Shown piece after piece: positions 1 to 64,000 of a stretch of 64,000 bases of DNA (positions are counted from its first letter, which is position 1; every line of letters starts with the position of its first letter). Source of the stretch: Parafrankia elaeagni (GTDB lineage Bacteria > Actinomycetota > Actinomycetes > Frankiales > Frankiaceae). The translations under genes and the position numbers were made by a program. Location: NCBI RefSeq assembly GCF_000374165.1, contig NZ_KB893683.1, positions 74,833-138,832 on the forward strand, in the 5' to 3' direction. Under the pieces are notes generated by a model, which did not search any database, was not told the origin of the DNA, and was given only the letters and a program-made list of their open reading frames with translations.

Positions 1-1073
1 CCGACCTGCGCGCCGCGATCCTGTCCTACAACCCCTCCGACGCCTACGTCCGCACCGTCCTGACCTGGCTCGCCGGCTACCGCCAGGGCGGCGCCACCCC
101 CCAGACAGGCACCGGCACCAGCGGCACCGGCACGACCAGCGAGGACGCCGACGACCCGCTCACCATCGTTCCGTTGACCCCGACCGGGCAGACTCCCGGA
201 ACGGGCGAGCCGGGCACGACACCGGCACCGGGTGCGGCACCGTCGCTGGCGCCGGTCCCGGAGCTGACGCCCGACCCGGACGGGTGCGACCCGCTGCGCC
301 CCGCCGACCTCGGGGTCGTCCTCACCGATCTCGACCCGGCCGCCCCCGGCGCCGAGGCACTCGATCTGACCACTTCGCGCCTGCCCTGGCGCGCCACCAC
401 CGTCACCGTCGAGGCGACCGCGGCCACCATCGGGAACCAGAAGATCACGACAAGCTGGACGACGCTGCAGGCCGGGGACGGCACCGCGGTACCCGCGCTC
501 CTCGCCCGGATCCCGGGCGCCAACCTCGCCGCCGCGACGCTGCCCGAGGACGCCATCCTCGTGACGCTGACGGTCAGCCCGGCGGACCAGCACTGCCCGG
601 CACAGCTGCGGGTCCGGATCAGCAACGTGCCACCCCGCGCCTTCGCCGCCGCGCCGACCGACCTGACACCGATCTCGCCGGTGCCGCTCACGCCGGCGCC
701 GACGACCCCGGCCGGCACAACGCCGCCCAGCACGACGCCACCGGGTACGACGCCGCCGAGTGCAACGCCACCGGCCACCACCCCGCCCGCCACGGTCCCG
801 CCCAGGACGACCCCGCCCACGACGCCGACCAGCACCCCGCCACCGGCCAGCACGCCGCCGGGGTCGCCGACCACCCCCGGCACGGCACCGTCAAGCCGGC
901 CGCCGGCCAGCACGGCGCCGCCAACCGCCCCTCCCGCCACCAGCACGACCCAGAGCAGCAGCCCGACCAGCAGCCCGACCAGCAACGCACCCGCTGCCGA
1001 CACCAGTACCCCGGCCGGCACGACGCCTTCCGGCACGTCGACCGCGACGCCCCCGGCGGCCGGCGGCGCCTGA
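1..1073 (+). CDS. Probable lytic transglycosylase, C-terminal part (5' end outside window)
   Basis: The reading frame is open from the first full codon at position 3 and ends at TGA 1071-1073, so the gene begins before the window. The first visible residues, AAILSYNPSDAYVRTVLTWL, resemble the end of the MltB-type (SLT_2) lytic transglycosylase domain, in which a similar SYN-S-AYV helix closes the catalytic fold; such enzymes cleave peptidoglycan glycan strands outside the membrane. The catalytic glutamate is not in view. After about residue 30 the protein becomes a long Thr/Pro/Gly-rich tail with a short structured stretch (roughly 80-190 of the visible part) and then repeated TTPP units, typical of a wall-spanning linker. 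The family call rests on a short segment, so it is moderate. Confidence 0.6.
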   Translation, partial: DLRAAILSYNPSDAYVRTVLTWLAGYRQGGATPQTGTGTSGTGTTSEDADDPLTIVPLTPTGQTPGTGEPGTTPAPGAAPSLAPVPELTPDPDGCDPLRPADLGVVLTDLDPAAPGAEALDLTTSRLPWRATTVTVEATAATIGNQKITTSWTTLQAGDGTAVPALLARIPGANLAAATLPEDAILVTLTVSPADQHCPAQLRVRISNVPPRAFAAAPTDLTPISPVPLTPAPTTPAGTTPPSTTPPGTTPPSATPPATTPPATVPPRTTPPTTPTSTPPPASTPPGSPTTPGTAPSSRPPASTAPPTAPPATSTTQSSSPTSSPTSNAPAADTSTPAGTTPSGTSTATPPAAGGA

Positions 1074-1147
1074 CCGGACGTCCGGCCCAAGGGCCTCCGA
1101 TCGAGGTACCGAAACCCACCCGCAGGGGGCGAGGCGGGGGCCACACT

Positions 1148-3778
1148 GTGATCGTGGCGACGACTGCCCACCAGGCCCTCGACACAGTGACGGTGCGGGC
1201 CTTCGCCGCGCTCCGGATCCTGCATGTCGCCTATCTCGTGGGCTACGTGGTCGTCTGGCGCTCCTGGTACACCACCCATCCGGCCGGCCTCGCCGCAGCG
1301 GTCGCCCTGGCGGTCTGGGGTGTGCTCTTCGCCCTGGTCGTTCTCACCCTCGGACGGCTGCCCCGGCTGCTGGTGGCCGGCAACGTGCTGCTCGCCGCCG
1401 CGGTCAGCGCGGGAGCGGCGCTGTGTCTGCCGGCGCAGTCGGCCGGAGGCACCGGTACCTGGGTGTTCTCCGCCGCCACCCACGCCGCGGTGGTCGCGGC
1501 CTGGGCCTGCCGCCGCCGCGCGTTCACCGGGGTGGTCGTGCTGCTGGTCACCGCGTTCCTCACCGGCGGGGCCGCCGCCCAGGTGACGCTGGACAGCCAG
1601 GCCGCCGGGACCAACCAGACCCCGCTGGTGCGGGCTCTGATCTCCGCTGTGCTGCTGGTCGGCATCGCCGCCCTCTTCCGGATGGCGATCGTGCGGCTGG
1701 GCGTGATCGCGTCCGACGCCGACACGAGGCTCGGCACCGCCGCGGCCGAGCGGCAGGCGGCGGACGTCACGGCGGCCCGCCGGCGGGACCGGCGCGAACG
1801 AGAACGGATGCTGCACGACACCGTCCTGAACACGCTGACCGGCATCGCATGGGGCGGCGGCGCCCGGGACCGTCCCGGGACCGTGCTCACCGCCGAGCAG
1901 TGCCGCTACGCGATCGACGCCGTCCGCACCATGCTCGACGGCACCACTGCCGCCACCCGTGACCTGACCGGGCCGATGCTCCGGGTGGTCGCCGTCGCGC
2001 GGTCTCGCGGCCTGCGGGTGGACGTCCCGCCGCTGCCCGCGACGGACCTGCCGGCGGAGGTCGTCCGCGCGCTGGCCGGGGCGGCGCAGGAGCTGCTCGC
2101 CAACGTCCGCCGGCATGCCGGGACGGACCAGGCCACACTCGCCGTCACCGTGGGTCCCGGTCCCGGTCCCGGTCGCGGTCCCGGTCCCGGTCGCGGTCGC
2201 GGTCGCGGGGTGCGGGTCGTCGTCGCGGACAGAGGCCGGGGGTTCCTCGCTCAGGATGTTCCCGCGGACCGGCTCGGCCTGGCCCGGTCGGTCCATGCCC
2301 GGCTGGCCGAGGTCGGCGGGCAGGCCACCATCCGTTCGGAGCCCGGTCAGGGCACCACTGCCGAGCTGACCTGGGCCTCCGCCGGGGCCGGCCTGACCGC
2401 CCTGACCGCGTCCGCCGGGGGTGCCGAGCCGCCCGTACCACCGGCGAGGGCGGAGCCCGCTGCGCAGGTCGGGCCGGGCGCAGGCGCGGAACCGGTCGGA
2501 CGGGCGGTGCCATCACCCGGCTGGGTGCCTTCCGGTACCTCCGCCGCCGAGCTGCGGGACTCCTACGCGGCGGGGCTGCGCCGCACGGTCGCCGTCGCGG
2601 CGGCGATCTGGTTCGGCTGCACCGCCGTCGTGCTGGTCGCGACCCTGCCGAGTTCCCGGTCGGTGGTCCTCTCCGTGAGCTGTTGGTGCGGGATGGCCCT
2701 GCTCGTCGCCGTCGCGGCCGGGATGTCACGCCGCCGCCCGCTGCGCCGCCGCGAGGCCCTCCTCATCGTCGCGCTGGGCCTGGCGATCACCGTTGTGGTC
2801 GGGCTCGGCACCGTGCCGACCTGGCACGGGACGTCCACGGGCGGCCCGCCCAGCCGGATCAACGCCTGGCCCGTGCTCGTGCTGCCGGTGCTGCTGGCGC
2901 TCCTCGCGGTGTCACGCCTGTTCGTCGCCTGGCTGGTGGCGATCGCCGCCACGATCGCCGTGCTCGGCGTGCTGGTGCTGACCGGAGCGGACGCCGGCGG
3001 CGGGCCCGCCACTGCCACCGGCTCCGGTGGTACCGGCTCCGGTGGTACCGGGCCGCTGGCCCTCGCCCAGCTCCTGGCCGCGACGAACGGCCAGGTCGCC
3101 TTGCAGATCATGGTGGCGATGGGCGGGCCGGTGCTGCGACGCACGGCCGACCAGGTGGCCCGGGCCCTCGAGGAGGAGACCGCCCGTGCCGCGCTCGAGC
3201 AGTCCGAACGGGCGGTGCAGGCCGACCGGGAACGCGGTCTCGCCACGATCCAGCAGGAGGTGCTGCCGATGCTGGAGGCGGTCGCCGACGGTCTGCTCGA
3301 CCCGCGGGACCAGGCAGTGCGGGACCGCTGTGCCCGGCACGCCGCAGCGATCCGCCGGACGCTCGTCTCGGGCGCCGCGGGCGCGCTGGGCACACTCGCG
3401 CCCGCTGTCGTCGGCGCCCGGGCGCACGGGCTGGAGGTGGAGGTCCGAGTCGTCGGCGAGCCGCGGCACATCCCGCCGGCGGTCCGCGAACGGCTCGCCG
3501 AGGTGCTGCCCGGGATGCTGTGGGACGCCTCCGCCGCGGGGGCGGGCGAGGCGGTGCTGACCCTGATCGGCGAACCGGCCGGCGGGCAGCTGTTCCTCAC
3601 CTACCGGAGGGCGGCCGGCCCCGCCGGCCCCCCCGGCCCCGCGCCGGCGACCCACCTCGCCGCCGGCGGCGAGGTGGCGGACGCGGAGATCCTCACGATC
3701 AGCACGGACGTCGAGGACGACCAGACGTGTGTCGAGATCGACTGGTCCGCGGTCGACGAGCACGCCGGACCACCCTGA
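1148..3778 (+). CDS. Orphan membrane sensor histidine kinase with a second, degenerate kinase-like half
   Basis: The GTG at 1148 is preceded by a purine-rich ribosome site (GGCGGGGG) and gives 876 residues. The first half has about four hydrophobic helices (20-190), a NarL/LiaS-type phosphoacceptor segment RERERMLHDTVLNTL with His223, an N box LLANVRRHAG (Asn319) and a G box DRGRGF (Asp361), so it looks catalytically complete. The second half starts near residue 475 with another set of membrane helices, then a coiled segment (about 670-740) and an ATPase-like tail that lacks recognisable N and G boxes and seems degenerate. No response regulator gene adjoins it. A nine-unit GGTCCC/GGTCGC hexamer array (2153-2206) encodes a Gly/Pro/Arg linker between the N and G boxes. 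The signal sensed is unknown. Confidence 0.8.
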   Translation: MIVATTAHQALDTVTVRAFAALRILHVAYLVGYVVVWRSWYTTHPAGLAAAVALAVWGVLFALVVLTLGRLPRLLVAGNVLLAAAVSAGAALCLPAQSAGGTGTWVFSAATHAAVVAAWACRRRAFTGVVVLLVTAFLTGGAAAQVTLDSQAAGTNQTPLVRALISAVLLVGIAALFRMAIVRLGVIASDADTRLGTAAAERQAADVTAARRRDRRERERMLHDTVLNTLTGIAWGGGARDRPGTVLTAEQCRYAIDAVRTMLDGTTAATRDLTGPMLRVVAVARSRGLRVDVPPLPATDLPAEVVRALAGAAQELLANVRRHAGTDQATLAVTVGPGPGPGRGPGPGRGRGRGVRVVVADRGRGFLAQDVPADRLGLARSVHARLAEVGGQATIRSEPGQGTTAELTWASAGAGLTALTASAGGAEPPVPPARAEPAAQVGPGAGAEPVGRAVPSPGWVPSGTSAAELRDSYAAGLRRTVAVAAAIWFGCTAVVLVATLPSSRSVVLSVSCWCGMALLVAVAAGMSRRRPLRRREALLIVALGLAITVVVGLGTVPTWHGTSTGGPPSRINAWPVLVLPVLLALLAVSRLFVAWLVAIAATIAVLGVLVLTGADAGGGPATATGSGGTGSGGTGPLALAQLLAATNGQVALQIMVAMGGPVLRRTADQVARALEEETARAALEQSERAVQADRERGLATIQQEVLPMLEAVADGLLDPRDQAVRDRCARHAAAIRRTLVSGAAGALGTLAPAVVGARAHGLEVEVRVVGEPRHIPPAVRERLAEVLPGMLWDASAAGAGEAVLTLIGEPAGGQLFLTYRRAAGPAGPPGPAPATHLAAGGEVADAEILTISTDVEDDQTCVEIDWSAVDEHAGPP
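2153..2206 (+). repeat. Hexanucleotide array inside the kinase gene
   Basis: Nine consecutive 6-base units, GGTCCC or GGTCGC, encode alternating Gly-Pro and Gly-Arg. The array lies between the N box and the G box of the kinase ATPase domain and stays in frame, so unit gain or loss would only change a linker length. Confidence 0.9.
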
Positions 3779-3887
3779 CCCCACCTGACCCGACCTGCCC
3801 GACGGGGACGGCCCGAACTGCGGACCGCCCCGGTCGGGCGGACGTCAGCTGACGGGTCAGGGGGTGGGGTCAGGTGGTGGGGTCAGG
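3774..3887. terminator. Imperfect inverted repeat between convergent genes
   Basis: The 17 bases at 3774-3790 (CCTGACCCCACCTGACC) are complementary to 3868-3887 except for a 3-base insertion in the right arm. The repeat spans the whole gap between the kinase gene and the convergent nucleotidylyltransferase gene, and its left arm overlaps the kinase stop codon. A bidirectional terminator is plausible; the long loop makes this uncertain. Confidence 0.4.
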
Positions 3888-3893
3888 TGCCGA

Positions 3894-4967
3894 TCAGGCG
3901 CGGTCGGAGCTGAAGCGGACGGCCCCGGCCCGCAGGACCGCGCCCGGGAACACCCGGGCACCGGCACGCAGCTCGTTGCCCGGCTCGATCACGGCCTCGT
4001 CCCCGATGACCACGTTCTCCAGGACGACACCGTTGCCGATCACCGCGTCACGCCCGACGACGCTGTCGCGGATGTAGGCACCGGCACCGACGGACGCCCG
4101 GTCGAACAGGACCGAGCCGTCGATGCGGGCGCCGGTGCCGATCGTGGCGCCCGCGCCGATCGTGGAGCCACCGCCGATCTTCGCGTCGGTGGCGACCGTG
4201 GAGCCGGGCAGCACCAGGCGGTCACCGACCGGCCCGGGCAGCGCCGAGGACGGCATCCGCCCGGTGACCAGGTCCCGCGAGCCGCGGACGAACGCCGCCG
4301 GCGTCCCCAGGTCGAGCCAGTAGGTGTCGTCCGGGTAGCCGACGACGGGCACCCCGGAGGCGAGCAGCGAGGGGAAGGTCTCCCGTTCGACCGACACGGG
4401 GCGGCCGGCGGGAATGGAATCGATGACGGACCGGCTGAACACGTAGCAGCCGGCGTTGATGAGGTTGGTGGGCGGGTCGGGGGTCTTCTCCAGGAAGGCG
4501 GTCACCCGGCCGTCGCCGTCCGTCGGGACGACGCCGAACGCCCGGGGGTCGTCCACCCGCGTCAGATGCAGCGTGACGGCTGCTCCGGAGCTGGTGTGCC
4601 GGGCGACGAGGGCACGGATGTCGAGGCCGGAGAGGATGTCGCCGTTGAAGATGACCACGGGTTCGTCGGTGCCGGCGTGCAGGCGCTCCGCGACGTTGCG
4701 GATGGCCCCTCCGGTGCCCAGTGGTTCGGTTTCGGTGACGTATTCGAGTTCCAGGCCGTGGCGGGAGCCGTCGCCGAAGTACTCCTCGAAGACCTCCGCC
4801 CGGTAGGAGGTGGCGAGTACCACCCGAGTAATTCCCGCGTCGCGGGCACGGGCGAGCATGTGGGCCGTCACCGGCACGCCGGCGACCGGCAACATCGGCT
4901 TCGGCGCCGACATCGTCAACGGGCGGAGACGGGTTCCCTGCCCGCCGACCAGCATCACTGCGTCCAT
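3894..4967 (-). CDS. Sugar-1-phosphate nucleotidylyltransferase, probably mannose-1-phosphate guanylyltransferase
   Basis: The protein (357 aa, ATG start) would join a nucleoside triphosphate to a sugar-1-phosphate in the cytoplasm. It begins MDAVMLVGGQGTRLRPLT, the nucleotide-binding signature, followed by PKPMLPV, the metal-site region VIFNGDILSG and the sugar-site region FLEKTPDPP. Residues from about 255 form hexapeptide repeats of a left-handed beta-helix (GGGSTIGAGATIGTGARI and onward). Length and architecture match the short actinobacterial GDP-mannose pyrophosphorylase type named ManB in M. tuberculosis (Rv3264c), which also lies next to wbbL. Glucose-1-phosphate thymidylyl activity cannot be excluded from sequence alone. 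It is the last gene of the minus-strand glycan cluster, 162 bases after wbbL, and the phosphomannomutase-like gene at the other end of the window could supply its substrate. Confidence 0.82.
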   Translation of the reverse strand: MDAVMLVGGQGTRLRPLTMSAPKPMLPVAGVPVTAHMLARARDAGITRVVLATSYRAEVFEEYFGDGSRHGLELEYVTETEPLGTGGAIRNVAERLHAGTDEPVVIFNGDILSGLDIRALVARHTSSGAAVTLHLTRVDDPRAFGVVPTDGDGRVTAFLEKTPDPPTNLINAGCYVFSRSVIDSIPAGRPVSVERETFPSLLASGVPVVGYPDDTYWLDLGTPAAFVRGSRDLVTGRMPSSALPGPVGDRLVLPGSTVATDAKIGGGSTIGAGATIGTGARIDGSVLFDRASVGAGAYIRDSVVGRDAVIGNGVVLENVVIGDEAVIEPGNELRAGARVFPGAVLRAGAVRFSSDRA

Positions 4968-5129
4968 GATTCGTCAGTGTCGCAGAGCAGGTGAGACCGG
5001 TTGCGCACACCTGTCCGGGAAGTCGCGCCCCTCAACAAGAGGCCACAAGCCGCACACGCACGACTTATAAAGCGTTTACTTTTCGTGACGGATATCTGAT
5101 AGCTGGGTAAGCGGACGCCTCGGCCCCGC
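4968..5129 (-). promoter_or_regulatory. AT-rich gap upstream of the nucleotidylyltransferase gene
   Basis: This 162-base gap includes a stretch at 5041-5100 with only 29 G+C in 60 bases, unlike the surrounding DNA. On the minus strand it contains TATAAG (complement of 5064-5069) and could hold a separate promoter for the nucleotidylyltransferase gene. No convincing -35 box was found. Confidence 0.3.
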
Positions 5130-6041
5130 TCAGTGCAGGCGGCGTGCCGAGGTGAGCAGCTCGGCGGACCGGGTGGCCCGCGCCCCGGCACTGTCCCGGG
5201 CGAAGGCCAGCGCGAGCGCCAGCCGCCCGCCGAGGCCGACCGTCAGCGCGGCCCGCAGCGGCAGGTACCCCGGACCGGGGTACTGGCGACTCAGGTAGCG
5301 GATCATGCTCCGGTGGTGGGCGACGACCATCCGCCGCGACGACCGCCTGGTGGAGTGCCCGCCCAGGTGCTCGACAACGGCCGACGGGACGTAGACCAGC
5401 TGGCTGCCGGTCAGGCCGATGCGCCGGCCCAGGTCGACATCCTCCATGAACATGAAGTACGACTCGTCGAAGCCGCCGACGGACTCGAACACGTCGCGCC
5501 GCAGCAGCTGGCAGGAACCGGAGAGCCACCCGGCGGTCATCTCCCGGGGCGCGCCGCGCTCGCGGCGGTACGACGCCGTCCAGGGATTGGTCGGCCAGCA
5601 CCAGCCGAACAGCGCGTGGCCGATGCCGCGCCCCAGCGACGGCAGGTCACGGGCGGACGGGTAGAGCGCCCCGTCCGGATTGGTGATGCCGGGGCCGAAG
5701 GCGCCACCGCCCGGCCAGCGGTCCGCGGCCGCGATCAGCTCGTCCAGGCTCCCGGGCGACAGGGCGATGTCGGCGTTGGCGACGAGCAGCCACGGGGCCG
5801 AGGCACCGGCCGCGCCGCGGTTGACACCGGCGCCGTACCCGAGGTTGCGGCCCGGGCACAGCAGGGTCACCTCCGGGCGCTCACCCGCGGCGCGGGTGCC
5901 GACATCCACCTGCGGCGAGTTGTCGACCACCACGACCTCGTAGGGGCGGGTGGTCGACTTCGCCAACGTGTCCAGAAAGGTGCCAATGACCTCTCCGGAC
6001 CGGAAGGTGACGACGACGACCCGGATCTCCGGCTTCTCCAC
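5130..6041 (-). CDS. wbbL: GT2 glycosyltransferase, WbbL-like rhamnosyltransferase
   Basis: This cytoplasmic family 2 enzyme (303 aa) probably adds a rhamnose to a lipid-linked glycan, as WbbL does to GlcNAc-PP-decaprenol in arabinogalactan linker synthesis. It starts VEKPEIRVVVVTFRSGE; later motifs are VVDNSPQ, GRNLGYGAGVNRG, VANADIALSPG (the DxD-like metal site) and GGFDESYFMFMEDVDLGRR. The GTG at 6041 gives a length close to the roughly 300-residue mycobacterial protein; an upstream ATG at 6086 would overlap the previous gene. No strong ribosome site distinguishes them. It lies 19 bases after a GT4 gene and before the nucleotidylyltransferase gene, the same pairing as Rv3265c-Rv3264c. Rhamnose specificity is inferred from this context and from rmlD elsewhere in the window. 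Confidence 0.75.
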   Translation of the reverse strand: MEKPEIRVVVVTFRSGEVIGTFLDTLAKSTTRPYEVVVVDNSPQVDVGTRAAGERPEVTLLCPGRNLGYGAGVNRGAAGASAPWLLVANADIALSPGSLDELIAAADRWPGGGAFGPGITNPDGALYPSARDLPSLGRGIGHALFGWCWPTNPWTASYRRERGAPREMTAGWLSGSCQLLRRDVFESVGGFDESYFMFMEDVDLGRRIGLTGSQLVYVPSAVVEHLGGHSTRRSSRRMVVAHHRSMIRYLSRQYPGPGYLPLRAALTVGLGGRLALALAFARDSAGARATRSAELLTSARRLH

Positions 6042-6060
6042 CGGAAGACCGTAGCGCGCC

Positions 6061-7191
6061 TCAGGCGTCGGCCACCGCACGGGCATAGCTGGCCAGGTGA
6101 GCCTCGGCCGAAGCGGCCCAGGTGAACTCGTGGGAGCGGGCCAGACCGGCCGAGGCCAGCTGCGCGCGGCGCTCCGCGTCGTCGAGCAGGGCACCCATCT
6201 CGCGGGCGATGGCGTCGCAGTCCGGCTGGGTGTAGGCGACCGCGTCGCCCCCCACCTCCGGCAGCGACAGCCGCGGCGTGGTCAGGACCGGGGCACCGCA
6301 GGCCATCGCCTCCAGCACCGGCAGGCCGAAGCCCTCGCCGTGCGAGGGGTAGGCCACCAGCTCGGAGCCGCCCAGGTAGCCGGGCAGGTCGGAGAAGCGC
6401 AGGTAACCCGGCCGGATCACGCGCAGGTGGCTCGGCACCGAGGCGACGGCCGCGTCGACGTCGTCGTCCCAGCCGGAGCCGCCCGCGAGCACGAGGGCCG
6501 GCGGCTCGTCCCGCCAGTGCACCGCCTCCGCCCAGCCACGGATGAGGTTCGGGACGTTCTTCCGCGGCTCCAGCATGCCCAGGAAGGCCACGTAGCGGGT
6601 GTTGCCGAGACCGAGCCGCAGCCGCACCCGCCGCCGGTCCTCCTCCGTCGGAGGGTGGAACGTGCTGGTGTCGACGCCGTGATAGGCGACGTCGGTGGTG
6701 GTCGGGTCGCCTTCCAGGACGCGGACGAGTTCGTCACGGGTCGCCTTGGACGGGACGATGATGCGGTTCGCCCGGCGCACCGCCGTACGCATCGCCGACC
6801 GGAAGAAGGTTCCCTTCACCGCCGTGTGCATCTCCGGCTCGGTGAAGAACGTGACGTCATGGATTGTCACGCATACCGGCCGTTGCGCCCGCAGCGGCAT
6901 CGTGTAGTGCGGCGAGTGGATGACCTCGGCATTCACCTGCTCCGCCACCAGCGGAAGCCCGGTCTGTTCCCACGCCAGCCGCGCCGGTCGGTGGGCGATG
7001 GCCGCCGGGCCCGACAGGACGGTCGCCTGCGGCGCCATCCGACTGTAGCGTTCCTCGTCCGATCGCTGACATACCAGCGCCATGTCGGCGCCGGCCGCGC
7101 CCAGGGCGGCGACGAGCCCGTCGACATACCGCCCGACGCCACCGCGGTCAGCCGGGACCGAAGTCGCATCAACGAGCACCCGGGGTCCCAC
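6061..7191 (-). CDS. GT4-family glycosyltransferase
   Basis: The protein (376 aa) has a two-domain GT-B layout. The N-terminal domain begins VGPRVLVDATSVPADRGGVG, with the glycine-rich acceptor loop and VTIHDVTFF. The donor domain has FLGMLEPRKNVPNLI and the E-x7-E motif HGEGFGLPVLEAMACGAP. The GTG at 7191 is chosen because GGAAGGAG lies just upstream. The enzyme should move a nucleotide-activated sugar onto a growing surface glycan with retention of configuration; donor and acceptor are not evident. It sits between another GT4 gene (64-base gap) and wbbL (19-base gap), so it is probably co-transcribed with both. Confidence 0.85.
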   Translation of the reverse strand: MGPRVLVDATSVPADRGGVGRYVDGLVAALGAAGADMALVCQRSDEERYSRMAPQATVLSGPAAIAHRPARLAWEQTGLPLVAEQVNAEVIHSPHYTMPLRAQRPVCVTIHDVTFFTEPEMHTAVKGTFFRSAMRTAVRRANRIIVPSKATRDELVRVLEGDPTTTDVAYHGVDTSTFHPPTEEDRRRVRLRLGLGNTRYVAFLGMLEPRKNVPNLIRGWAEAVHWRDEPPALVLAGGSGWDDDVDAAVASVPSHLRVIRPGYLRFSDLPGYLGGSELVAYPSHGEGFGLPVLEAMACGAPVLTTPRLSLPEVGGDAVAYTQPDCDAIAREMGALLDDAERRAQLASAGLARSHEFTWAASAEAHLASYARAVADA

Positions 7192-7255
7192 GGCGCTCCT
7201 TCCGAGACGTGCCGCCTGATTCAGTGTGGCCGCTTGCTTCTCAACGGGGGCAACA

Positions 7256-8467
7256 CTACGCCCGCCCGTCGTCCGCGACGGACACGGCAGGGGAGCCGCT
7301 GATTCGACGGTAGAGCTCCCAGCACGATCGCGCCGCCCCATTCCAGGTATATCCCGCCGCACGGACCGGACCTGAACGCGACAAACGACTGTGTAGCCGG
7401 GGATTCTGGACGATACGCGCCAGCGCCTCGGCAAAGCCGGCCGGATCACCGATCCGGGCCACCAGCGCGGCATCCCCGGCAACCTCGACCAGAGCCGGCG
7501 TGTCCGACACGACCACGGGCACCCCGTGGGCCATGGCCTCGATGACCGGCAGCCCGAATCCCTCCGAGCGACTCGGCGCGAGCAGCACGGTCGCCCGGGA
7601 GAGCACGACCGCGAGATCTTCATCACTGATCCGCCCGAGACCACGGAACCGCCCGGACGCGGCAAGGTCGGCGAAACCACCCGTGCCCGCGGTCACAGCG
7701 CCGAGATCACCCCAGCCGGCCGCACCGACGTGCACCAGTGGGAGGTCCGGCGCCGACGGGTGCTGGATCGCCGCCAGCGCGGTGTCGAGGCCCTTGCGGG
7801 GCTCCATCGTCGCCAGCGTGAGCAGGTAGCCCCGTTCGGGCAGGCCCAGGCGGGCGGCCCTGCGCTCGGCGTCCGCCGGCACCCGCAGCACCGCCTCGGC
7901 GACCCCCTCACCGATCACGTGCAGCCGCTCCGGGTCGATCGGCAGGTGCCGGCGGACCTCCGCCGCGACGGCGTTCGTCGGGACGATCACCGCGTCCGCG
8001 TGCCGGGCGGCGCGCTCCCCCATCGCACGGTGCCAGCGCACGCCGTGCGGCGTCAGGGTCTCCGGGTGGGTCCAGGGCACCGCGTCGTGCAGCGTGACCA
8101 CCAGGCGCCGCCGGCCCCGGCCCCGCCCGGCACCCGGCACCCGGTGCGGCAGGGCCCGGCGGGCCAGGAGGTGGTGCGGGGGCACGAGGAGCGTGGGGGC
8201 GTGGACGACATCCACCCCGATCGGGACGGGGCCCACATCACGCGCCCAGGCAGCGGCGAGCGCCCGGCGCGGCAGGCCCAGGCGCAGCGGCCCGAGGACA
8301 CCCGGCACGGCTGCCGCGGCGGGGTCACGCCGCCACGCGCACCACCCGACGACGCCGTCCCCCGGCCGCGCGGCGCGGGCCAGGGCGGCGGCGAGCTCGG
8401 CGGAGTACCGGCCGGTACCTCCCGGCACCGGCGCGAGCAGCTGTTCGACCAGGAATCCGATCCGCAC
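7256..8467 (-). CDS. GT4-family glycosyltransferase
   Basis: The 403-residue protein starts VRIGFLVEQLLAPVPGGTG, with a nucleotide-sugar fold and acceptor loop. Further motifs are VVTLHDAVPWTHPETL, LATMEPRKGLDTALAAI and SRSEGFGLPVIEAMAHGVP, which carries the paired glutamates of GT4 enzymes. It resembles the next gene downstream (both have H-D-V/A and MEPRK motifs), suggesting an old duplication followed by divergence for successive transfers. GTG at 8467 is the first residue of the conserved strand. A 96-base gap separates it from the small membrane protein upstream, so it may be in the same transcript. Confidence 0.85.
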   Translation of the reverse strand: MRIGFLVEQLLAPVPGGTGRYSAELAAALARAARPGDGVVGWCAWRRDPAAAAVPGVLGPLRLGLPRRALAAAWARDVGPVPIGVDVVHAPTLLVPPHHLLARRALPHRVPGAGRGRGRRRLVVTLHDAVPWTHPETLTPHGVRWHRAMGERAARHADAVIVPTNAVAAEVRRHLPIDPERLHVIGEGVAEAVLRVPADAERRAARLGLPERGYLLTLATMEPRKGLDTALAAIQHPSAPDLPLVHVGAAGWGDLGAVTAGTGGFADLAASGRFRGLGRISDEDLAVVLSRATVLLAPSRSEGFGLPVIEAMAHGVPVVVSDTPALVEVAGDAALVARIGDPAGFAEALARIVQNPRLHSRLSRSGPVRAAGYTWNGAARSCWELYRRISGSPAVSVADDGRA

Positions 8468-8563
8468 ACGGGCCAGTGTCCCGCGCCCGGCCGGCCTGGC
8501 CGCCGCCACCCCGCGCGACCGGCACGGGACGCCCAGGCGGCGCGGCGTTTCTGGCCGCGGGGG

Positions 8564-8752
8564 CTACTGGTCCCGGCGGCTGGTGACGACGCCTGCCACG
8601 ACCATGACCGCGCAGCAGCCGAGGCCCACCACGTGGCCCCAGCCGCGGTGGCCGAACTGGTCGAAGGCCGCGCCGAGCCCGAAGACGATCAGCGCGAACA
8701 GCAGGACGGTGAGGAACGCGGCCAGTACCTTCTGCGCGGGCGGCGCGCTCAC
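8564..8752 (-). CDS. Small two-helix membrane protein
   Basis: This 62-residue protein has two hydrophobic segments (about 9-29 and 38-57) joined by a short loop and ends in a basic tail (SRRDQ). Its ATG overlaps the stop codon of the methyltransferase gene by four bases (ATGA), a sign of coupled translation. It could act as a membrane anchor or small partner of the adjacent enzymes, but nothing in the sequence shows a function and I do not recognise the family. Confidence 0.6.
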   Translation of the reverse strand: MSAPPAQKVLAAFLTVLLFALIVFGLGAAFDQFGHRGWGHVVGLGCCAVMVVAGVVTSRRDQ

Positions 8753-9462
8753 GGCTGCCGCCGCCGGGCGTGCGTCAGCACCACGCTGCCGGTGGTGTCG
8801 GGCGCGCGGCGATCGGACAGCGCGACCAGCGGCGAGAGCGCCGCGGCCGCGTTCCAGCCGACCCGGCCGCCCTTGGCCGACAGGCCGAGGTAGAGCCGCT
8901 CCGCCCGCTCGGACCGGAACATGTACGTCTGGCGGACGACCTCCAGCCCGGCCGTGTCCAGCAGCTTCACCAGCCGCTCACCCGGATACGTGTGCTGGAC
9001 GTGGTATTTCTCCCGGTGCCGGGCGAACAGGTCGGGCCAGCGCTCGGCCCGGGTCAGCGCGTCGGCGGACATCACCAGGTCGCCGCCGGGCCGCAGCACC
9101 CGCGCCATCTCGGCCAGCGCGGCCGGGCCGTCGTCGAAGTGCTCGATCGCGCAGACGGACATGACCACGTCGAACGTGGCGGGCGCGAAGGGCAGGCGCA
9201 GCGCGTCGCCCTCGACCAGGCCGGGGCGGTGCTTCAGGCGGCTTCCGAAGGCCAGCTTGTGCCGGGCGAGGTCCAGGCTCACCGCCCGGGCGCCGCGGCG
9301 GATCGCCTGACCGGCCCAGTAGCCGTCGCCGCCCGCGACGTCGAGCATCGTCCGGCCGTTCAGGTCGCCCGCCCAGGACAGCAGCGTCCCGACCTCGCGG
9401 CGGCGCATGACATGCACCTGATGGCCGGCGTAGGCAAGGGCATCGTCACGTAGGGGACTCAT
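8749..9462 (-). CDS. SAM-dependent class I methyltransferase
   Basis: The 237-residue protein carries the SAM-binding motif MLDVAGGDGYWAGQAIRRGA (about 40-59), an acidic end of the second strand (SLDLA), GDALRLPFAPATFDVVMSV and the post-motif LRPGGDLVMSAD. This is the layout of small-molecule or sugar methyltransferases of the Methyltransf_11 type. Within a glycan operon it probably methylates a sugar or a lipid-linked intermediate. It is 16 bases after a GT4 gene and overlaps the following small membrane gene by four bases. The substrate is not shown by the sequence. Confidence 0.8.
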   Translation of the reverse strand: MSPLRDDALAYAGHQVHVMRRREVGTLLSWAGDLNGRTMLDVAGGDGYWAGQAIRRGARAVSLDLARHKLAFGSRLKHRPGLVEGDALRLPFAPATFDVVMSVCAIEHFDDGPAALAEMARVLRPGGDLVMSADALTRAERWPDLFARHREKYHVQHTYPGERLVKLLDTAGLEVVRQTYMFRSERAERLYLGLSAKGGRVGWNAAAALSPLVALSDRRAPDTTGSVVLTHARRRQP

Positions 9463-9478
9463 GGCGGACAGTTTGCCG

Positions 9479-10687
9479 TCAGGACGTCGTCAGCACGGCG
9501 TCGAGGTAGCGCTCCCAGGCGACGTCGGTGTCAGGCGGGCTCACCTTCGCGCGCAGCGCGGCGAGGACGCCGGGCTCGTACAGCCGCCGCAGCGCCGCGG
9601 CGAGCGCGGCCGGATCGTCCGGCGGGACGAGCAGACCGTCGACCCCGTCCCGGACCGAGGCGGCCAGCGTCCCGACGCTCGTCGCGACGACGGGCCGGCC
9701 GTGCAGGTGCGCGAGGTCGACGTTCTGCGAGGCCGTGCCGGCCCGGTAGGGCAGCACCAGCGCGTCGGCGGCGGCGAACAGCCCCGGGACGTCCTCGGCC
9801 GGCACGTAGCCGGGACGCAGCTCGACCCGCTCCGTCAGGCCCAGCTCCGCCACCAGGTCGCGGGTCGCCTCCACACCGCCCCAGAACTCCCCCGCCACGG
9901 TCAGCCCGACCTCCGCCGGCCCCTGCGCAAGCGCGCGCAGCAGCACGTCGAGGCCCTTGTACGGCCGGACCAGTCCGAAGAAGAGCAGCCGGTGGGCCGG
10001 GTTCGCCTCGCTGCCGGAGGCACCGGCTGACACCTCGGCCGGGAAATCCGCGGAAGCGGCGGCGCTGACGGCTCCGCCGCCGGCGGCGGAGCCGTCAGCG
10101 GACGGGCGCCACAGGTGCGGGGCCATCTCCGCGACCCGCACGGGGGCGCTGGCAAGCCGGCCGGCGAGCTCCGCCTGGGCCTCGGTGTGCACTAGGACGG
10201 CGGAGCAGCGGCGCAGCACGGCTGAGATCAGCGGCTCGTCGACCGACCGGCGCTCGTGCGGCAGCACGTTGTGGCACAGCGCGAGCACTGTGGGACCCCC
10301 ACGCAGCCCGGCCAGGATCCCGAGGTAGGCGGGTGCCTGGATCGGGGTGACGACCACCAGCACGACCAGATCCACCGCCGGGCCGCGGCCGGAACCAGGA
10401 CCGGGGCCGGGACCAGGGCCGGGACCGCGGCGGCGCAGCCGGCGGCCCAGGCGGAACCAGCTGTCGGGCCGGCGCCAGGACAGCGGGTAGGCGGTGGCGG
10501 CGAACGGCGTCCCCTCCGGGGTGTCGACGCGCTGGCGCCCCGGGTAGAGCCGCGCCGGGTACTGGTGGGACCAGGACTCGATCCGCACGTCGTGCCCACG
10601 CGCCGTCAGGCGGTGCGCCAGTTCGGTGGTGTGCTGGGCGATCCCGCCCTTGTACGGGTGCGTCGGCCCGACGATCGCGATGCGCAT
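9479..10687 (-). CDS. GT4-family glycosyltransferase with Gly-Pro-rich linker
   Basis: The protein (402 aa, ATG) opens MRIAIVGPTHPYKGGIAQHT, a typical GT4 N-terminus with the acceptor glycine loop. The donor domain contains FFGLVRPYKGLDVLLRAL and LPYRAGTASQNVDLAHLHGR; the final glutamate motif is less canonical than in its neighbours (an A-x-x-x-G-R-P-V-V form replaces the usual E-G-F-G motif). Residues around 85-100 form a Gly-Pro run (GPGPGPGPGSG) encoded by GC hexamer repeats, and a second Ala/Ser-rich insert lies near 220. It lies 7 bases after the GtrB-like gene, so the two are probably translated from one message. Confidence 0.8.
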   Translation of the reverse strand: MRIAIVGPTHPYKGGIAQHTTELAHRLTARGHDVRIESWSHQYPARLYPGRQRVDTPEGTPFAATAYPLSWRRPDSWFRLGRRLRRRGPGPGPGPGPGSGRGPAVDLVVLVVVTPIQAPAYLGILAGLRGGPTVLALCHNVLPHERRSVDEPLISAVLRRCSAVLVHTEAQAELAGRLASAPVRVAEMAPHLWRPSADGSAAGGGAVSAAASADFPAEVSAGASGSEANPAHRLLFFGLVRPYKGLDVLLRALAQGPAEVGLTVAGEFWGGVEATRDLVAELGLTERVELRPGYVPAEDVPGLFAAADALVLPYRAGTASQNVDLAHLHGRPVVATSVGTLAASVRDGVDGLLVPPDDPAALAAALRRLYEPGVLAALRAKVSPPDTDVAWERYLDAVLTTS

Positions 10688-10694
10688 GGCCGGT

Positions 10695-11639
10695 TCAGGT
10701 GTCGCTGCGTGACCGGGCGACCAGATCACCGATCAACGCGAGCACCACGATCTGGAAACCGACCAGAATCGCGAGCAGTGTCGACGTGGTGACCCGGAAG
10801 TCGTAGCGGACGACGTCCGCGATCAGCTTCACGAAACCGAGCGCCATGATCCACAACGCGACCGGCATCAGGACCTTGAGCGGGTCGAAGTACATGACCA
10901 TCCGCAGTACCTGCAGGATGTACCGGCGCGCGTCGCGGAACGGGTGGAACTTCGACGTCCCGGACCGCTTCGCATAGCCGATCGGCAGGTAGTCCACCGG
11001 GTGCTGGTTGGACAGGAACGCCATGGTGATCGTCGTGACGCAGGAGAACCCGGGCGGAAGCAGCCTCAGGTAGGGCAGGGAGACGTCCCGCCGGAAGGCA
11101 CGCAGGCCGGAGTTGAGGTCAGGAATCTTCGTCCCGGAAAGCCGCTGGGCGATCATCCGGATGAGCCACTTCGCGGGCACCCGCGCCCATTTGTGCGTGC
11201 CTTCCTCGGAGGTCCGGGCGCCGACGACCTGATCGACGTCGAGATTGTCGTCCAGGTACCGGACGAACTCCGGAATCCGCTCGTTCGGGTACGTCATGTC
11301 CGCGTCGGTCCAGACGACGATCTTTCCGCGAGCCTCCTGGGTACCGATGCGGCGCGCGGTGCCCGACCCGCCGTTACGGCGGAACGGCATCAGCCGCATG
11401 TGCGGGAACTTCCCGGCGACATCACGCAGTACCGCGAGCGTGTTGTCGGTCGACTTGTCGTCGATCACGAGAAGCTCGTAGCTGTAGCCGCTGGCGTCCA
11501 TCGCCGCGCTGATGCGCTCGAGCTCCAGGACGACATGGTCCTGCTCGTTGTAGCAGGGGAGCACCACCGTCACGTAGGGCGGTGCCTCGACCTCCGGGCT
11601 GGCCTGGTGATCGGCTGGAAGGATGGCACTGACACTCAC
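10695..11639 (-). CDS. GT2 polyprenyl-phosphate sugar transferase, GtrB/DPM1-like
   Basis: This 314-residue enzyme should transfer a sugar from a nucleotide to undecaprenyl or decaprenyl phosphate on the inner membrane face. Motifs are VTVVLPCYNEQDH, LLVIDDKSTDNT, VVWTDADMTYP and a QRLSGTKIPDLNSGLRAF segment. Two hydrophobic helices close the protein (about 240-262 and 276-300), as in GtrB and bacterial dolichyl-phosphate mannose synthase relatives. The GTG at 11639 has GGGAG about ten bases upstream. It is the first gene of the minus-strand cluster. A GtrA-like flippase gene lies far away at 46928; GtrB and GtrA usually work together. The sugar is not known. Confidence 0.8.
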   Translation of the reverse strand: MSVSAILPADHQASPEVEAPPYVTVVLPCYNEQDHVVLELERISAAMDASGYSYELLVIDDKSTDNTLAVLRDVAGKFPHMRLMPFRRNGGSGTARRIGTQEARGKIVVWTDADMTYPNERIPEFVRYLDDNLDVDQVVGARTSEEGTHKWARVPAKWLIRMIAQRLSGTKIPDLNSGLRAFRRDVSLPYLRLLPPGFSCVTTITMAFLSNQHPVDYLPIGYAKRSGTSKFHPFRDARRYILQVLRMVMYFDPLKVLMPVALWIMALGFVKLIADVVRYDFRVTTSTLLAILVGFQIVVLALIGDLVARSRSDT

Positions 11640-11764
11640 GTCGCTGTTGCTCCCGGTAGTCGTCGCGCGCCCGCGTTCCGTCCCCGGCAGCTCGCAGGCA
11701 GTCCGCTCACCAGGGTGACACGGCCCAGGACGGGGCCGAACTCCGGTCACCGTCGGGACGGGCC

Positions 11765-11770
11765 TACTGT
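11765..11770 (+). promoter_or_regulatory. Candidate -10 box, leaderless start
   Basis: TACTGT fits the actinobacterial TANNNT -10 pattern and leaves 8 bases to the GTG at 11779, about where transcription would begin. The mRNA would then be leaderless or nearly so. Confidence 0.4.
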
Positions 11771-11778
11771 TACGACCT

Positions 11779-12453
11779 GTGGGGACGTTCAGAGGTGATC
11801 TACGCGAGTATGTGCGTCATGTGCGGGCCCTGCGGGCGGCACAGGAGACCTCGGCGCGCTCGTTCGTGGCCGGGTTGAGGTACCCGCTCGCCCATCGGCA
11901 GCCGATCTGGACCGGTTCGCGCACGGTGATCGAAGGCCGTGAGCGGATCGAGTTCGCCGACGGCGCCGCGCTGCGGGTCGGGCTCGCATCGTTCGGGCTG
12001 ACCTCGAAGCACGACGTCTCGATAGTGCGGGTCCATCCCGAGGGCCGGATCCGCTGCGAGGGAGTCGTCTCGCTGCAGCGCGGGATTCGGGTCGTGGTCG
12101 ACTCGGGCGTGCTCGAACTCGGCCCCTTCGCGAACATCAACGGATTCGCGAAGATCCTGGTGCGCGAGCGCGTCTCGATCGGCGCCTACTGCAATGTCTC
12201 CTGGGACACCCAGCTTCTCGACAACGATTTCCACCCGATGGTCGTCGACGGGGTGGAACAGCCCATGAGCGGGCCGATCGTCCTCGAGGACCGGGCCTGG
12301 ATCGGCGCCGGCGCGATCGTTCTCAAGGGCGTCACCGTCGGTGAGAGCGCCGTGGTCGCGGCCGGCTCGGTCGTGACCCGGAGCGTCCCCGCGAAGGCGA
12401 TCGTCGCCGGCTCGCCGGCGAAGGTCGTCGGGCACATCGACTACTGGCGTTGA
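11779..12453 (+). CDS. Left-handed beta-helix acyltransferase (maltose/galactoside O-acetyltransferase-like)
   Basis: The 224-residue protein should acetylate or acylate a sugar using acyl-CoA. Its C-terminal half has hexapeptide repeats (VLELGPFANINGFAKILV, VSIGAYCNVSWD) and the typical WIGAGAIVLKGVTVGESAVV and SVVTRSVPAKAIVAGSPAKV end of the CatB/WcaF group; the catalytic histidine is probably in LLDNDFHPMVV. The N-terminal 90 residues are extra and not recognised. The gene diverges from the GT cluster and is followed after four bases by a GT-C-like membrane gene, so the two probably form one operon acting on the same surface glycan. Confidence 0.8.
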   Translation: MGTFRGDLREYVRHVRALRAAQETSARSFVAGLRYPLAHRQPIWTGSRTVIEGRERIEFADGAALRVGLASFGLTSKHDVSIVRVHPEGRIRCEGVVSLQRGIRVVVDSGVLELGPFANINGFAKILVRERVSIGAYCNVSWDTQLLDNDFHPMVVDGVEQPMSGPIVLEDRAWIGAGAIVLKGVTVGESAVVAAGSVVTRSVPAKAIVAGSPAKVVGHIDYWR

Positions 12454-12457
12454 GCCT

Positions 12458-14641
12458 GTGGCCCCGTCACCCACCGCCCCGATACCGCCGGCGTCCCCGG
12501 CACGGCCCCTGACCGGTCGCACCGGTGGCGGAGGCCTCGACGGCGGGACACGCCTGCGCCCGCTGCGGCTGCTGCGTTCCGTCCCGCTGCCGATCTGGCT
12601 GATCACCGCGCTGTTCGGCGCGCTGCTCGCCAGCTGGTCGGTGCTGGTGCCGCAGTACCACGCACCGGACGAGCCGAACCAGGTCGACGCCGTCATGCGC
12701 CTCGTCCAGGGGGCCGGGTGGCCGCATCCGGGGAACGCCTTCGTCCGCCCGGACGGGGTCGGCGCGATCGCGGCCTCGCCGTACGGCTCGGAGGCAGCGC
12801 CCTACGAGCTGGACTTCGCGCCGATCACCCGGGCCGGGGCAGTCCCCCGCGACGACCGCCCGACCTGGGACGAGCTGGGTGACACCCGGCAGGCCGACGG
12901 TGAGGTGCAGCCGCCCGGCGACATCCAGCAGCTCGTCCAGCACCCGCCGCTGTACTACCTGGTCGGCGCCGCGGCGCTGTGGGCGCTTCCCGGTGACGGC
13001 GACGAACTGCGCTGGGATGTCACGATCGGCGCGCTGCGTCTGATGAGCGCCCTGATGGTGATGTGGCTCCCGCTTCTCGCCTGGGCCGGTGCGCACCGGC
13101 TCAGCGGCGGGAACCGCATCGCGGCCACCTGCGCGGCGCTGCTGCCACTGGCGATCCCCCAGCTCAGCCACATCGGAGCCAGTGTCAACAACGACAACCT
13201 GCTCGCCCTCACCGCGGGGCTGGCGACGGTCACGATCATCTACGTGCTGCGCGGTGACACCTCGCTGCGCACCGCCGCCTGGGCTGGTCTGTTCATCGGG
13301 CTCGCACTGTTGTCGAAGTCGCTCGGGATCGTGCTGGTCCCGATGGCCGCGCTCGCCTACCTGGTCGCCTGGCGGCGCGCCCGCCGGGACGCGCCGGCGA
13401 GCGCCCGAAGCCCGGCGGCCTCCGGGCGGGGGGCGAGGGCTGGCCGAGGGGCGAGCTCCGGTCGGGATGCGGCGGCGGGCCAGGACCGGGACGCTCCGTT
13501 CCTGCTGGCCGACACCGGGCTGATGACCGTGCTGCCGGGCGCCACCCGGTTCCCGTGGCGCCAGCTGCTGCTCGGGGGCGTCATCATGATCGCTTCCGGG
13601 GGCTGGTGGTGGGTCGTCAACCTCGTCCGCTACCACACCTTCCAGCCCGAGACGCCCGGCTTCCCCCCCGGTGACTACCTCGGCGACGACTGGGGCGCCT
13701 ACCTCGACATCCTGGTCAACGGGACGGCGCGGCGGTGGTGGGGCTCGTTCGGCTGGTTCGAGACGAACCTGCCGATGGAGGTCGTCGCGGCCGCGAGCGT
13801 CGTGGTGATCGCCCTGTTCGCACTGGCCGTCATCCGCGGCCGCGACGGCCGCACCAGGGTGAATCTCCTTTTCCTGCTCTGGCCCACCATCGGCCTTTTC
13901 GGGCTGATGACCCTGCAGGCCACACTCGCCTTTACCGACCACGGCCACGTGAGCGGAATTTCGGGGCGGTATCTGTACGCGGGTGTGACGGCCCTGGCAA
14001 TCGGCGTCGGCATGGGCGCGGCGGCCTTCGGCCGGCATGTCTCGCGGTACTTTCCCGTTCTGTTCCTCGCCGCCGCCGCCGCTGTTCAGTGGTGGTCCGT
14101 CCGGACAGTTCTCACACATTTCTGGAAACCTGCCGGCGGCGATCTCGGCGACGCCTGGGAGGCGATGACGACCTGGTCGCCGTGGCCGCCGTCCGCCGCT
14201 GTCGTGACCGTGTGGACCGGGGTGGCTCTGGCCGTCATGGTCCTCGTCGCCTGCGTGTGGACGGCGGTGCTGGGCGACGGCCAGGACCGGCCCGAACCAC
14301 CGGTGTTCCGGGACCCGACCGGGTGGCCGCCCGGGCCGGACATCTGGGTCCCCGGCCGGCTCACCGTCGAGGATCCCGCTACCGATCATGTCTCCCGGCC
14401 GTCCCCCCAGCCAGCCCCCGGGACAGCCCCCGAGACAGCGGAACCGGTCCCGGCGGAACCGTCGCGAACCGATTCGGCGCCCAGTGGTTCGGCGGCACCG
14501 AAATCCACGCCTTCACGGTCGGGGCCTGACGAGCGCGGGTCTTCCGGCTCGTTCCGGTCCGGGTCCTCGACAGTCACGTCAGCGCCCTCCACGGCAAAAG
14601 GGAAGCCACCGAGCACCACCAGCCCCGTGCCGTCACACTGA
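12458..14641 (+). CDS. Multi-pass GT-C-like membrane protein (DUF2142-like)
   Basis: The protein (727 aa, GTG) has about eleven membrane helices between residues 45 and 600, an acidic motif in the first outer loop (YHAPDEPNQVDAVMR, the usual place of the GT-C catalytic aspartate), LVQHPPLYYLVG, GASVNNDNLLAL and GGWWWVVNLVRYHTF. These are shared with the proteins at 38863 and, less closely, 31590. GT-C enzymes use lipid-phosphate sugars outside the membrane. A Pro/Ser-rich tail of about 110 residues follows the last helix. The gene starts four bases after the acyltransferase stop. Substrate and product are not known, and a non-catalytic role is possible. Confidence 0.7.
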   Translation: MAPSPTAPIPPASPARPLTGRTGGGGLDGGTRLRPLRLLRSVPLPIWLITALFGALLASWSVLVPQYHAPDEPNQVDAVMRLVQGAGWPHPGNAFVRPDGVGAIAASPYGSEAAPYELDFAPITRAGAVPRDDRPTWDELGDTRQADGEVQPPGDIQQLVQHPPLYYLVGAAALWALPGDGDELRWDVTIGALRLMSALMVMWLPLLAWAGAHRLSGGNRIAATCAALLPLAIPQLSHIGASVNNDNLLALTAGLATVTIIYVLRGDTSLRTAAWAGLFIGLALLSKSLGIVLVPMAALAYLVAWRRARRDAPASARSPAASGRGARAGRGASSGRDAAAGQDRDAPFLLADTGLMTVLPGATRFPWRQLLLGGVIMIASGGWWWVVNLVRYHTFQPETPGFPPGDYLGDDWGAYLDILVNGTARRWWGSFGWFETNLPMEVVAAASVVVIALFALAVIRGRDGRTRVNLLFLLWPTIGLFGLMTLQATLAFTDHGHVSGISGRYLYAGVTALAIGVGMGAAAFGRHVSRYFPVLFLAAAAAVQWWSVRTVLTHFWKPAGGDLGDAWEAMTTWSPWPPSAAVVTVWTGVALAVMVLVACVWTAVLGDGQDRPEPPVFRDPTGWPPGPDIWVPGRLTVEDPATDHVSRPSPQPAPGTAPETAEPVPAEPSRTDSAPSGSAAPKSTPSRSGPDERGSSGSFRSGSSTVTSAPSTAKGKPPSTTSPVPSH

Positions 14642-14702
14642 AAGCAGGCCGTGGACCGCTCACGTAGGCTCCCGGTAACGTCATCTCGGTTCGGGGGAAG
14701 CC

Positions 14703-17417
14703 GTGCGCCGAAAGCGGGACTGGGAAACCACACCGCCTGCGGACTCGACCGGGCCCTCGTTGACCGCCGCAGCACGGATGACAACGCCACTCGGCCCCGG
14801 TGACCCGGGCCGTCTCGGCCATTACACGCTGATCGGCCGCCTCGGCGAGGGCGGCATGGGCACCGTCTACCTGGGCCGCGGCCTCGACGACCGGCTCGTC
14901 GCCGTCAAGGTGATCCGGGCCGATCTGGCCCGCATGCCCGAGTTCCGGGCACGCTTCCACCGCGAGGCGGACATCGCCCGGCGGGTCGCGCGCTTCTGCA
15001 CGGCCGAGGTCCTCGACGTCGTCGACCCACCCGACGGGCAGCCGTACCTGGTGACCGAGTACGTCGACGGGCTCACCCTGGCGCAGGCGGTGAACGTCGA
15101 GGGCCCGCTGCGCTCGGCAGACCTGGAGCGGGTGGCGGTCAGCGTCGCCGCGGCGCTCACCGCGATCCACGGTGCCGGGCTCGTCCACCGGGATCTCAAA
15201 CCGTCCAACGTGCTGCTCTCCACCCTCGGGCCCCGGGTGATCGATTTCGGTATCGCCCGCGCCCTGGACGCGCAGACCATGCTCAGCCAGGAGATCCAGC
15301 GCATCGGCACGCCGGCGTTCATGGCCCCCGAGCAGGCCAACGGCGAGCCGGTGACCGCCGCGGCCGACATCTTCGCCTGGGGCGGGCTGGTCACCTACGC
15401 CGGCACCGGCTCCTTCCCGTTCGGCGACGGGCCGACTCCGGTGCAGCTCTACCGGGTCGTCCACCGCGAGCCACTGCTGGACGGGCTCAACCCGACGCTG
15501 CGGCCCATCGTCGAGCAGGCGATGCGCAAGGACCCCGCCGACCGCCCGACCGCGCAGGAGCTGTTCCTGCGCCTGGTCGGTACCGGGCCTGCGACCCATC
15601 CTGATCCCGCGGTCTCCGCGGCGATCCGGACGAGTGGCCCGCCAGCTCCCGGCGGTGCGCCGGGTGCCGGCGGAACCGTTTCAGCTGCCGGCGACGGAGC
15701 GGCACCCGACGACGACGCGACGGGCACGATCAGCCGCCCACGCGGCCAGCCAGGCGCCGGCGGCATCCCACCTCATGCCGACAGCCCCCCTCATGCCGAC
15801 AGCCCGCCTGGTCCCGACAGCCCGCCCGGTGCCGACAGCCCGCCTGGTCCCAGCGCCGAGGCGAGCGGCGCGCTCAGCGGCCCGCCAGGTGCCACCGCCG
15901 ATCTACCGGGATCCGTCGGGACGCCGGGTGGACCGGCTGCCGTCGGCACCCCGTCGGCACGCTCGCTCGCCGACGTACCGGCGCAGCCCGCTCCAGAACA
16001 CGACCTCGCCACCGGTCCCCGGCACCCGACATCCGCCGGCACCGGCACCGGCGGCAGCAGCGGCGGCGGCGGCGGTCACGGTGACGTGGACCGCGGCGGA
16101 CCGGCCGTCACCCGGTTCCTCACGCCGACGACGCGCCGCCGGATCGCGCTGTTCGCCGCGCCGGTGCTCGCACTGCTGCTGATCGCCGCGCTCGTCCCGC
16201 TGGCCTTCACCGGCGGTGGGAACGACGAGAAGACACGGGACGAGGTGGCTCGTCGTGTCGTGTCCACGGCCGAGGCGATCCGCGACTCGGACGCCGAACG
16301 CGCCGCACGCCTGAGCCTGGCCGCCTTCCGGATAAGCCCGGTGCCGGAGGCCCGCGCGAGCCTGCGGACGTCCTTCTCCCCCGCCACCGCGAGCGTGCTG
16401 AGCGGCCACAGCTCGTCGGTCCTCGGCCTGGGAGTCAGCCAGGACGGGCGCACCGTCGCCACCGGCGGCGCCGACAACCTGGTGCAGCTGTGGGGCGTCT
16501 CCGACCGCGCGCGCCCCGAGAAGCTCGCCACCATCACCGCGCACACCGGCTGGGTGCTCGACGCGACGTTCAGCCCGGACGGAAAGCTGCTCGCCACCGC
16601 CAGCTACGACCGCACCGTGCGACTGTGGGATATCAGCGACCTGGCCCAGCCGCGGCAGCTCTCGGTCCTGCTCGGGCACAACGGCTACGTCCTCGACGCC
16701 GAGTTCTCCCCCGACGGGGGGATGCTGGCCACCTCGGGCTACGACAACACGGCCCGGCTGTGGGATGTCAGCAATCCGGCCGAGCCGAGCGAGCTCGCCG
16801 TCCTCGACCGGCACACCAGCTGGGTCAACGAGATCGCGTTCAGTCCGGACGGAAAGCTGCTGGCCACCGCCAGCGCCGACCGCACCGCCCGGCTGTGGGA
16901 CATCACCAGCCCGCGCCGGCCGCGTCCGCTGGCCGCCATCACCGCCCACACGGACTACGTCTGGGCACTGGCCTTCAGCCCGGACGGGCGGCAGCTGGCC
17001 ACCGGCGCCTACGACGGGCTGGTGAAACTCTGGGACGTGACCGACCCGGCCAGGCCCCGTGCGACGGCGTCGGTGCTCGCCGACGAGAAATGGGTCTTCG
17101 ACCTCGCCTACAGCCCGGACGGCCGCACCCTGGCCACCGCCGGCTGGGACACCACCACCCACCTGTGGGACCTGACCACCCCCGGCCAGGCGACAGCCGC
17201 CGGGCGGATCTCCGGCCACGGCGACTGGGTCCAGGGCGTCGAGTTCACACCGGACAGCGCGTCACTTGTGACCATCAGCGACGACTACTCGGCCCGGATC
17301 TCCCGCATGGACGACGCCGGCCTCGTCGCCCGCGCCTGCGCCGACCCGGCCAACCAGATCACCCAGGCCGAATGGCAACGCGACATCGTCGACGTCCCCT
17401 ACCAGCCTGTCTGCTGA
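14703..17417 (+). CDS. Transmembrane Ser/Thr protein kinase with C-terminal WD40 repeats
   Basis: The 904-residue protein has a complete N-terminal Hanks kinase domain: glycine loop IGRLGEGGMGTVYLG, VAVKVI (Lys69), catalytic loop VHRDLKPSN (Asp164), DFG (Asp181) and the GTPAFMAPE activation segment. A Pro/Ser/Gly-rich linker with SPPG-type repeats spans about 305-470, one membrane helix lies near 480-500, and residues from about 555 form some seven WD40 repeats (HTGWVLDATFSPDGKLLATA type), which should sit outside the cell as a ligand-binding propeller. GTG 14703 is chosen for the GGGGGAA ribosome site; a TAGGCT box at 14665-14670 fits its promoter. A later ATG at 14778 lacks a ribosome site. 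The target is unknown. Confidence 0.88.
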   Translation: MRRKRDWETTPPADSTGPSLTAAARMTTPLGPGDPGRLGHYTLIGRLGEGGMGTVYLGRGLDDRLVAVKVIRADLARMPEFRARFHREADIARRVARFCTAEVLDVVDPPDGQPYLVTEYVDGLTLAQAVNVEGPLRSADLERVAVSVAAALTAIHGAGLVHRDLKPSNVLLSTLGPRVIDFGIARALDAQTMLSQEIQRIGTPAFMAPEQANGEPVTAAADIFAWGGLVTYAGTGSFPFGDGPTPVQLYRVVHREPLLDGLNPTLRPIVEQAMRKDPADRPTAQELFLRLVGTGPATHPDPAVSAAIRTSGPPAPGGAPGAGGTVSAAGDGAAPDDDATGTISRPRGQPGAGGIPPHADSPPHADSPPGPDSPPGADSPPGPSAEASGALSGPPGATADLPGSVGTPGGPAAVGTPSARSLADVPAQPAPEHDLATGPRHPTSAGTGTGGSSGGGGGHGDVDRGGPAVTRFLTPTTRRRIALFAAPVLALLLIAALVPLAFTGGGNDEKTRDEVARRVVSTAEAIRDSDAERAARLSLAAFRISPVPEARASLRTSFSPATASVLSGHSSSVLGLGVSQDGRTVATGGADNLVQLWGVSDRARPEKLATITAHTGWVLDATFSPDGKLLATASYDRTVRLWDISDLAQPRQLSVLLGHNGYVLDAEFSPDGGMLATSGYDNTARLWDVSNPAEPSELAVLDRHTSWVNEIAFSPDGKLLATASADRTARLWDITSPRRPRPLAAITAHTDYVWALAFSPDGRQLATGAYDGLVKLWDVTDPARPRATASVLADEKWVFDLAYSPDGRTLATAGWDTTTHLWDLTTPGQATAAGRISGHGDWVQGVEFTPDSASLVTISDDYSARISRMDDAGLVARACADPANQITQAEWQRDIVDVPYQPVC

Positions 17418-17517
17418 TCGGCGTAGGCCCGCCCACGGGACACAGACAGGCACACACCTAGATCGACGACTCCGGTGCTGCCGGAAAACGTCGGGCTACC
17501 CTGAGAAGGGCCGTCCG

Positions 17518-17577
17518 GCGCGCGATGTGCGGATGGCGCGCGATGTGCGGATGGGCAGTGCGGATGGGCAGTGCGGA
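17518..17577. repeat. Tandem repeats upstream of the Uma2 gene
   Basis: Two perfect copies of an 18-base unit (GCGCGCGATGTGCGGATG, 17518-17535 and 17536-17553) are followed directly by two perfect copies of a 12-base unit (GGCAGTGCGGAT, 17554-17577). They lie in the leader of the Uma2-like gene and share the GTGCGGAT core (TGCGGAT in all four). Confidence 0.9.
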
Positions 17578-17598
17578 TGGGCGAGGGGTGACCAGGCG

Positions 17599-18162
17599 AT
17601 GAGCATCGCCATCGACCATGTCGGGCCGTGGACCGTCGCCGACGTCCTCGCCCTGCCCGAGGAGCGGACCATCCGTTTCGAGCTCCTGGGGGAATCCCTC
17701 GTGATGTCTCCCGCGCCAGGCCTGCGTCATCAGCGTGCCTCGCTCCGGCTGGCCATGATCCTGCACGCGGCTGCCCGCACCGCCGACGCGCCGGTCGAGG
17801 TCCTGGAGGCCGTCAACGTCATCCTGCCTTCCGGTCTGGTGGTGCCTGACCTGGTGGTGCTCGACGCCGCCGCGGCCACGGAGAACGCCATCAGCCTCGA
17901 CGCCGAGGCCGTCCAGCTCGCGATCGAGCTGGTCTCGCCCGGGAGCCGCACCATCGACCGGAAGTTCAAGCCGGTGCTCTATGCCGAGGCCGCCATCCCG
18001 CGGTTCTGGCGCGTCGAGCTCGCCCCGGCGCCGATCCTCGTCGCCTACGAGCTCGACGGTGGTCGGTACGTCAAGCGGATCACGGCCCTCGCCGGCGCGA
18101 CCGCCCACCTGGAGGCCCCGTTCCCGGTGGACATCGATCCGGCCGACCTCGCCCGGCCCTAG
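17599..18162 (+). CDS. Uma2-family (DUF820) endonuclease-like protein
   Basis: This 187-residue protein matches the Uma2/DUF820 group of PD-(D/E)xK nuclease-fold proteins. Seen here are the N-terminal TVADVLALPEERTIRFELL, the metal-site region SGLVVPDLVVLD, and ELVSPGSRTIDRKFK, which gives the acidic and lysine residues of the catalytic core, followed by YAEAAIPRFWRV. The family is very common in cyanobacteria and actinobacteria, often in many copies, and its cellular role is not settled. The ATG at 17599 starts the conserved domain; several in-frame upstream starts run through tandem repeats and are less likely. It is not obviously linked to the glycan genes. Confidence 0.85.
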   Translation: MSIAIDHVGPWTVADVLALPEERTIRFELLGESLVMSPAPGLRHQRASLRLAMILHAAARTADAPVEVLEAVNVILPSGLVVPDLVVLDAAAATENAISLDAEAVQLAIELVSPGSRTIDRKFKPVLYAEAAIPRFWRVELAPAPILVAYELDGGRYVKRITALAGATAHLEAPFPVDIDPADLARP

Positions 18163-18182
18163 CCGGTCACCGCACGGTCTCC

Positions 18183-18188
18183 TACGCT
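18183..18188 (+). promoter_or_regulatory. Candidate -10 box, leaderless start
   Basis: TACGCT (TANNNT pattern) ends seven bases before the GTG at 18196. That spacing places the transcription start at or very near the start codon. Confidence 0.4.
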
Positions 18189-18195
18189 CGGGGGC

Positions 18196-18555
18196 GTGAT
18201 CGAGATCGGAAACCGGTGCCGGCGGCAGCCGCCCCCGCCCCGCGTCGTGTTCGAGGCGCTGGCCGAGCCCGGCCGGGACCCGTACCGCCCCTGGCTGTTG
18301 CTGCTGGGCGACGAACAGTGCCCGCGCATCCTCACATCCACACCGCCCGCCGAGCTGACCTGGTCCTCGCTGTGGCGCCGGCGTCCGGACGCAGTGGTCC
18401 GCTTCCAGCTGGAACGCAGCGCCGACGGGGGCACCGACCTGCGCTGGATCCTCCACGTCGAGGAGCCCGCTCCGGACGAAAGTCTCGTCGGCCACATGCG
18501 CAGGCGTCTCAACCAGCTCATCAACGCAAACCTGCGCTACACGTTCGGCCAGTAG
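18196..18555 (+). CDS. Small conserved-looking protein of unknown function
   Basis: The 119-residue protein has no signal peptide or membrane helix. Its pattern of strands (RVVFEALAEPG, PWLLLLGDEQCPRIL, AVVRFQLERS, LRWILHVEEP) ending in a long amphipathic helix (HMRRRLNQLINANLRYTF) recalls the SRPBCC/START-like ligand-binding fold, but the similarity is by eye only. It follows the Uma2 gene by 33 bases and has its own possible promoter box. A function cannot be assigned. Confidence 0.6.
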   Translation: MIEIGNRCRRQPPPPRVVFEALAEPGRDPYRPWLLLLGDEQCPRILTSTPPAELTWSSLWRRRPDAVVRFQLERSADGGTDLRWILHVEEPAPDESLVGHMRRRLNQLINANLRYTFGQ

Positions 18556-18614
18556 ACGCCACGACAACCCACACGCCCGCGCTGTCCCCATGCTGCGCGG
18601 GGACCGGAGCGGCT

Positions 18615-18923
18615 TCAGTTCAGGCGCTCGGAGTGCCAGGCCTGGCGGGCCACCAGAGAGCCACGCTCGTCGGGAGCGGCGACGTCGACGACCGGTCTCG
18701 TTCCCAGGGGGCGCTGGAGAAGTACGACCGTGCCCCATGTGCGCCCGGCGCCCTTGCGGGTCATTCTGGTGACCTTCCGCCCGTCAGTCAGTGTTCTGGA
18801 CACGCCCCGCCCGAAGGTCGTCGGGCCGTTCGGGCCGAAGGCCAGCCAGGCGCGGACGGCGACACGTTCGGGAGTTTCCTCGACGTCGAAACCAGCGAGC
18901 ACCTCGTCCGTGTAGCTGCTCAC
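18615..18923 (-). CDS. Small hypothetical protein
   Basis: The 102-residue protein begins VSSYTDEVLAGFDVEE and is convergent with the preceding unknown gene. Its composition is that of a coding frame for this genome, with acidic N-terminus, a Gly/Thr/Arg-rich middle and no membrane segment or signal peptide. I do not recognise the family. The GTG at 18923 is the only reasonable start seen; there is no clear ribosome site. Confidence 0.45.
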   Translation of the reverse strand: MSSYTDEVLAGFDVEETPERVAVRAWLAFGPNGPTTFGRGVSRTLTDGRKVTRMTRKGAGRTWGTVVLLQRPLGTRPVVDVAAPDERGSLVARQAWHSERLN

Positions 18924-19087
18924 CGTGAACGACAGTTCGTGGCCATCTCGATGTTCGGGAGCAAGCGGACGTCGAGGCGTCTGCCGGCACCACTCATACC
19001 CGGCGCGGTGCCGTCACCCGAGTCCTTCGTGTCCACGGCCATGGCCTCGCTCTCGTTCAGGTCGCACGCCCGCCGGGGTGTCGGCCG

Positions 19088-21100
19088 TCAGCTCCCTGGA
19101 GTCCGGCGTCCCGGGTCGCCGCCGGTGGGCTTTCTGCTGGACCCGGTGGACCCGCCGGGCCCGCGGTGCTCGACGAAACGGGACAGGCCTGCGCCCAGGC
19201 GGACGACCGCGGCGCTGCCGGGCCGGCCGCTGCCAGCCGGAGCCCCGGGGTCACGGGTGGCGGGGTCGTCGCCGAGGCGTGAGCGCAGGGCGGCGCGGGC
19301 GATGCGGGCGGCGGTGACGATCTTTCGTTCGTCCGGTGTGGCCGGTGCCCAGGGTGGCCGTGGTTGCCGGCGGGCCGCCGCGAGCTCCTGCTCGAGTTCG
19401 CTGATCCGGTTCAGCCGCTGCAGGTCGCGGGCGGCGAGCTCGCTGCGCTCGGCGTCCAGGCGGGCCCATTCCCGCTGCCGGCCGCGGGCCGCGGCGACCG
19501 CGTCGTCCTGCAGTGCCAGGACGCGCAGGTAGAGGTCGATCCGGTTGCGTTCCATCCGGGAGAGCAGCGTGTTGGACACCCACGGGGCGAGCAGGTCCGC
19601 GACGCGGCGGGCCCAGGGGGCGCGCCGGTCGAGCAGCACGCCGAGGCCGAAGACCGGTGCCACGGTGATGAAACGCAGGTCGGGATGCTCCGCCGCGAAG
19701 TCCTCGACGGCCGTCCGCACGCCGTTACGGGGGCCGCCTTCGGTGAGCGCCCAGGCGAAGGCGCCCATCCCGCGGAAACCGCGCCCGGGGACCGCGTCGG
19801 CCTTGTCGATCTCCACGCCGACGTCCCACGAGTTCGGCTGGCGGTCGGCTTCGGGGATGCGGTCCGGGGAGTAGTACTGGTCCCGGCGGCCGGCGGGCCA
19901 GCCGACGTCGTGCAGGATCACCAGCGGGAAGTAGGTGCGGTCGAAGTCGCGGACGGCGGCGCCGATGGCCTCGAGCTCGCCGCGGACGGTGGCGTAGTTG
20001 TGGTCGCCGTCGATCAGGTAGGCGTCGGTCGGCGCGTGGCCGTCGAGTGCCTCCGGGCTGTAGCCGCAGATCACCTCGACGTCGAGCCCGCCGCCGGAGG
20101 TGGGTGCGACCCCCGGCTCGGGGTCGATGACGACCAGGCGCCCGCCGCCGCCGCGGCGCAGCAGGTTGACCAGCAGCGAGGTCGTCGCGCCGCTCTCCGA
20201 GCCGACCTCGGCGACACTGCGCGCGCCGGACGCCTCGAGCAGCGGGATCCAGATCTCCCGCAGGTCGGTCAGCGAATGCAGCAGGAGCGGCACGAGTGTC
20301 CGTTCCGTGATCTCACCGGGCTCGGCCGCGTGGTCACCACCGTCGTACGCGTCAACGGCGATCTCGGCGAGGCTCCCGTGCACCTTGCTGGACGTCTCGG
20401 CGTCCGGCCCGGTCCGGTCGGAAGAGTCTCCGCGCCGGTCAACGGGCTCCCGCTCTGCCGCGGCCACCTCGAAGGCGCGGGCAGGTACGACCGGGTCCTG
20501 CAGCGGGTCGAAGGTCGCCGAGGTCCCGGGGGTGACCGGATACCCGGACGGCGGCTGCGGAGCCGGCGGCTCCGGGGGCCAGGGCGACTCCGGCGGAGCG
20601 AGCCGACCCGGGGGCGCGGGTGACGCAGGAGGTGCGAGCCGACCCGGCGCCGCGGGTGACGCAGGAGGTGCGAGCCGACCCGGCGCCGCGGGAGAGACGG
20701 GCTGCGTGGTCTCCGCGGACCGGCGGGCGGCGCGCGGAGTGAACAGGGACGGCGGCGGAGACACCGACGGGAGCGAACCGGCGCGGATGGCATCGGACGG
20801 CGGCTGGCCCGGGCCCGCCTCGCCCGGCTGCGCCGGTTCGGAGCGGACCGGTTCGGAGCGGACCGAGTCGGAGCGGACTGGTTCCGACGGGTTCTGGGTC
20901 GGACGGAACCACCGGCCGGCCGTCCCGTCGGCGTCACCGGGTTCGAGGCCGCCGGGAGCACGGCGACTCGGGCCGCGGTAACCGGGATCGCGGTCGCGGT
21001 CGCGGTCGCGGTCGCCCGGATCAGCGTCGTCGGGGCTGCGATCGTTCGGGTGGCGATCGTTCGGGTGGTGGTCGTTCGGGTCGTCGGCCTCGGCCGTCAT
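19088..21100 (-). CDS. Class I methyltransferase with disordered N-terminus and coiled-coil C-terminus
   Basis: The 670-residue protein has three parts. Residues 1-240 are disordered, with Asp/Asn/His repeats (PNDHHPNDRHPNDR) and Pro/Ala repeats (PGRLAPPASPA in near-identical copies). Residues about 280-460 form a Methyltransf_24-like domain: GARSVAEVGSESGATTSLLV (SAM site), RLVVIDPEPG, DAYLIDGDHNYATVRGEL and LVILHDVGWPAGRRDQYYSP. The C-terminal part has a coiled coil (about 560-600, RISELEQELAAARR). Related proteins occur in surface-glycan clusters and modify sugars. Its ATG overlaps the HAD gene stop codon (ATGA), so the two are translationally coupled. The methyl acceptor is unknown. Confidence 0.72.
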   Translation of the reverse strand: MTAEADDPNDHHPNDRHPNDRSPDDADPGDRDRDRDRDPGYRGPSRRAPGGLEPGDADGTAGRWFRPTQNPSEPVRSDSVRSEPVRSEPAQPGEAGPGQPPSDAIRAGSLPSVSPPPSLFTPRAARRSAETTQPVSPAAPGRLAPPASPAAPGRLAPPASPAPPGRLAPPESPWPPEPPAPQPPSGYPVTPGTSATFDPLQDPVVPARAFEVAAAEREPVDRRGDSSDRTGPDAETSSKVHGSLAEIAVDAYDGGDHAAEPGEITERTLVPLLLHSLTDLREIWIPLLEASGARSVAEVGSESGATTSLLVNLLRRGGGGRLVVIDPEPGVAPTSGGGLDVEVICGYSPEALDGHAPTDAYLIDGDHNYATVRGELEAIGAAVRDFDRTYFPLVILHDVGWPAGRRDQYYSPDRIPEADRQPNSWDVGVEIDKADAVPGRGFRGMGAFAWALTEGGPRNGVRTAVEDFAAEHPDLRFITVAPVFGLGVLLDRRAPWARRVADLLAPWVSNTLLSRMERNRIDLYLRVLALQDDAVAAARGRQREWARLDAERSELAARDLQRLNRISELEQELAAARRQPRPPWAPATPDERKIVTAARIARAALRSRLGDDPATRDPGAPAGSGRPGSAAVVRLGAGLSRFVEHRGPGGSTGSSRKPTGGDPGRRTPGS

Positions 21101-23688
21101 CGAAGCCCTCCCAGCTCACGACGAATCTTCCGGGCGGCTCGGGTGGGGAGAGCAGTGCGGGCGACGTCGCCGGTGCGCACCTGGAGCGGGTCGGCCCGGA
21201 TCCCCAGCCAGCCGAACGCCATCTCGACCTCGATCGCGTACGTCCCGCCGAGCTGCGGCTGCGTCGCGAAGTCGATCGAGTAGATGATCTGCGGATCGTC
21301 ACCGACGATCTCCATCAGGTTCGCCTGCAGCGGCCGCAGGCCGAGCAGCGCGAGCTGCTGGCCGGCGAGGTCGTCCAGCGAGGTCATCGTGACCTTGTAC
21401 GGCTCGGGGGCGTTGTGCAGGTGGAAGGAGATGGTCAGCCAGTCGACCCGGAGCAGGCCGCGCCGGCCGGCCGGGTCGATCCGCACCCGGCGGACGCCGA
21501 CGCCCTCGACCCTCAGCCGCACGATCGATCCGCCGTCGCGCCCGGAGCGGGTGACCACGGACTTCTTGGGCCCGTTCACGAAGTCGGAGCCGGTGTCGAC
21601 GTACACCTCGACGGGGCCGGCGGCGGCTTCCGGGGAGACCTCCTCGGCGGGAACTCCGGCCGCGGCCGCCAGCCCACTGATCACTGCCAGCGAGCGGTTC
21701 GCGACACCGGCGACACCGGCCGGCCAGTACAGCTCCTGCATGGTGATCTTCTCGAGGTCCGCCGGGGTCAGGTACGGCATGCGGCGGACGAGCTCGGGGG
21801 GCAGCAGACCCTCGGTGGAGTCGGAGCCGAAATTGTCGTCGTGGGCCCACGCGCCGAACGCCGAGGCCTCTGCGGCGGTGGGGCGGGCGACGAAGCGGGT
21901 GAGCATCCGCAGCGCGGCGTGGCGGGCGCCGGGCTCGGACAGCGACGGCATCGGTGTCTCCGAACGCCGGTAGCGCAGCCATTCGCGCTGGAAGGCGAGG
22001 ATGCCGTCCTGGACGGCGACCCGCTGGGCGACCTGGGTGCGCGAGGTGCGGTCGATGCTGAGCACCGGGCGGCCGTCGTCGTCGAAGGAGACCAGCGAGC
22101 CGATGTCCGGCATGCAGAGCTGTTCGAGCACCTCGGGGCTGCGCATGAGCTGGTTGGCCATCAGCTCGGGCTGCCCGCCGGAGGCGGCGTACCCCTCGAT
22201 CTGCAGGCCGGCGAGACGGTGCGTGCCGGCGGCGGCGTTCGTCGCCAGGTAGAGGCCGATGACCTCGAAGTCACGCCCGGTGGAGGCGAGCAACCGGGCG
22301 AGCAGGGCCTGGATGGTGCCGCCCCAGCCGAGGTCGGCGAGGACGATCCGGCCGGACTCGGGCAGCTGGGTGTCGAGGTAATCGACGTACCGGTCACGCA
22401 GCCGGCCCGCGGTCAGGACGATCTCGCTGCGGATCCGCTCGTCGGAGCAGAGTGCCTCGAGGGTGTCGTCGAGCAGGCCGGGGACGTCGAGCCGCCGGTC
22501 CGCCAGCGAGGAGATGCCGGCGACGCCGTCGATGGCCACCCCGAGCTGGCGCAGCAGCTGCCCGACGCTCGGCGCATGCCGGCGGACGAGGAACCCGCGC
22601 AGCTCCTCGGGGGTGCCCTCGAACACGTTCGCCAGCGCGCACACCTGGCGGGACGCCCAGAGGGTCGAGGTGGTGACTCCGCTGTCGACGCCCGGCTCGG
22701 CGATCAGCCGGGAGAGGAACTCGCCCTCGCGCATCAGGCAGTACACGTGGTCGGCGCCGTGGTCCCTGGTGCGTTCCACCGCCCAGTCGCCGAAGCCGGT
22801 GAAGACCGGGCCGAACACGGTCGCCCCGGACTCCCAGTAGCGGCGCAGGCCGGGCGGGACGGCGGCGGCGTCCGCCCGGTGCAGCACGCGAGCCCGCAGC
22901 GCGGTCATGCCGTAGTCGCCGTTGCCGGAGTCGAGCGGGGTGTCGTCACCCGGGCCGGTGAGCAGGCCCTCCAGCGAGATCGTGGACTTCAGCGACCCGG
23001 AGTACTTCGGGTAGTGAATGGCGACCAGCCCGTGCTCGCGGGCGCTCTCGACGTCGGCGACCGGGTGGTCACCGAGGTGCACGACGCGGGACGGCTGCAG
23101 GTTCGAGGCGGCCAGCATGTGCCGGAACAGCCCGTCGCTCTTGCTGATCCCCGCGTCGGAGGAGGTGAAGATCTGGGTGAACGGCACCCCGGCCAGCTCC
23201 GGGCGGCTGAGCAGGCGCTCCAGCTGGGCCGCCGAGAAGTAGGTGTCGGAGAGCAGGTAGACCGGCAGGCCGAGCTTGGTCATGGCCAGCTCGGCGAGCT
23301 CGACGACCGCGAGGTCGGCCCGGCACAGGTCGCGCTCGACGGCGAGCTCGATGTCCATCAGGTCGCCGAGGCTGCCGGCGCCCGGCAGCGCCGGCACCAG
23401 GACCTGCCAGATCTCGTCGAGGCGCACCTCGTAGGTGCCCCGGACCTCGTGGGAGTGGTCGCGGGCCTTGTGCTCCGCGTAGATCCGCAGCCGGGCGAAC
23501 TCCCCGGGGGTGACGCCGGAGGGCAGCTGACCGACCTCGGCCAACCGATGACCCAGGGTGATGAAAGCATGCACCGGTTCGGGAACCATGCGCCACAACA
23601 GGGTGTCGAACACATCGAGAGTCAGGGCCTGGGCACCGCCCGACTCCAGATGCGACCAGACCTCGCGAAGCCGGACGTCGGTGAACAC
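21097..23688 (-). CDS. Large HAD-superfamily protein of a surface-glycan cluster
   Basis: The 863-residue protein has a HAD-type N-terminal region: TLDVFDTLLWR supplies the nucleophile and general-acid aspartates, LLSDTYFS the Ser/Thr motif, KSDGLFRHM the lysine and VHLGDHPVADVESA the metal aspartates. Residues about 260-620 form a second large domain (VYCLMREGEFLSRLIAEPG, RIVLADLGWGGTIQALLARL) that usually follows this HAD type in polysaccharide gene clusters, and a beta-rich C-terminal domain follows (about 680-850). Such proteins are usually annotated only as HAD hydrolases; the substrate is unknown. GTG 23688 is preceded by GGGGGAGGGG. It is the first gene of a two-gene operon divergent from the Wzm/Wzt operon. 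Confidence 0.75.
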   Translation of the reverse strand: MFTDVRLREVWSHLESGGAQALTLDVFDTLLWRMVPEPVHAFITLGHRLAEVGQLPSGVTPGEFARLRIYAEHKARDHSHEVRGTYEVRLDEIWQVLVPALPGAGSLGDLMDIELAVERDLCRADLAVVELAELAMTKLGLPVYLLSDTYFSAAQLERLLSRPELAGVPFTQIFTSSDAGISKSDGLFRHMLAASNLQPSRVVHLGDHPVADVESAREHGLVAIHYPKYSGSLKSTISLEGLLTGPGDDTPLDSGNGDYGMTALRARVLHRADAAAVPPGLRRYWESGATVFGPVFTGFGDWAVERTRDHGADHVYCLMREGEFLSRLIAEPGVDSGVTTSTLWASRQVCALANVFEGTPEELRGFLVRRHAPSVGQLLRQLGVAIDGVAGISSLADRRLDVPGLLDDTLEALCSDERIRSEIVLTAGRLRDRYVDYLDTQLPESGRIVLADLGWGGTIQALLARLLASTGRDFEVIGLYLATNAAAGTHRLAGLQIEGYAASGGQPELMANQLMRSPEVLEQLCMPDIGSLVSFDDDGRPVLSIDRTSRTQVAQRVAVQDGILAFQREWLRYRRSETPMPSLSEPGARHAALRMLTRFVARPTAAEASAFGAWAHDDNFGSDSTEGLLPPELVRRMPYLTPADLEKITMQELYWPAGVAGVANRSLAVISGLAAAAGVPAEEVSPEAAAGPVEVYVDTGSDFVNGPKKSVVTRSGRDGGSIVRLRVEGVGVRRVRIDPAGRRGLLRVDWLTISFHLHNAPEPYKVTMTSLDDLAGQQLALLGLRPLQANLMEIVGDDPQIIYSIDFATQPQLGGTYAIEVEMAFGWLGIRADPLQVRTGDVARTALPTRAARKIRRELGGLR

Positions 23689-24027
23689 TGCCCGCCCCTC
23701 CCCCGGACGACCGATCCCCGGTCGCCCATTCTGGGCCGGCCAGGCACCCCGCCGGCATGAGGCCACCAGCTGTCGATGGCGGTTCACCCGTGGAGCGGCT
23801 GCCGGCCGGAGCCAGATAGACGGCTCGATACTATGAAGCACCGCCGGAGTAGCACTCACCGGACTGGGGGCACCGTCATCGGGTGCCCTCGCGGTACGGT
23901 CTACGGCCATCGTCACCGAACACGGTGACGGCACTCGACGCGAGCCGGTGACGGTTGCGCTGGGCGGAGGAGGAGCCGAGCACGGTGCGGGTCCGCATTG
24001 CACGCCCGACGCGGGAAGAAGAAGGTC
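23689..24027. promoter_or_regulatory. Divergent promoter region between HAD and exporter operons
   Basis: This 339-base gap separates two diverging operons and should contain both promoters. It includes a less GC-rich stretch around 23815-23840 (GATAGACGGCTCGATACTAT). No clear operator, repeat or RNA structure was seen. A TTG at 23998 could extend the permease gene, but an ATG with a better ribosome site lies at 24028. Confidence 0.45.
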
Positions 24028-24981
24028 ATGTCGCGGGTCGCTGACCTGTCCACGCTCCCGCCGTCGCCGCCGCCGGGCCAGGGCGGCCCCTCCCCGGCGC
24101 AGCGCCCGCGCACGTCGCGGTCCGGCGCGCGCCACGTCGACCACCGCAGCCGCGCGCAGACCCGGGTCCGCTGGGAGCTGCTGCGCAACCTGGTCCGCAA
24201 GGACCTGAAGGTCAAGTACAAGGGCTCCACGCTGGGTTTCGCCTGGTCGCTGGCGAATCCGCTGCTCCTTCTGGTCGTCTACACCTTCGTCTTCCAGGTC
24301 GTGCTGGACACGGGGATTCCCCGTTTCGGCATCTATCTGATGTCCGGCCTGCTGGTGTGGAACGCCTTCTCGGGCAGTGTCTCCGCCGCGTGCGGTGCGG
24401 TGGTGGCCAACGCCAACCTGGTGAAGAAGGTACGTTTCCCGCTGCTCGTACTCCCACTGTCCGCGGTCGGTTTCTCCGCCGTGCACTTCCTGCTCCAGCT
24501 GCTGGTGCTGTTCGTGGTCATCCTGGGGCTGGGCTACAGCCTGTTCGGGCCCGAGCTGCTGCTGCTGGTGCCGGCGGGGGTGGTGGCGCTGCTGTTCACC
24601 GTCGCGCTGTCGGTGCTGCTGGCCGCGCTCAACGTCCGCTACCGCGACACCCAGCATCTGCTCGACGTCGCCCTGGTGGCCTGGTTCTGGATCAACCCGA
24701 TGGTCTACGCGTACGGGCTGATCCAGAACCAGCTGAACGACTGGACCTGGGTGTACCTGCTGAACCCGATGGCGGTGGTCGTGGTCACCTTCCAGCGGGC
24801 GATCTACGACCCGCCGCCGGGGAACACGACCGCGAACGGCTCGGCGTCGGTCATCGCCGACACCGGGTACGCCTTCTACCTCGAGCACCTGGCGATCGCC
24901 GGGCTGATCTCGCTGGCCATGCTGTGGCTGGGGCTGCGGGTGTTCCGCCGTTTCCAGGCCGACTTCGCCGAGGATCTCTAG
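24028..24981 (+). CDS. ABC-2 type polysaccharide export permease, Wzm-like
   Basis: The 317-residue inner-membrane protein has a cytoplasmic Pro/Arg-rich N-terminus of about 50 residues, then the conserved amphipathic entry ELLRNLVRKDLKVKYKGSTL followed by GFAWSLANPLLLLVVYTFVF, and about six membrane helices. RYRDTQHLLDVALVAWFW and the outer loop before the last helices match Wzm/TagG permeases. With the ATPase that overlaps it by one base it would form an exporter for lipid-linked glycan (in mycobacteria the homologous pair exports the galactan precursor). ATG 24028 is chosen over TTG 23998 because AGAAGAAGG lies directly before it. Confidence 0.88.
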   Translation: MSRVADLSTLPPSPPPGQGGPSPAQRPRTSRSGARHVDHRSRAQTRVRWELLRNLVRKDLKVKYKGSTLGFAWSLANPLLLLVVYTFVFQVVLDTGIPRFGIYLMSGLLVWNAFSGSVSAACGAVVANANLVKKVRFPLLVLPLSAVGFSAVHFLLQLLVLFVVILGLGYSLFGPELLLLVPAGVVALLFTVALSVLLAALNVRYRDTQHLLDVALVAWFWINPMVYAYGLIQNQLNDWTWVYLLNPMAVVVVTFQRAIYDPPPGNTTANGSASVIADTGYAFYLEHLAIAGLISLAMLWLGLRVFRRFQADFAEDL

Positions 24982-26243
24982 TGTCGTCACCGCCACTCGC
25001 CCCGCCCGCGCAGCCGGCGCAGCCCGACGGGCCCGACCGGGCCGCCGCGCAGGTGCCGCCGCCTGGCTCCCCGACCGTGATCCGCGCGTCCGGGGTGGGC
25101 AAGAAGTTCGTCGCCTACCACAAGCGCGCGACCAGCCTGAAGGAACGGTTCGTCCGCCGGGAGGCCGCCGCCGGGGACGATTTCTGGGCGCTGCGCGACA
25201 TCGACGTCCAGATCGGCCGCGGGCAGACGGTGGGCCTGGCCGGGGCCAACGGCTCCGGCAAGTCGACGCTGCTCAAGGTGCTCGCCGGCATCCTGCGCCC
25301 CACCCACGGCGAGGTGGCGGTCAACGGGCGGATCGCCTCGCTGCTGGAGCTCGGCGCCGGGTTCAACGGCGAGCTCTCCGGCCGCGACAACGTCTACCTG
25401 AACGCCTCGCTGCTCGGCCTGTCCAAGCGGGAGATCGACCGGCTCTTCGACTCGATCGTCGACTTCTCCGAGCTGCGCCACAAGATCGACGACGAGGTGA
25501 AGCACTACTCGTCCGGTCAGTACGTACGGCTCGGCTTCGCCGTCGCGGTGCACGTCGACCCGGACATCCTGCTCGTCGACGAGGTCCTCGCGGTCGGCGA
25601 CGAGGCGTTCCAGCGCAAGTGCCTCGACAAGATCGCACAGTTCCGGTCGGAGGGGCGGACGATCCTGTTCGTCACCCACTCCCTCGATCTGATCGAGAGC
25701 ATGTGCGACCGGATCCTCGTGCTGGAGTCCGGCAACATGATCTTCGACGGCCAGCCGGCCGTCGGCACGAAGCTGCTGCGCCAGCGGCTGGGGAGCCTGC
25801 CCGTCGAGGGCGTGGCCGTGCCCTACGACCTGGCGCCGGTGAAACCGACGGCGGTGGCGTTCAGTCACAGCCCCGGCAGCCCGGCACACGTGCAGTACGA
25901 CCCGGGCCAGCAGCTCACCGTCAGCGTCGAGCTGGACCTCACCGACCACGCCCCCGCGCACGTCTACCTGCACGTGGAGATCATGGGCCAGGGCGAGGTC
26001 CCGATCTGGGTGATGGAGACCCCGGCCGGTGGGGTCAGCCCCGGCCCGGGTCTCTCCGTGGTGGACTTCGTCGTCCCCCGGCTGCCGGAGCTGCTCGGGG
26101 CGTTCGCGGTCAACGTCCGGGTGTCGGACGCGGCCACCGGTCAGCCGGTAACGGCACGGCGGTTCGAGGACCTGTTCGGCGTGAGCGGCCTGCAGGTCGC
26201 CGGGCTGCTCCGGGTCGACTACGAGGCGAGGCTGCGCCGGTGA
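24981..26243 (+). CDS. Polysaccharide export ABC transporter ATPase with C-terminal glycan-binding domain, Wzt-like
   Basis: The GTG shares one base with the permease stop codon. The 420-residue protein has a Walker A site GLAGANGSGKSTLLK, a shortened ABC signature HYSSGQYVRLGFAVAVH as in other Wzt/TagH proteins, Walker B DILLVDEVLAVGD and the switch histidine in FVTHS. Residues about 275-420 form a beta-rich extension (QQLTVSVELDLTDHAPAHVY, GLLRVDYEARLRR) resembling the Wzt carbohydrate-binding domain that recognises the finished glycan chain. This suggests that chain recognition is part of export here. The following genes encode three glycosyltransferases in the same operon. Confidence 0.88.
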   Translation: MSSPPLAPPAQPAQPDGPDRAAAQVPPPGSPTVIRASGVGKKFVAYHKRATSLKERFVRREAAAGDDFWALRDIDVQIGRGQTVGLAGANGSGKSTLLKVLAGILRPTHGEVAVNGRIASLLELGAGFNGELSGRDNVYLNASLLGLSKREIDRLFDSIVDFSELRHKIDDEVKHYSSGQYVRLGFAVAVHVDPDILLVDEVLAVGDEAFQRKCLDKIAQFRSEGRTILFVTHSLDLIESMCDRILVLESGNMIFDGQPAVGTKLLRQRLGSLPVEGVAVPYDLAPVKPTAVAFSHSPGSPAHVQYDPGQQLTVSVELDLTDHAPAHVYLHVEIMGQGEVPIWVMETPAGGVSPGPGLSVVDFVVPRLPELLGAFAVNVRVSDAATGQPVTARRFEDLFGVSGLQVAGLLRVDYEARLRR

Positions 26244-26268
26244 CGGCCGGCCGAGGGCGGATGGTTCG

Positions 26269-27753
26269 ATGAGCGTCGGTCCGAACAGCGGTTCCCACCC
26301 CGGTCTCAACGGGCACGGCCCGCGGCCGCCGGAGGGGGCGGGCACCGAGCCGCTCGCCACCGTCGTGATCGTGAACTGGAACGGGGCGCATCTGCTCCCG
26401 CCGTGCCTGGATGCGCTCGCGAAACAGGACGCACCGTTCACGTTCGAGACCCAGGTGGTCGACAACGCCTCCGCCGACGGCTCCCGGGAGCTGCTCGCCC
26501 GCCGGTACCCGTGGGTGACGGTCGTCCCCTCCGACCGCAACCTCGGCTTCGCCGGCGGGAACAACCTCGCGCTGCGGGGCGTCACCACACCGTTCGCGGT
26601 GCTGCTGAACAACGACGCGATCCCCGAGCCGGACTGGCTGGCGCGGCTGCTCGCCCCGTTCGGCGCGGCCGGCGGCAACCGCCTCGGCGCGGTCACCGGC
26701 AAGGTCGTGTTCCTCCCCCGTTTCCTGCGCCTCACCTTCTCGGCGCCGACGTTCTCCCCCGGCCCGCACGACCCCCGCGAACTGGGCGTGCGGATCAGCT
26801 CGGTGACGGTGGACGGGCGCGAGGTGCTGCGCGAGGTGCTCTGGGAGAAGCTCACCTTCGGCGCGGAGGGCCCGCCGAAGGCCCCGTTCTTCTGGACCCG
26901 CGGCGAGGGCGAGCTGTGCGTCCCGGTGCCCGAGGGCGGTCCGGTCACGATCGGGATCACCTGGGCGGCGGACACCGCCAAGCAGGTCACCCTCGGCTGG
27001 GAGCCGGACCCGGACTCGGAGCCGGAGCCGGGCACCGAGGCAGGAACCGGAGCGGCCGGAACCGGAGCGGCGGCGCCGTCGCGAACCCTGCCGGTGGGCG
27101 CCGAGCCGAGCACCGTCACGTTCACCGTTGACGCCGGTGCGCCGCGGGTGGACGTCATCAACAACGTCGGCGGCATCGTGCTGACCGACGGGTACGGCGC
27201 CGACCGCGGCTACCAGCAGATCGACACCGGCCAGTTCGACAACGCCGAGGAGGTCTTCACCGCCTGCGGCAACGGCATGGCGATGCGGACCGAGCTCGGC
27301 CACGACCTCGGCTGGTTCGACGACGACTTCTTCCTCTACTACGAGGACACCGACCTCTCCTGGCGCATCCGGTCGCGCGGCTACCAGATCCGCTACGTGC
27401 CGGACGCGGTGCTGCGCCACGTCCATTCGGCGTCGAGTGTCGAGTGGTCCCCGCTGTTCGTGTTCCACACCGACCGCAACCGGCTGCTGATGCTGACCAA
27501 GGACGCGACCGCCCGCACCGCGCTGCGGGCCGTGGCGCAGTATCCGCTGACGACGGCGTCGATCGCTGTCCGCACCGTGCGCCAGGCCTGGCGCGCGCGC
27601 AGCCGCCCGGCGGTGCGGCCGACGGTGCTGCGGGTCCGTGTGTTCTCCTCCTACCTGCGGCTGCTGCCCGCGATGCTGCGCCGCCGCCGCGAGATCGGTG
27701 CCGCGGCCACGGAACGCCGCGTCAGCCTGCAGAGCTGGCTGGTGGAGCGATGA
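26269..27753 (+). CDS. GT2 glycosyltransferase with an inserted beta-rich module
   Basis: The protein (494 aa) is a WbbL-like family 2 enzyme: TVVIVNWNGAHLL, VVDNASADGSRELL, RNLGFAGGNNLAL and LLNNDAIPEPDW (metal site) precede an unusual insertion at about 157-300, after which the catalytic domain resumes with FTACGNGMAMRT and DDFFLYYEDTDLSWRIRSRG. The insert is beta-rich and contains FSPGPHDPRELGVRISSV, which is also seen, slightly changed, in the next protein. A basic amphipathic tail follows. It starts 25 bases after the ATPase gene and overlaps the next gene by four bases. The sugar transferred is unknown. Confidence 0.82.
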   Translation: MSVGPNSGSHPGLNGHGPRPPEGAGTEPLATVVIVNWNGAHLLPPCLDALAKQDAPFTFETQVVDNASADGSRELLARRYPWVTVVPSDRNLGFAGGNNLALRGVTTPFAVLLNNDAIPEPDWLARLLAPFGAAGGNRLGAVTGKVVFLPRFLRLTFSAPTFSPGPHDPRELGVRISSVTVDGREVLREVLWEKLTFGAEGPPKAPFFWTRGEGELCVPVPEGGPVTIGITWAADTAKQVTLGWEPDPDSEPEPGTEAGTGAAGTGAAAPSRTLPVGAEPSTVTFTVDAGAPRVDVINNVGGIVLTDGYGADRGYQQIDTGQFDNAEEVFTACGNGMAMRTELGHDLGWFDDDFFLYYEDTDLSWRIRSRGYQIRYVPDAVLRHVHSASSVEWSPLFVFHTDRNRLLMLTKDATARTALRAVAQYPLTTASIAVRTVRQAWRARSRPAVRPTVLRVRVFSSYLRLLPAMLRRRREIGAAATERRVSLQSWLVER

Positions 27754-29393
27754 GCACCCCGACCGACCCGATCGACGCGGCCAGCCCGAGCCCGACCGAC
27801 GGGGCCGCCCCGGGCACCCCGGCCGGCGGCCCGGCTGTGCCCGATGGCCTGCGGGCCGCCGTCTACAACCGCTTCTGGCACTCGATGGGCGGCGGCGAGC
27901 GCCACAACGGCATGATCGCCCAGGTGCTGGCCGCCGACGGCCTGGACGTCGACATCATCGGGCATTCCGACGTCGACCTCGACGCCGTCGGCAGCCACCT
28001 CGGGCTGGACCTCTCCGGCTGCCGCTACCGGCGGCTGCCGGACCGCGGCGAGGAGGCGGTCGCCGCCCTGTCGGACGAGTACCACCTGTTCGTCAACGGC
28101 TCGTACATGAGCCGCCTCGCCCCGCGCTCGCCGCGCTCGGCCTACCTGTGCTTCTTCCCGACCCCGTTCGACCACGACATGGCCCCCTGGCGCAAGGCCG
28201 CGGTGCGCACCGCCGGCCCGCTGCTGCGCGGCGCGACACCCGCCGTCAGCTTCGGGCAGGGCTGGTATCCGCCCGAGGGCGGCCGCCGCCGGCAGTGGAC
28301 CTGGACGAACGGCGCCGGAATCCTCGCCGTCAACCCCGGCGGCGGGCGGACCCTGCGGGCCGACATCGGACGTCCCGGCGCGCCCGAGGGCGTGCGCCTG
28401 CAGGTCCTCGACGCGGGCGGGACGGTGCTCGCGAAACTGGAGATCGGCCAGGAGTTCGCCCCGTTCGAGGTGGCGCTGCCGTCCTCGACCAACGGGACCG
28501 AGTTGACCCTGGTCAGCGACGCCTTCTCGCCGGGGGAGGCGGACGTCCGTGAGCTGGGGGTGGCGGTGAGCCGCCCCCGGGTCGCCGACGCCGACGAGGG
28601 CCCGCTGGAGCGGATGGCGCTGCGCTTCCCGTGGCTGCTGCGCGACCCGGCGGACCTCGGCTACCTCGACGGCTACGACACCGTGATGGCGAACTCGCAG
28701 TACACCCGGGGCTGGATCCAGCGGCTGTGGAAGCGGGACTCCGATGTTCTGTTCCCGCCCATCCAGGTCGAGCGCCTCACCCCGGCCGCGGCGCGGGAGA
28801 AGGCCGTCATCACCGTCGGGCGCTTCTTCGCCCCGGGGCTCGGCCACGCGAAGCGGCAGCTGGAGATGGTCCAGTGGTTCGGCGAGCTGTACCGCTCCGG
28901 CGGGCTGCCCGGGTGGCGGATGTACGTCGTCGGCGGCTGTGAGGACTCGCAGAAGCCCTATGTGGAGCAGGTCCGTGCCGCCGGGGCGGGGCTGCCCGTC
29001 GAGGTGCTGCCGAACGCGCCGCGGGCCGAGGTCGAGCGGCTGCTGTCCACCAGCTCGGTGTTCTGGTCGGCCACCGGCTACGGCGAGGACGACCGGCGGA
29101 AGCCCTGGACGGCGGAGCACTTCGGGATGACGACCGTCGAGGCGATGGCCGGCGGCTGCGTGCCGGTGGTCATCGACCGCGCCGGCCAGCGCGAGATCGT
29201 CCGGCACGGCCGGGACGGGTACCGCTGGGAGGGCCCCGAGCAGGTCGCCTCGTTCACCCGCCGGCTCGCCGCCGAGGACGGGCTGCGCTCCCGCCTGGCC
29301 ACCGCCGCCGTCGAGCGGGCCCAGCAGTTCTCCGACGCGGCCTTCGCCGAGCGCTGGCACGACATCGTCGAGCGCCGCCGGCTGTACTCCTGA
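27750..29393 (+). CDS. GT4-like glycosyltransferase with an inserted beta-rich module
   Basis: The 547-residue protein starts at an ATG overlapping the previous stop. Its fold pieces are AAVYNRFWHSMGGGERHNGM (N-terminal strand and glycine loop), the donor domain ITVGRFFAPGLGHAKRQLEM and EHFGMTTVEAMAGGCVPVVI with the E-x7-E equivalent. Between about 168 and 280 lies an insert starting GWYPPEGGRRRQWTWTNGAG and ending FSPGEADVRELGVAVSRP, closely matching the insert of the neighbouring GT2 protein. The module is probably a small beta-sandwich, perhaps for glycan contact. The enzyme should add a sugar to the chain exported by the adjacent transporter. Confidence 0.8.
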   Translation: MSTPTDPIDAASPSPTDGAAPGTPAGGPAVPDGLRAAVYNRFWHSMGGGERHNGMIAQVLAADGLDVDIIGHSDVDLDAVGSHLGLDLSGCRYRRLPDRGEEAVAALSDEYHLFVNGSYMSRLAPRSPRSAYLCFFPTPFDHDMAPWRKAAVRTAGPLLRGATPAVSFGQGWYPPEGGRRRQWTWTNGAGILAVNPGGGRTLRADIGRPGAPEGVRLQVLDAGGTVLAKLEIGQEFAPFEVALPSSTNGTELTLVSDAFSPGEADVRELGVAVSRPRVADADEGPLERMALRFPWLLRDPADLGYLDGYDTVMANSQYTRGWIQRLWKRDSDVLFPPIQVERLTPAAAREKAVITVGRFFAPGLGHAKRQLEMVQWFGELYRSGGLPGWRMYVVGGCEDSQKPYVEQVRAAGAGLPVEVLPNAPRAEVERLLSTSSVFWSATGYGEDDRRKPWTAEHFGMTTVEAMAGGCVPVVIDRAGQREIVRHGRDGYRWEGPEQVASFTRRLAAEDGLRSRLATAAVERAQQFSDAAFAERWHDIVERRRLYS

Positions 29394-29405
29394 TCGGCCG
29401 CTGAC

Positions 29406-30533
29406 GTGCGCGTCGTCCTGGACGGCACCCCGCTGCTCGGGCAGCGCACCGGTGTCGGGCGTTACACGGCCGCCCTGCTCGCCGGGCTGGCCGCGCTCGG
29501 TGACCCGAAGCTCGACCTGGCCGCCACCGCGTTCACCTGGCGCGGTGGCGGCAGGCTGGCGGACGCGCTGCCGCCCGGGGTGCGGCCCGCGGCCCGCCGG
29601 GTCCCCGCCCGCCTGCTGCAGGACGCCTGGACCCGTTCCGAGCATCCCCCGACCGAGTGGTTCACCGGCCCGGCGGACCTCGTGCACGGGACGAACTTCG
29701 TGCTGGGCCCGCTGGCGTCCGCCCGCGGGGTGGTGACCGTGCACGACCTGTCCTACCTGCGCACCCCGGACACGGTCTCGGCGGCGTCGGCCCGCTACGC
29801 GACGCTGGTGCCGCGCGGGCTGCGCCGCGCCGCCGCGGTGCTGACCCCGAGCCGGGCCGTCGCGGACGAGGTGATCGCCGCCTACCGTCTGGACCCCGCC
29901 CTGGTCACCCCCACCCCGCTCGGCGTCGACGCCGCCTGGTTCGACGCTATCGCGCCCACCCGCGGCTGGCTCGCCGCCCGCGGCCTGCCCGAGCGCTACC
30001 TGCTGTTCGTCGGCTCCGCGGAACCGCGCAAGAACCTGCCGGTGCTGCTGGAGGCCCTGCGACGGCTGCGCGCCGACGACCCGGACACCCCGCCGCTGGC
30101 GCTGGTCGGCCCACCCGGCTGGGGCCCGGCCCTCGACACCGCCGGCCTGCCCACGGGCGCCGTCGTGACGCTCGGCTACCTCGACGAGGCGGAGCTGCGG
30201 ACGATCGTCGCCGGAGCGGCGGCACTGTGCTTCCCCTCCCGCTACGAGGGCTTCGGGCTACCCCCGCTGGAGGCGCTCGCCGCCGGGACGAGGGTCGTCG
30301 CCGCCGACATCCCGGCGGTCCGCGAGGTGGTCGGCGGTGCCCCCGGGGTCCGCCTCGTCACTCCCGGCCGGGCCGACGCCTTCGCCGAGGACCTTGCCGC
30401 CGCGCTCGCCACGCTCCTCGCCGAACCGGCCGGCGTCAGCGCGACCGCCCAGGGCCGCGACCACGCCCGGACCTTCACCTGGGCCCGCACCGCCGAACTC
30501 ACCGCCGCCGTCTACCGCCGCGTCGCCGGCTGA
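29406..30533 (+). CDS. GT4-family glycosyltransferase
   Basis: The protein (375 aa, GTG) is a standard GT4: VRVVLDGTPLLGQRTGVGRY with the acceptor loop, VVTVHDLSYLRTPDTV, FVGSAEPRKNLPVLLEAL and FPSRYEGFGLPPLEALAAGT with the two conserved glutamates. It is last in the five-gene exporter operon, 12 bases after the preceding GT gene. It resembles the GT4 genes at 6061 and 7256 (same HD and EPRK motifs), so mannosyl- or rhamnosyl-type transfer is likely but not proven. Confidence 0.85.
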   Translation: MRVVLDGTPLLGQRTGVGRYTAALLAGLAALGDPKLDLAATAFTWRGGGRLADALPPGVRPAARRVPARLLQDAWTRSEHPPTEWFTGPADLVHGTNFVLGPLASARGVVTVHDLSYLRTPDTVSAASARYATLVPRGLRRAAAVLTPSRAVADEVIAAYRLDPALVTPTPLGVDAAWFDAIAPTRGWLAARGLPERYLLFVGSAEPRKNLPVLLEALRRLRADDPDTPPLALVGPPGWGPALDTAGLPTGAVVTLGYLDEAELRTIVAGAAALCFPSRYEGFGLPPLEALAAGTRVVAADIPAVREVVGGAPGVRLVTPGRADAFAEDLAAALATLLAEPAGVSATAQGRDHARTFTWARTAELTAAVYRRVAG

Positions 30534-30584
30534 GCCCCAACGCCCAGGACCTGGTGCCCGGATCGGGGCCTCGCGGAACCCGGG

Positions 30585-30599
30585 CCGCGGGACCCGCGG
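30585..30599. terminator. Candidate hairpin after the exporter operon
   Basis: CCGCGG (30585-30590) and CCGCGG (30594-30599) pair around a three-base loop, with TTTT following at 30606-30609. It lies in the 290-base gap after the last GT gene (30534-30823), which otherwise shows no gene. The stem is only six pairs, so support is modest. Confidence 0.35.
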
Positions 30600-30823
30600 G
30601 CCGCGTTTTCCGGTCGACAGCCGCAATCTGACACTGTGGTTCGGCTTCTCGGCCCGAGGTCGTATGTTGCGTTTCCGCTCCCAAGAAGCCACTTGTGTCC
30701 GTTCTCGTTGGAACGAGGACGAGTCACACGAGAAGATCGCCAGGAGCAACCTTCGCAAGGCCCTCAATTTCCTGCCCCTGGACGACAGGGAATAGTGGAG
30801 TCAACGGGAGTGGGCAGCGCACC

Positions 30824-31498
30824 TCAGAGCAGAACGTCGAAGACGATTACTACTCCGATCAGCACCCCCGTGAACAACAGACCGGAGATGAGGTGGTACA
30901 CAATTCTCCTGCAGAAAACGAACCAGTACCCGATACGCAGAACGACGACGAAGAAAACCAGTCGACGCCCGGACAGACCCCAGGCCACACGCCGGGGAAA
31001 CCACGGGTCATGGCGTACCGACACCCGCCCGCCCACTGTCGTCAGTGGCACGTGCATCCAGCAGAGTCGCGTCACATCTCGCGCGGTAATGTAACGGATC
31101 CGGGCAAGGTATCGGTCGGAACCGGCGGAACGGCGCTCCCGTATGCTCTCGACAACACCTTCGACGACCACGGCCCGGCGCGCCAGCCGCAACTGTTGAC
31201 GGAGCTGCTCCCCACTTCGCACCACGAAGACGAACGCTCCGATGACGATCAGCGCCGCGACGCCTTCGACCGTCCAGAACACGAGTACGGCAGCCAGCGT
31301 CACGACGGCTGTCTCCCCGATCGGCCAGACCACGCTGTTCACCAGAGCACCGATCGTCCGCTCGGGCACTCCGGTCCGCCGACGATCTCTGTCGTCATGA
31401 TCAGCAATGACGTCCGCGACCGCCAGTCGCTGGGAGAGTTTCCGGTAGCCCGTTCGCCCGATACCGGGGCCGCCCGCGACCTTGCCTTCCACCGACAT
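30824..31498 (-). CDS. Hypothetical multi-pass membrane protein of lower GC
   Basis: The 224-residue protein has about three or four hydrophobic segments (near 65-97, 180-198 and 202-224), with a basic stretch RESIRERR-like (SIRERRSAGSDRYLARIRY) in the middle that may be cytoplasmic. Its start at ATG 31498 is inferred from the fall-off of coding character upstream. The first 120 bases of the 3' part (30841-30960) contain 61 G+C, about 51%, while neighbouring genes are far richer, which suggests recent acquisition or relaxed selection. It follows the GT-C gene at 31590 by 91 bases on the same strand. I do not recognise the family. Confidence 0.55.
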   Translation of the reverse strand: MSVEGKVAGGPGIGRTGYRKLSQRLAVADVIADHDDRDRRRTGVPERTIGALVNSVVWPIGETAVVTLAAVLVFWTVEGVAALIVIGAFVFVVRSGEQLRQQLRLARRAVVVEGVVESIRERRSAGSDRYLARIRYITARDVTRLCWMHVPLTTVGGRVSVRHDPWFPRRVAWGLSGRRLVFFVVVLRIGYWFVFCRRIVYHLISGLLFTGVLIGVVIVFDVLL

Positions 31499-31589
31499 CG
31501 GCCGATTGTTCCGCAAGATGCTTCGGCCGTTCTGACCGGCCGCCCGGCAGAGACGAGCCTGCGGGCTGGTCAGTGCGAAAGACCTCTGA

Positions 31590-33410
31590 TCACGTCTCTC
31601 GGTAACTTTCACCGACGAGCTGGTCGCCGTCAGCCACTTCCGTGTCGACTGCCGAGACCGAGACCGGACGCCACCGCCACCGCCACCGTGGGACCGTCTC
31701 CACCGAGAGCTTCCACAGGGACAGCCCCAGGAGGGCGACGCCGAGCACGCCCAGCGCGATCAGGACGGCCAGTACCAGCGGGGCACGACCCGCTCCGACC
31801 GCGGTCACGTCGAGTGCGCCATGCAGCTGGTCGAACGGGGAACGGCCGTCCAGGAAGGGATCACGGCGGGCCAGTTCGCGACCGAGCATGGTCAGGACCG
31901 TCCCGCCGAGCACCAGGACCACCGCGAATGTCGGCAGGCCGCGGCGGGCCAGCGGAAGTGCCGAGCAGCCGGCAACGACCGCCAGCGTGAGGAGGGGCAG
32001 TGCCGGCAGCAGGTAGCGGGTGAAGGTCGCCCCGCCGGCGGCGACGTAGCCGACCAGTGTGGCCGTCGCGAGCAGGGCCTCGGCAACCACTGTGAGCCAG
32101 CAGATGACGTCCACCGCCCGGTCGTGTCGGGCAGGCTCCCAGCGGGTCCGTGGGGCCAGCAGGGTACGGATGGCCGCGGCGAGCAGGCCCAGCACCGTGA
32201 GCAGTCCGACGCCGACGATGGCCCGGTGCGGCACACCGTGCAGAAGAGTGGGGCGGCCGAAAAGGCCCTGGTAGATCGTCCACCAGAAGTCCTGGCTGGT
32301 GATGATCTCCCATACCGGCCGCTCGCCGTAGCCGGTGGGGAACATCCAGGCGGCCCGCTCGCTGCCGGCCGGGTCACCGTACAACCGGTTGTTGCGTGCG
32401 TAGAACCAGCCGGCCGCGGCGATCGTGAGCAGTCCCGTGACCGCGCTCGCGCCGAACCCGGCCAGCAACGGCCGGCGCCATCCAGCACCGACAGCCCGGG
32501 TGAGGTGGGTGCGGTCGGGGCCGGGGCGGTCGGGGCCGGGGCGGGTCCCGAGGGCGGCGGCGAGGCCGACGGCGGGCACGAGCACCGCGGCGGCCAGCCC
32601 GCCGCTGGCCCGGCCCAGCGCCGCGGCGGGGACGAGCAGGGCGATCGGGAGCAGCGTGCGGGCGGACGGGCCGCGGCGCGCCAGCGCGAGGGTGGCCGCG
32701 GTCGCCGCGGTGATCAGGGCGACCGCGAACGCGTCGTTGTAGACCTGGGAGGTGACGGCGATGAAGATCCCCGTCACCGCGAGGACTGCGGCGGCGCCGA
32801 CCGCGAGGTCCGGGCGGGCGGGCAGCAGGCCCCGTACCAGCCACGCGGTGGCGACCACGGCGGCGATCCCGACCGCGAGGTTCAGCAGCCGGGCCGCGTA
32901 GAACCCCGCCAGCGGATGGTCCAGCGCCCGACCGGCGCCCAGCGGCAGCGCCTCCAACAGGTAGAACAGCGGCGGATGGTTCGCCGTGTACACCAGGTCC
33001 CAGTTGGTCAGCGCGGCGCCGGATCTCCGCGCGCAGGCGGGGAGCAGGGCCGCGTCGCGCCGGTCGACGGCGGCGCGGGCGGCTGCCGGCGGCATGTGGC
33101 AGTCCGGCGGCAGGCCGGGCATCCCGGGGATGGTGGAGCGGACCGGGGTGTCCAGTTCGGGCAGCCGGCCGGCCGCGACCTCCAGGGCGTAGGCGGTGTG
33201 CTGGGCCTCGTCGGCTCCCGCGAAGGGTTTCGTCGCGAGTGCCCCGGCCAGCCCGAGCACGCCGAGCAGCAGGCCCGCGGCGACGACACCGAGCACCAGC
33301 CAGCGCCGGGACGTCACCGGGACGGTCGGCTGCCGTCCTGGCGTCACCGGGACGGTCGGCTGGCTGTCGGGGGTCGCCGGGGCGGTCAGATCAGGCCGGG
33401 CCGGGGACAT
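31590..33410 (-). CDS. Multi-pass GT-C-like membrane protein (DUF2142-like)
   Basis: The 606-residue protein has about twelve membrane helices. After the first helix comes FAGADEAQHTAYALEVAAGR, matching the acidic outer-loop motif of the proteins at 12458 and 38863; YTANHPPLFYLLEALPL, SQVYNDAFAVALITAATA and WFYARNNRLYGDP are also shared. This supports a role as a lipid-sugar-dependent transferase acting outside the membrane. The N-terminus carries a duplicated QPTVPVT segment encoded by a 20-base direct repeat at 33313-33332 and 33343-33362. The gene overlaps the upstream dehydrogenase gene by 20 bases. Substrate unknown. Confidence 0.68.
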   Translation of the reverse strand: MSPARPDLTAPATPDSQPTVPVTPGRQPTVPVTSRRWLVLGVVAAGLLLGVLGLAGALATKPFAGADEAQHTAYALEVAAGRLPELDTPVRSTIPGMPGLPPDCHMPPAAARAAVDRRDAALLPACARRSGAALTNWDLVYTANHPPLFYLLEALPLGAGRALDHPLAGFYAARLLNLAVGIAAVVATAWLVRGLLPARPDLAVGAAAVLAVTGIFIAVTSQVYNDAFAVALITAATAATLALARRGPSARTLLPIALLVPAAALGRASGGLAAAVLVPAVGLAAALGTRPGPDRPGPDRTHLTRAVGAGWRRPLLAGFGASAVTGLLTIAAAGWFYARNNRLYGDPAGSERAAWMFPTGYGERPVWEIITSQDFWWTIYQGLFGRPTLLHGVPHRAIVGVGLLTVLGLLAAAIRTLLAPRTRWEPARHDRAVDVICWLTVVAEALLATATLVGYVAAGGATFTRYLLPALPLLTLAVVAGCSALPLARRGLPTFAVVLVLGGTVLTMLGRELARRDPFLDGRSPFDQLHGALDVTAVGAGRAPLVLAVLIALGVLGVALLGLSLWKLSVETVPRWRWRWRPVSVSAVDTEVADGDQLVGESYRET

Positions 33411-34248
33411 CCGCCGCGGCCAGAGCGGCGAAGTCGTCGTCGGCGTGGCCGGCGCTCTCGGCGGCGGCGGCGAGCCCCAGCGTCGCCTCCGCGATCGGCA
33501 GGCGGCCGGCGACCGCCTCGGTCGCGAGCCGGACGTCCTTCGCGATCCCGGTGACGGTGAAGGCGGCCGGGGAGTAGTCGCCCGACTCCAGCATGGTCCG
33601 CTTGTAGTTGACGAGGAAGCCGAGCGGCCCGCCGGCGAGTTCGGTCAGCAGCAGCCCGCGGTCGACACCGAGCTCGGTGCCGTAGCGGAGGACCTCGGCG
33701 ACGGCGGCCATGCCTTCGGCGAGGCCGAGGTTGAAGACGGTCTTGAGCGCACTCGCGGCGCCGACGGGGCCCACATGGTCGATACGCTCGGCATCGCCGA
33801 AGGTCTCGAGGAGGTTGCGGGCCGCGGCCAGATCGGCCTCGCTGCCGCCGACCAGCACTCGCAGCGTCCCGGCTTCGGCTGGGCCCACGGTGCCGATCAC
33901 CGGGGCGTCCAGGTAGCGCAGCCCGGCGGCGGACGCCTTCCGCCCCAGTTCGCGGGCGGGTTCGGGGCCGACCGTGGTGCAGTTGACCAGGAGCAGGCCC
34001 GGGGCCGCGGCCGGGATGACCGCGGCGAGCACGTCGGCGGCCGACCGCGGGTCGAACAGCATCAGCACGGCGGCGTCCGCCCCGCGGACGGCGGCGGCGG
34101 GATCCGCGGCCTCGGTCGCCCCGGCGGCCGTCAGCTCCCCGGCGCGGCCCGGGGTGCGGTTCCAGACGACCAGGTCGTGCCCGGCGGTCAGGAGGTGGCG
34201 GGCCATCCGGCCGCCCATGCGTCCCAGGCCAAGAAACGCGACCTTCAT
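33391..34248 (-). CDS. NAD(P)-dependent beta-hydroxyacid dehydrogenase family protein
   Basis: The 285-residue protein has the Rossmann signature VAFLGLGRMGGRMARHLLTA, then NRTPGRA (preference for NADP is possible), LVNCTTVGPEPAREL (substrate-binding motif), VIGTVGPAEAGTLRVLVGG and the catalytic lysine region GAASALKTVFNLGLAEGM. The family includes 3-hydroxyisobutyrate dehydrogenase, tartronate semialdehyde reductase and imine reductases. It is embedded between two GT-C-like genes with overlapping ends (1 and 20 bases), so it is probably co-translated with them, although its link to glycan synthesis is unclear. Confidence 0.85.
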   Translation of the reverse strand: MKVAFLGLGRMGGRMARHLLTAGHDLVVWNRTPGRAGELTAAGATEAADPAAAVRGADAAVLMLFDPRSAADVLAAVIPAAAPGLLLVNCTTVGPEPARELGRKASAAGLRYLDAPVIGTVGPAEAGTLRVLVGGSEADLAAARNLLETFGDAERIDHVGPVGAASALKTVFNLGLAEGMAAVAEVLRYGTELGVDRGLLLTELAGGPLGFLVNYKRTMLESGDYSPAAFTVTGIAKDVRLATEAVAGRLPIAEATLGLAAAAESAGHADDDFAALAAADVPGPA

Positions 34249-35912
34249 CAGGTTCCCCCGTCCGTCGTCGCAGCCGCCTTCCCGCGAAGCGCGGCGTCGT
34301 CCTGCTGCGCCTGTTCTACCCGCGGCGCCGCCACCACCGGCGTTTCCACCCGCGGCGTCTCCGGCGGCCGTGACGGGCGGAGGAGGCCGAGGGCGCCGAG
34401 CACCGCGGCCGGACCGAGCAGGCCGGTGACGGAACCCAGGTAGCGGTAGTCGAAAGCCGAGGTCAGGGAGGCGAGGAGCAGGGTCGACAGGCCCGCGCCG
34501 GCCGTGAGCCAGAACAGGCGGCCGGGGCCGGAGCGCCCGCGCCGCCAGCCCACGGCGCCAGCCGCCAGCCCACCGAGGATCCCCAGGCCGACCAGCGGCA
34601 TCGCCGCGTAGGACAGCCCGGAGTAGCTCGCGAGCGGGCCGGCCAGGTGATCGTTCAGGTTCCGGACGGTGAGGTAGCCGTCGGTGGCGTGGGGATGGCC
34701 GTCAGGCAGTCGGTTGCTGCTGCTCCGCGGCAGTTCCCAGGTGTCGGCGCGGCTGGTGAGCACCGTCTCGTACGGGACGGGCCAGAAGTACCCGCCGAGG
34801 TAGCGGGCGGTGCTGGTGACCATCGTCCACGGCTGGGCGCGGATCACCTCGTGGGCGAACTCGCCCGCCAGCTCCTCCCGGCCCGGCGGGACGAGGTCGT
34901 TGCCCTGCCGCAGCAGCGAGTCGTCGGGCCACAGGTAGGTCACCGGGGAACCGCGCTCGCCGACCGGCCGGGGATCGCACAACGACCGCAGGTCATCGTC
35001 GTCGGGGAGCCGGTCGCAGTCGGCGAACGGTGCGACCCGCCCGTAGAGGAAGAATCCCGAATGGGCGGAGACAGTGAACCCCTTGCCCTGGCTGGCGCTC
35101 CAGGCCGAGTAGGCAACCACGGGCACGGCCGCCGCCAGCACGAACGCAGCCACCGGAGCGCCCCCGGCTGCCCAGCCGCGACCAGCCGCGAGCCTGCGAC
35201 CGCCGCCGCCAACTCCGGCGTCACGGGTCGTGTCAGTCGTGTCAGTCGTGTCAGTCGTGTCGGTCGTGTCGGCGATGCGGGCACGCAGGGCGAGGACGAC
35301 CGCGGCCAGCGCACCCAGCGCGATCGGGCCGTAGCCGACCGTCCGAACGGTGACGCTGGCACCGAGGAGGAGCCCGCCGAGGGCCCACCGCCATCCGACC
35401 GGAGGCCCCGGCCAGGCCAGGGCCAGGACGCCGCCCAGGACCAGCGTCCCGAACAGGCTGTCGGCGAGGACGAACTGGCCGAGGTCGAGCACCCAGGGTG
35501 CCAGCAGCGCCGGTGCCGCCACCAGCGCCGCCGGCCAGCCACCCCGCCCCCGGGCCAGTGCCGTCGGGCCGTGGTGGGCGAACAGCCGCCGCACGGCGGC
35601 GTACAGGGCGACGCCGGCCAGCAGCGTCAGCAGGTGCTGGACGACGACCAGCCGGGTCAGGTGATCGGGCGCGCCGATGACCCGCAGGAACATCGGATAG
35701 CCCGACGGGCGCCAGTCACCGGCCCACAGCCGCCGGCCCGCCTGGTCCAGGTAGGCGGGTGAGTCACCGTGGTAGAGCAGCGCGGGCCGGTAGGCCGCGA
35801 TGACGACCACCCGGGCGGCGACGGCCAGGACCAGCACCGCGACGAACGCGGCGTGCCGGCGCAGCAGCCGCCCGGCGGTCCCGCGGCCGCGGTCCGCGGA
35901 TGAGCTGGCCAT
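34248..35912 (-). CDS. Multi-pass GT-C-like membrane protein
   Basis: The protein (554 aa, ATG) begins with a membrane helix followed by the acidic outer-loop motif ALLYHGDSPAYLDQAGRRLW, WRPSGYPMFLRVIGAP and a run of about ten helices. This matches GT-C/ArnT-like sugar transferases that use polyprenyl-phosphate sugars. A TDTTDTTDT repeat (residues about 215-230) is encoded by a 9-base tandem repeat. Its large soluble outer loops (about 280-410) are charged. The gene is first in a unit of three overlapping minus-strand genes with the dehydrogenase and the gene at 31590. Confidence 0.68.
   Translation of the reverse strand: MASSSADRGRGTAGRLLRRHAAFVAVLVLAVAARVVVIAAYRPALLYHGDSPAYLDQAGRRLWAGDWRPSGYPMFLRVIGAPDHLTRLVVVQHLLTLLAGVALYAAVRRLFAHHGPTALARGRGGWPAALVAAPALLAPWVLDLGQFVLADSLFGTLVLGGVLALAWPGPPVGWRWALGGLLLGASVTVRTVGYGPIALGALAAVVLALRARIADTTDTTDTTDTTDTTRDAGVGGGGRRLAAGRGWAAGGAPVAAFVLAAAVPVVAYSAWSASQGKGFTVSAHSGFFLYGRVAPFADCDRLPDDDDLRSLCDPRPVGERGSPVTYLWPDDSLLRQGNDLVPPGREELAGEFAHEVIRAQPWTMVTSTARYLGGYFWPVPYETVLTSRADTWELPRSSSNRLPDGHPHATDGYLTVRNLNDHLAGPLASYSGLSYAAMPLVGLGILGGLAAGAVGWRRGRSGPGRLFWLTAGAGLSTLLLASLTSAFDYRYLGSVTGLLGPAAVLGALGLLRPSRPPETPRVETPVVAAPRVEQAQQDDAALRGKAAATTDGGT
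35231..35266. repeat. 9-base tandem repeat inside a GT-C-like gene
   Basis: Three perfect copies of TGTCAGTCG (35231-35257) are followed by a one-mismatch copy TGTCGGTCG (35258-35266). They encode repeated Asp-Thr-Thr on the minus strand in a cytoplasmic or outer loop. Confidence 0.85.
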
Positions 35913-35980
35913 TACCCGTCAGTCTCCCAGCCCCGCCGCGACCGCCGCGATCCAGCCCCGGGGTCCCGGCCCACGCCGTG

Positions 35981-36008
35981 CGTCCTGCGGCCAGCGTCCT
36001 GCGGCCAG
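35981..36008. repeat. 14-base tandem duplication downstream of metG
   Basis: Two perfect adjacent copies of CGTCCTGCGGCCAG lie in the 109-base gap between metG and the GT-C-like gene. No hairpin or gene was found there. Confidence 0.8.
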
Positions 36009-36021
36009 CGGTTCGGCTGGG

Positions 36022-37722
36022 TCAGGCGGAGGCTTCGGTGCCCGCCGGGGCCTCGACGCCAAGCACGTCCGCGTCCAGCTTGGTGAACAGCCCGCCGGAC
36101 CACTCCAGACGCCGCCCGGCCGGCACCGGCTGGCGGGCCCAGACATCCAGGTCGATGCCGAGCACCTCGGCGACCCGCGCCGAGCTGAACGGCAGGAACG
36201 GCGCGAGCGCGGTGGTGATGCCGGAGATCGCCTGGATCGAGACCGCGAGGCTGTGTGCCGCCGTGTCCTTGTCGACCTTGACGGTCTTCCAGGGCTCCTC
36301 GCGGTAGAGGTAGGCGTTGACCTCGGCGGAGATCTCCATCGCCGCGCGCAGCGCCGCCCGCAGCTCGACCCGGCCCAGCAGCTCGGCCACCTTCACCAGC
36401 CCGGCGTCGACGGAGGCGAGCAGCTCGGCGTGCACGCCGTCGAGTTCGCCGGTGGCCGGCAGCTCACCGCCGAAGAACTTGTTGATCTGCGCCATCACGC
36501 GGTTGACCAGGTTGCCCCAGTTCGCGATCAGCTCGTCGTTCACCCGGCGGACGATGTCGGCGTCCGAGATCTCGGTGTCGTTCTGCTCGGGCAGCACCGA
36601 GGCGAGGGCGAAGCGCAGCGCGTCCGGCTGCAGCAGCTCGAGGTACTCGCGCACGCCGCGGCCGATCCCGGCCGACTTGGACGCCTTGGCGCCCCCGAAG
36701 GTGACGTACTGGTTCGCCGGGACGTCGGTCGGCAGGTTCAGCCCGCCGTGGCCGAGCAGCATCGCCGGCCAGATGACGGTGTGGAAGGGGATGTTGTCCT
36801 TGCCGACGAAGTAGTAGGCGGTGGCCTGCGGGTCCTCCCACCAGGCCCGCCACGCCTGCGGGTCGTCCGTGCCGGCCGCCCACTCCTTGCTCGCCGACAG
36901 GTAGCCGATGACCGCCTCGAACCAGACGTACAGCCGCTTGCCCGGGCCGAGTTCGTCCGTCGGCAGCGGGACGCCCCAGTCCAGGTCACGGGTGATCGCG
37001 CGGTCGTGCAGGCCGTCCTTGACGAACTGCACCGACCAGTTCAGGACGTGCCGGCGCCAGCCCTGGCGGGTCTGCAGCCAGTCGAGCAGCTGGTCGGAGA
37101 GGCCGGACAGGCGCAGGAAGAAGTGTGTCGTCTCCCGCATCTGGGGCACCGCGCCGGTGACCTTGCTGCGCGGGTCGATCAGCAGCTCCGGGTCGAGGGT
37201 GCGCCCGCAGTTCTCGCACTGGTCCCCGCGCGCCTGCGGGTAGGAGCAGTGCGGGCAGGTGCCGACGACGTACCGGTCCGGCAGGAAACGGCCCGCGTCA
37301 GGGTCGAAGAACTGGGAGGTCTCCTTCGGGTAGATGTACCCGGCGTCGCGCAGGCGGGTGAACACGTCCTGCGCGGTGGCCTCGTGGTTCTTCGTGCGGG
37401 TGGTGGTGAAGAGATCGAAGCTGATCCCCAGCCCGGACCAGATCCGCAGGAACTCCGGGTGGTACCGGTCGACGATCTCCTGCGGGGTGACGCCCTCCTC
37501 GTCCGCCCGGACGGTGATCGGTGTGCCGTGCGCATCGGACCCCGAGACCATCAGCACCCGGTTGCCCGCCATGCGCTGGTAGCGGGCGAAGATGTCCGCG
37601 GGCAGGTAGGCACCGGCGATATGCCCGAGGTGCGGCTGCCCGTTGGCGTACGGCCACGCGACGGCGACAAGGACGGGACGGCCCTCGGGCCGCGCCGCCG
37701 TGCCGGGGGTCTGAGTGCTCAC
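36022..37722 (-). CDS. metG: Methionyl-tRNA synthetase
   Basis: This cytoplasmic class I enzyme (566 aa) charges tRNA-Met. The HIGH-type motif is PHLGHIAGAY near residue 30, the zinc knuckle has cysteines in CPHCSYPQARGDQCENCGR, and the KMSKS loop reads KASKS near residue 346, with alanine in place of methionine. Anticodon-binding helices follow (NWGNLVNRVMAQINKFF). Two adjacent in-frame GTG codons (37725 and 37722) are possible; 37722 is chosen because a TAGGTT box on the minus strand ends six bases before it. The length fits the short actinobacterial form without a C-terminal dimerisation domain. It follows rmlD on the same strand. Confidence 0.95.
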   Translation of the reverse strand: MSTQTPGTAARPEGRPVLVAVAWPYANGQPHLGHIAGAYLPADIFARYQRMAGNRVLMVSGSDAHGTPITVRADEEGVTPQEIVDRYHPEFLRIWSGLGISFDLFTTTRTKNHEATAQDVFTRLRDAGYIYPKETSQFFDPDAGRFLPDRYVVGTCPHCSYPQARGDQCENCGRTLDPELLIDPRSKVTGAVPQMRETTHFFLRLSGLSDQLLDWLQTRQGWRRHVLNWSVQFVKDGLHDRAITRDLDWGVPLPTDELGPGKRLYVWFEAVIGYLSASKEWAAGTDDPQAWRAWWEDPQATAYYFVGKDNIPFHTVIWPAMLLGHGGLNLPTDVPANQYVTFGGAKASKSAGIGRGVREYLELLQPDALRFALASVLPEQNDTEISDADIVRRVNDELIANWGNLVNRVMAQINKFFGGELPATGELDGVHAELLASVDAGLVKVAELLGRVELRAALRAAMEISAEVNAYLYREEPWKTVKVDKDTAAHSLAVSIQAISGITTALAPFLPFSSARVAEVLGIDLDVWARQPVPAGRRLEWSGGLFTKLDADVLGVEAPAGTEASA

Positions 37723-37728
37723 CACATC

Positions 37729-37734
37729 AACCTA
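37729..37734 (-). promoter_or_regulatory. Candidate -10 box before metG
   Basis: On the minus strand these bases read TAGGTT (TANNNT pattern), six bases before GTG 37722 and three before GTG 37725. A leaderless transcript would favour the 37722 start. Confidence 0.35.
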
Positions 37735-37821
37735 CCCGCCGGACGATGGTCGAGATCCACAGCCGCGGGGCGGCGGTTCGCCGGTCGCGGACCGGCCTGG
37801 CACGGCCTGGCACGGCGCGGC

Positions 37822-38736
37822 TCAGCCGTGCAGCTCCGGGCCGAAGTCGGCGACCGCGGCGGCGAACGCCTCGTCCCAGCAGCGCAGCGGGCGCAGGCCG
37901 GCGTCCTGCCACGACCGGGCGGAGAGCACCGAGTAGGCCGGGCGCTGCGCCGGGCGCGGGAACTGGGCCGTGGTGGTCGGCGCCACCTTGGCCGGATCCT
38001 CGCCGATCGCGGCGACGATCGCGCGGGCGAAGCCGAACCAGGTCGTCTCGCCGCCGCCGGTGCAGTGGTAGATCCCCGGGGCGGGTCGCGCCGTCACCAG
38101 GTCGAGCAGGCCGGCGGCCAGGTCGGCCGACCAGGTCGGGCTGCCGTGCTGGTCGGCGACGACGCTGAGCTCGTCGCGCTCCCGGGCCAGTCGCGCGATC
38201 GTCTTCACGAAGTTGGTGCCCGACCGCCCGTAGACCCAGGCCGTGCGCACCACGTACGACGCCGGGCACAGGGCCAGGACGGCCTCCTCGCCGGCGAGCT
38301 TCGTACGCCCGTAGGCGGAGACGGGGGCCGGCGGATCGTTCGTCTCGTACGGCTTCGAGGCGGTGCCGTCGAAGACGTAGTCGGTGGAGAGGTGGACGAG
38401 GGCCGCCCCGGCCTCGGCGCACGCCGCCGCCAGGTGTGCCGGGCCGGTGGCGTTCACGGCATAGGCACCGGCCTCGTCCGCCTCGGCGCCGTCGACGTTC
38501 GTCCACGCGGCGGTGTTGATGACGACGAGGCCGCCCTGCACCTTGGCCGGCCGGGCCTGGTCGGCGATGACCGCGCGTACCCGGGCCGCGTCGGAGAGGT
38601 CGAGCTCGGAGCGGGTCAGCCCGGCCCAGGCGAGCACGCGCGTGTCGCGCGTGCGGTCGGCCTGTGACTCCACGTCGAGGAGACGACACAGATCATGACC
38701 GAGCTGTCCACCGGCACCAGTGACGAGGATGCGCAC
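37822..38736 (-). CDS. rmlD: dTDP-4-dehydrorhamnose reductase
   Basis: The 304-residue short-chain reductase makes dTDP-L-rhamnose, the donor used by WbbL. Evidence is the VRILVTGAGGQLGHDLCRLL Rossmann start, VINTAAWTNVDGAE, LVHLSTDYVFDGT, the catalytic YGRTK (Tyr-x-x-x-Lys) and VRTAWVYGRSGTNFV. Length and motifs are those of RmlD/RfbD. In M. tuberculosis rmlD directly precedes wbbL; here about 31.8 kb of glycan genes lie between them. The partner genes rmlA, rmlB and rmlC are not in the window. A CAGACT box six bases before the GTG on the minus strand may be its -10 box. Confidence 0.95.
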   Translation of the reverse strand: MRILVTGAGGQLGHDLCRLLDVESQADRTRDTRVLAWAGLTRSELDLSDAARVRAVIADQARPAKVQGGLVVINTAAWTNVDGAEADEAGAYAVNATGPAHLAAACAEAGAALVHLSTDYVFDGTASKPYETNDPPAPVSAYGRTKLAGEEAVLALCPASYVVRTAWVYGRSGTNFVKTIARLARERDELSVVADQHGSPTWSADLAAGLLDLVTARPAPGIYHCTGGGETTWFGFARAIVAAIGEDPAKVAPTTTAQFPRPAQRPAYSVLSARSWQDAGLRPLRCWDEAFAAAVADFGPELHG

Positions 38737-38848
38737 CCCGCGAGTCTGGCAGACGTGGACGAACGGCTGGTGACGCCCCGTCAGCGGTGTCGCCGGGGCC
38801 GTACCCGCCGGGCCGGACCGGCATCGATCGACGCGAGGGGCGTGAGGC

Positions 38849-38854
38849 TACCCT
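38849..38854 (+). promoter_or_regulatory. Candidate -10 box, leaderless start
   Basis: TACCCT leaves eight bases to the ATG at 38863, so the message may begin at or next to the start codon. Confidence 0.4.
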
Positions 38855-38862
38855 GCTCCCTG

Positions 38863-40917
38863 ATGACGCCCGAGACGCCCACGACGGACAAACCCGAACC
38901 GCGCGGGGAACAGCCGCCGGCGGCGGACGCCGCGGGCCCACCGGCGGGCACCGGTGCGACCACCGGGGCAGGCACCGCCCCCACCGCCGGAACCGGCACG
39001 GAAGCGGGCACCGGATCGGGTGGCGGGGTAGCCGGCCGGCGCCCCGCCGTCCCTGCGCTGGTCCTCCTCATCACAGCCCTGCATGTGGCACTTCTGGTGA
39101 CCTATGCGTTCGTCTACCCGACCTGGACGGGCTACGACGAAGCGCAGCACGTCGACATGGTCTACGGCCTGCAGCACGGCGCCGGGTGGCCCGCGCCCGG
39201 CGAGAAGATGATCGCAACCGGGGTCGCGGCGACGTCCGACGACTTCGACCGGGGCCGGTACCAGGACATGTTCCAGTCCGGAGGCAAGCGCCGCGGGTCG
39301 CCGTCGTTCGCCGAGATCGCCCCCACCCCGCGCGGCGAGCGCCGGTCCTTCGACGAGCTCGGGGGGCCGACGCCGCTCGACGACGGCCGGCTGTCGAACC
39401 AGATGATCCAGCACCCGCCGCTCGTCTACGCCGTCGGCGCGGGTCTGCTGGAGATCCTGCCCGGTTCCGCCGGCTGGGCCTACGACCAGCAGGTCCTCGC
39501 GCTGCGGCTGCTGAACATCCTGATCGTCGCCCCGCTGCCGTTGCTCGCCTGGGCCGCCGGGCGCCGGTTCGGCCTGCCCGGGCCGCTCGCCACGGCGGCG
39601 GCGGCGCTGCCGCTGGCGGTACCCGGCTTCACCCGGGTCGGTGCGACCTTCAACAACGACGGCATCCTCGTGCTGGCGACCGGGGCGCTCACCGTCGTGC
39701 TGGCCGGAGTCGTGCGGGGCGACCTGCGCCGGCGGACGGCCGCCTGGGCCGGGCTCTGGTTCGGCGTGGCGATGCTGTCCAAGGCGTTCGCGTTCGCGCT
39801 GCCCGTGACGATCGTCGCCGCCTATCTCGTCGGCTGGCTCCGCCTCCGGCCGCGCGTCCAGGTCACGGATGACGGCAGCCCGGCCCCCACCCCGGCCCCC
39901 GCCCCCGCCCCCGCCCCGCGCCGCCCGCCCGCGCTGCGCCGCCTGCCTGTTCCGCGTGGTCTTCCCGTCCTGCCCGCGACCATCGCGGTCGGGCTGGGGC
40001 TGGTGATCGGCGGCTGGTGGTGGGTGCGCAACTTCGTGCTCTACGACGCCCTCCAGCCCAACGGCTGGGCGACGAACCCACCGCGCCGCGAGGCGCTGTT
40101 GCTTCCCGACTCGTTCCTCACCTGGTTCGGGTACTTCTTCCGGACGATGATCAGCCGGTTCTGGGGCGGACTCGGGATGTTCGAGCCACCGCAACTCTCC
40201 CCGGTGGCGATCGTCGCCGCCACCGTGACCGTGGTCGGTCTGGTCGTGACCGCGGTCGTCACGGCCGCCCGGCGCGGTCAGCCGGCAGCGGGCGAACCCG
40301 GACGGATCGCGTGCCTTGGTGCGCCGCTCGTACTCCTCACCCCGGCGGCCTTCGCGTATCTCATGGTCGGCCAGCGGAGCTGGGCCGAGTACGAGCGGTA
40401 CACCCGGGGCATCGCGGTCCAGGGCCGCTACCTGTATCTGGGCCTGGTCGGACTGGCGGTGGTCACCGCCGCCGGGCTCGGGCGCGTGCTCGGCGGCCGA
40501 ACCCGGCTGGCACCGTTGACCGTTCTCGCGGGCGCGGCGCTCATGCAGGGGCTCGCGCTGCTCGCGGTGTGCAGCTACTACTGGCTTCCGCGCGGCGTCG
40601 CCCTCACCCCCGCCCAGGTGCCGGACATCGTCTCCGCGGCCGCCCGCTGGGCTCCCCTGCCCTTCGGTGTCACCGTGGCTGTGTTCGTCCTGGCCGCGCT
40701 GGGCTGGATCGCCGCCCTCACGCTCGCCGCCCGCGCAGCCGCGGGCGGCGACCGGGCCACCACAGCCGCGGGTGGCGGCCGGGCCACCACAGCCGCGGGT
40801 GGCGACCGGGCCGCCGAAGCCGCGGGTGGCGACCGGGCCGCCGAAGCCGAGGCAGGCCCGGCTGCCGGGGATCCGGCCGCGCACCTCGCCGGGCAGGAGA
40901 CGCCGACGCGTTCCTGA
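38863..40917 (+). CDS. Multi-pass GT-C-like membrane protein (DUF2142-like), paralogue of the gene at 12458
   Basis: The 684-residue protein has a disordered Gly/Thr/Ala-rich N-terminus of about 60 residues, then about eleven helices. YPTWTGYDEAQHVDMVYGLQ, MIQHPPLVYAVGAGLLEI, GATFNNDGILVLATGALTV and WWWVRNFVLYDALQPNGW repeat the motifs of the protein at 12458, so the two are clear paralogues. A GT-C-type transfer of lipid-linked sugar outside the membrane is the best guess. The C-terminus is an Ala/Gly-rich tail built of four 9-residue repeats. It is divergent from rmlD and has a nearby -10 box. Confidence 0.7.
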   Translation: MTPETPTTDKPEPRGEQPPAADAAGPPAGTGATTGAGTAPTAGTGTEAGTGSGGGVAGRRPAVPALVLLITALHVALLVTYAFVYPTWTGYDEAQHVDMVYGLQHGAGWPAPGEKMIATGVAATSDDFDRGRYQDMFQSGGKRRGSPSFAEIAPTPRGERRSFDELGGPTPLDDGRLSNQMIQHPPLVYAVGAGLLEILPGSAGWAYDQQVLALRLLNILIVAPLPLLAWAAGRRFGLPGPLATAAAALPLAVPGFTRVGATFNNDGILVLATGALTVVLAGVVRGDLRRRTAAWAGLWFGVAMLSKAFAFALPVTIVAAYLVGWLRLRPRVQVTDDGSPAPTPAPAPAPAPRRPPALRRLPVPRGLPVLPATIAVGLGLVIGGWWWVRNFVLYDALQPNGWATNPPRREALLLPDSFLTWFGYFFRTMISRFWGGLGMFEPPQLSPVAIVAATVTVVGLVVTAVVTAARRGQPAAGEPGRIACLGAPLVLLTPAAFAYLMVGQRSWAEYERYTRGIAVQGRYLYLGLVGLAVVTAAGLGRVLGGRTRLAPLTVLAGAALMQGLALLAVCSYYWLPRGVALTPAQVPDIVSAAARWAPLPFGVTVAVFVLAALGWIAALTLAARAAAGGDRATTAAGGGRATTAAGGDRAAEAAGGDRAAEAEAGPAAGDPAAHLAGQETPTRS
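40741..40848 (+). repeat. 27-base tandem repeat encoding a protein tail
   Basis: Four adjacent units of 27 bases (40741-40767, 40768-40794, 40795-40821, 40822-40848) encode AGGDRATTA, AGGGRATTA, AGGDRAAEA and AGGDRAAEA. The last two units are identical at DNA level, indicating recent duplication. Confidence 0.9.
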
Positions 40918-41201
40918 GCGCCTCGCCCGGAACCGCCTCACCCCGCGCGCCTCGCGCCGAACGCCTCGCTCTGCCTGGCTCGTTCTGCGGCGATCGGCCC
41001 CGCCGTGCCGGCCGCGCGCCGCAAAGACGCCGACCCCGAATCGCATGTGGCGTGACCCTGCGGGTACTTTCTGTAATCGAAGGCTGGGTGTTCACCGCCC
41101 GGAACGCGGAACCGCGACGACGCGCCGCGTGCCGGGCCCCGCCCCAGCCGGGCATCAACGGGCACGCCGAATACCCGGCATTCACCACCGAGGGGGACGC
41201 G

Positions 41202-43136
41202 GTGACCGGCGCTGGACCGCGCGCCTCGACCGGGCCCAGGCCTGGCCCCGAGTCGTCTCGCCTCGGCCTTGCCGCCGCGGCGGGCGGCCGGCGCCGACCG
41301 CGCTCCCGGTCGCGGGCACGTTCGCACGAACCGGCCTCGCCGGACCCGACCCGCACAGAGGACGTCAGCCAGGCCGCTGCCAGCGGAAGCCAGGCTGCCG
41401 CTTCCGCTGGCAGGGAGCAGGACCTTCGCGGTCGCCGGGCCGGCGACAGGGCGAGGGCGGCGACGGGTCGCGGCAGGCTCCGCGACGGCGCAGGGAACGC
41501 CACCGGCACGGAGGCCGCCTCCGGTGGGAGCGGAGACGGCGGCTCCGGGGGTGCCGCTCGTGCCGCGAGCACCCGTGCCGGCCGCCGGACCAGGCCCGGC
41601 CGCGACGCACCCGCGGGTACTGGGGCCGGCCTGGCGCCGCGGTGCCGTCGGCTGCCAGGCCCGCCGCGCCGCCGCCGCGGGTTCGCCGCCCGGCTCGTCG
41701 CCACGATCTGCGCCGTCATGTCCTGCCTGATCTTCGCCTTCGCCGTCGGCGGGTTCGCGCTCTACGAGCACTTCGACCGCCAGATCAACCGGCTGCGACT
41801 GACCCTGGACGGTGAGCGCCCCGCAAACCCGATCGAGGGAACGACGAACTTCCTGCTGGTCGGCTCGGACAGCCGGGCCGGCACCGGCGGCGAGTTCCAG
41901 CGCGGCGGGGAGGTCGCCGGTCAGCGGTCGGACACCACCATCCTCGCCCACCTGGACGCGAACGGGACGACGACCCTGGTCTCGTTCCCCCGCGACACCC
42001 TCGTCCACATCCCGGGCCACGGCCGGGACAAACTGACCCAGGCGATCTCCATCGGCGGGCCGTCCCTGCTCATCCGGACGATCGAGAACCTGACCGACAT
42101 CCGCGTCGACCACTACGTCTCCGTCGACCTCGCCGGATTCCGCGACATGACCGATGCCATCGGCGGGGTGACCGTCTGCGTCAAGGCACTGCCGAACGGC
42201 TCGCGGACCAACCTGCGCGACGAGTGGTCGCAGTGGCGGGGCCGGGTCGGCGAGAACCATCTCAGCGGCGACCAGGCCCTCGCCTTCGTCCGCCAGCGGC
42301 ACGGGCTGCCCGACAACGACTTCGACCGCATCCGCCGCCAGCAGCAGTTCATCGGGGCGGTGTTCCGCAAGGCCACCAGCGACGGGGTGCTGACGAACCC
42401 GGCCCGGCTGGAGAACCTCATCAGCGCGACGACGAAGTCGCTGACCATCGACGACGGCACGGACATCGACGACATCCGGCTGCTCGCGAAGCGGATGAGC
42501 GCGATGAGCACCGACCAGATCCGGTTCGTCACGATTCCGGTGCACGCGCCCACGCCCGCCGAGGGCGGGAACTCCCTCGGCGAGCTGCCGCGGTTCGGCT
42601 CGGTGCAGCTGTACGACCCGGCGCAGCTGGACGCCTTCCTCGCCCCGCTGCGCGGAGGCGCACCGGCCCGGCCCGCACCGGCGGACCCGGCAGCGGTGCC
42701 GCCGCGGGACGTCGCGATCGATGTCTTCAACGCCGCGCAGGTCGGCGGTCTGGCCAGCACGGCCAGCGACGATCTGGCCCGCCTGGGCTTCCGCGTCGGC
42801 GCGCCGCGCGACTGGCCGGACGGCACCAGCCCGGCCACCGAGGTCCGCTACGGCCCCGGGAGGGAGGCCGCGGCCCGCACGGTCGCCGCCGTGGTGCCGA
42901 ACTCCCGCCTGGTACGCGACGGCCGTCTGACCGATCGCGTGTCGCTGGTGCTCGGGACGTCCTTCAGGCAGGTGAAGGCCGCCACGGGCGCCCAGGGCCA
43001 GGGTGGCGCGGCGGGCACCGTGCAGCCCCAGGGCGGCGGGGCGGGAGGTGACCGCCCGGGCTCCGCGCCGAGTGTCACCCCCCGGTCGACAGCGCCCGTC
43101 ACCGCGACACAGCTGACCACCGGCTGCACGTACTGA
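41202..43136 (+). CDS. LytR-CpsA-Psr family glycopolymer ligase with LytR_C domain
   Basis: The 644-residue protein should transfer a lipid-linked glycan onto peptidoglycan outside the membrane. A 160-residue Arg/Ala/Gly-rich cytoplasmic segment precedes one helix (LVATICAVMSCLIFAFAVGG, about 166-188). The LCP domain has LLVGSDSRAGT, RSDTTILAHLD, VSFPRDTLVHIPG and FVRQRHGLPDNDFDRIRRQQ, including the arginines that bind the pyrophosphate lipid. A LytR_C domain (VAIDVFNAAQVGGLASTAS) lies near 505-590. GTG 41202 follows GAGGGGG. The 284 bases before it hold no gene that I can support. A second LCP gene follows; the pair resembles the Rv3267 position. Confidence 0.9.
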   Translation: MTGAGPRASTGPRPGPESSRLGLAAAAGGRRRPRSRSRARSHEPASPDPTRTEDVSQAAASGSQAAASAGREQDLRGRRAGDRARAATGRGRLRDGAGNATGTEAASGGSGDGGSGGAARAASTRAGRRTRPGRDAPAGTGAGLAPRCRRLPGPPRRRRGFAARLVATICAVMSCLIFAFAVGGFALYEHFDRQINRLRLTLDGERPANPIEGTTNFLLVGSDSRAGTGGEFQRGGEVAGQRSDTTILAHLDANGTTTLVSFPRDTLVHIPGHGRDKLTQAISIGGPSLLIRTIENLTDIRVDHYVSVDLAGFRDMTDAIGGVTVCVKALPNGSRTNLRDEWSQWRGRVGENHLSGDQALAFVRQRHGLPDNDFDRIRRQQQFIGAVFRKATSDGVLTNPARLENLISATTKSLTIDDGTDIDDIRLLAKRMSAMSTDQIRFVTIPVHAPTPAEGGNSLGELPRFGSVQLYDPAQLDAFLAPLRGGAPARPAPADPAAVPPRDVAIDVFNAAQVGGLASTASDDLARLGFRVGAPRDWPDGTSPATEVRYGPGREAAARTVAAVVPNSRLVRDGRLTDRVSLVLGTSFRQVKAATGAQGQGGAAGTVQPQGGGAGGDRPGSAPSVTPRSTAPVTATQLTTGCTY

Positions 43137-43152
43137 ACCGGCCGCCACGCCG

Positions 43153-43195
43153 GCCCTGGTCCGGGCGGGCCAGGAAGACCGGCCCGGACCAGGGC
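43153..43195 (+). terminator. Strong hairpin after the first LCP gene
   Basis: GCCCTGGTCCGGGC (43153-43166) is perfectly complementary to GCCCGGACCAGGGC (43182-43195), a 14-pair stem with a 15-base loop. No T tract follows, which is usual in GC-rich actinobacteria. It lies 17 bases after the stop codon. Confidence 0.7.
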
Positions 43196-43277
43196 AACGC
43201 CCGTTGGTGCCAGCGGTGGGGTCGGATCGGACTGGTCCGGACAACCACAGGGTGGTCCTCGGCGTCGAACTGTCCTG

Positions 43278-44636
43278 ATGGCGTGGAACGCTCTGGATCA
43301 GTCGCACCTGCCAGAACCGGCCGCGCCGGTGCGCCGGCACGCTTCGTGCACACCCGGTACGGGACGGGTGCTGCCGCCGAATCTGGACCCGCGGATCACC
43401 CACCGGCGGCGATCGGCACTGCGCCGGCTGTCCGTCACCCTCGTGGCGCTGGTCTCGCTGGCGGTCCTGGCCGTCACGTCCGTCGGCTGGGCCGCCTACC
43501 GGCATTTCGACGGAGCGATCGACCGCAACGACTGGGAGCCCACGGCCGGCGCCCGGCCGGCGGAGGTCCCCGGCGACCTGAACATCCTGCTGCTCGGCAA
43601 TGACAGCCGGGAGGGGACGCACGGCGAGTTCGGCGACCCCGGCGGCATGCGGGCGGACACGACGATCATCGCCCACTTCGACGCGGACGGCAGCGCCACC
43701 CTGGTCTCCTTCCCGCGGGACACCCTGGTGCCGATCGTGCCGACGTCCGCCGCCCTCGCCCGCGACGGACTGTCGAAGATCGCGGACGTCGTCCCGCTCG
43801 TCGGCGTGCCCGGGCTGATCTCGACCCTGGAGGGGTTCACCGGCCTCAAGATCGACCACACCGTGTCGATCAACCTGGCCGGCTTCCGCGCGATGACGGA
43901 CGCGGTCGGCGGTGTCACCGTGTGCGTCCAACCGCTGCCCGACGGCAGCACCCGCAACCTGCGGGACGCCGAGTCCGGATGGCGGGGTCAGCTTGGCGAG
44001 AACCGGTTGGACGGCGGGCAGGCGCTCGCGTTCGTCCGCACCCGCAAGGCTCTCGGTGAGGAACGCCTGCGCATCCTGCGCCAGCAGCAGTTCCTGTCCC
44101 GTCTCCTGGACGCGGCGACCAGCACCGGTGTGCTCACCAGCCCGTCGCGGATCGCCGGTCTGCTGGGCGCGGTCGGCGGCGCGCTGGAGATCAGCCGGAG
44201 CCTCTCTCAGCCCGAGATGCTGCGCCTGGCGAGACGGGTCTCCGAGCTCGGACCGGGCGGCCTGCGGTTCGTGACGATCCCGACCCACGTCCCGCTGCCA
44301 GGCGAGGGGGCGGTCGACGGCATGGGCACGATCCCCCCGCACGGGATGGTGCTGCTGCACGAACCGGCCGGGACGGAGGCCCTCCTCAGCCCGATGCGAG
44401 CCCCCGGCGCCGGAGCCTCCATCCCCGCCCCACCCCCCGACCGGCTCATGCTGGCCCGCCCGCTGCCCGGTGGCGCCGCGCCCACCACCGCACGGGCCGG
44501 CACGGCCGGCACGGCCGGCACAGGCGGCACGGCCGGCACAGCGCAACCAGCCACGGGCACAGCAGGCACAGGCACCGGGGGGACGGAGACGCCAGTCGTG
44601 CCCCCGCCGGCCGCCGACACGTCCTGCACGCCCTGA
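43278..44636 (+). CDS. LytR-CpsA-Psr family glycopolymer ligase
   Basis: The 452-residue protein has one membrane helix (about 50-72), then the LCP catalytic domain: LLLGNDSREGT, RADTTIIAHFD, LVSFPRDTLVPIVP, SINLAGFRAMTDAVGGVTVC and FVRTRKALGEERLRILRQQQ. It lacks the LytR_C domain of the upstream paralogue and ends in an Ala/Gly/Thr-rich tail. It probably attaches surface glycan to the wall, perhaps with different acceptor preference. The ATG at 43278 has only a weak ribosome site. Confidence 0.88.
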   Translation: MAWNALDQSHLPEPAAPVRRHASCTPGTGRVLPPNLDPRITHRRRSALRRLSVTLVALVSLAVLAVTSVGWAAYRHFDGAIDRNDWEPTAGARPAEVPGDLNILLLGNDSREGTHGEFGDPGGMRADTTIIAHFDADGSATLVSFPRDTLVPIVPTSAALARDGLSKIADVVPLVGVPGLISTLEGFTGLKIDHTVSINLAGFRAMTDAVGGVTVCVQPLPDGSTRNLRDAESGWRGQLGENRLDGGQALAFVRTRKALGEERLRILRQQQFLSRLLDAATSTGVLTSPSRIAGLLGAVGGALEISRSLSQPEMLRLARRVSELGPGGLRFVTIPTHVPLPGEGAVDGMGTIPPHGMVLLHEPAGTEALLSPMRAPGAGASIPAPPPDRLMLARPLPGGAAPTTARAGTAGTAGTGGTAGTAQPATGTAGTGTGGTETPVVPPPAADTSCTP

Positions 44637-44681
44637 GCACTGCCGATCCGGCAGACCCGAACGGAGCGCGCGATCGTGTCG

Positions 44682-44699
44682 CCGCCCCGGACGGGGCGG
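44682..44699 (+). terminator. Hairpin after the second LCP gene
   Basis: CCGCCCC (44682-44688) pairs with GGGGCGG (44693-44699) around GGAC. A possible promoter box TAGCGT (44718-44723) for the next gene follows. Confidence 0.45.
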
Positions 44700-44819
44700 G
44701 CCGGGCACCCGAGTCGGTAGCGTTACCCCCGCGGTGGGTCACCGGCGCCCGGAACACCCGGCAACCCGGTCGCCGCCGGGTCCGCCCGCTGCCGAACAAC
44801 GGATTGGAGACCGGAACCG

Positions 44820-45758
44820 TTGGACGTCCGGTTCGTCCCCGCATCCTCGCTCCTGCGCCCCGCGGCGCCCGCCGGCACCGCGCCCGCTGACGCCGCGCCC
44901 ACCACTCCCGCCGCCCCGTTTCCCGGCGTCGCGGCGGCACTGGCCGTTCGCCTCACCCGCGACCCGGGCCGCCCGATGATCACCTTCTACGACGACGCGA
45001 CCGGCGAACGGGTGGAGTTCTCCACGACGACGCTGGACAACTGGGTCGCCAAGACGGCGAACCTGCTGGTCGACACGCTCGGGCTCGCCCCCGGGGATGT
45101 CGTCGGGGTCGACCTTCCGGCGCACTGGACCAGCTGCGTCATCCTGCTGGCGGCCTGGTCTGCCGGCCTGGATGTCGAGGTCGTCATCGGTCCTGAGGAC
45201 GGCGCCGACGACCCGGCCGGAACTCGGCCGGGCCCGGGGGCCGCCCCAGGTAGTCCCGGTGTGGTCTTCGCCAGCGAGGACCGGATCGACATCGCGACCG
45301 CGCTCGGCATCGACGAGATCGTCGGGCTCTCCCTGCGCCCACTCGGCGGCAGGATGCGCGATGCCGTGCCCGGCGTCCTCGACTACGCCGTCGAGGTTCC
45401 ACCGCACGGTGACCGTTTCCTGCCCCCACCACCGCCTGCGGGGCAGGCCGAACTGCTCCGCCTCGCCGCCACCGTCGCCCGCCGCGACGCGCTGGGCCCC
45501 GACGACCGGATCCTCACCGCGGGCGGCCCCGCCACCGTGGCCGGGCTGCTGATCGCGACGCTGGTACCGCTGGTGAGCGGAGCGTCGGTGGTGCTGTGCC
45601 GCAACCTGCACGGCACCGACGCCGCGACGCTGGCGCGCCGGGTCGAGACGGAGCGGGTCACCGCCGTCGACTGGTCCGTCCCGCGGCCGCTTGCCGAGGT
45701 GCTGCCCGCCCGGGTCCGCCGGCTCGACGTCCTGGACGCGGGCGCGCCCCCCGGTTGA
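44820..45758 (+). CDS. TIGR03089-like protein (truncated AMP-binding fold)
   Basis: The 312-residue protein matches the actinobacterial TIGR03089 group that usually lies next to LytR-family genes. It resembles the N-terminal part of acyl-CoA synthetases (ITFYDDATGERVEFSTTTLD, LLVDTLGLAPGDVVGVDLPA, VILLAAWSAGLDVEVVIGP) but lacks the adenylation P-loop and the C-terminal subdomain, so it is unlikely to be an active synthetase. TTG 44820 is used, with GGAG about ten bases before it. It mirrors Rv3268 after the LCP gene Rv3267. Confidence 0.8.
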   Translation: MDVRFVPASSLLRPAAPAGTAPADAAPTTPAAPFPGVAAALAVRLTRDPGRPMITFYDDATGERVEFSTTTLDNWVAKTANLLVDTLGLAPGDVVGVDLPAHWTSCVILLAAWSAGLDVEVVIGPEDGADDPAGTRPGPGAAPGSPGVVFASEDRIDIATALGIDEIVGLSLRPLGGRMRDAVPGVLDYAVEVPPHGDRFLPPPPPAGQAELLRLAATVARRDALGPDDRILTAGGPATVAGLLIATLVPLVSGASVVLCRNLHGTDAATLARRVETERVTAVDWSVPRPLAEVLPARVRRLDVLDAGAPPG

Positions 45759-45774
45759 CACCTGCGTCGCTCAC

Positions 45775-45800
45775 GCCGCCCGGCGACATGGCCGGGCGGC
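45775..45800. terminator. Hairpin after the TIGR03089-like gene
   Basis: GCCGCCCGGC (45775-45784) pairs perfectly with GCCGGGCGGC (45791-45800) around a six-base loop, giving a ten-pair stem 16 bases after the stop codon. Confidence 0.65.
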
Positions 45801-45825
45801 GGCGCGTGGCCCGGGAGCCCAGGCT

Positions 45826-45860
45826 CCCGAGAGCCGCCCAGGTTCTGGGCGGCTCTCGGG
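45826..45860. terminator. 15-pair perfect hairpin between convergent genes
   Basis: CCCGAGAGCCGCCCA (45826-45840) is the exact reverse complement of 45846-45860 with loop GGTTC. It lies between the convergent TIGR03089-like and carbonic anhydrase genes and would work in both directions. A competing stem (CGGGAGCC 45812-45819 with 45822-45829) shares part of its left arm. Confidence 0.75.
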
Positions 45861-45880
45861 AAAGGAACAGGCACGACGGT

Positions 45881-46459
45881 TCAGGAGGAGCTGGTGACCT
45901 GCTTGTGGGCCACCAGCGACTCCTCGGTGACCTCGGTGAGCTCGCCGGAGTCGACGTCGTAGACGAAGCCGCGGACGGAGGTCGACGCCCGCAGGAACGG
46001 CGACGAGCGCAGCGTCCGCATGCAGGCCCAGACGTCCTCGGCGACGTTGGTGAACGAGCGCAGACGCCAGGACGGTCGCACCCCGGTCTGCTCTGCCAGC
46101 GAGGCGCTGAACCCCTCGTCGGTGAGCTGCTCCATGCCGCATCTCGTGTGGTGGATCAGAATGATCTCGGTGGTGCCGAGCGCGTGCTGGCTCACGGCCA
46201 GCGAGCGCTCGATGTCCTCCGTGACGACCCCGCCGGCGTTGCGCATGATGTGCGCGTCGCCCTCCGCGAGGCCGAAGAGGGCCTCGATGTTGATGCGGGC
46301 ATCCATGCAGGCCACCACTGCCACACCGGTCGCGGGCCGGGTCGGTACCGCCTGGCCCGGGCCGGTGGCGCGCCGCAGCGCGGCGAAGTCCGCTGCCCGG
46401 GCCAGTAGGGCGCCGGTCGCATCCTGGGCGGGTCCGACATTGTCGGGCGCGCTCGTCAC
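45881..46459 (-). CDS. Beta-class carbonic anhydrase
   Basis: The 192-residue protein should interconvert carbon dioxide and bicarbonate in the cytoplasm. CMDARI near residue 51 supplies Cys51, Asp53 and Arg55; LIHHTRCGM supplies His104 and Cys107, completing the Cys-His-Cys zinc site; IMRNAGGVVTEDI is a conserved loop. GTG 46459 has an excellent ribosome site (GGAGGTGA). It is convergent with the TIGR03089-like gene. Bicarbonate for the nearby acyl-CoA carboxylase is a natural but unproven link; Rv3273 occupies a comparable neighbourhood and has a carbonic anhydrase domain. Confidence 0.92.
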   Translation of the reverse strand: MTSAPDNVGPAQDATGALLARAADFAALRRATGPGQAVPTRPATGVAVVACMDARINIEALFGLAEGDAHIMRNAGGVVTEDIERSLAVSQHALGTTEIILIHHTRCGMEQLTDEGFSASLAEQTGVRPSWRLRSFTNVAEDVWACMRTLRSSPFLRASTSVRGFVYDVDSGELTEVTEESLVAHKQVTSSS

Positions 46460-46927
46460 CGCAGGTCACCTCCGTCGGGTACGCGTTCACGCGGCGGACG
46501 GGCCGCAGGAAAGCCAGTGGCACAAGCATGCAGCGCGCGAACCGTCGCCGCCACCCACATTGCCGAGTTCAGCCAGCGTCACAGGTCAACACGGGGACCA
46601 CGTCCCACCACGGACACGAGTCGGATCACGGACAGGGGGGCGGGGTGCATCGATCGGCGGCACGCCGGGAACACTGAGGCGGTGAGCCACCACCCAGCGC
46701 GATCCCGCCGGCGCCCGGCACGCCCGGCCCGCGCGGCACGCGGCGCTTTCCACAAGCAACGGACGCCGGTACGTAAACAGACGATTCGGGACGGCGACGC
46801 GACCAGCACTCATTGGCCACGTGCGCGGGGGTGGCGGCCAGGCGCGGATCAGCCGTCGGTAGTCTCTCCTGGTGGTCAAAATCGATGCTCGCAAAGTCGA
46901 TCGGCGCCGCCTGTGGTGAGCCACCGG
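46460..46927. promoter_or_regulatory. 468-base gap between carbonic anhydrase and gtrA genes
   Basis: No convincing gene was found on either strand; in-frame upstream codons of gtrA give low-complexity Arg/Ala-rich sequence. It should hold the divergent promoters. TAGTCT (46860-46865) is a possible gtrA -10 box. Confidence 0.4.
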
Positions 46928-47413
46928 ATGGCGCGTTCACCACTTCAGGTACTCATCCATGAGGTGGGCAAGTTCGGCATCGTCGGCGCGATCTGCTACG
47001 TGATCGACTTCGCCGTCTCGAACCTGTGTCACACCCTTCTGGGGATGGGGCCGCTCAGCGCCAAGACCGTATCGACGGTGATCGCGGCGACCTGCGCCTA
47101 CGTCGGCAACCGGCAATGGTCGTTCAACCATCGGGCACGTACCGGCATTCGCCGCGAGTACACCCTCTTCGTGATCCTCAACGCGATCGGCCTGATGATC
47201 GCCCTTGCCTGCCTGGGCTTCGCGAAGTACGTGCTCCATCTCGAAGGGGTCCTCGCGTTCAACCTCTTCGGCAACGTTCTCGGCACGGGCCTCGGCACGA
47301 TCTTCCGGTTCTGGACCTATAAGAAGTACGTGTTCCTGCACCCGGACCATCCGAAGGTGGCGGTCCTGCCGGTCAAGGACCAACGGATTCCCGAGCCGGC
47401 CGCTCAGGCCTGA
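46928..47413 (+). CDS. gtrA: GtrA-family membrane protein
   Basis: The 161-residue protein has four membrane helices and the family signature VGKFGIVGAICYVIDFAVSN near the N-terminus, AATCAYVGNRQWSFNH in the second loop and FRFWTYKKYVF at the end. GtrA proteins are proposed to flip polyprenyl-phosphate sugars across the inner membrane, working with GtrB, here perhaps the enzyme at 10695. ATG 46928 starts the conserved domain; in-frame GTG codons at 46913 and 46916 are alternatives, none with a clear ribosome site. Confidence 0.88.
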   Translation: MARSPLQVLIHEVGKFGIVGAICYVIDFAVSNLCHTLLGMGPLSAKTVSTVIAATCAYVGNRQWSFNHRARTGIRREYTLFVILNAIGLMIALACLGFAKYVLHLEGVLAFNLFGNVLGTGLGTIFRFWTYKKYVFLHPDHPKVAVLPVKDQRIPEPAAQA

Positions 47414-47723
47414 TCCGCCGCGGTGGATCGATCGGCTCACCAGGTGCGTCTGCTCACCAGGCGCTCTGGTTCGAGCGGAAGGTCTGCGTCGGCCTGTCAG
47501 GTGCCGGCGGGGCCGGGCGGCATTCCGCTCGGCCCTGGTCCCAGCGGGACACAGGGGTCACCCCGAGAGACATGACGGTTCCGGTACCGATCAGTTCTCC
47601 CGGAGACCGGCTGCGCTAGGCTCTCGTGACCAGCCCATGCACAGCGTGCCGAGTTCTCCACCTGAGGTGACGCCGTCACCTGGGTCCGCGGCGCGACCGG
47701 CTCGAGGTCCAGGAGGGTGCGCC
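47414..47723. promoter_or_regulatory. 310-base gap upstream of the TetR gene
   Basis: A weak hairpin (GATCCGCC 47412-47419 with 47422-47429, one G-T pair) overlapping the gtrA stop may end transcription. TAGGCT (47617-47622) is a possible -10 box, giving a leader of about 95 bases. No gene was found. Confidence 0.4.
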
Positions 47724-48326
47724 GTGGCACGGCCGACACTCGCATCGCCCAGACCAGGCGGTCGCCCCCGAGACGAGAGCCGCGACCACACGATTCGCCA
47801 GGCGGCCCTCGAACTCCTCGCCGAGCACGGCTACGACGGCGTGACAATGGATCGGGTGGCAACCCGGGCCAAGGCCGGGAAGGCCACCATCTACCGGCGA
47901 TGGCCATCCAAGATCGCCCTGGTGATGGACGCGCTGACCCAGTTCACCGAACAGACCATGCAGGTTCCGGATGCCGGGTCCCTGCGCAACGAAATGGTCA
48001 CCTTCCTGCTGTCGTTCGTGGAGCTGGCCGGGAGCGAACAGGGCCGGATCATGGCCGAGATGGTCTCCGAGATGCCGCGCAATCCGGAGCTGCGGTCCGC
48101 GGTACGCGAACGCATGTGGAGTCAGCGCAGGTCCTCGTCCGAGTCCATCGTCAACCGCGGGATCGCGCGCGGCGAGGTCAGCCCGGAGGCGGATCCCACC
48201 ATCCTGATCGAGCTCGGCACCGCGCTGATCCTGCAGCGCCTGCTCATCACCGGGGACCCGGTCGACCGACCCTTTGTCGAGCACATCGTCGACGACCTGA
48301 TCATGCCCTACGCGGCGCGCAACTGA
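47724..48326 (+). CDS. TetR-family transcriptional regulator
   Basis: The 200-residue protein has an N-terminal helix-turn-helix: [20 protein letters not shown] and [19 protein letters not shown], typical of TetR/AcrR. The C-terminal helical ligand-binding domain (about 75-195) is not specific enough to predict a ligand. GTG 47724 has a clear AGGAGGG ribosome site six bases upstream; longer in-frame starts are unlikely. Possible targets are the flanking genes; an inverted repeat lies 118 bases downstream of its stop. Confidence 0.92.
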
Positions 48327-48738
48327 TCCGCACCCGCACAGTCCGTTCCGGCCGGCACCGCGCCGGGACGTAGCGGGACGCCCACCCTTCCACGGAGAGC
48401 GGTTACTGCCGCGACTCCGCGCGGTGACGATTCCGGAGTCGGATCCGGACAGCCATGTCCGGAATGCGACCCGCGCCCGCCCGGACCGGGGCGAACTCCT
48501 ACTCTTGGGCGGGCACCTGTCATCGAACCCCCAGCGAATCCTCCGTAGGCACACCTGTCAGCTCGCGGATCCGGGGTCGACCGGGCGCTCACGCACGCCC
48601 AGCAGCTCGACGCCCGGCACCTGGACATCCCGTCACGCGGCGCCGTCACGCGGGGCTGACCAGGGTCAACCGCTCCACCGCCGACACGGTCACTCCGATC
48701 GTGGACGCGGGCGGCACAGGAACACCAGGAGGGACGTC
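48327..48738. promoter_or_regulatory. 412-base gap with inverted repeat between TetR gene and membrane-protein gene
   Basis: The notable element is TCCGGACA (48444-48451), GCCA, TGTCCGGA (48456-48463), a perfect 8-base inverted repeat with a 4-base spacer, with ATTCCGGA (48430-48437) and TCCGGAAT (48458-48465) forming an overlapping outer pair. It could be a TetR operator or part of a terminator. No gene was found. Confidence 0.4.
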
Positions 48739-50007
48739 ATGCAGCCACCGAACCCGGGTCCGCACGACCCGGACGCCGAGACTCGGCGGGTCGACAGCGG
48801 TGGTCATGGATTCGGCGACGATGCCGAGACCCAGCTCGTGAACGACGGTGGCGGCTACCAGCCGCCAGCCGGTGGTGGGTACGGCCAGCCCGGCCAGGGC
48901 GCGGGCGCCGGCCAGGGCCAGCCCACGGGCCAGCCGGGCTACCAGCAGACCGCGCCCTACGCGCAGCCCGGCGGCTACCAGCAGACCGGCTACGACCAGG
49001 GCGGCTACCAGCAGACCGGCTACAACCAGCAGGGCGGCTACCAGCAGACCGGCGGCTACCCGCAGGGCGGCGGCTACCCGCAGACCGGCGGCTACCAGCA
49101 GGGCTACCCCACCGAGGGCTACCAGCAGCCCGGCTACGACCAGCAGGGCTACGACCAGGGCGGCTACCCGCAGACCGGCTACAACCAGCAGGGCGGCTAC
49201 CAGCAGACCGGCGGCTACCCGCAGGGCGGTGGCTACCAGCAGGGCGGTGGCTACCAGGGCGAGGGTTACCAGCAGCCCGGGTATGGCGGCGGTTACCCGC
49301 CCCAGGGCTATCCCGGTGGCCCGGGCGGTCCGGGCGGGACGAACCCGAACCGGCGCCGCAACATCATCATCGTGGCGGTGGCCGCGGCGGCCGCGCTGGC
49401 CATCGCCATCCCGGTGGCCCTGGTCGCGACCAGCGGCTCCGACGACGATCCGGACGGGCCGGTGGTCGCCACGACGCTGGCCCCGTCCGCCCCGGCGACC
49501 AGCACCAGCGCCACCGCCAGCGCCACGCCGAGCGCACCCCCGACCAGCGCGACGCCGAGCCCGAGCGCGTCCCCGACTTCCGGCGCCTTCACGCCCACGC
49601 AGTCGGCGCTGCTCGCAAAGCTGGACGCGACGACGATGACCGACTGCGAGGCCAACCCCGAGGGTGAGGACGAGGACATCGACGCGTCGTTGTTCTGCAC
49701 CGCGGACAACGGCCAGCTCGTCGCCGCCTACCACTACCGGGACTCGGCCTCGCTCACCAACGACGTGGACGCCCGGGAAGGGCTCGTCACCGACCAGGGT
49801 GACTGCAAGAACGGTGACCCGGACGTCTTCACCTGGAACTTCGACGAGGGCCAGACCGAGGGAACGGCCCTTTGCTACTACTACCAGAACGACTTCTTCA
49901 TCTTCTGGACGTACGACGACGAGCTGGTCTCCTTCATGGCGCTGGATGACGACGCCGGCGCGCTCTACGAATGGTGGACCCGGTTCGACCCGGTGCCGCG
50001 GAGCTGA
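48739..50007 (+). CDS. Gln/Gly/Tyr-repeat membrane protein with four-cysteine outer domain (copy 1 of 3)
   Basis: The 422-residue protein starts at ATG 48739 behind an AGGAGGG site. Residues about 40-205 are low-complexity repeats such as [18 protein letters not shown]; one helix (about 213-236, [20 protein letters not shown]) places the rest outside. A Thr/Ser/Pro linker is followed by a domain of about 120 residues with four cysteines ([28 protein letters not shown]) ending in [12 protein letters not shown]. The same domain ends the next two proteins. The cytoplasmic repeats may drive clustering; the outer domain resembles the tails of some actinobacterial Ser/Thr kinases (impression only). 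Confidence 0.82.
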
Positions 50008-50175
50008 CCGCGGGCTCGACTTCGGACGTGACACCCGGGGGGCGGCCGGGCAGTTGTCCGGCACGCCCGCCGGACGCCCTCCGCACACCCGCGCCCACGC
50101 CGCGAACCGCCCGCCGCCGCATCAACAGGTGACGTTGCGGGGTGGTACCGGCAGATCCGGCGTGACATGTGCGCC

Positions 50176-50181
50176 TACCCT
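50176..50181 (+). promoter_or_regulatory. Candidate -10 box of the gene at 50264
   Basis: TACCCT fits TANNNT and would give a leader of about 75 bases ending in the AGGAGGA ribosome site. It lies in the 256-base gap after the first four-cysteine protein gene. Confidence 0.35.
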
Positions 50182-50263
50182 GTGACGCACGCCATCGTCA
50201 CCCAGGCGTCTCCATTCATCCCGGTTTCCGTAAGTCCGGCCGGATCCCCTCCCAGGAGGAATC

Positions 50264-52018
50264 GTGCCCAGCCAGAGTCCCGGCGACGGCGCGTCGCCCG
50301 TCCCCGAGCCGCCTGGCCCTTTCCCGCCGGTCAGCCACACCCCTGACCCGGAGGACGCCGAGGGCTCGGCGGACAGCACGCAGGTTCTGCGGCCGAACGC
50401 CTTCCCGCCGGCGGCCACAGCGGGCGGCTTCCCCGGTCTCCACGCCGCCCCACCACCAGAACCGGCCCACCCCCACCTGCCGCCGGTGCCCCCGGGCCCG
50501 CCCGGCCCCGCCGGGCGCCCAGGCCTCTACCTCCCGGCGCCGCATCCGCACATCCCGGCGCCGCATCCGCCCGCCGCCAACCAGGGCTGGCCGCCGCCGG
50601 CTCCGGGCCAGGGCTTTCCCCCCGGTCCGCCCGGTCACTTCGGTCCGCCCGGTCCGCCCGGTCACTTCGGACCGCCGCCTGACGGTTTCGGGCCAAGCGG
50701 TCCCCCGCCCGGAGGTTTCGGCCCTCCCGGTGTACCCGGCCCGTCCGGGCCGCCGCACCTGCCGCACCCGGCGGGAGCGGCAGGCGGTCCGGCCTGGCCC
50801 GGCGTGTCCCCACCACCCGGGCAGCCGTCCTTCGGCGGCCCGGAGTCGCCCGCCGAGGAGCTGACCTACCGCCTGGCACCCCCGGGGCCGGCGTCCGCCG
50901 CCCGCGGGCCCGCCGGCCCGCCCCCGCCCGGCTCACTGCCCGGTGTCGGCGAACACGGAATCGGCACCCCGGAAACCGGCCCGCGCGCGGCCGGCGGGCA
51001 CGACGGCGGCAGCGGTCCCGGCGGGCAGCGTGCCGGCGAGGCACCCGAGCTGCTGCCGCTGACCGGACCGCATCCGCTGCCCCCTCCTCCGCAGGAGTCG
51101 TTCACCGTGCGGCGGACACCCCTCCCGCCTCCCGGCCGCATCGCGGACGGACCGTCCTGGCCCTCTCCGCCGCCGAGCTACCTGGACTCACCCTCCGGCG
51201 GTGGCCTTCTCCCCGCCATCCCACCGCGGATCACCTCGCCAGGCGGCCCGCTGGGCGGAGAGCCTCCTGCCCGCGCCGGGCAGGCTGGTCCCGGCCACGC
51301 CCCTGGCGCCCCTGGCGCCTCGGGCGCCTCGGGCGCCTCGGGGCCACCCGGCAGGCCCGGTGGGTTCGGAGGCCCCGGCGCACCGGACGGATCCGGGTCG
51401 TCGCCGCGCAGGCCGCAGGCGCTGACCGTGGTCGCCGCCGCGGCAGCGGTCGTCGTCGTGGTCGCGGTGGTCGGCATCATTCTGGGTACCCGGACCGACA
51501 GCGGTGGGGACACGACATCCGCCGCGCCCGCCCCCACCGGTGCGGCGGCCGGCCCCGCGGACCCGGCCGGCGCCGCGCCCGCCCCGGGTGCCCCGGCACC
51601 GCGGCTCAGCCCCGAGGACACCCTGCGCGGGCTGCTCAACCCGGCCACGATGACTGGTTGCTCCACACCAGCACAGAGCGACAGCCTCTACGCGGACGCC
51701 ACCCTGAGCTGCATCGGCGCCGGCGGCGTCGAGGTGCTGGCATTCCACTTCCCCGACCGTTCCGCCCTGGAGCGCCAGATCGGCGCCCGCGCGACCTACT
51801 ACGCCGACACCGGCAACTGTGACGACGGCCGGGAGAGCGCCGAGGAGTGGACGTCCCCGCAGGAGCCGAACGGCGGGGCACGTCTGTGTTACAAGTACGC
51901 CGACCGGTTCGTGACCCTCTGGAGCATCAGCGACTCTCTGGTCGCCTTCACCGCCTCTGACCAGAACCCGGCCCGTCTGATCGCCTGGTGGCACGGGTTC
52001 GACCCGATCCGCCGGTGA
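50264..52018 (+). CDS. Pro/Gly-rich membrane protein with four-cysteine outer domain (copy 2 of 3)
   Basis: The 584-residue protein begins at GTG 50264, four bases after AGGAGGA. Residues 1-380 are Pro/Gly-rich with collagen-like repeats (PPGHFGPPGPPGHFGPP, GAPGASGASGASGPPG), one helix spans about 386-408 (ALTVVAAAAAVVVVVAVVGI), and a Ser/Pro/Ala linker leads to an outer domain with cysteines in MTGCSTP, LSCIGAG, GNCDDG and RLCYKY and the ending WWHGFDPIRR. The stop codon overlaps the next start (GTGA). It shares only the C-terminal domain with its neighbours; the low-complexity N-terminus differs. Function unknown. Confidence 0.8.
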   Translation: MPSQSPGDGASPVPEPPGPFPPVSHTPDPEDAEGSADSTQVLRPNAFPPAATAGGFPGLHAAPPPEPAHPHLPPVPPGPPGPAGRPGLYLPAPHPHIPAPHPPAANQGWPPPAPGQGFPPGPPGHFGPPGPPGHFGPPPDGFGPSGPPPGGFGPPGVPGPSGPPHLPHPAGAAGGPAWPGVSPPPGQPSFGGPESPAEELTYRLAPPGPASAARGPAGPPPPGSLPGVGEHGIGTPETGPRAAGGHDGGSGPGGQRAGEAPELLPLTGPHPLPPPPQESFTVRRTPLPPPGRIADGPSWPSPPPSYLDSPSGGGLLPAIPPRITSPGGPLGGEPPARAGQAGPGHAPGAPGASGASGASGPPGRPGGFGGPGAPDGSGSSPRRPQALTVVAAAAAVVVVVAVVGIILGTRTDSGGDTTSAAPAPTGAAAGPADPAGAAPAPGAPAPRLSPEDTLRGLLNPATMTGCSTPAQSDSLYADATLSCIGAGGVEVLAFHFPDRSALERQIGARATYYADTGNCDDGRESAEEWTSPQEPNGGARLCYKYADRFVTLWSISDSLVAFTASDQNPARLIAWWHGFDPIRR

Positions 52019-52683
52019 GACTGCGCCCGCCGCGCCTGCTGGTCACCGCCACGCTGGCCACGGCCGCGCTGATCGTCGCGGTGCTGCTGATCGTCCTCGC
52101 GGCGGCCCGGGGCTCGTCCCCGGAGCGGCCGGCGGCGATCGGGTCCCCGCCGGCCGCGGGCACCACTCCCGCGGTGCCCGGCCCGGCGGTCACCGCGTCG
52201 TCCGCCGCGCCCGCGGCACTGGACGACGCCGAGCAGGAGCTGCGGGACCGGCTGTCGTCCTTCGAGCTGACCGACTGCCGGTCCGCCACGGGAGAGGCGG
52301 GGGGGACGGGCGTGGCCGGCGGCGCGACCGACGTCCGCGCACGCGGTGTCACAGCCGCGCTGCGCTGTGCTCCCGGTGTCGCCGGGGCGGGCCGGCCACC
52401 GGCCGAGGTGGTCGTCCTCGGCTACGCCGACAGTGCGGCGATGGCCGCCGACGCGGCACGGCGGTCGTCCGCCGTGGTCGACGTCGGTTCCTGCGAGAAC
52501 GGCCAGACCAGCAGTGAGGCGTATCTCCTGCCGTCCCGCCGTACCGGGACGTTCGTCTGCGACGCGCGCCCCGGCGATTTCACCGCCTACTGGACCATTG
52601 ACCGCGAGCAGGCGGGGTTCATCGCCGGCTCCGACGATCCGACCGGCCTGCTCACCTGGTGGCGCGCCTTCGACCCGCTCTGA
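52015..52683 (+). CDS. Short membrane protein with four-cysteine outer domain (copy 3 of 3)
   Basis: The 222-residue protein starts at a GTG that overlaps the previous stop (GTGA), so the two are translated together. It has no cytoplasmic repeat region: one helix (about 7-30, LVTATLATAALIVAVLLIVL), a Pro/Ala linker, then the shared domain with cysteines in ELTDCRS, ALRCAPG, GSCENG and FVCDAR and the ending WWRAFDPL. It is the minimal version of the three-gene family. Function unknown. Confidence 0.78.
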   Translation: MRLRPPRLLVTATLATAALIVAVLLIVLAAARGSSPERPAAIGSPPAAGTTPAVPGPAVTASSAAPAALDDAEQELRDRLSSFELTDCRSATGEAGGTGVAGGATDVRARGVTAALRCAPGVAGAGRPPAEVVVLGYADSAAMAADAARRSSAVVDVGSCENGQTSSEAYLLPSRRTGTFVCDARPGDFTAYWTIDREQAGFIAGSDDPTGLLTWWRAFDPL

Positions 52684-52722
52684 CCCGCTCTGACCCGCGC
52701 GGACTCGCTTGTCCGGGCCCGG

Positions 52723-53244
52723 TCAGCCGGGGCGCCCTCCCCCGGAGCGCCGGCGGATGTCGGCCTCCTCGGCCAGCTCGTACAGGGTCGCGTGCACGGC
52801 CTCGACCCGCGGCATGCGGGTGAGCGCCGTCCGCCCGCGCTCACCGGCGCTCTCGATGGAGAGAGTGCCGGAGCCGACCACCCGGTCGAACAGCGACTGG
52901 GCGAAGGACACGTCGCTGAGCCAGACCAGCGGGATGTCCCGCCCGGACCGGTTCACGACACCCTCGCGGATCATGATCCGCTCTGTGGTGACCACGTAGT
53001 GGGTGGTGATCCAGCGCAGCCACGGGGCCACGCCGTAGTACCCGATGGCGGCCAGGCCGAGCGCCAGGACGAGGTACTGGACCGCCTCCCGCAGGAAGCC
53101 GTCAGGCACGAAGAACACGCCGAGGGTCATGAGTGCGAGCGCGGCGACGACGGAGAGTGCGGGCACCACCAGGCTGCCCCAGTGCGGATGCAGGTGGAGG
53201 GCAACCTCTTCGCCGTCGGTCAGCTCGTCGTCCGGGAACGCCAC
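52723..53244 (-). CDS. PH-domain-like membrane protein (bPH_2 type)
   Basis: The 173-residue protein has two membrane helices (about 26-49 and 55-73) and a following bacterial PH-like domain: YVVTTERIMIREGVVNRSGR, PLVWLSDVSFAQSLFDRVVG and GTLSIESAGERG are typical of the YdbS/YdbT group. The role is not established. The gene lies downstream of birA as in M. tuberculosis (Rv3278c after Rv3279c). A GC-rich tandem repeat fills the gap to birA. Confidence 0.85.
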   Translation of the reverse strand: MAFPDDELTDGEEVALHLHPHWGSLVVPALSVVAALALMTLGVFFVPDGFLREAVQYLVLALGLAAIGYYGVAPWLRWITTHYVVTTERIMIREGVVNRSGRDIPLVWLSDVSFAQSLFDRVVGSGTLSIESAGERGRTALTRMPRVEAVHATLYELAEEADIRRRSGGGRPG

Positions 53245-53310
53245 CGCCCGATCGTCGCATCCCGGACGAGCGGGCCACGACGGGCCCGGTCCGGCAGGCG
53301 GCGGACGAGC

Positions 53311-53412
53311 GGGCGAGCTGGACGGGCGAGCTGGACGGGCGAGCTGGGCGGACGGGCTGGACGGGCGGGCTGGACGGGCTGGGCGTGGGCGGGCTGGGCG
53401 TGGGCGGGCTGC
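53311..53412. repeat. GC-rich tandem repeat between birA and the PH gene
   Basis: Two perfect 13-base units GGGCGAGCTGGAC (53311-53323, 53324-53336), a third with one change (53337-53349) and degenerate GGGCGGGCTGG-type units follow to about 53412. It lies in the noncoding gap of about 180 bases, in the leader of the PH gene. Confidence 0.8.
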
Positions 53413-53424
53413 CGGACCAGCCGG

Positions 53425-54402
53425 TCAGCGCAGGTGGATCACGTCGGCGGCGCTGAACGCGCGGCCGTCGACCAGCAGCCGGCCGAACTCGTCGATGTCG
53501 GTGGCGGTGCCCACGACCGACGTCCCGTCGGGAAGCTCGACCCGGACCGGCCGCCCGAGCGTCGCGCACACGCCGCGGTAGTCGTCCCGGGCCTGCCCGG
53601 GTGCGGACACCCACCGGGAGACCGCGTCCGCGAGGTCGGTGAGGACGGCGCCGAGCAGCTCCGTGCGGTCCAGCCGGGACGGGTCGGCGTCCAGCAGCAG
53701 CAGGCTGGTCGAGTTCGGCGGGAGCTCCCCGGCCCGGGCGGTGACGTTCAGGCCGAAGCCGATGACGGCGGCCGGCGGCGCGGTCGGGCTGGGCGCGAGC
53801 TCCACCAGAATGCCGGCGATCTTCGCCCCGCCCACCTGGACGTCGTTGGGCCACTTGAGCACTGCCGGCACCTGGGCGTGAGCGCGCAGGGTGCGCACCA
53901 GCGACGTGCCGACGACGAGCGGCAGCCAGCCGAGCTGCCGGGCCTCGACCGCAGGGCGGACGAGCACGGACACCATCAGCCCGGCGCCGGCCGCGGACTG
54001 CCACGACCGGTCGAGACGTCCGCGGCCGGCCGTCTGCCGCTCGGCGACGAGGACGGCCTGACCCGTCCGCGCCGTCACGGACAGTGCCGGCACTCGGCCG
54101 GGCAGGCCCCGCGCGAGCCGCCCGAGTTCGGCGTTGGTCGAGTCGATCTCGCCCACGACCGCGAGGGCCAGTCCGAGCCCGCCGACGAGAGGGCTCAGCG
54201 CCGCGGCGTCAAGGGGGCGGCGCGACCTTTCGACGGCAGTCTCCACGCGGGCCGTGAGCACGTCGGCCAAGGGCCCGACGAGCACCGCGTCGGACCCCCC
54301 AGCCGACCCCCTAGCAGGCCTTTCACCTGCAGAGGAAGCCTGCTGGACGGCTACGGAAGGAGGCGTTGGTCGTCCGTCGGACGCGGTCGGCTCTACAGGC
54401 AC
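53425..54402 (-). CDS. birA: Biotin--[acetyl-CoA-carboxylase] ligase
   Basis: The 325-residue enzyme attaches biotin to the carrier lysine of AccA. Motifs are [11 protein letters not shown], the biotin/ATP loop [12 protein letters not shown], the active-site [18 protein letters not shown] and the C-terminal SH3-like domain. It lacks the N-terminal helix-turn-helix, so it is probably not a repressor. GTG 54402 has GGGAGGG upstream. It diverges from the carboxylase beta gene, whose partner it modifies. The first 90 residues are Pro/Ser/Ala-rich. Confidence 0.93.
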
Positions 54403-54483
54403 GGGACCACCCTCCCAGAGCACTGGTCTGGCCGAGGTGAGACGGTCTCCACATCAATCGAGCATGTGGACCGCCGACCGCCG

Positions 54484-54489
54484 TACGCT
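54484..54489 (+). promoter_or_regulatory. Candidate -10 box, leaderless start of the carboxylase beta gene
   Basis: TACGCT ends seven bases before ATG 54497, the same spacing as before several other genes here. Confidence 0.4.
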
Positions 54490-54496
54490 TCGCACT

Positions 54497-56092
54497 ATGG
54501 CTCTCCCGGCTTCCGTTCCCGAACCGACGCCCGAACCGCACAGCACGGCTGGTCGCCTCGCCCGACTGCAGGCCGTGACCGAGGAAGCTGTGCACGCCGG
54601 TTCCCAGCGCGCGGTGGACGCGCGGCACGCCAAGGGCATCATGACCGCGCGCGAGCGGATCGAGGCCTTCCTCGACCCCGGCTCGTTCGTCGAGACGGAC
54701 GCGTTCGCCCGGCACCGCTCGCACGACTTCGGGCTGGAGCGGAACCGCCCCTACGGCGACGGCGTGATCACCGGGTACGGAACGGTCGACGGCCGCCAGA
54801 TCTGCGTCTTCAGTCAGGACTTCACCGTGATCGGCGGGAGCCTCGGTGAGGTCTTCGGTGAGAAGATCATCAAGATCATGGACCTGGCGCTGAAAACCGG
54901 GGTTCCGGTCGTCGGCATCAACGACTCCGGCGGTGCCCGCATCCAGGAGGGCGTCGTCGCACTCGGGCTGTACGGCGAGATCTTCTACCGCAACGTGATG
55001 GCGTCCGGCGTGGTGCCGCAGCTGTCGCTCATCATGGGCCCGTGTGCGGGCGGCGCGGTGTACTCCCCCGCGATCACCGACTTCACGCTCATGGTCGACC
55101 AGACCAGCCACATGTTCATCACCGGTCCCGACGTGATCAAAGAGGTCACCGGCGAGGACGTCGGCATGGAGGAGCTCGGCGGGGCGCACACGCACAACTC
55201 ACGCAGCGGGGTCGCGCACTTCCAGGCCGCGGACGAGAACGACTGCCTGGAGCTCGCCCGGGCCCTGCTCTCCTACCTGCCCTCGAACAACATGGACGAG
55301 GTGCCGGCGTACGCCGAGGTGGCCGACGTCGAGGCCGAGGTGGACCCCGAGCTCGACACCTTCATCCCGGACTCCGCGAACACCCCGTACGACATGCACC
55401 ACGTGATCGAGCGGGTGCTGGACGAGGAGGACTTCCTCGAGGTCCACGCCCAGTTCGCCCAGAACATGATCGTCGGATTCGGCCGCATCGACGGGCGTTC
55501 GGTCGGTGTCGTCGCCAACCAGCCGATGCAGTTCGCCGGCACGCTGGACATCGATGCCAGCGAGAAGGCCGCGCGCTTCGTGCGGACCTGTGACGCCTTC
55601 AACATTCCGGTGCTGACCTTCGTCGACGTCCCCGGTTTCCTTCCAGGGACGTCGCAGGAATGGAACGGGATCATCCGGCGCGGCGCGAAGCTCATCTACG
55701 CGTACGCCGAGGCGACCGTTCCGAAGGTGACCGTCATCACCCGGAAGGCGTACGGCGGCGCCTACGACGTCATGGGCTCCAAGCACCTGCGCGCCGACAT
55801 CAACCTGGCGTGGCCGACCGCCGAGATCGCCGTCATGGGTGCCCGCGGCGCCGTCAACATCATCTACCGCCGTGAGCTGGCCGGCTCGGACGCGCCCGAC
55901 GAGCGCCGCGCGGAGCTGATCCAGGACTACACCGACCACTTCGCGACCCCCTACATCGCGGCGGAGCGCGGCTACCTGGACGCCGTGATCCAGCCATCGG
56001 TCACCAGGCGTGAGGTGATCCGCGCACTGCGTCTGCTGCGGACCAAGCGCGAGACGCTGCCCCCGAAGAAGCACGGCAACATCCCGCTGTAG
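54497..56092 (+). CDS. accD5: Acyl-CoA (propionyl-CoA) carboxylase beta subunit
   Basis: The 531-residue protein is the carboxyltransferase that moves carboxyl from biotin to acyl-CoA. It shows [39 protein letters not shown] (oxyanion region), [17 protein letters not shown] and [20 protein letters not shown] with the second crotonase-fold domain; length and ending GNIPL fit AccD5/PccB. The start at ATG 54497 fits the leaderless -10 box; an upstream ATG at 54464 is less likely. It precedes the epsilon subunit and the biotin carboxylase, and supplies methylmalonyl-CoA or malonyl-CoA for lipid synthesis. Acyl-chain preference cannot be fixed by eye. Confidence 0.92.
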
Positions 56093-56178
56093 CGGGCGCG
56101 CGGCCGGCCACCAGGCCGGCGCCGCGCCGTCAGGCGATCAGAGACGACGGACGGATGACGGACGGAGGAGGGCGGCCG

Positions 56179-56430
56179 GTGGCCGACAGACCCGAAGGGC
56201 CCCCGGCCCGACCGCACCTGCGGCTGGTCCGGGGTGACGCGACACCGGAGGAGATCGCCGCGCTCGTGGCCGTCCTCACCGCGCGGGCGGCGCCGGCGGC
56301 GCCGGCGCCCCGGACCCGGTCGACGTGGGCCGACCCGGCGCACTCGGCGCGTGGCAGGCTGCCCTCCGGCCCGGGTGCGTGGGCCCGCTCGGCCCGCACC
56401 GGCGGCATACGCTTCCCAGCAGGCGGATGA
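56179..56430 (+). CDS. accE: Acyl-CoA carboxylase epsilon subunit
   Basis: The 83-residue protein matches the actinobacterial ACC_epsilon group: LRLVRGDATPEEIAALVAVL forms the conserved helix, and STWADPAHSARGRLPSGPGA forms the basic tail that stabilises AccA3-AccD5 complexes. GTG 56179 is preferred because GGAGGAGGG lies six bases before it; ATG 56155 would add eight residues. It follows the beta gene as in Rv3280-Rv3281. The Maf gene that follows in M. tuberculosis is absent here. Confidence 0.88.
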   Translation: MADRPEGPPARPHLRLVRGDATPEEIAALVAVLTARAAPAAPAPRTRSTWADPAHSARGRLPSGPGAWARSARTGGIRFPAGG

Positions 56431-56558
56431 CGCCGGCCGGCGGAAGACGCCAGCCGGCGAAAGACGGCAGGTAACGACGGGCCCGGCTGCCGGTGGCTGG
56501 CCAGTCGTTGTTTCACCTTCTCCGGCAATGAAGGAACATGGTGCGGCCCGACTCGCCT

Positions 56559-56586
56559 AGACTCAGGCCGGACGAGACGGGAGGAA
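56559..56586 (+). promoter_or_regulatory. Promoter box and ribosome site of accA
   Basis: TAGACT (56559-56564) fits TANNNT, and GGGAGGA (56580-56586) ends one base before GTG 56588. Together they suggest an independent promoter with a short leader. Confidence 0.35.
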
Positions 56587-56587
56587 C

Positions 56588-58351
56588 GTGCGTAAGATCC
56601 TCATCGCCAACCGGGGTGAAATTGCAGTCCGGGTGGCGCGGGCCTGCCGCGACGCGGGGTATTCAAGTGTCGCCGTGTACGCAGAGCCCGACATCGACGC
56701 AATGCATGTCCGGGTCGCCGACGAGGCGTATGCCCTGGGCGGCACAACCCCCGGCGACTCTTATCTGCGAATCGACAAGATTCTGCAGGCGTGTGAACTC
56801 TCCGGCGCCGACGCGGTGCATCCGGGCTACGGGTTCCTCTCCGAGAACGCGGATTTCGCCGAAGCCGTGATCTCGGCGGGGCTGACCTGGATCGGCCCGC
56901 CGCCGGAGGCCATCCGCCGCCTCGGTGACAAGACCGCCGCCCGGCATATCGCCCTTGCCGTCGGCGCCCCGCTCGCGCCGGGCACCGCCGATCCGGTGGG
57001 TGGCGTGGACGAGGTCGTCACCTTCGCGAACGAGTACGGCCTGCCGGTCGCGATCAAGGCCGCCTTCGGCGGCGGTGGCCGCGGTCTCAAGGTCGCCTGG
57101 ACCGCCGAGGAGCTGCCCGAGCTGTTCGACAGCGCCGTCCGCGAGGCCGTCGCCGCCTTCGGCCGCGGCGAGTGCTTCGTCGAGCGGTACCTCGACCAGC
57201 CACGGCACGTGGAGACGCAGGTCCTCGCCGACACTCACGGCAACGTGGTCGTCGTCGGCACCCGCGACTGCTCCCTGCAGCGCCGCTACCAGAAGCTCGT
57301 CGAGGAGGCCCCCGCGCCGTTCCTCACCGACGAGCAGAACACCGCGCTCTACGAGGCGTCCAAGAAGATCGTGCGCGAGGCCGGCTATGTCGGCGCGGGC
57401 ACGGTGGAGTTCCTCGTCGCCAAGGACGGGCTGATCAGCTTCCTGGAGGTCAACACCCGACTCCAGGTCGAGCACCCGGTCACCGAGGAGACGTCCGGCG
57501 TCGACCTCGTCCGGGCCCAGTTCCGCATCGCCGAGGGCGAGGCGCTCGACCCGGTCGACCCGGCCCCGCGCGGCCACTCGATCGAGTTCCGCATCAACGG
57601 CGAGGACCCGGGCCGCAACTTCCTGCCCGCCCCGGGCACCGTGACGACGTTCACCGCCCCGGCGGGCCCCGGCGTCCGGCTCGACACGGGCATCGAGAGC
57701 GGCAGCGTCATCGGCGGCGCCTTCGACTCGCTGCTCGCCAAGCTCATCGTCACCGGCGCCACCCGCCAGGAGGCCCTGGAGCGGGCCCGCCGCGCCCTCG
57801 ACGAGATGGTCGTCGACGGCATGGCCACCGCGCTCCCGTTCCACCGCGCGGTGGTGCGCGACCCGGCGTTCGCGCCGGAGGCCGCGGACGAGCCGTTCCG
57901 CGTGCACAACCGCTGGATCGAGACCGAGTTCGACAACACGATCCCGCCGTTCGGCGCCGGCGCCGGCGTCGACACCGACACCGAGCCCCGGGAGACCGTG
58001 GTCGTCGAGGTCGGTGGGAAGCGCCTGGAGGTCGTCCTGCCGGCCGGGTTCGGCGCGGGCGGCGGTGCGGCCCCGGCCGCGGCCGGGGCACCGAAGCGCC
58101 GTTCGGCCGGCGGCAGGGCCGCGGCGAAGGTCACCGGTGACGCGCTGACCAGCCCGATGCAGGGCACCATCGTCAAGGTCGCGGTCAGCGACGGTGACAC
58201 CGTCGAGGCGGGTGATCTGATCGTCGTCCTCGAGGCGATGAAGATGGAGCAGCCCCTCAACGCACACCGCGCGGGAACCGTCAGCGGGCTCACGGCAGAG
58301 GTCGGGGCTGTCGTGACCAGCGGAGCAGTGCTCTGCGAGATCAAGGACTGA
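56588..58351 (+). CDS. accA3: Acyl-CoA carboxylase alpha subunit (biotin carboxylase and carrier)
   Basis: The 587-residue protein carries both biotin carboxylase (about 1-445) and the carrier domain. It starts [20 protein letters not shown], has the ATP-grasp loop [34 protein letters not shown] and [17 protein letters not shown], and ends with the carrier motif [13 protein letters not shown], whose Lys552 is the biotin site. A Gly/Ala-rich linker joins the two. It shares the complex with the beta and epsilon subunits just upstream, and BirA biotinylates it. AccA3 type is inferred from length and neighbours. Confidence 0.95.
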
Positions 58352-58367
58352 CCACAGCGACATCCGT

Positions 58368-58403
58368 CCACCGGTGGCGCCCCGATCGGGGCGCCACCGG
58401 TGG
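58368..58403. terminator. 36-base perfect palindrome after accA
   Basis: CCACCGGTGGCGCCCCGA is followed directly by its exact reverse complement; the centre is GATC. It lies 17 bases after the stop codon and would form a stem of 16-17 pairs with a small loop. A Rho-independent-like terminator is likely, and a protein-binding site is possible. Confidence 0.75.
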
Positions 58404-58520
58404 CGTTTCGGACCCCGGCGGCGCCGGTGACCACCCCGTGGCCCGTCATCTGGTCGCCGCGCTGCCGTTGTCCCGCAGCACGCCACACCGCATGGTGCGC
58501 CACCGCCGGCACGCCGTCCG

Positions 58521-58526
58521 TAGGCT
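58521..58526 (+). promoter_or_regulatory. Candidate -10 box, leaderless start
   Basis: TAGGCT ends seven bases before ATG 58534. Confidence 0.4.
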
Positions 58527-58533
58527 CTAGCCC

Positions 58534-59058
58534 ATGGACGGCCAGGGACAGCACCCCGACGCAGCCAAGGCGGAGCGTGCTGCCGCCCCCGCCTCACCGC
58601 CGCCAGCGGACGATCTGTCCGGAGCGGGCGTGCCCGTGGCGGAGCGGGCCCCGGCGGCCGCCGGGGAAGCGTCCACCGCACCGGCTGCCGACCCGGCCGG
58701 AGGCAGGGCCGGGCTGGAGGTCAGCGGGCCGGAGGCGGGCGTGCGGGAGGCGCCGCCGCTCGGGGGCCGGATCCACTACCTGCTCGGCGGCACTCTGCCA
58801 CCGCGGTACAGCGCCTGGGTCTCACGCGACCTGACCGGTCCGGGCTGGCGGTACCGGCAGGCGCTGCGGCCCTTCTTCCTCATGCTGCCGTTCGCCGTGG
58901 TGTTCGCGCTGCTGCCCGGCCAGGTCAGCGTGCGGGTCACCATCGTCGTGTTCCTGCTGTTGTCCGGTGTCGGGCTGGGTTTCGCGACCAGCGGCTACTT
59001 CCGCAACCGCCGGCTGGAGCAGCACAACTTCCCGCCGGTCTTCCCGCCCTCCGACTAG
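58534..59058 (+). CDS. DUF5313-like two-helix membrane protein
   Basis: The 174-residue protein has a disordered Ala/Pro-rich N-terminus (1-75), then LLGGTLPPRYSAWVSRDLTG and WRYRQALRPFFLMLPFAVVF with two membrane helices (about 108-125, 129-148), and a basic end RNRRLEQHNFPPVFPP. This is the arrangement of DUF5313 proteins of actinobacteria, whose function is unknown. It is convergent with upp. Confidence 0.75.
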   Translation: MDGQGQHPDAAKAERAAAPASPPPADDLSGAGVPVAERAPAAAGEASTAPAADPAGGRAGLEVSGPEAGVREAPPLGGRIHYLLGGTLPPRYSAWVSRDLTGPGWRYRQALRPFFLMLPFAVVFALLPGQVSVRVTIVVFLLLSGVGLGFATSGYFRNRRLEQHNFPPVFPPSD

Positions 59059-59091
59059 CCGCCGGCCACCCGCTGCCGCCGGCCACCCGCT
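59058..59091. repeat. 17-base tandem duplication
   Basis: GCCGCCGGCCACCCGCT occurs twice in a row (59058-59074, 59075-59091), beginning on the last base of the DUF5313-like stop codon. Confidence 0.8.
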
Positions 59092-59118
59092 GCGCCGGGC
59101 GGGCGCGGTCACCGGGAG

Positions 59119-59148
59119 CGCGGCCGGCCCGGTTTCGCGCCGGCCGCG
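59119..59148. terminator. Hairpin between convergent DUF5313-like and upp genes
   Basis: A ten-pair stem (59119-59128 with 59139-59148, loop of ten bases) lies just before the upp stop and could stop transcription from both sides. Confidence 0.55.
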
Positions 59149-59155
59149 GGGAAGC

Positions 59156-59779
59156 TCAGACCGCTCCGTAGATGCGGTCCCCGGCGTCGCCGAGGCCCGG
59201 CACGATGTAGGCGACGTCGTTGAGGCGCTCGTCCACCGCCGCGGCGACGACCCTGGCGTCCAGCCCGCTGCGTTCGAGGGCGGCAAGCCCTTCGGGCACG
59301 GCCACCACGGAGACCACGACGATGCCGGTGGCGCCCCGGCTGGTGAGCAGCGACAGGGCGTGCAGCGCCGAGCCGCCGGTCGCCAGCATCGGGTCGAGCA
59401 GGAACACCGGCCGTCCCGCCAGGTCCGCGGGCACCGACTCCAGGTAGACCGTGGGCGCGAACGTGGTCTCGTCCCGGGAGAGCCCGATGAAGGCGGTACT
59501 GGCGTCCGGAATGAGGGCCAGTGCCGCCGGCAGCATGCCGAGACCGGCCCGCAGCACCGGCGCCACGACTGGTTCGGCGGCGAGCACCGTGCCGGTGGTG
59601 GTGGCCAGCGGGGTGGTGACCGAGACCGGCATCGTGGGCAGCCCGCGGGACGCCTCGTAGACCAGGATCGACGCCAGATCGTGCAGGGCGGCGCGGAACT
59701 GCGGCCGCGCCGTCCGCTCGTCGCGCAGCACGGTGAGTGCCACGGCTGCCAATGGATGATCGACGACCTGTACCTGCAC
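59156..59779 (-). CDS. upp: Uracil phosphoribosyltransferase
   Basis: The 207-residue enzyme makes UMP from uracil and PRPP for pyrimidine salvage. It begins VQVQVVDHPLAAVALTVLRD, has VVAPVLRAGLGMLPAALALI, the PRPP loop VFLLDPMLATGGSALHAL and the uracil site near the end, DVAYIVPGLGDAGDRIYGAV. GTG 59779 has AGGAG upstream. Length and motifs are standard. It diverges from deoC, and the nucleoside salvage genes deoC, PMM-like and PNP follow, as upp, pmmB and deoD are neighbours in M. tuberculosis. Confidence 0.95.
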   Translation of the reverse strand: MQVQVVDHPLAAVALTVLRDERTARPQFRAALHDLASILVYEASRGLPTMPVSVTTPLATTTGTVLAAEPVVAPVLRAGLGMLPAALALIPDASTAFIGLSRDETTFAPTVYLESVPADLAGRPVFLLDPMLATGGSALHALSLLTSRGATGIVVVSVVAVPEGLAALERSGLDARVVAAAVDERLNDVAYIVPGLGDAGDRIYGAV

Positions 59780-59857
59780 GGTGGGGCTCCTAGCCGAAAG
59801 GCGGACGGGTCCCGCCGGCTGTCCGGGCCGGCGACGGCGATAGGCGATGATGCAACC

Positions 59858-60628
59858 ATGACAACGGACCCCGCCCTTCCCGGCCGTCCCGCGCCGGACA
59901 CGGGCGTGGTGCCGGGCCCGGGCGCGGCGGCGCGTCCGGGCCCGCCGCGCCGCGCCGAGCTCGCGCGGATCATCGATCACACGCTGCTGCAACCCGCGGC
60001 AACCGGCGAGGAGATCGTCAACCTGTGCGCGGACGCCGCGAAGCTCGGTGTCGGCACGGTGTGCGTCGCGCCCACCCATGTGTACCTGGCCGCGGCGAGC
60101 GCCCGGCAGGACGGCAGGGACGTCGACCCGTCCTTCGCGGTGGCCTCCGTCATCGGCTTCCCACACGGGACGCACCTGACGGTGATCAAGGCGGAGGAGG
60201 CGCGCCGGGCGGTCGCCGACGGCGCCACCGAAATCGACATGGTCATCGACATCGCCAACGCCATGGACGAGAACTGGCGCGCCATCGAGACCGAGATCAC
60301 CGAGGTCCGGCTGTCGGTGCCGCCGCACGTGCTCCTCAAGGTGATCCTGGAGACCGCGCTCCTGCCCGACGAGAGCATCGTCGCCGCGTGCCGGGCCGCG
60401 GAGAGCGGCGGGGCGGAGTTCGTGAAGACCTCGACCGGGTTCCACCCGGCAGGTGGCGCGTCGCTGCGGGCGGTGCGGGCCATGGTCGCCGCGGTCGGCG
60501 GCCGGCTCGGGGTGAAGGCCTCCGGGGGCATCCGCACGGCGCAGCAGGCCCTGGCGTTCGTCGAGGCCGGCGCCACCCGGCTCGGGCTCTCCGCGACCAA
60601 GGACATCCTGGCCGAGCTTCCCGCCTGA
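59858..60628 (+). CDS. deoC: Deoxyribose-phosphate aldolase
   Basis: The 256-residue class I aldolase splits deoxyribose-5-phosphate to glyceraldehyde-3-phosphate and acetaldehyde. IIDHTLLQPAATGEEI starts the core; EIDMVIDIANAM has the conserved aspartate, VLLKVILETALL follows, EFVKTSTGFHPAGG holds the Schiff-base Lys190 and LGVKASGGIRTAQQA holds Lys220. The first 33 residues are a disordered extension not needed for the fold. ATG 59858 is the best start. It is convergent with the PMM-like gene; nucleoside breakdown by PNP feeds it. Confidence 0.95.
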   Translation: MTTDPALPGRPAPDTGVVPGPGAAARPGPPRRAELARIIDHTLLQPAATGEEIVNLCADAAKLGVGTVCVAPTHVYLAAASARQDGRDVDPSFAVASVIGFPHGTHLTVIKAEEARRAVADGATEIDMVIDIANAMDENWRAIETEITEVRLSVPPHVLLKVILETALLPDESIVAACRAAESGGAEFVKTSTGFHPAGGASLRAVRAMVAAVGGRLGVKASGGIRTAQQALAFVEAGATRLGLSATKDILAELPA

Positions 60629-60695
60629 CCGGTTCCGCCGACCCGGGGCCGCCGGGCCGGGGCCGCCGCTGTTCCGACACCGCATCTGGCCCGCG

Positions 60696-62456
60696 TCAGG
60701 CGGGCGGCAGGTCCAGGAGGTCGACGACGGCGGTGCGCAGGGCGGCCAGATCCTCCTGGGCCCGGTCGCGCGCCGCCGCCGGGCCGGTCGCCGCCACGTC
60801 GGCGGGGCCGACCACCGCCTGCAGGTAGACCTTGAGCTTCGGCTCCGTCCCGCTCGGGCGGGCGACGACGCGGGCGTCCCCGTCCAGGTGCAGGATCAGG
60901 ACGTCGGCGGGCGGCAGACCGTCCACCCCGCCGAGCAGGTCGCGGACGGCGGTGACGGTCCGGCCGCCCAGCCGTCGCGGTGGGGCGGCACGCAGGCCGC
61001 GCATCGCCGTGCCGATCGCCGCCAGGTCGGCACACCGGGCCGAGACCTGGCCGGTGGCGTGGACACCGACGCGGCGACACAGGTCGTCGAGGACGTCCAG
61101 CAGGGTCCGGCCGGAGCGTTTCGCGTGCTGGGCCGCGCGGGCGAGGGCCAGCGCGGCGGTGATGCCGTCCTTGTCCCGCACCAGGTCCGGCGCGACGGCG
61201 TAGCCGAGAGCCTCCTCGTAGCCGAAGACGAGGCGCGGATGCGCCCGCATGATCCACTTGAAGCCGGTCAGGGTCTGGGCGCAGGGGACCCCGTGCAGCC
61301 GGGCGAGTGCCGCGAGCGCGGAGGAGCTGACCACCGTCGTGGCGACCGGCCCGGGCCGCCTGCGCAGCACGTGGTCGGCGAGCAGCAGGCCGACCTCGTC
61401 GCCGGTCAGCACCCGCCCGTCGACCGCCACGGCACAGCGGTCGGCATCCGGGTCGTTCGCCAGGACCAGGTCGGCGCCGATGCGCTGGCCGAGGCGGAGG
61501 ACGGCGTCGAGCGCCCCCGGCTCCTCCGGGTTCGGGAAGGGGACGGTGGGAAAGGCCGGGTCCGGTTCCCGCTGCTCCGGCACGGTCACAGGCGCGGCCA
61601 GCCCGGCTCGGGCGAACACCGCGTCGAGGACCACCGCTCCCACCCCGTGCAGGGGCGTGTAGGCGACAAGCAGCGACGCGGCAGGCTGCGCGGCGGCAGG
61701 CTGCGCGGCAGGCGGGCCGTCGACCGCCCGCACGGCGGCGTCGACGTAGGCGTCGAGGAGGCTGCGGTCCAGGCGTTCCCATCCGTCGGCGAGCGGGATG
61801 TCCGCCGCCGGCCCGACGGCGGCGATCGCACGCTCGATCTCCGCGTCGGCCGGCGCCACCAGCTGGGCTCCGCGGCCGGCGTCCTTCCCCGGTTCGCCGC
61901 CGGCGCCGCCAGCGCCGTCGGGACCGTCGGGACCGTCGGGAAGCAGGCCGTCCGAGGGGCCGCCCAGGTACACCTTGTAGCCGTTGTCGGACGCCGGGTT
62001 GTGACTGGCAGTGATCACGATGCCGGCATCCGCGCCGAGGTGACGGACGGCGAAGGCCACCACGGGCGTGGGCATCGGGGCGGGCACCAGGAGGGCCCGC
62101 GCTCCCGCGCCCGCGAGGACCCGCGCGGCGTCGAGAGCGAACCGGTCGCTGCGCCGGCGGGCGTCGTGGCCGACCACGACCAGGGGGCACGGGGTGGACC
62201 GGCGCAGCCAGTCCGCGAGGCCGGCGGTGGTCCGCCGCACGACGGCGGTGTTCATGCCGGCGGGCCCGGCCCGTAACGGCCCGCGCAGGCCGGCGGTGCC
62301 GAAGGCCAGCGGGCCGGCGAACCGTTCCGCGACGGCCTGGACGTCCCCGGCGGCGACGAGGCGGGCCAGCTCCGTCCGGTCATCCGGGTCGGGGTCGCCT
62401 GCCAGCCAGGCCGCGACCCGCGCCGCCAGCTCGTCCGGCAGCACGGAATCCCTCAC
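60696..62456 (-). CDS. pmmB: Phosphomannomutase/phosphoglucomutase, PmmB type
   Basis: The 586-residue enzyme moves phosphate between C1 and C6 of a hexose phosphate (or C1 and C5 of a pentose phosphate). [35 protein letters not shown] (the phosphoserine), [11 protein letters not shown] (metal loop), [10 protein letters not shown] (sugar loop) and [20 protein letters not shown] (phosphate loop) are all present. The length is of the long PGM2/PmmB group. The stop of the PNP gene overlaps its GTG by four bases. It may make mannose-1-phosphate for the nucleotidylyltransferase, or, given its PNP neighbour, pentose-5-phosphate. Confidence 0.9.
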
Positions 62457-63355
62457 AGCGCCGCCACGAGCTTCGCCAGGATCCCGCCGACCCGGTCGGC
62501 TGCCGCGGCGCCCGCGGCAAGCACCTCGGCGTGGTCCAGCGGCACGTCGGTCATCCCGGCGGCCAGGTTGGACACCAGCGACACGGCGAGCACCTCGACT
62601 CCGAGCGCGCGGGCGGCGATCGTCTCGTGCACGGTGGACATGCCGACGAGATCGGCGCCGAGTCCGCGCAGCATGCGGATCTCGGCCGGTGTCTCGTAGT
62701 TCGGCCCGGGCAGGGCCGCGTAGACCCCTTCGGCCAGGCCCGGTTCGATGCTGCGGGCCAGCGAACGCAGCCGGGGCGAGTAGGCGTCGGTGAGATCGAC
62801 GAACTGCGGGCCGACCAGCGGCGAGCGCCCGGTGAGATTGAGGTGGTCGGCGATCAGGACGGGCTGCCCGACGTACATGTCCGACCGCAGGCCGCCGGCC
62901 GCGTTGGTGAGGATCACCGTGTGCACCCCGGCCGCGCGGGCGGTGCGGACGCCGTGCACGACCCGGGACAGGTCGTGCCCCTCGTAGGCGTGCACCCGGC
63001 TGAGGAAGAGCAGCACCCGCCGCCCGGCCAGTGGGACGGAGCGGGCCGCCGGTATGTGCCCGGGCACGTTCGTCGGCGGGAAGCCGCCCAGATCCGCGAA
63101 CGGGATGTCGACCGCGCCTCCGCCGGCCCGGCTGATCACCTCCGCCGCGGGCCGCCAGCCGGACCCGAGCACGATCGCCACGTCGTGCCGGGCGACGCCG
63201 GCGATCTCGGCCAGGCGCGCCGCCGCGGCCACCGCCTCGGGCCCCGGCCCTCGCCCCGCTGCCGGGGCGCCGCCCTGTTCGCCGCCGGGGTGACCCTGCC
63301 CGCCGGCACTGCCCTGCCCGCCGGGAAGGCCGCCGGCGCGGCCGCGTTCTGCCAC
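62453..63355 (-). CDS. punA: Purine nucleoside phosphorylase
   Basis: The 300-residue trimeric-type enzyme splits inosine or guanosine with phosphate. [16 protein letters not shown] (phosphate loop), [56 protein letters not shown] and [16 protein letters not shown] (ribose and base sites) are conserved. GTG 63355 is chosen because a minus-strand TACAGT box ends six bases upstream. Its stop overlaps the start of the PMM-like gene, so the pair is translationally coupled and links nucleoside cleavage to pentose phosphate use. Confidence 0.93.
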
Positions 63356-63361
63356 CAGGCG

Positions 63362-63367
63362 ACTGTA
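63362..63367 (-). promoter_or_regulatory. Candidate -10 box, leaderless start of the PNP gene
   Basis: The minus strand reads TACAGT six bases before GTG 63355. Confidence 0.4.
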
Positions 63368-63459
63368 CGGGCACGGTCCGACCACGCCCGACCACGCCCG
63401 ACCGCGCCACGGCACGCCTCGGGGCGGCGTTCACGGAGCACACTGGAGGTGTGTCCCTC

Positions 63460-63840
63460 GTGCCCTCCGTGCGCAAGCCGCCGCGGGTCCCTCTCGAAGA
63501 GGGCGAGTTCATCGAGGTCGTGCTCCGTGGCCGGATGACCGACCCTGCCGGTGCCGGGCGCACGGTGGCGAAGGCCGAGCGCTTCGTCGGCCACCGGCTG
63601 GGGCTGTCGCGCTGGATCCTGCTGACCACCCGGCGGCTGCTCGTCGTCGCACCGTTTCCCCGCGAGGGCGACTGGTTCGACGTGTCGTTCGACCGGCGGG
63701 AGGTTTCGGCATCCCGGGGTCTGCGCCACGGTGAGGTGATCGTGGTGGAGCTCACCACGCCCAGCGGCCGGCAGATCCTGCGGATTCCGAACCGTCTGCG
63801 CTCGGAGGCCGCACGTTTCATCCGCGCCCTGCGCCGCTGA
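63460..63840 (+). CDS. Small protein of unknown function, PH-like strand pattern
   Basis: The 126-residue protein is chosen to start at GTG 63460, nine bases after GGAGGT (63445-63450); GTG 63451 abuts that site and is less likely. It is strand-rich (FIEVVLRGRMTDPAG, WILLTTRRLLVVAPF, EVIVVELTTPSGRQILRIPN) and ends with a helix (SEAARFIRALRR), recalling a PH-like fold. No membrane helix or signal was seen. It diverges from the PNP gene. Confidence 0.65.
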   Translation: MPSVRKPPRVPLEEGEFIEVVLRGRMTDPAGAGRTVAKAERFVGHRLGLSRWILLTTRRLLVVAPFPREGDWFDVSFDRREVSASRGLRHGEVIVVELTTPSGRQILRIPNRLRSEAARFIRALRR

Positions 63841-64000
63841 CCGCGGGAGGCACGGCCGTCTCCACCCCGGTACACGGCCTCTCCGCCCCGGTAACCGTCA
63901 CAACCCTCGCAGCCACGCCGCGCCACCACCTCCGGCGGGCCGGGCTCGGCGACGGCGATCACCGCCTGCCTCGTCCGATAGGGTCGGCGGTGAGCGCGGC
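63841..64000. other. Right-hand end, possible start of another gene
   Basis: No gene is complete here. TAGGGT (63979-63984) lies five bases before a GTG at 63990, so a plus-strand gene with a leaderless start may begin at the edge. Confidence 0.3.

Follow-up and report, generated by a model that had tools for sequence, protein, structure and literature searches.

The genome of Parafrankia elaeagni carries three consecutive genes for single-pass membrane proteins with a common four-cysteine outer domain, and profile and pairwise comparisons show this domain to belong to the same family as the outer domains of Ser/Thr kinases in related bacteria and of Hsp70-like fusions at the corresponding locus of a sister genus, g6. 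Because relatives use the domain as the external portion of kinases and of a protein resembling a chaperone, the trio probably represents kinase-free receptors, or partners in a signalling network of that kind. The homology is observed; ligand, phosphorylation and partnership are what we infer from it, and we give an even chance to the specific proposal that the three proteins are kinase-free companions of a receptor-kinase network, combining a PknH-like sensor with a phosphorylatable tail.

A tandem trio with a common outer domain

Within the window, the whole stretch of 64,000 nucleotides that was analysed, the trio lies on the plus strand. Gene 1 (48739-50007, ATG start, 422 aa) encodes an inner Gln/Gly/Tyr-rich tail of about 207 aa, one membrane helix, a Ser/Thr/Pro linker and the outer domain, in this order. 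Gene 2 (50264-52018, GTG start, 584 aa) has an inner Pro/Gly-rich tail of about 385 aa followed by one membrane helix, a linker and the outer domain, and the product of gene 3 (52015-52683, GTG start, 222 aa) consists of a membrane helix near the N terminus, a linker and the outer domain. The helices have approximate ends, that of gene 1 following RRRN at 49363..49428 (translation and hydropathy scan) and those of genes 2 and 3 placed from the translations at 51419..51487 and 52036..52104. The initial annotation had described three tandem single-pass proteins with a common outer domain, the last two genes overlapping by GTGA; coordinates and pairwise homology confirm this arrangement, and the overlap is found at 52015-52018. 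Co-occurrence across genomes, proposed there as a check, extends to all seven (7/7) genomes of genus g1, in which the trio is clustered. No Pfam family was found in any of the three proteins at E ≤ 1, and hence no PF00069 kinase domain.

The outer domains are located at 49588..50004 in gene 1 (Cys 303, 320, 356 and 379), 51599..52015 in gene 2 (Cys 466, 483, 519 and 542) and 52213..52680 in gene 3 (Cys 88, 118, 160 and 182). Each protein contains exactly four cysteines, every one of them in this domain, and the common cysteine order, the G-x-C-x-x-G motif and the WW-x-x-FDP ending that had been claimed are present in all three. In single comparisons, the outer domains of genes 1 and 2 were 32% identical over 134 aa (E 1e-24), while gene 3 matched gene 1 at E 4e-12 and gene 2 at E 6e-11 with helix and linker included. 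A search of the whole genome with the gene 1 domain recovered both gene 2 (E 7.4e-22) and gene 3 (E 3.8e-13).

The domain is present in 33 of the 36 genomes of the family and reaches beyond its own bacterial class, and neither Pfam nor NCBIfam has a model covering it. A sequence search of the PDB with one domain gave three matches (E 0.09 to 0.49), and a search with a 32-row profile gave none at E ≤ 10. A literature search returned no paper title describing the domain; most subscription journals lie outside its coverage, and the domain is not claimed to be unpublished. In the 32-row alignment the second, third and fourth cysteines never vary and the first is kept in 90% or more of the rows; at the level of the residues, a lack of conserved cysteine pairing in homologues, named in advance as grounds for rejecting the idea of a shared domain, was not seen. 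The domain is probably held by two intramolecular disulfides, as would be expected of a PknH_C sensor domain. No full-length domain that we inspected by eye appeared to have lost a cysteine pair.

Kinases and Hsp70-like proteins with the same outer domain

Profile searches and Pfam identified the outer domain on 13 PF00069 Ser/Thr kinases of relatives. Nine of these are strong matches: L066, L068, L069 and L070 at E 2.5e-35 to 8.6e-12 with a three-row profile, and L129, L130, L136, L137 and L139 at E 1.4e-22 to 2.9e-15 with the 32-row profile, which does not include these five as rows but holds related g10 kinases. The other four (L083, L084, L087 and L088) were weak at first (E 3.7e-6 to 3.2e-4), yet they keep the cysteine and tryptophan pattern. 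The gene 1 domain is 38% identical to that of kinase L066 over 140 aa, and the likeness of this kinase to the gene-1 protein L063 runs through membrane helix, linker and domain (53% over 222 aa). In a tree of 72 rows, hand-chosen at E < 1e-5 and flagged for long branches in its far rows, kinases L066, L068 and L070 nest among the gene-1 copies of the related genus g7 with support of 95/96, 97/74 and 96/91 at successive forks; L069, L083, L084, L087, L088 and L130 are not among its rows. A resemblance to the tails of actinobacterial Ser/Thr kinases, put forward in the initial annotation, is thus substantiated by 13 proteins, three of them within the gene-1 clade. Receptor-type kinases of this kind share the outer domain with the trio but have PF00069 inside, whereas the trio lacks a kinase domain.

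Four fusions of the outer domain to an Hsp70-like part (PF00012) were also found in relatives. In genus g6 they occupy the same chromosomal place in 4/4 loci examined (five g6 genomes); the inner part is Hsp70-like, and the trio genes have no such part. The view that one outer domain is carried on differing inner parts is supported.

In the window's own genome, Pkinase was matched 60 times at E ≤ 1e-10 and FHA 15 times at E ≤ 1e-4; a kinase with this outer domain was looked for there and not found. This bears on a highly unlikely reading, in which the cysteines would sense extracytoplasmic redox or the trio would titrate a ligand away from receptor kinases. The cysteines are the sole ones of the trio proteins and are conserved to the degree given above, but such near-invariance fits structural disulfides equally well, and the search of this genome gave no receptor kinase sharing the domain from which a decoy could draw the ligand away.

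Inner tails and threonine motifs

The inner regions had been described as entirely different, and residue counts confirm it: 64 G, 41 Q and 26 Y in the 207 residues of gene 1, 117 P and 79 G in the 385 residues of gene 2, and no inner tail in gene 3. To call the gene 2 tail collagen-like was generous; its longest Gly-x-y run is only 9 triplets and it matches no Pfam family at E ≤ 1, and on these two grounds a collagen reading was rejected.

The initial annotation proposed that the Gln/Gly/Tyr and Pro/Gly tails phase-separate into condensates or scaffolds which the outer domain positions. The tail compositions are indeed extreme, and a Gln/Gly/Tyr bias recurs across the gene-1 proteins inspected. 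A study in BCG reports an FHA-domain-containing protein that is Tyr-phosphorylated within GGYPEQ-like repeats (PMC4389566), so tails of this sort can serve as targets of signalling. However, many actinobacterial membrane proteins have low-complexity tails, the gene 3 product lacks one, and the Hsp70 and kinase versions keep the membrane helix and domain with other inner parts; we regard the condensate reading as quite unlikely.

The gene 1 tail has two threonine motifs, DPDAETRRV (Thr15; 48766..48792, plus strand) and DDAETQLVN (Thr31; 48814..48840, plus strand). The pattern T[QR]x[VLIA] occurs in all 21 gene-1 proteins examined, which come from 7/7 g1, 6/13 g2 and 8/8 g7 genomes, and is placed at residue 15 in 20 of them. 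A stricter form, T[QR][VLIMF][VLIA], was scanned for in rows with a clear membrane helix (those with a mean hydropathy below 1.5 were skipped, as were identical domains). Of 19 distinct gene-1 inner parts, 18 contain it, where shuffling expects at most 0.02 per protein; none of the outer linkers in the rows displayed does. Asp or Glu stands at position -3 in 28 of 32 strict sites. The strict form also occurs in three of the four Hsp70 fusions (shuffling expects 0.002, 0.11 and 0.23) and in 4/11 rows labelled gene 2; the labels gene 1, gene 2 and other were assigned from simple start patterns, and the gene 2 class includes wrong rows such as a kinase. In this genome the exact motif DAET[QR][LIMV]V is confined to gene 1. 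The initial annotation makes no mention of these conserved gene 1 motifs.

Gene 2 has the candidate sites ADSTQVLRP (50369..50395) and LTYRLAPP (50861..50884), both on the plus strand. Sites like the former are found in 6/7 g1 proteins and in none of the g2 and g7 proteins listed. Among 22 proteins counted as gene 2, with G011 not classed and the G004 protein cut by the locus end, T[YV]RL occurs in 14/15 from g1 and g2 and in 0/7 from g7.

The gene 1 motif resembles published mycobacterial kinase motifs. One study describes an enrichment of PknA-dependent sites for acidic residues at positions -1 and -3 to -6 and for Leu/Val at +3 (PMC7164672), and another ascribes a preference for acidic residues at -2 to -5 to Prisic et al. 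(PMC6030727).

Predicted fold and neighbouring genes

The outer domains of genes 1 and 3, modelled with AlphaFold2 at mean pLDDT values of 91 and 87, have an identical order of strands and helices and gave much the same weak fold list. Agreement of the predicted structures, expected for all three domains, thus holds in element order and fold list for the two that were compared. DcrB, TiME, TM1622, PknH, LpqN and PsbP-type proteins were among the best VIA-align entries for both models, all at Z ≤ 8, a range flagged by the tool as possibly just a common arrangement. LpqN (6E5D), TiME (7CU8), DcrB (6E8A) and PsbP share what we take to be the Mog1/PsbP-like fold, and no useful PDB sequence match ties them to the trio domain. 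The PknH sensor domain (PF14032, PDB 4ESQ) is 8 and 12% identical to the models in structural alignments; its cysteine spacing differs and its profile has 187 positions vs about 140. PF14032 (PknH_C, Pfam cut-off 27 bits) matched neither the trio proteins at E ≤ 1 nor, at E ≤ 0.1, any of ten relatives. An hhalign comparison of the domain profile with 15 PknH_C members aligned one strand, one helix, one Cys and one Trp in the same order at a probability of 0.9% and E 0.064. Membership of the trio domain in PknH_C is supported by neither Pfam nor hhalign; on the models, a PknH/LpqN-like (Mog1/PsbP-like) fold is possible.

Such a fold could instead point to envelope lipid or glycolipid handling, with the domain acting as LpqN or TiME do, as a carrier or chaperone, the tail a mere spacer or anchor, and the kinase fusions sensing the same lipid. 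In addition to the structural matches, the window has a GtrA-family gene (PF04138) near the trio, as do the 21 trio or Hsp70-fusion loci examined. However, the low Z values may reflect the arrangement alone, and GtrA is part of the older locus, because in G113 it adjoins bPH_2 in the absence of any domain gene. Lipid handling also leaves the conserved threonine sites of gene 1 unexplained, and we regard it as unlikely.

The TetR-type regulator noted upstream of the trio is present at 47724-48326 on the plus strand. Of the 17 trio loci examined, 10 have it at E ≤ 1e-5, and family member G021 has it at the same place and no domain genes; a role as partner of the trio is thereby weakened.

A model for the trio and its significance

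In the kinase-free receptor reading, which we prefer, the domain would bind an envelope ligand or a partner protein outside the membrane. Gene 1 would present a disordered inner tail with conserved acidic-Thr-[Gln/Arg]-hydrophobic sites, as gene 2 would with less certainty; once phosphorylated by Ser/Thr kinases, these sites may dock proteins with FHA domains. The ligand state, or clustering of the receptors, could set where the phospho-docking tail gathers, and the tail-less gene 3 product may modulate genes 1 and 2 by binding the ligand or as a dimer partner. A more far-reaching version, which we consider rather improbable, is a co-receptor system in which one cassette of helix and outer domain is joined to three kinds of inner part: a kinase, an ATPase of Hsp70 type, and phospho-docking tails that lack a kinase. 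These forms would assemble side by side through the common helix and outer domain, and a ligand would gather kinase, chaperone and scaffold, in the manner of eukaryotic receptor kinases paired with kinase-dead co-receptors.

According to a 2012 review, structures were then available for few of the sensor domains on bacterial receptor Ser/Thr kinases, and several of these domains had no known ligand (PMC3601408). The domain described here is of sensor type, has no Pfam or NCBIfam match, and is found on kinases, Hsp70-like proteins and disordered tails as well as in stand-alone form. Its small kinase-free version would offer an easy handle for ligand finding, and the gene 1 tail allows a direct phosphorylation test. 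The trio is a conserved feature in the family to which Parafrankia belongs, a relative of nitrogen-fixing Frankia.

Results

Three consecutive plus-strand genes of the window, gene 1 (48739-50007), gene 2 (50264-52018) and gene 3 (52015-52683), encode proteins whose outer domains are, as judged by alignment, homologous to one another. The three-way alignment has 27 invariant columns, all four cysteines of each protein lie within the outer domain, and a GTGA overlap joins gene 2 to gene 3, so that alignments and sequence agree with the arrangement described in the initial annotation. An inner part, long in genes 1 and 2 and almost absent in gene 3, is followed in all three proteins by arginines, one hydrophobic helix and a Ser/Thr/Pro- or Ala/Pro-rich linker; the C-terminal domain comes last and is about 140 residues long in genes 1 and 2 and 156 in gene 3. 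This order predicts a single-pass membrane topology, and the cysteines of the outer domain probably form disulfides. A Pfam search of the trio proteins returned no family at E <= 1, and every NCBIfam match fell well short of its cut-off, none with an E better than 0.54.

The gene 1 domain is 98% identical to that of the window in Parafrankia colletiae and 63% identical in Parafrankia sp. EUN1f. Exactly three copies, closely spaced on one contig, were present in 7 of 7 genomes searched in the genus (two gene 3 matches extending past the final stop), which bears out the co-occurrence of the trio that had been put forward for checking. Across the family, the domain was present in 33 of 36 genomes, the other three having no copy. 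At least three copies were found in 7/7 genomes of this genus (g1), 13/13 of genus g2 and 7/8 of genus g7, and one or two in each of five genomes of genus g6, with copies sitting on separate contigs in several draft genomes. A three-row profile matched 37 of 296 genomes in the class sample, 26 within the family and 11 outside it (E 9e-14 to 3e-4 for the latter). The 32-row profile matched at least 17 of 396 genomes of the phylum sample at E <= 1e-4, a lower bound with ten candidates scored per genome. Among the 150 of 175 candidates scored in the window's own genome, it found only the trio at E <= 1; this genome has 60 Pkinase matches, yet no match to the profile beyond the trio. One of these 60 is a Ser/Thr kinase (PF00069) at window 14703-17417, with a likely membrane helix and then a C-terminal run of WD40 repeats.

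Architectures in relatives were read from the sequence and then checked against Pfam. The domain forms the outer part of 13 kinases, found in g7 (L066, L068, L069, L070), in genus g10 outside the family (L083, L084, L087, L088, L136, L137, L139) and in genomes labelled with the same phylum only (L129, L130), in agreement with the likeness to the outer parts of some actinobacterial Ser/Thr kinases that had been put forward. The g7 kinase L069 (5715-8660, minus strand) has three tandem copies, the first very weak. Four Hsp70 fusions (L059, L091, L092, L093) also carry the domain, as do stand-alone proteins including L081, L082, L131, L132, L140, L141 and L142, which match no Pfam family at the thresholds used and look secreted, lipoprotein-like or membrane-anchored. 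The proposal of one outer domain joined to different inner parts extends to kinase, Hsp70, tail and stand-alone versions, and these architectures show a module common to the trio, the kinases and the Hsp70 fusions. L081 (4177-5358) and L086 (4172-5853), both in g10, are tandem small secreted-looking proteins with little besides the domain. In family f17, L078 (5204-6439; no match in Pfam) and L079 (4275-5543) are membrane proteins with a different region between helix and domain.

The trio's place has a conserved gene order: GtrA (PF04138), in some loci TetR, then the domain gene or genes, followed by bPH_2, biotin ligase and carboxyl transferase (PF01039); in most loci a carbonic anhydrase-like gene lies on the far side of GtrA. 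Seventeen trio loci, one of them the window's, keep this order, as do 4 of 4 g6 loci with the Hsp70 fusion, the outermost genes being missing from some stretches that end before them. Because TetR adjoins bPH_2 in one genome of the family (G021), where no domain gene was detected between the two, and GtrA adjoins bPH_2 in a genome of another family (G113), the domain genes are read as a probable insertion into an older locus. In two g7 loci (L063, L089) the last trio gene is separated from bPH_2 by an additional stretch of about 4 kb.

In a tree of 72 domains, gene 3 copies from three genera formed a single clade (95/83). In g7, the trio's second gene grouped with gene 1 of g1 and g2 (97/97), not with gene 2, and the clade of g1 and g2 gene 2 copies also took in two other g7 copies (100/99). 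The mutually orthologous g7 kinases L066, L068 and L070 were placed among copies of the g7 trio's first gene (95/96, then 97/74 and 96/91), and the gene-1 protein L063 is 53% identical to kinase L066 over 222 residues, from upstream of the membrane helix to the C-terminal end. It follows from this nesting and identity that, within one genus, helix and outer domain moved together between two kinds of inner part, a kinase and a tail without one.

The comparison of inner tails took one gene-1 protein from each of 21 genomes, selected by its start and independently of any motif. T[QR]x[VLIA] occurred in 21/21, at residue 15 in 20 of them, where the context was mostly DPDAET or NSDAET. The strict form T[QR][VLIMF][VLIA] was found in 18 of 19 distinct proteins, where shuffling predicts no more than 0.02 per protein, and was absent from the outer linkers of the rows listed. 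Asp or Glu stands at -3 in 28 of 32 strict sites, and the window's genome holds a single instance of the exact gene 1 pattern. These counts show conservation of a candidate threonine motif in gene 1. The inner tail of one gene-1 protein (L096, 5566-7482) contains four T[QR]-hydrophobic sites. Other findings point the opposite way. Gene 1 of G009 has a degenerate site only. In gene 2, STQVLRP-like sites were present in 6/7 g1 proteins and 0/15 others listed; a T[YV]RL site was present in 14/15 g1 and g2 proteins, G018 having Ala instead of Thr, and in 0/7 from g7. Gene 3 is without a tail. A TR-hydrophobic site is present in three of the four Hsp70 fusions, but in two of these the number expected by shuffling is itself 0.1 to 0.2.

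Discussion

In published mycobacterial work, sites that depend on PknA are reported to be acidic at -1 and at -3 to -6, with Leu or Val at +3 (PMC7164672), and PMC6030727 attributes an acidic preference at -2 to -5 to Prisic et al. Two disulfides and a cleft are described for the sensor domain of PknH, and domains of its type occur also on lipoproteins and the culture-filtrate protein Rv3705c (PMC3601408, PMC4118811). As with the domain of the trio, a sensor domain is thus found both on a kinase and on kinase-free proteins, and by analogy the trio domain may work in the manner of PknH. The trio is not placed in the PknH sensor family itself, its proteins falling short of the Pfam threshold and the comparison of folds speaking neither for nor against. 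PknH_C sensor domains do lie near kinases with a trio-type domain in g10, at about 2 kb (L139 and L146, G098:C11) and about 4.5 kb (L137 and L145, G113:C1, about 935-942 kb), and a single weak PknH_C match (L150, G000:C54:59782-60315, E 7.4e-7) was found in the window's own genome.

In the proposed mechanism the outer domain would bind a ligand, and the tails would be phosphorylated and then dock FHA, making the trio partners in receptor-kinase signalling. Counting against such a partnership, the 32-row profile found no kinase with the same domain among the candidates scored in the window's genome. From sequence comparison, the domain is a real, conserved family of sensor type for which Pfam and NCBIfam, the libraries searched, have no model, and the most fitting reading of the trio is as kinase-free partners in signalling by receptor kinases.
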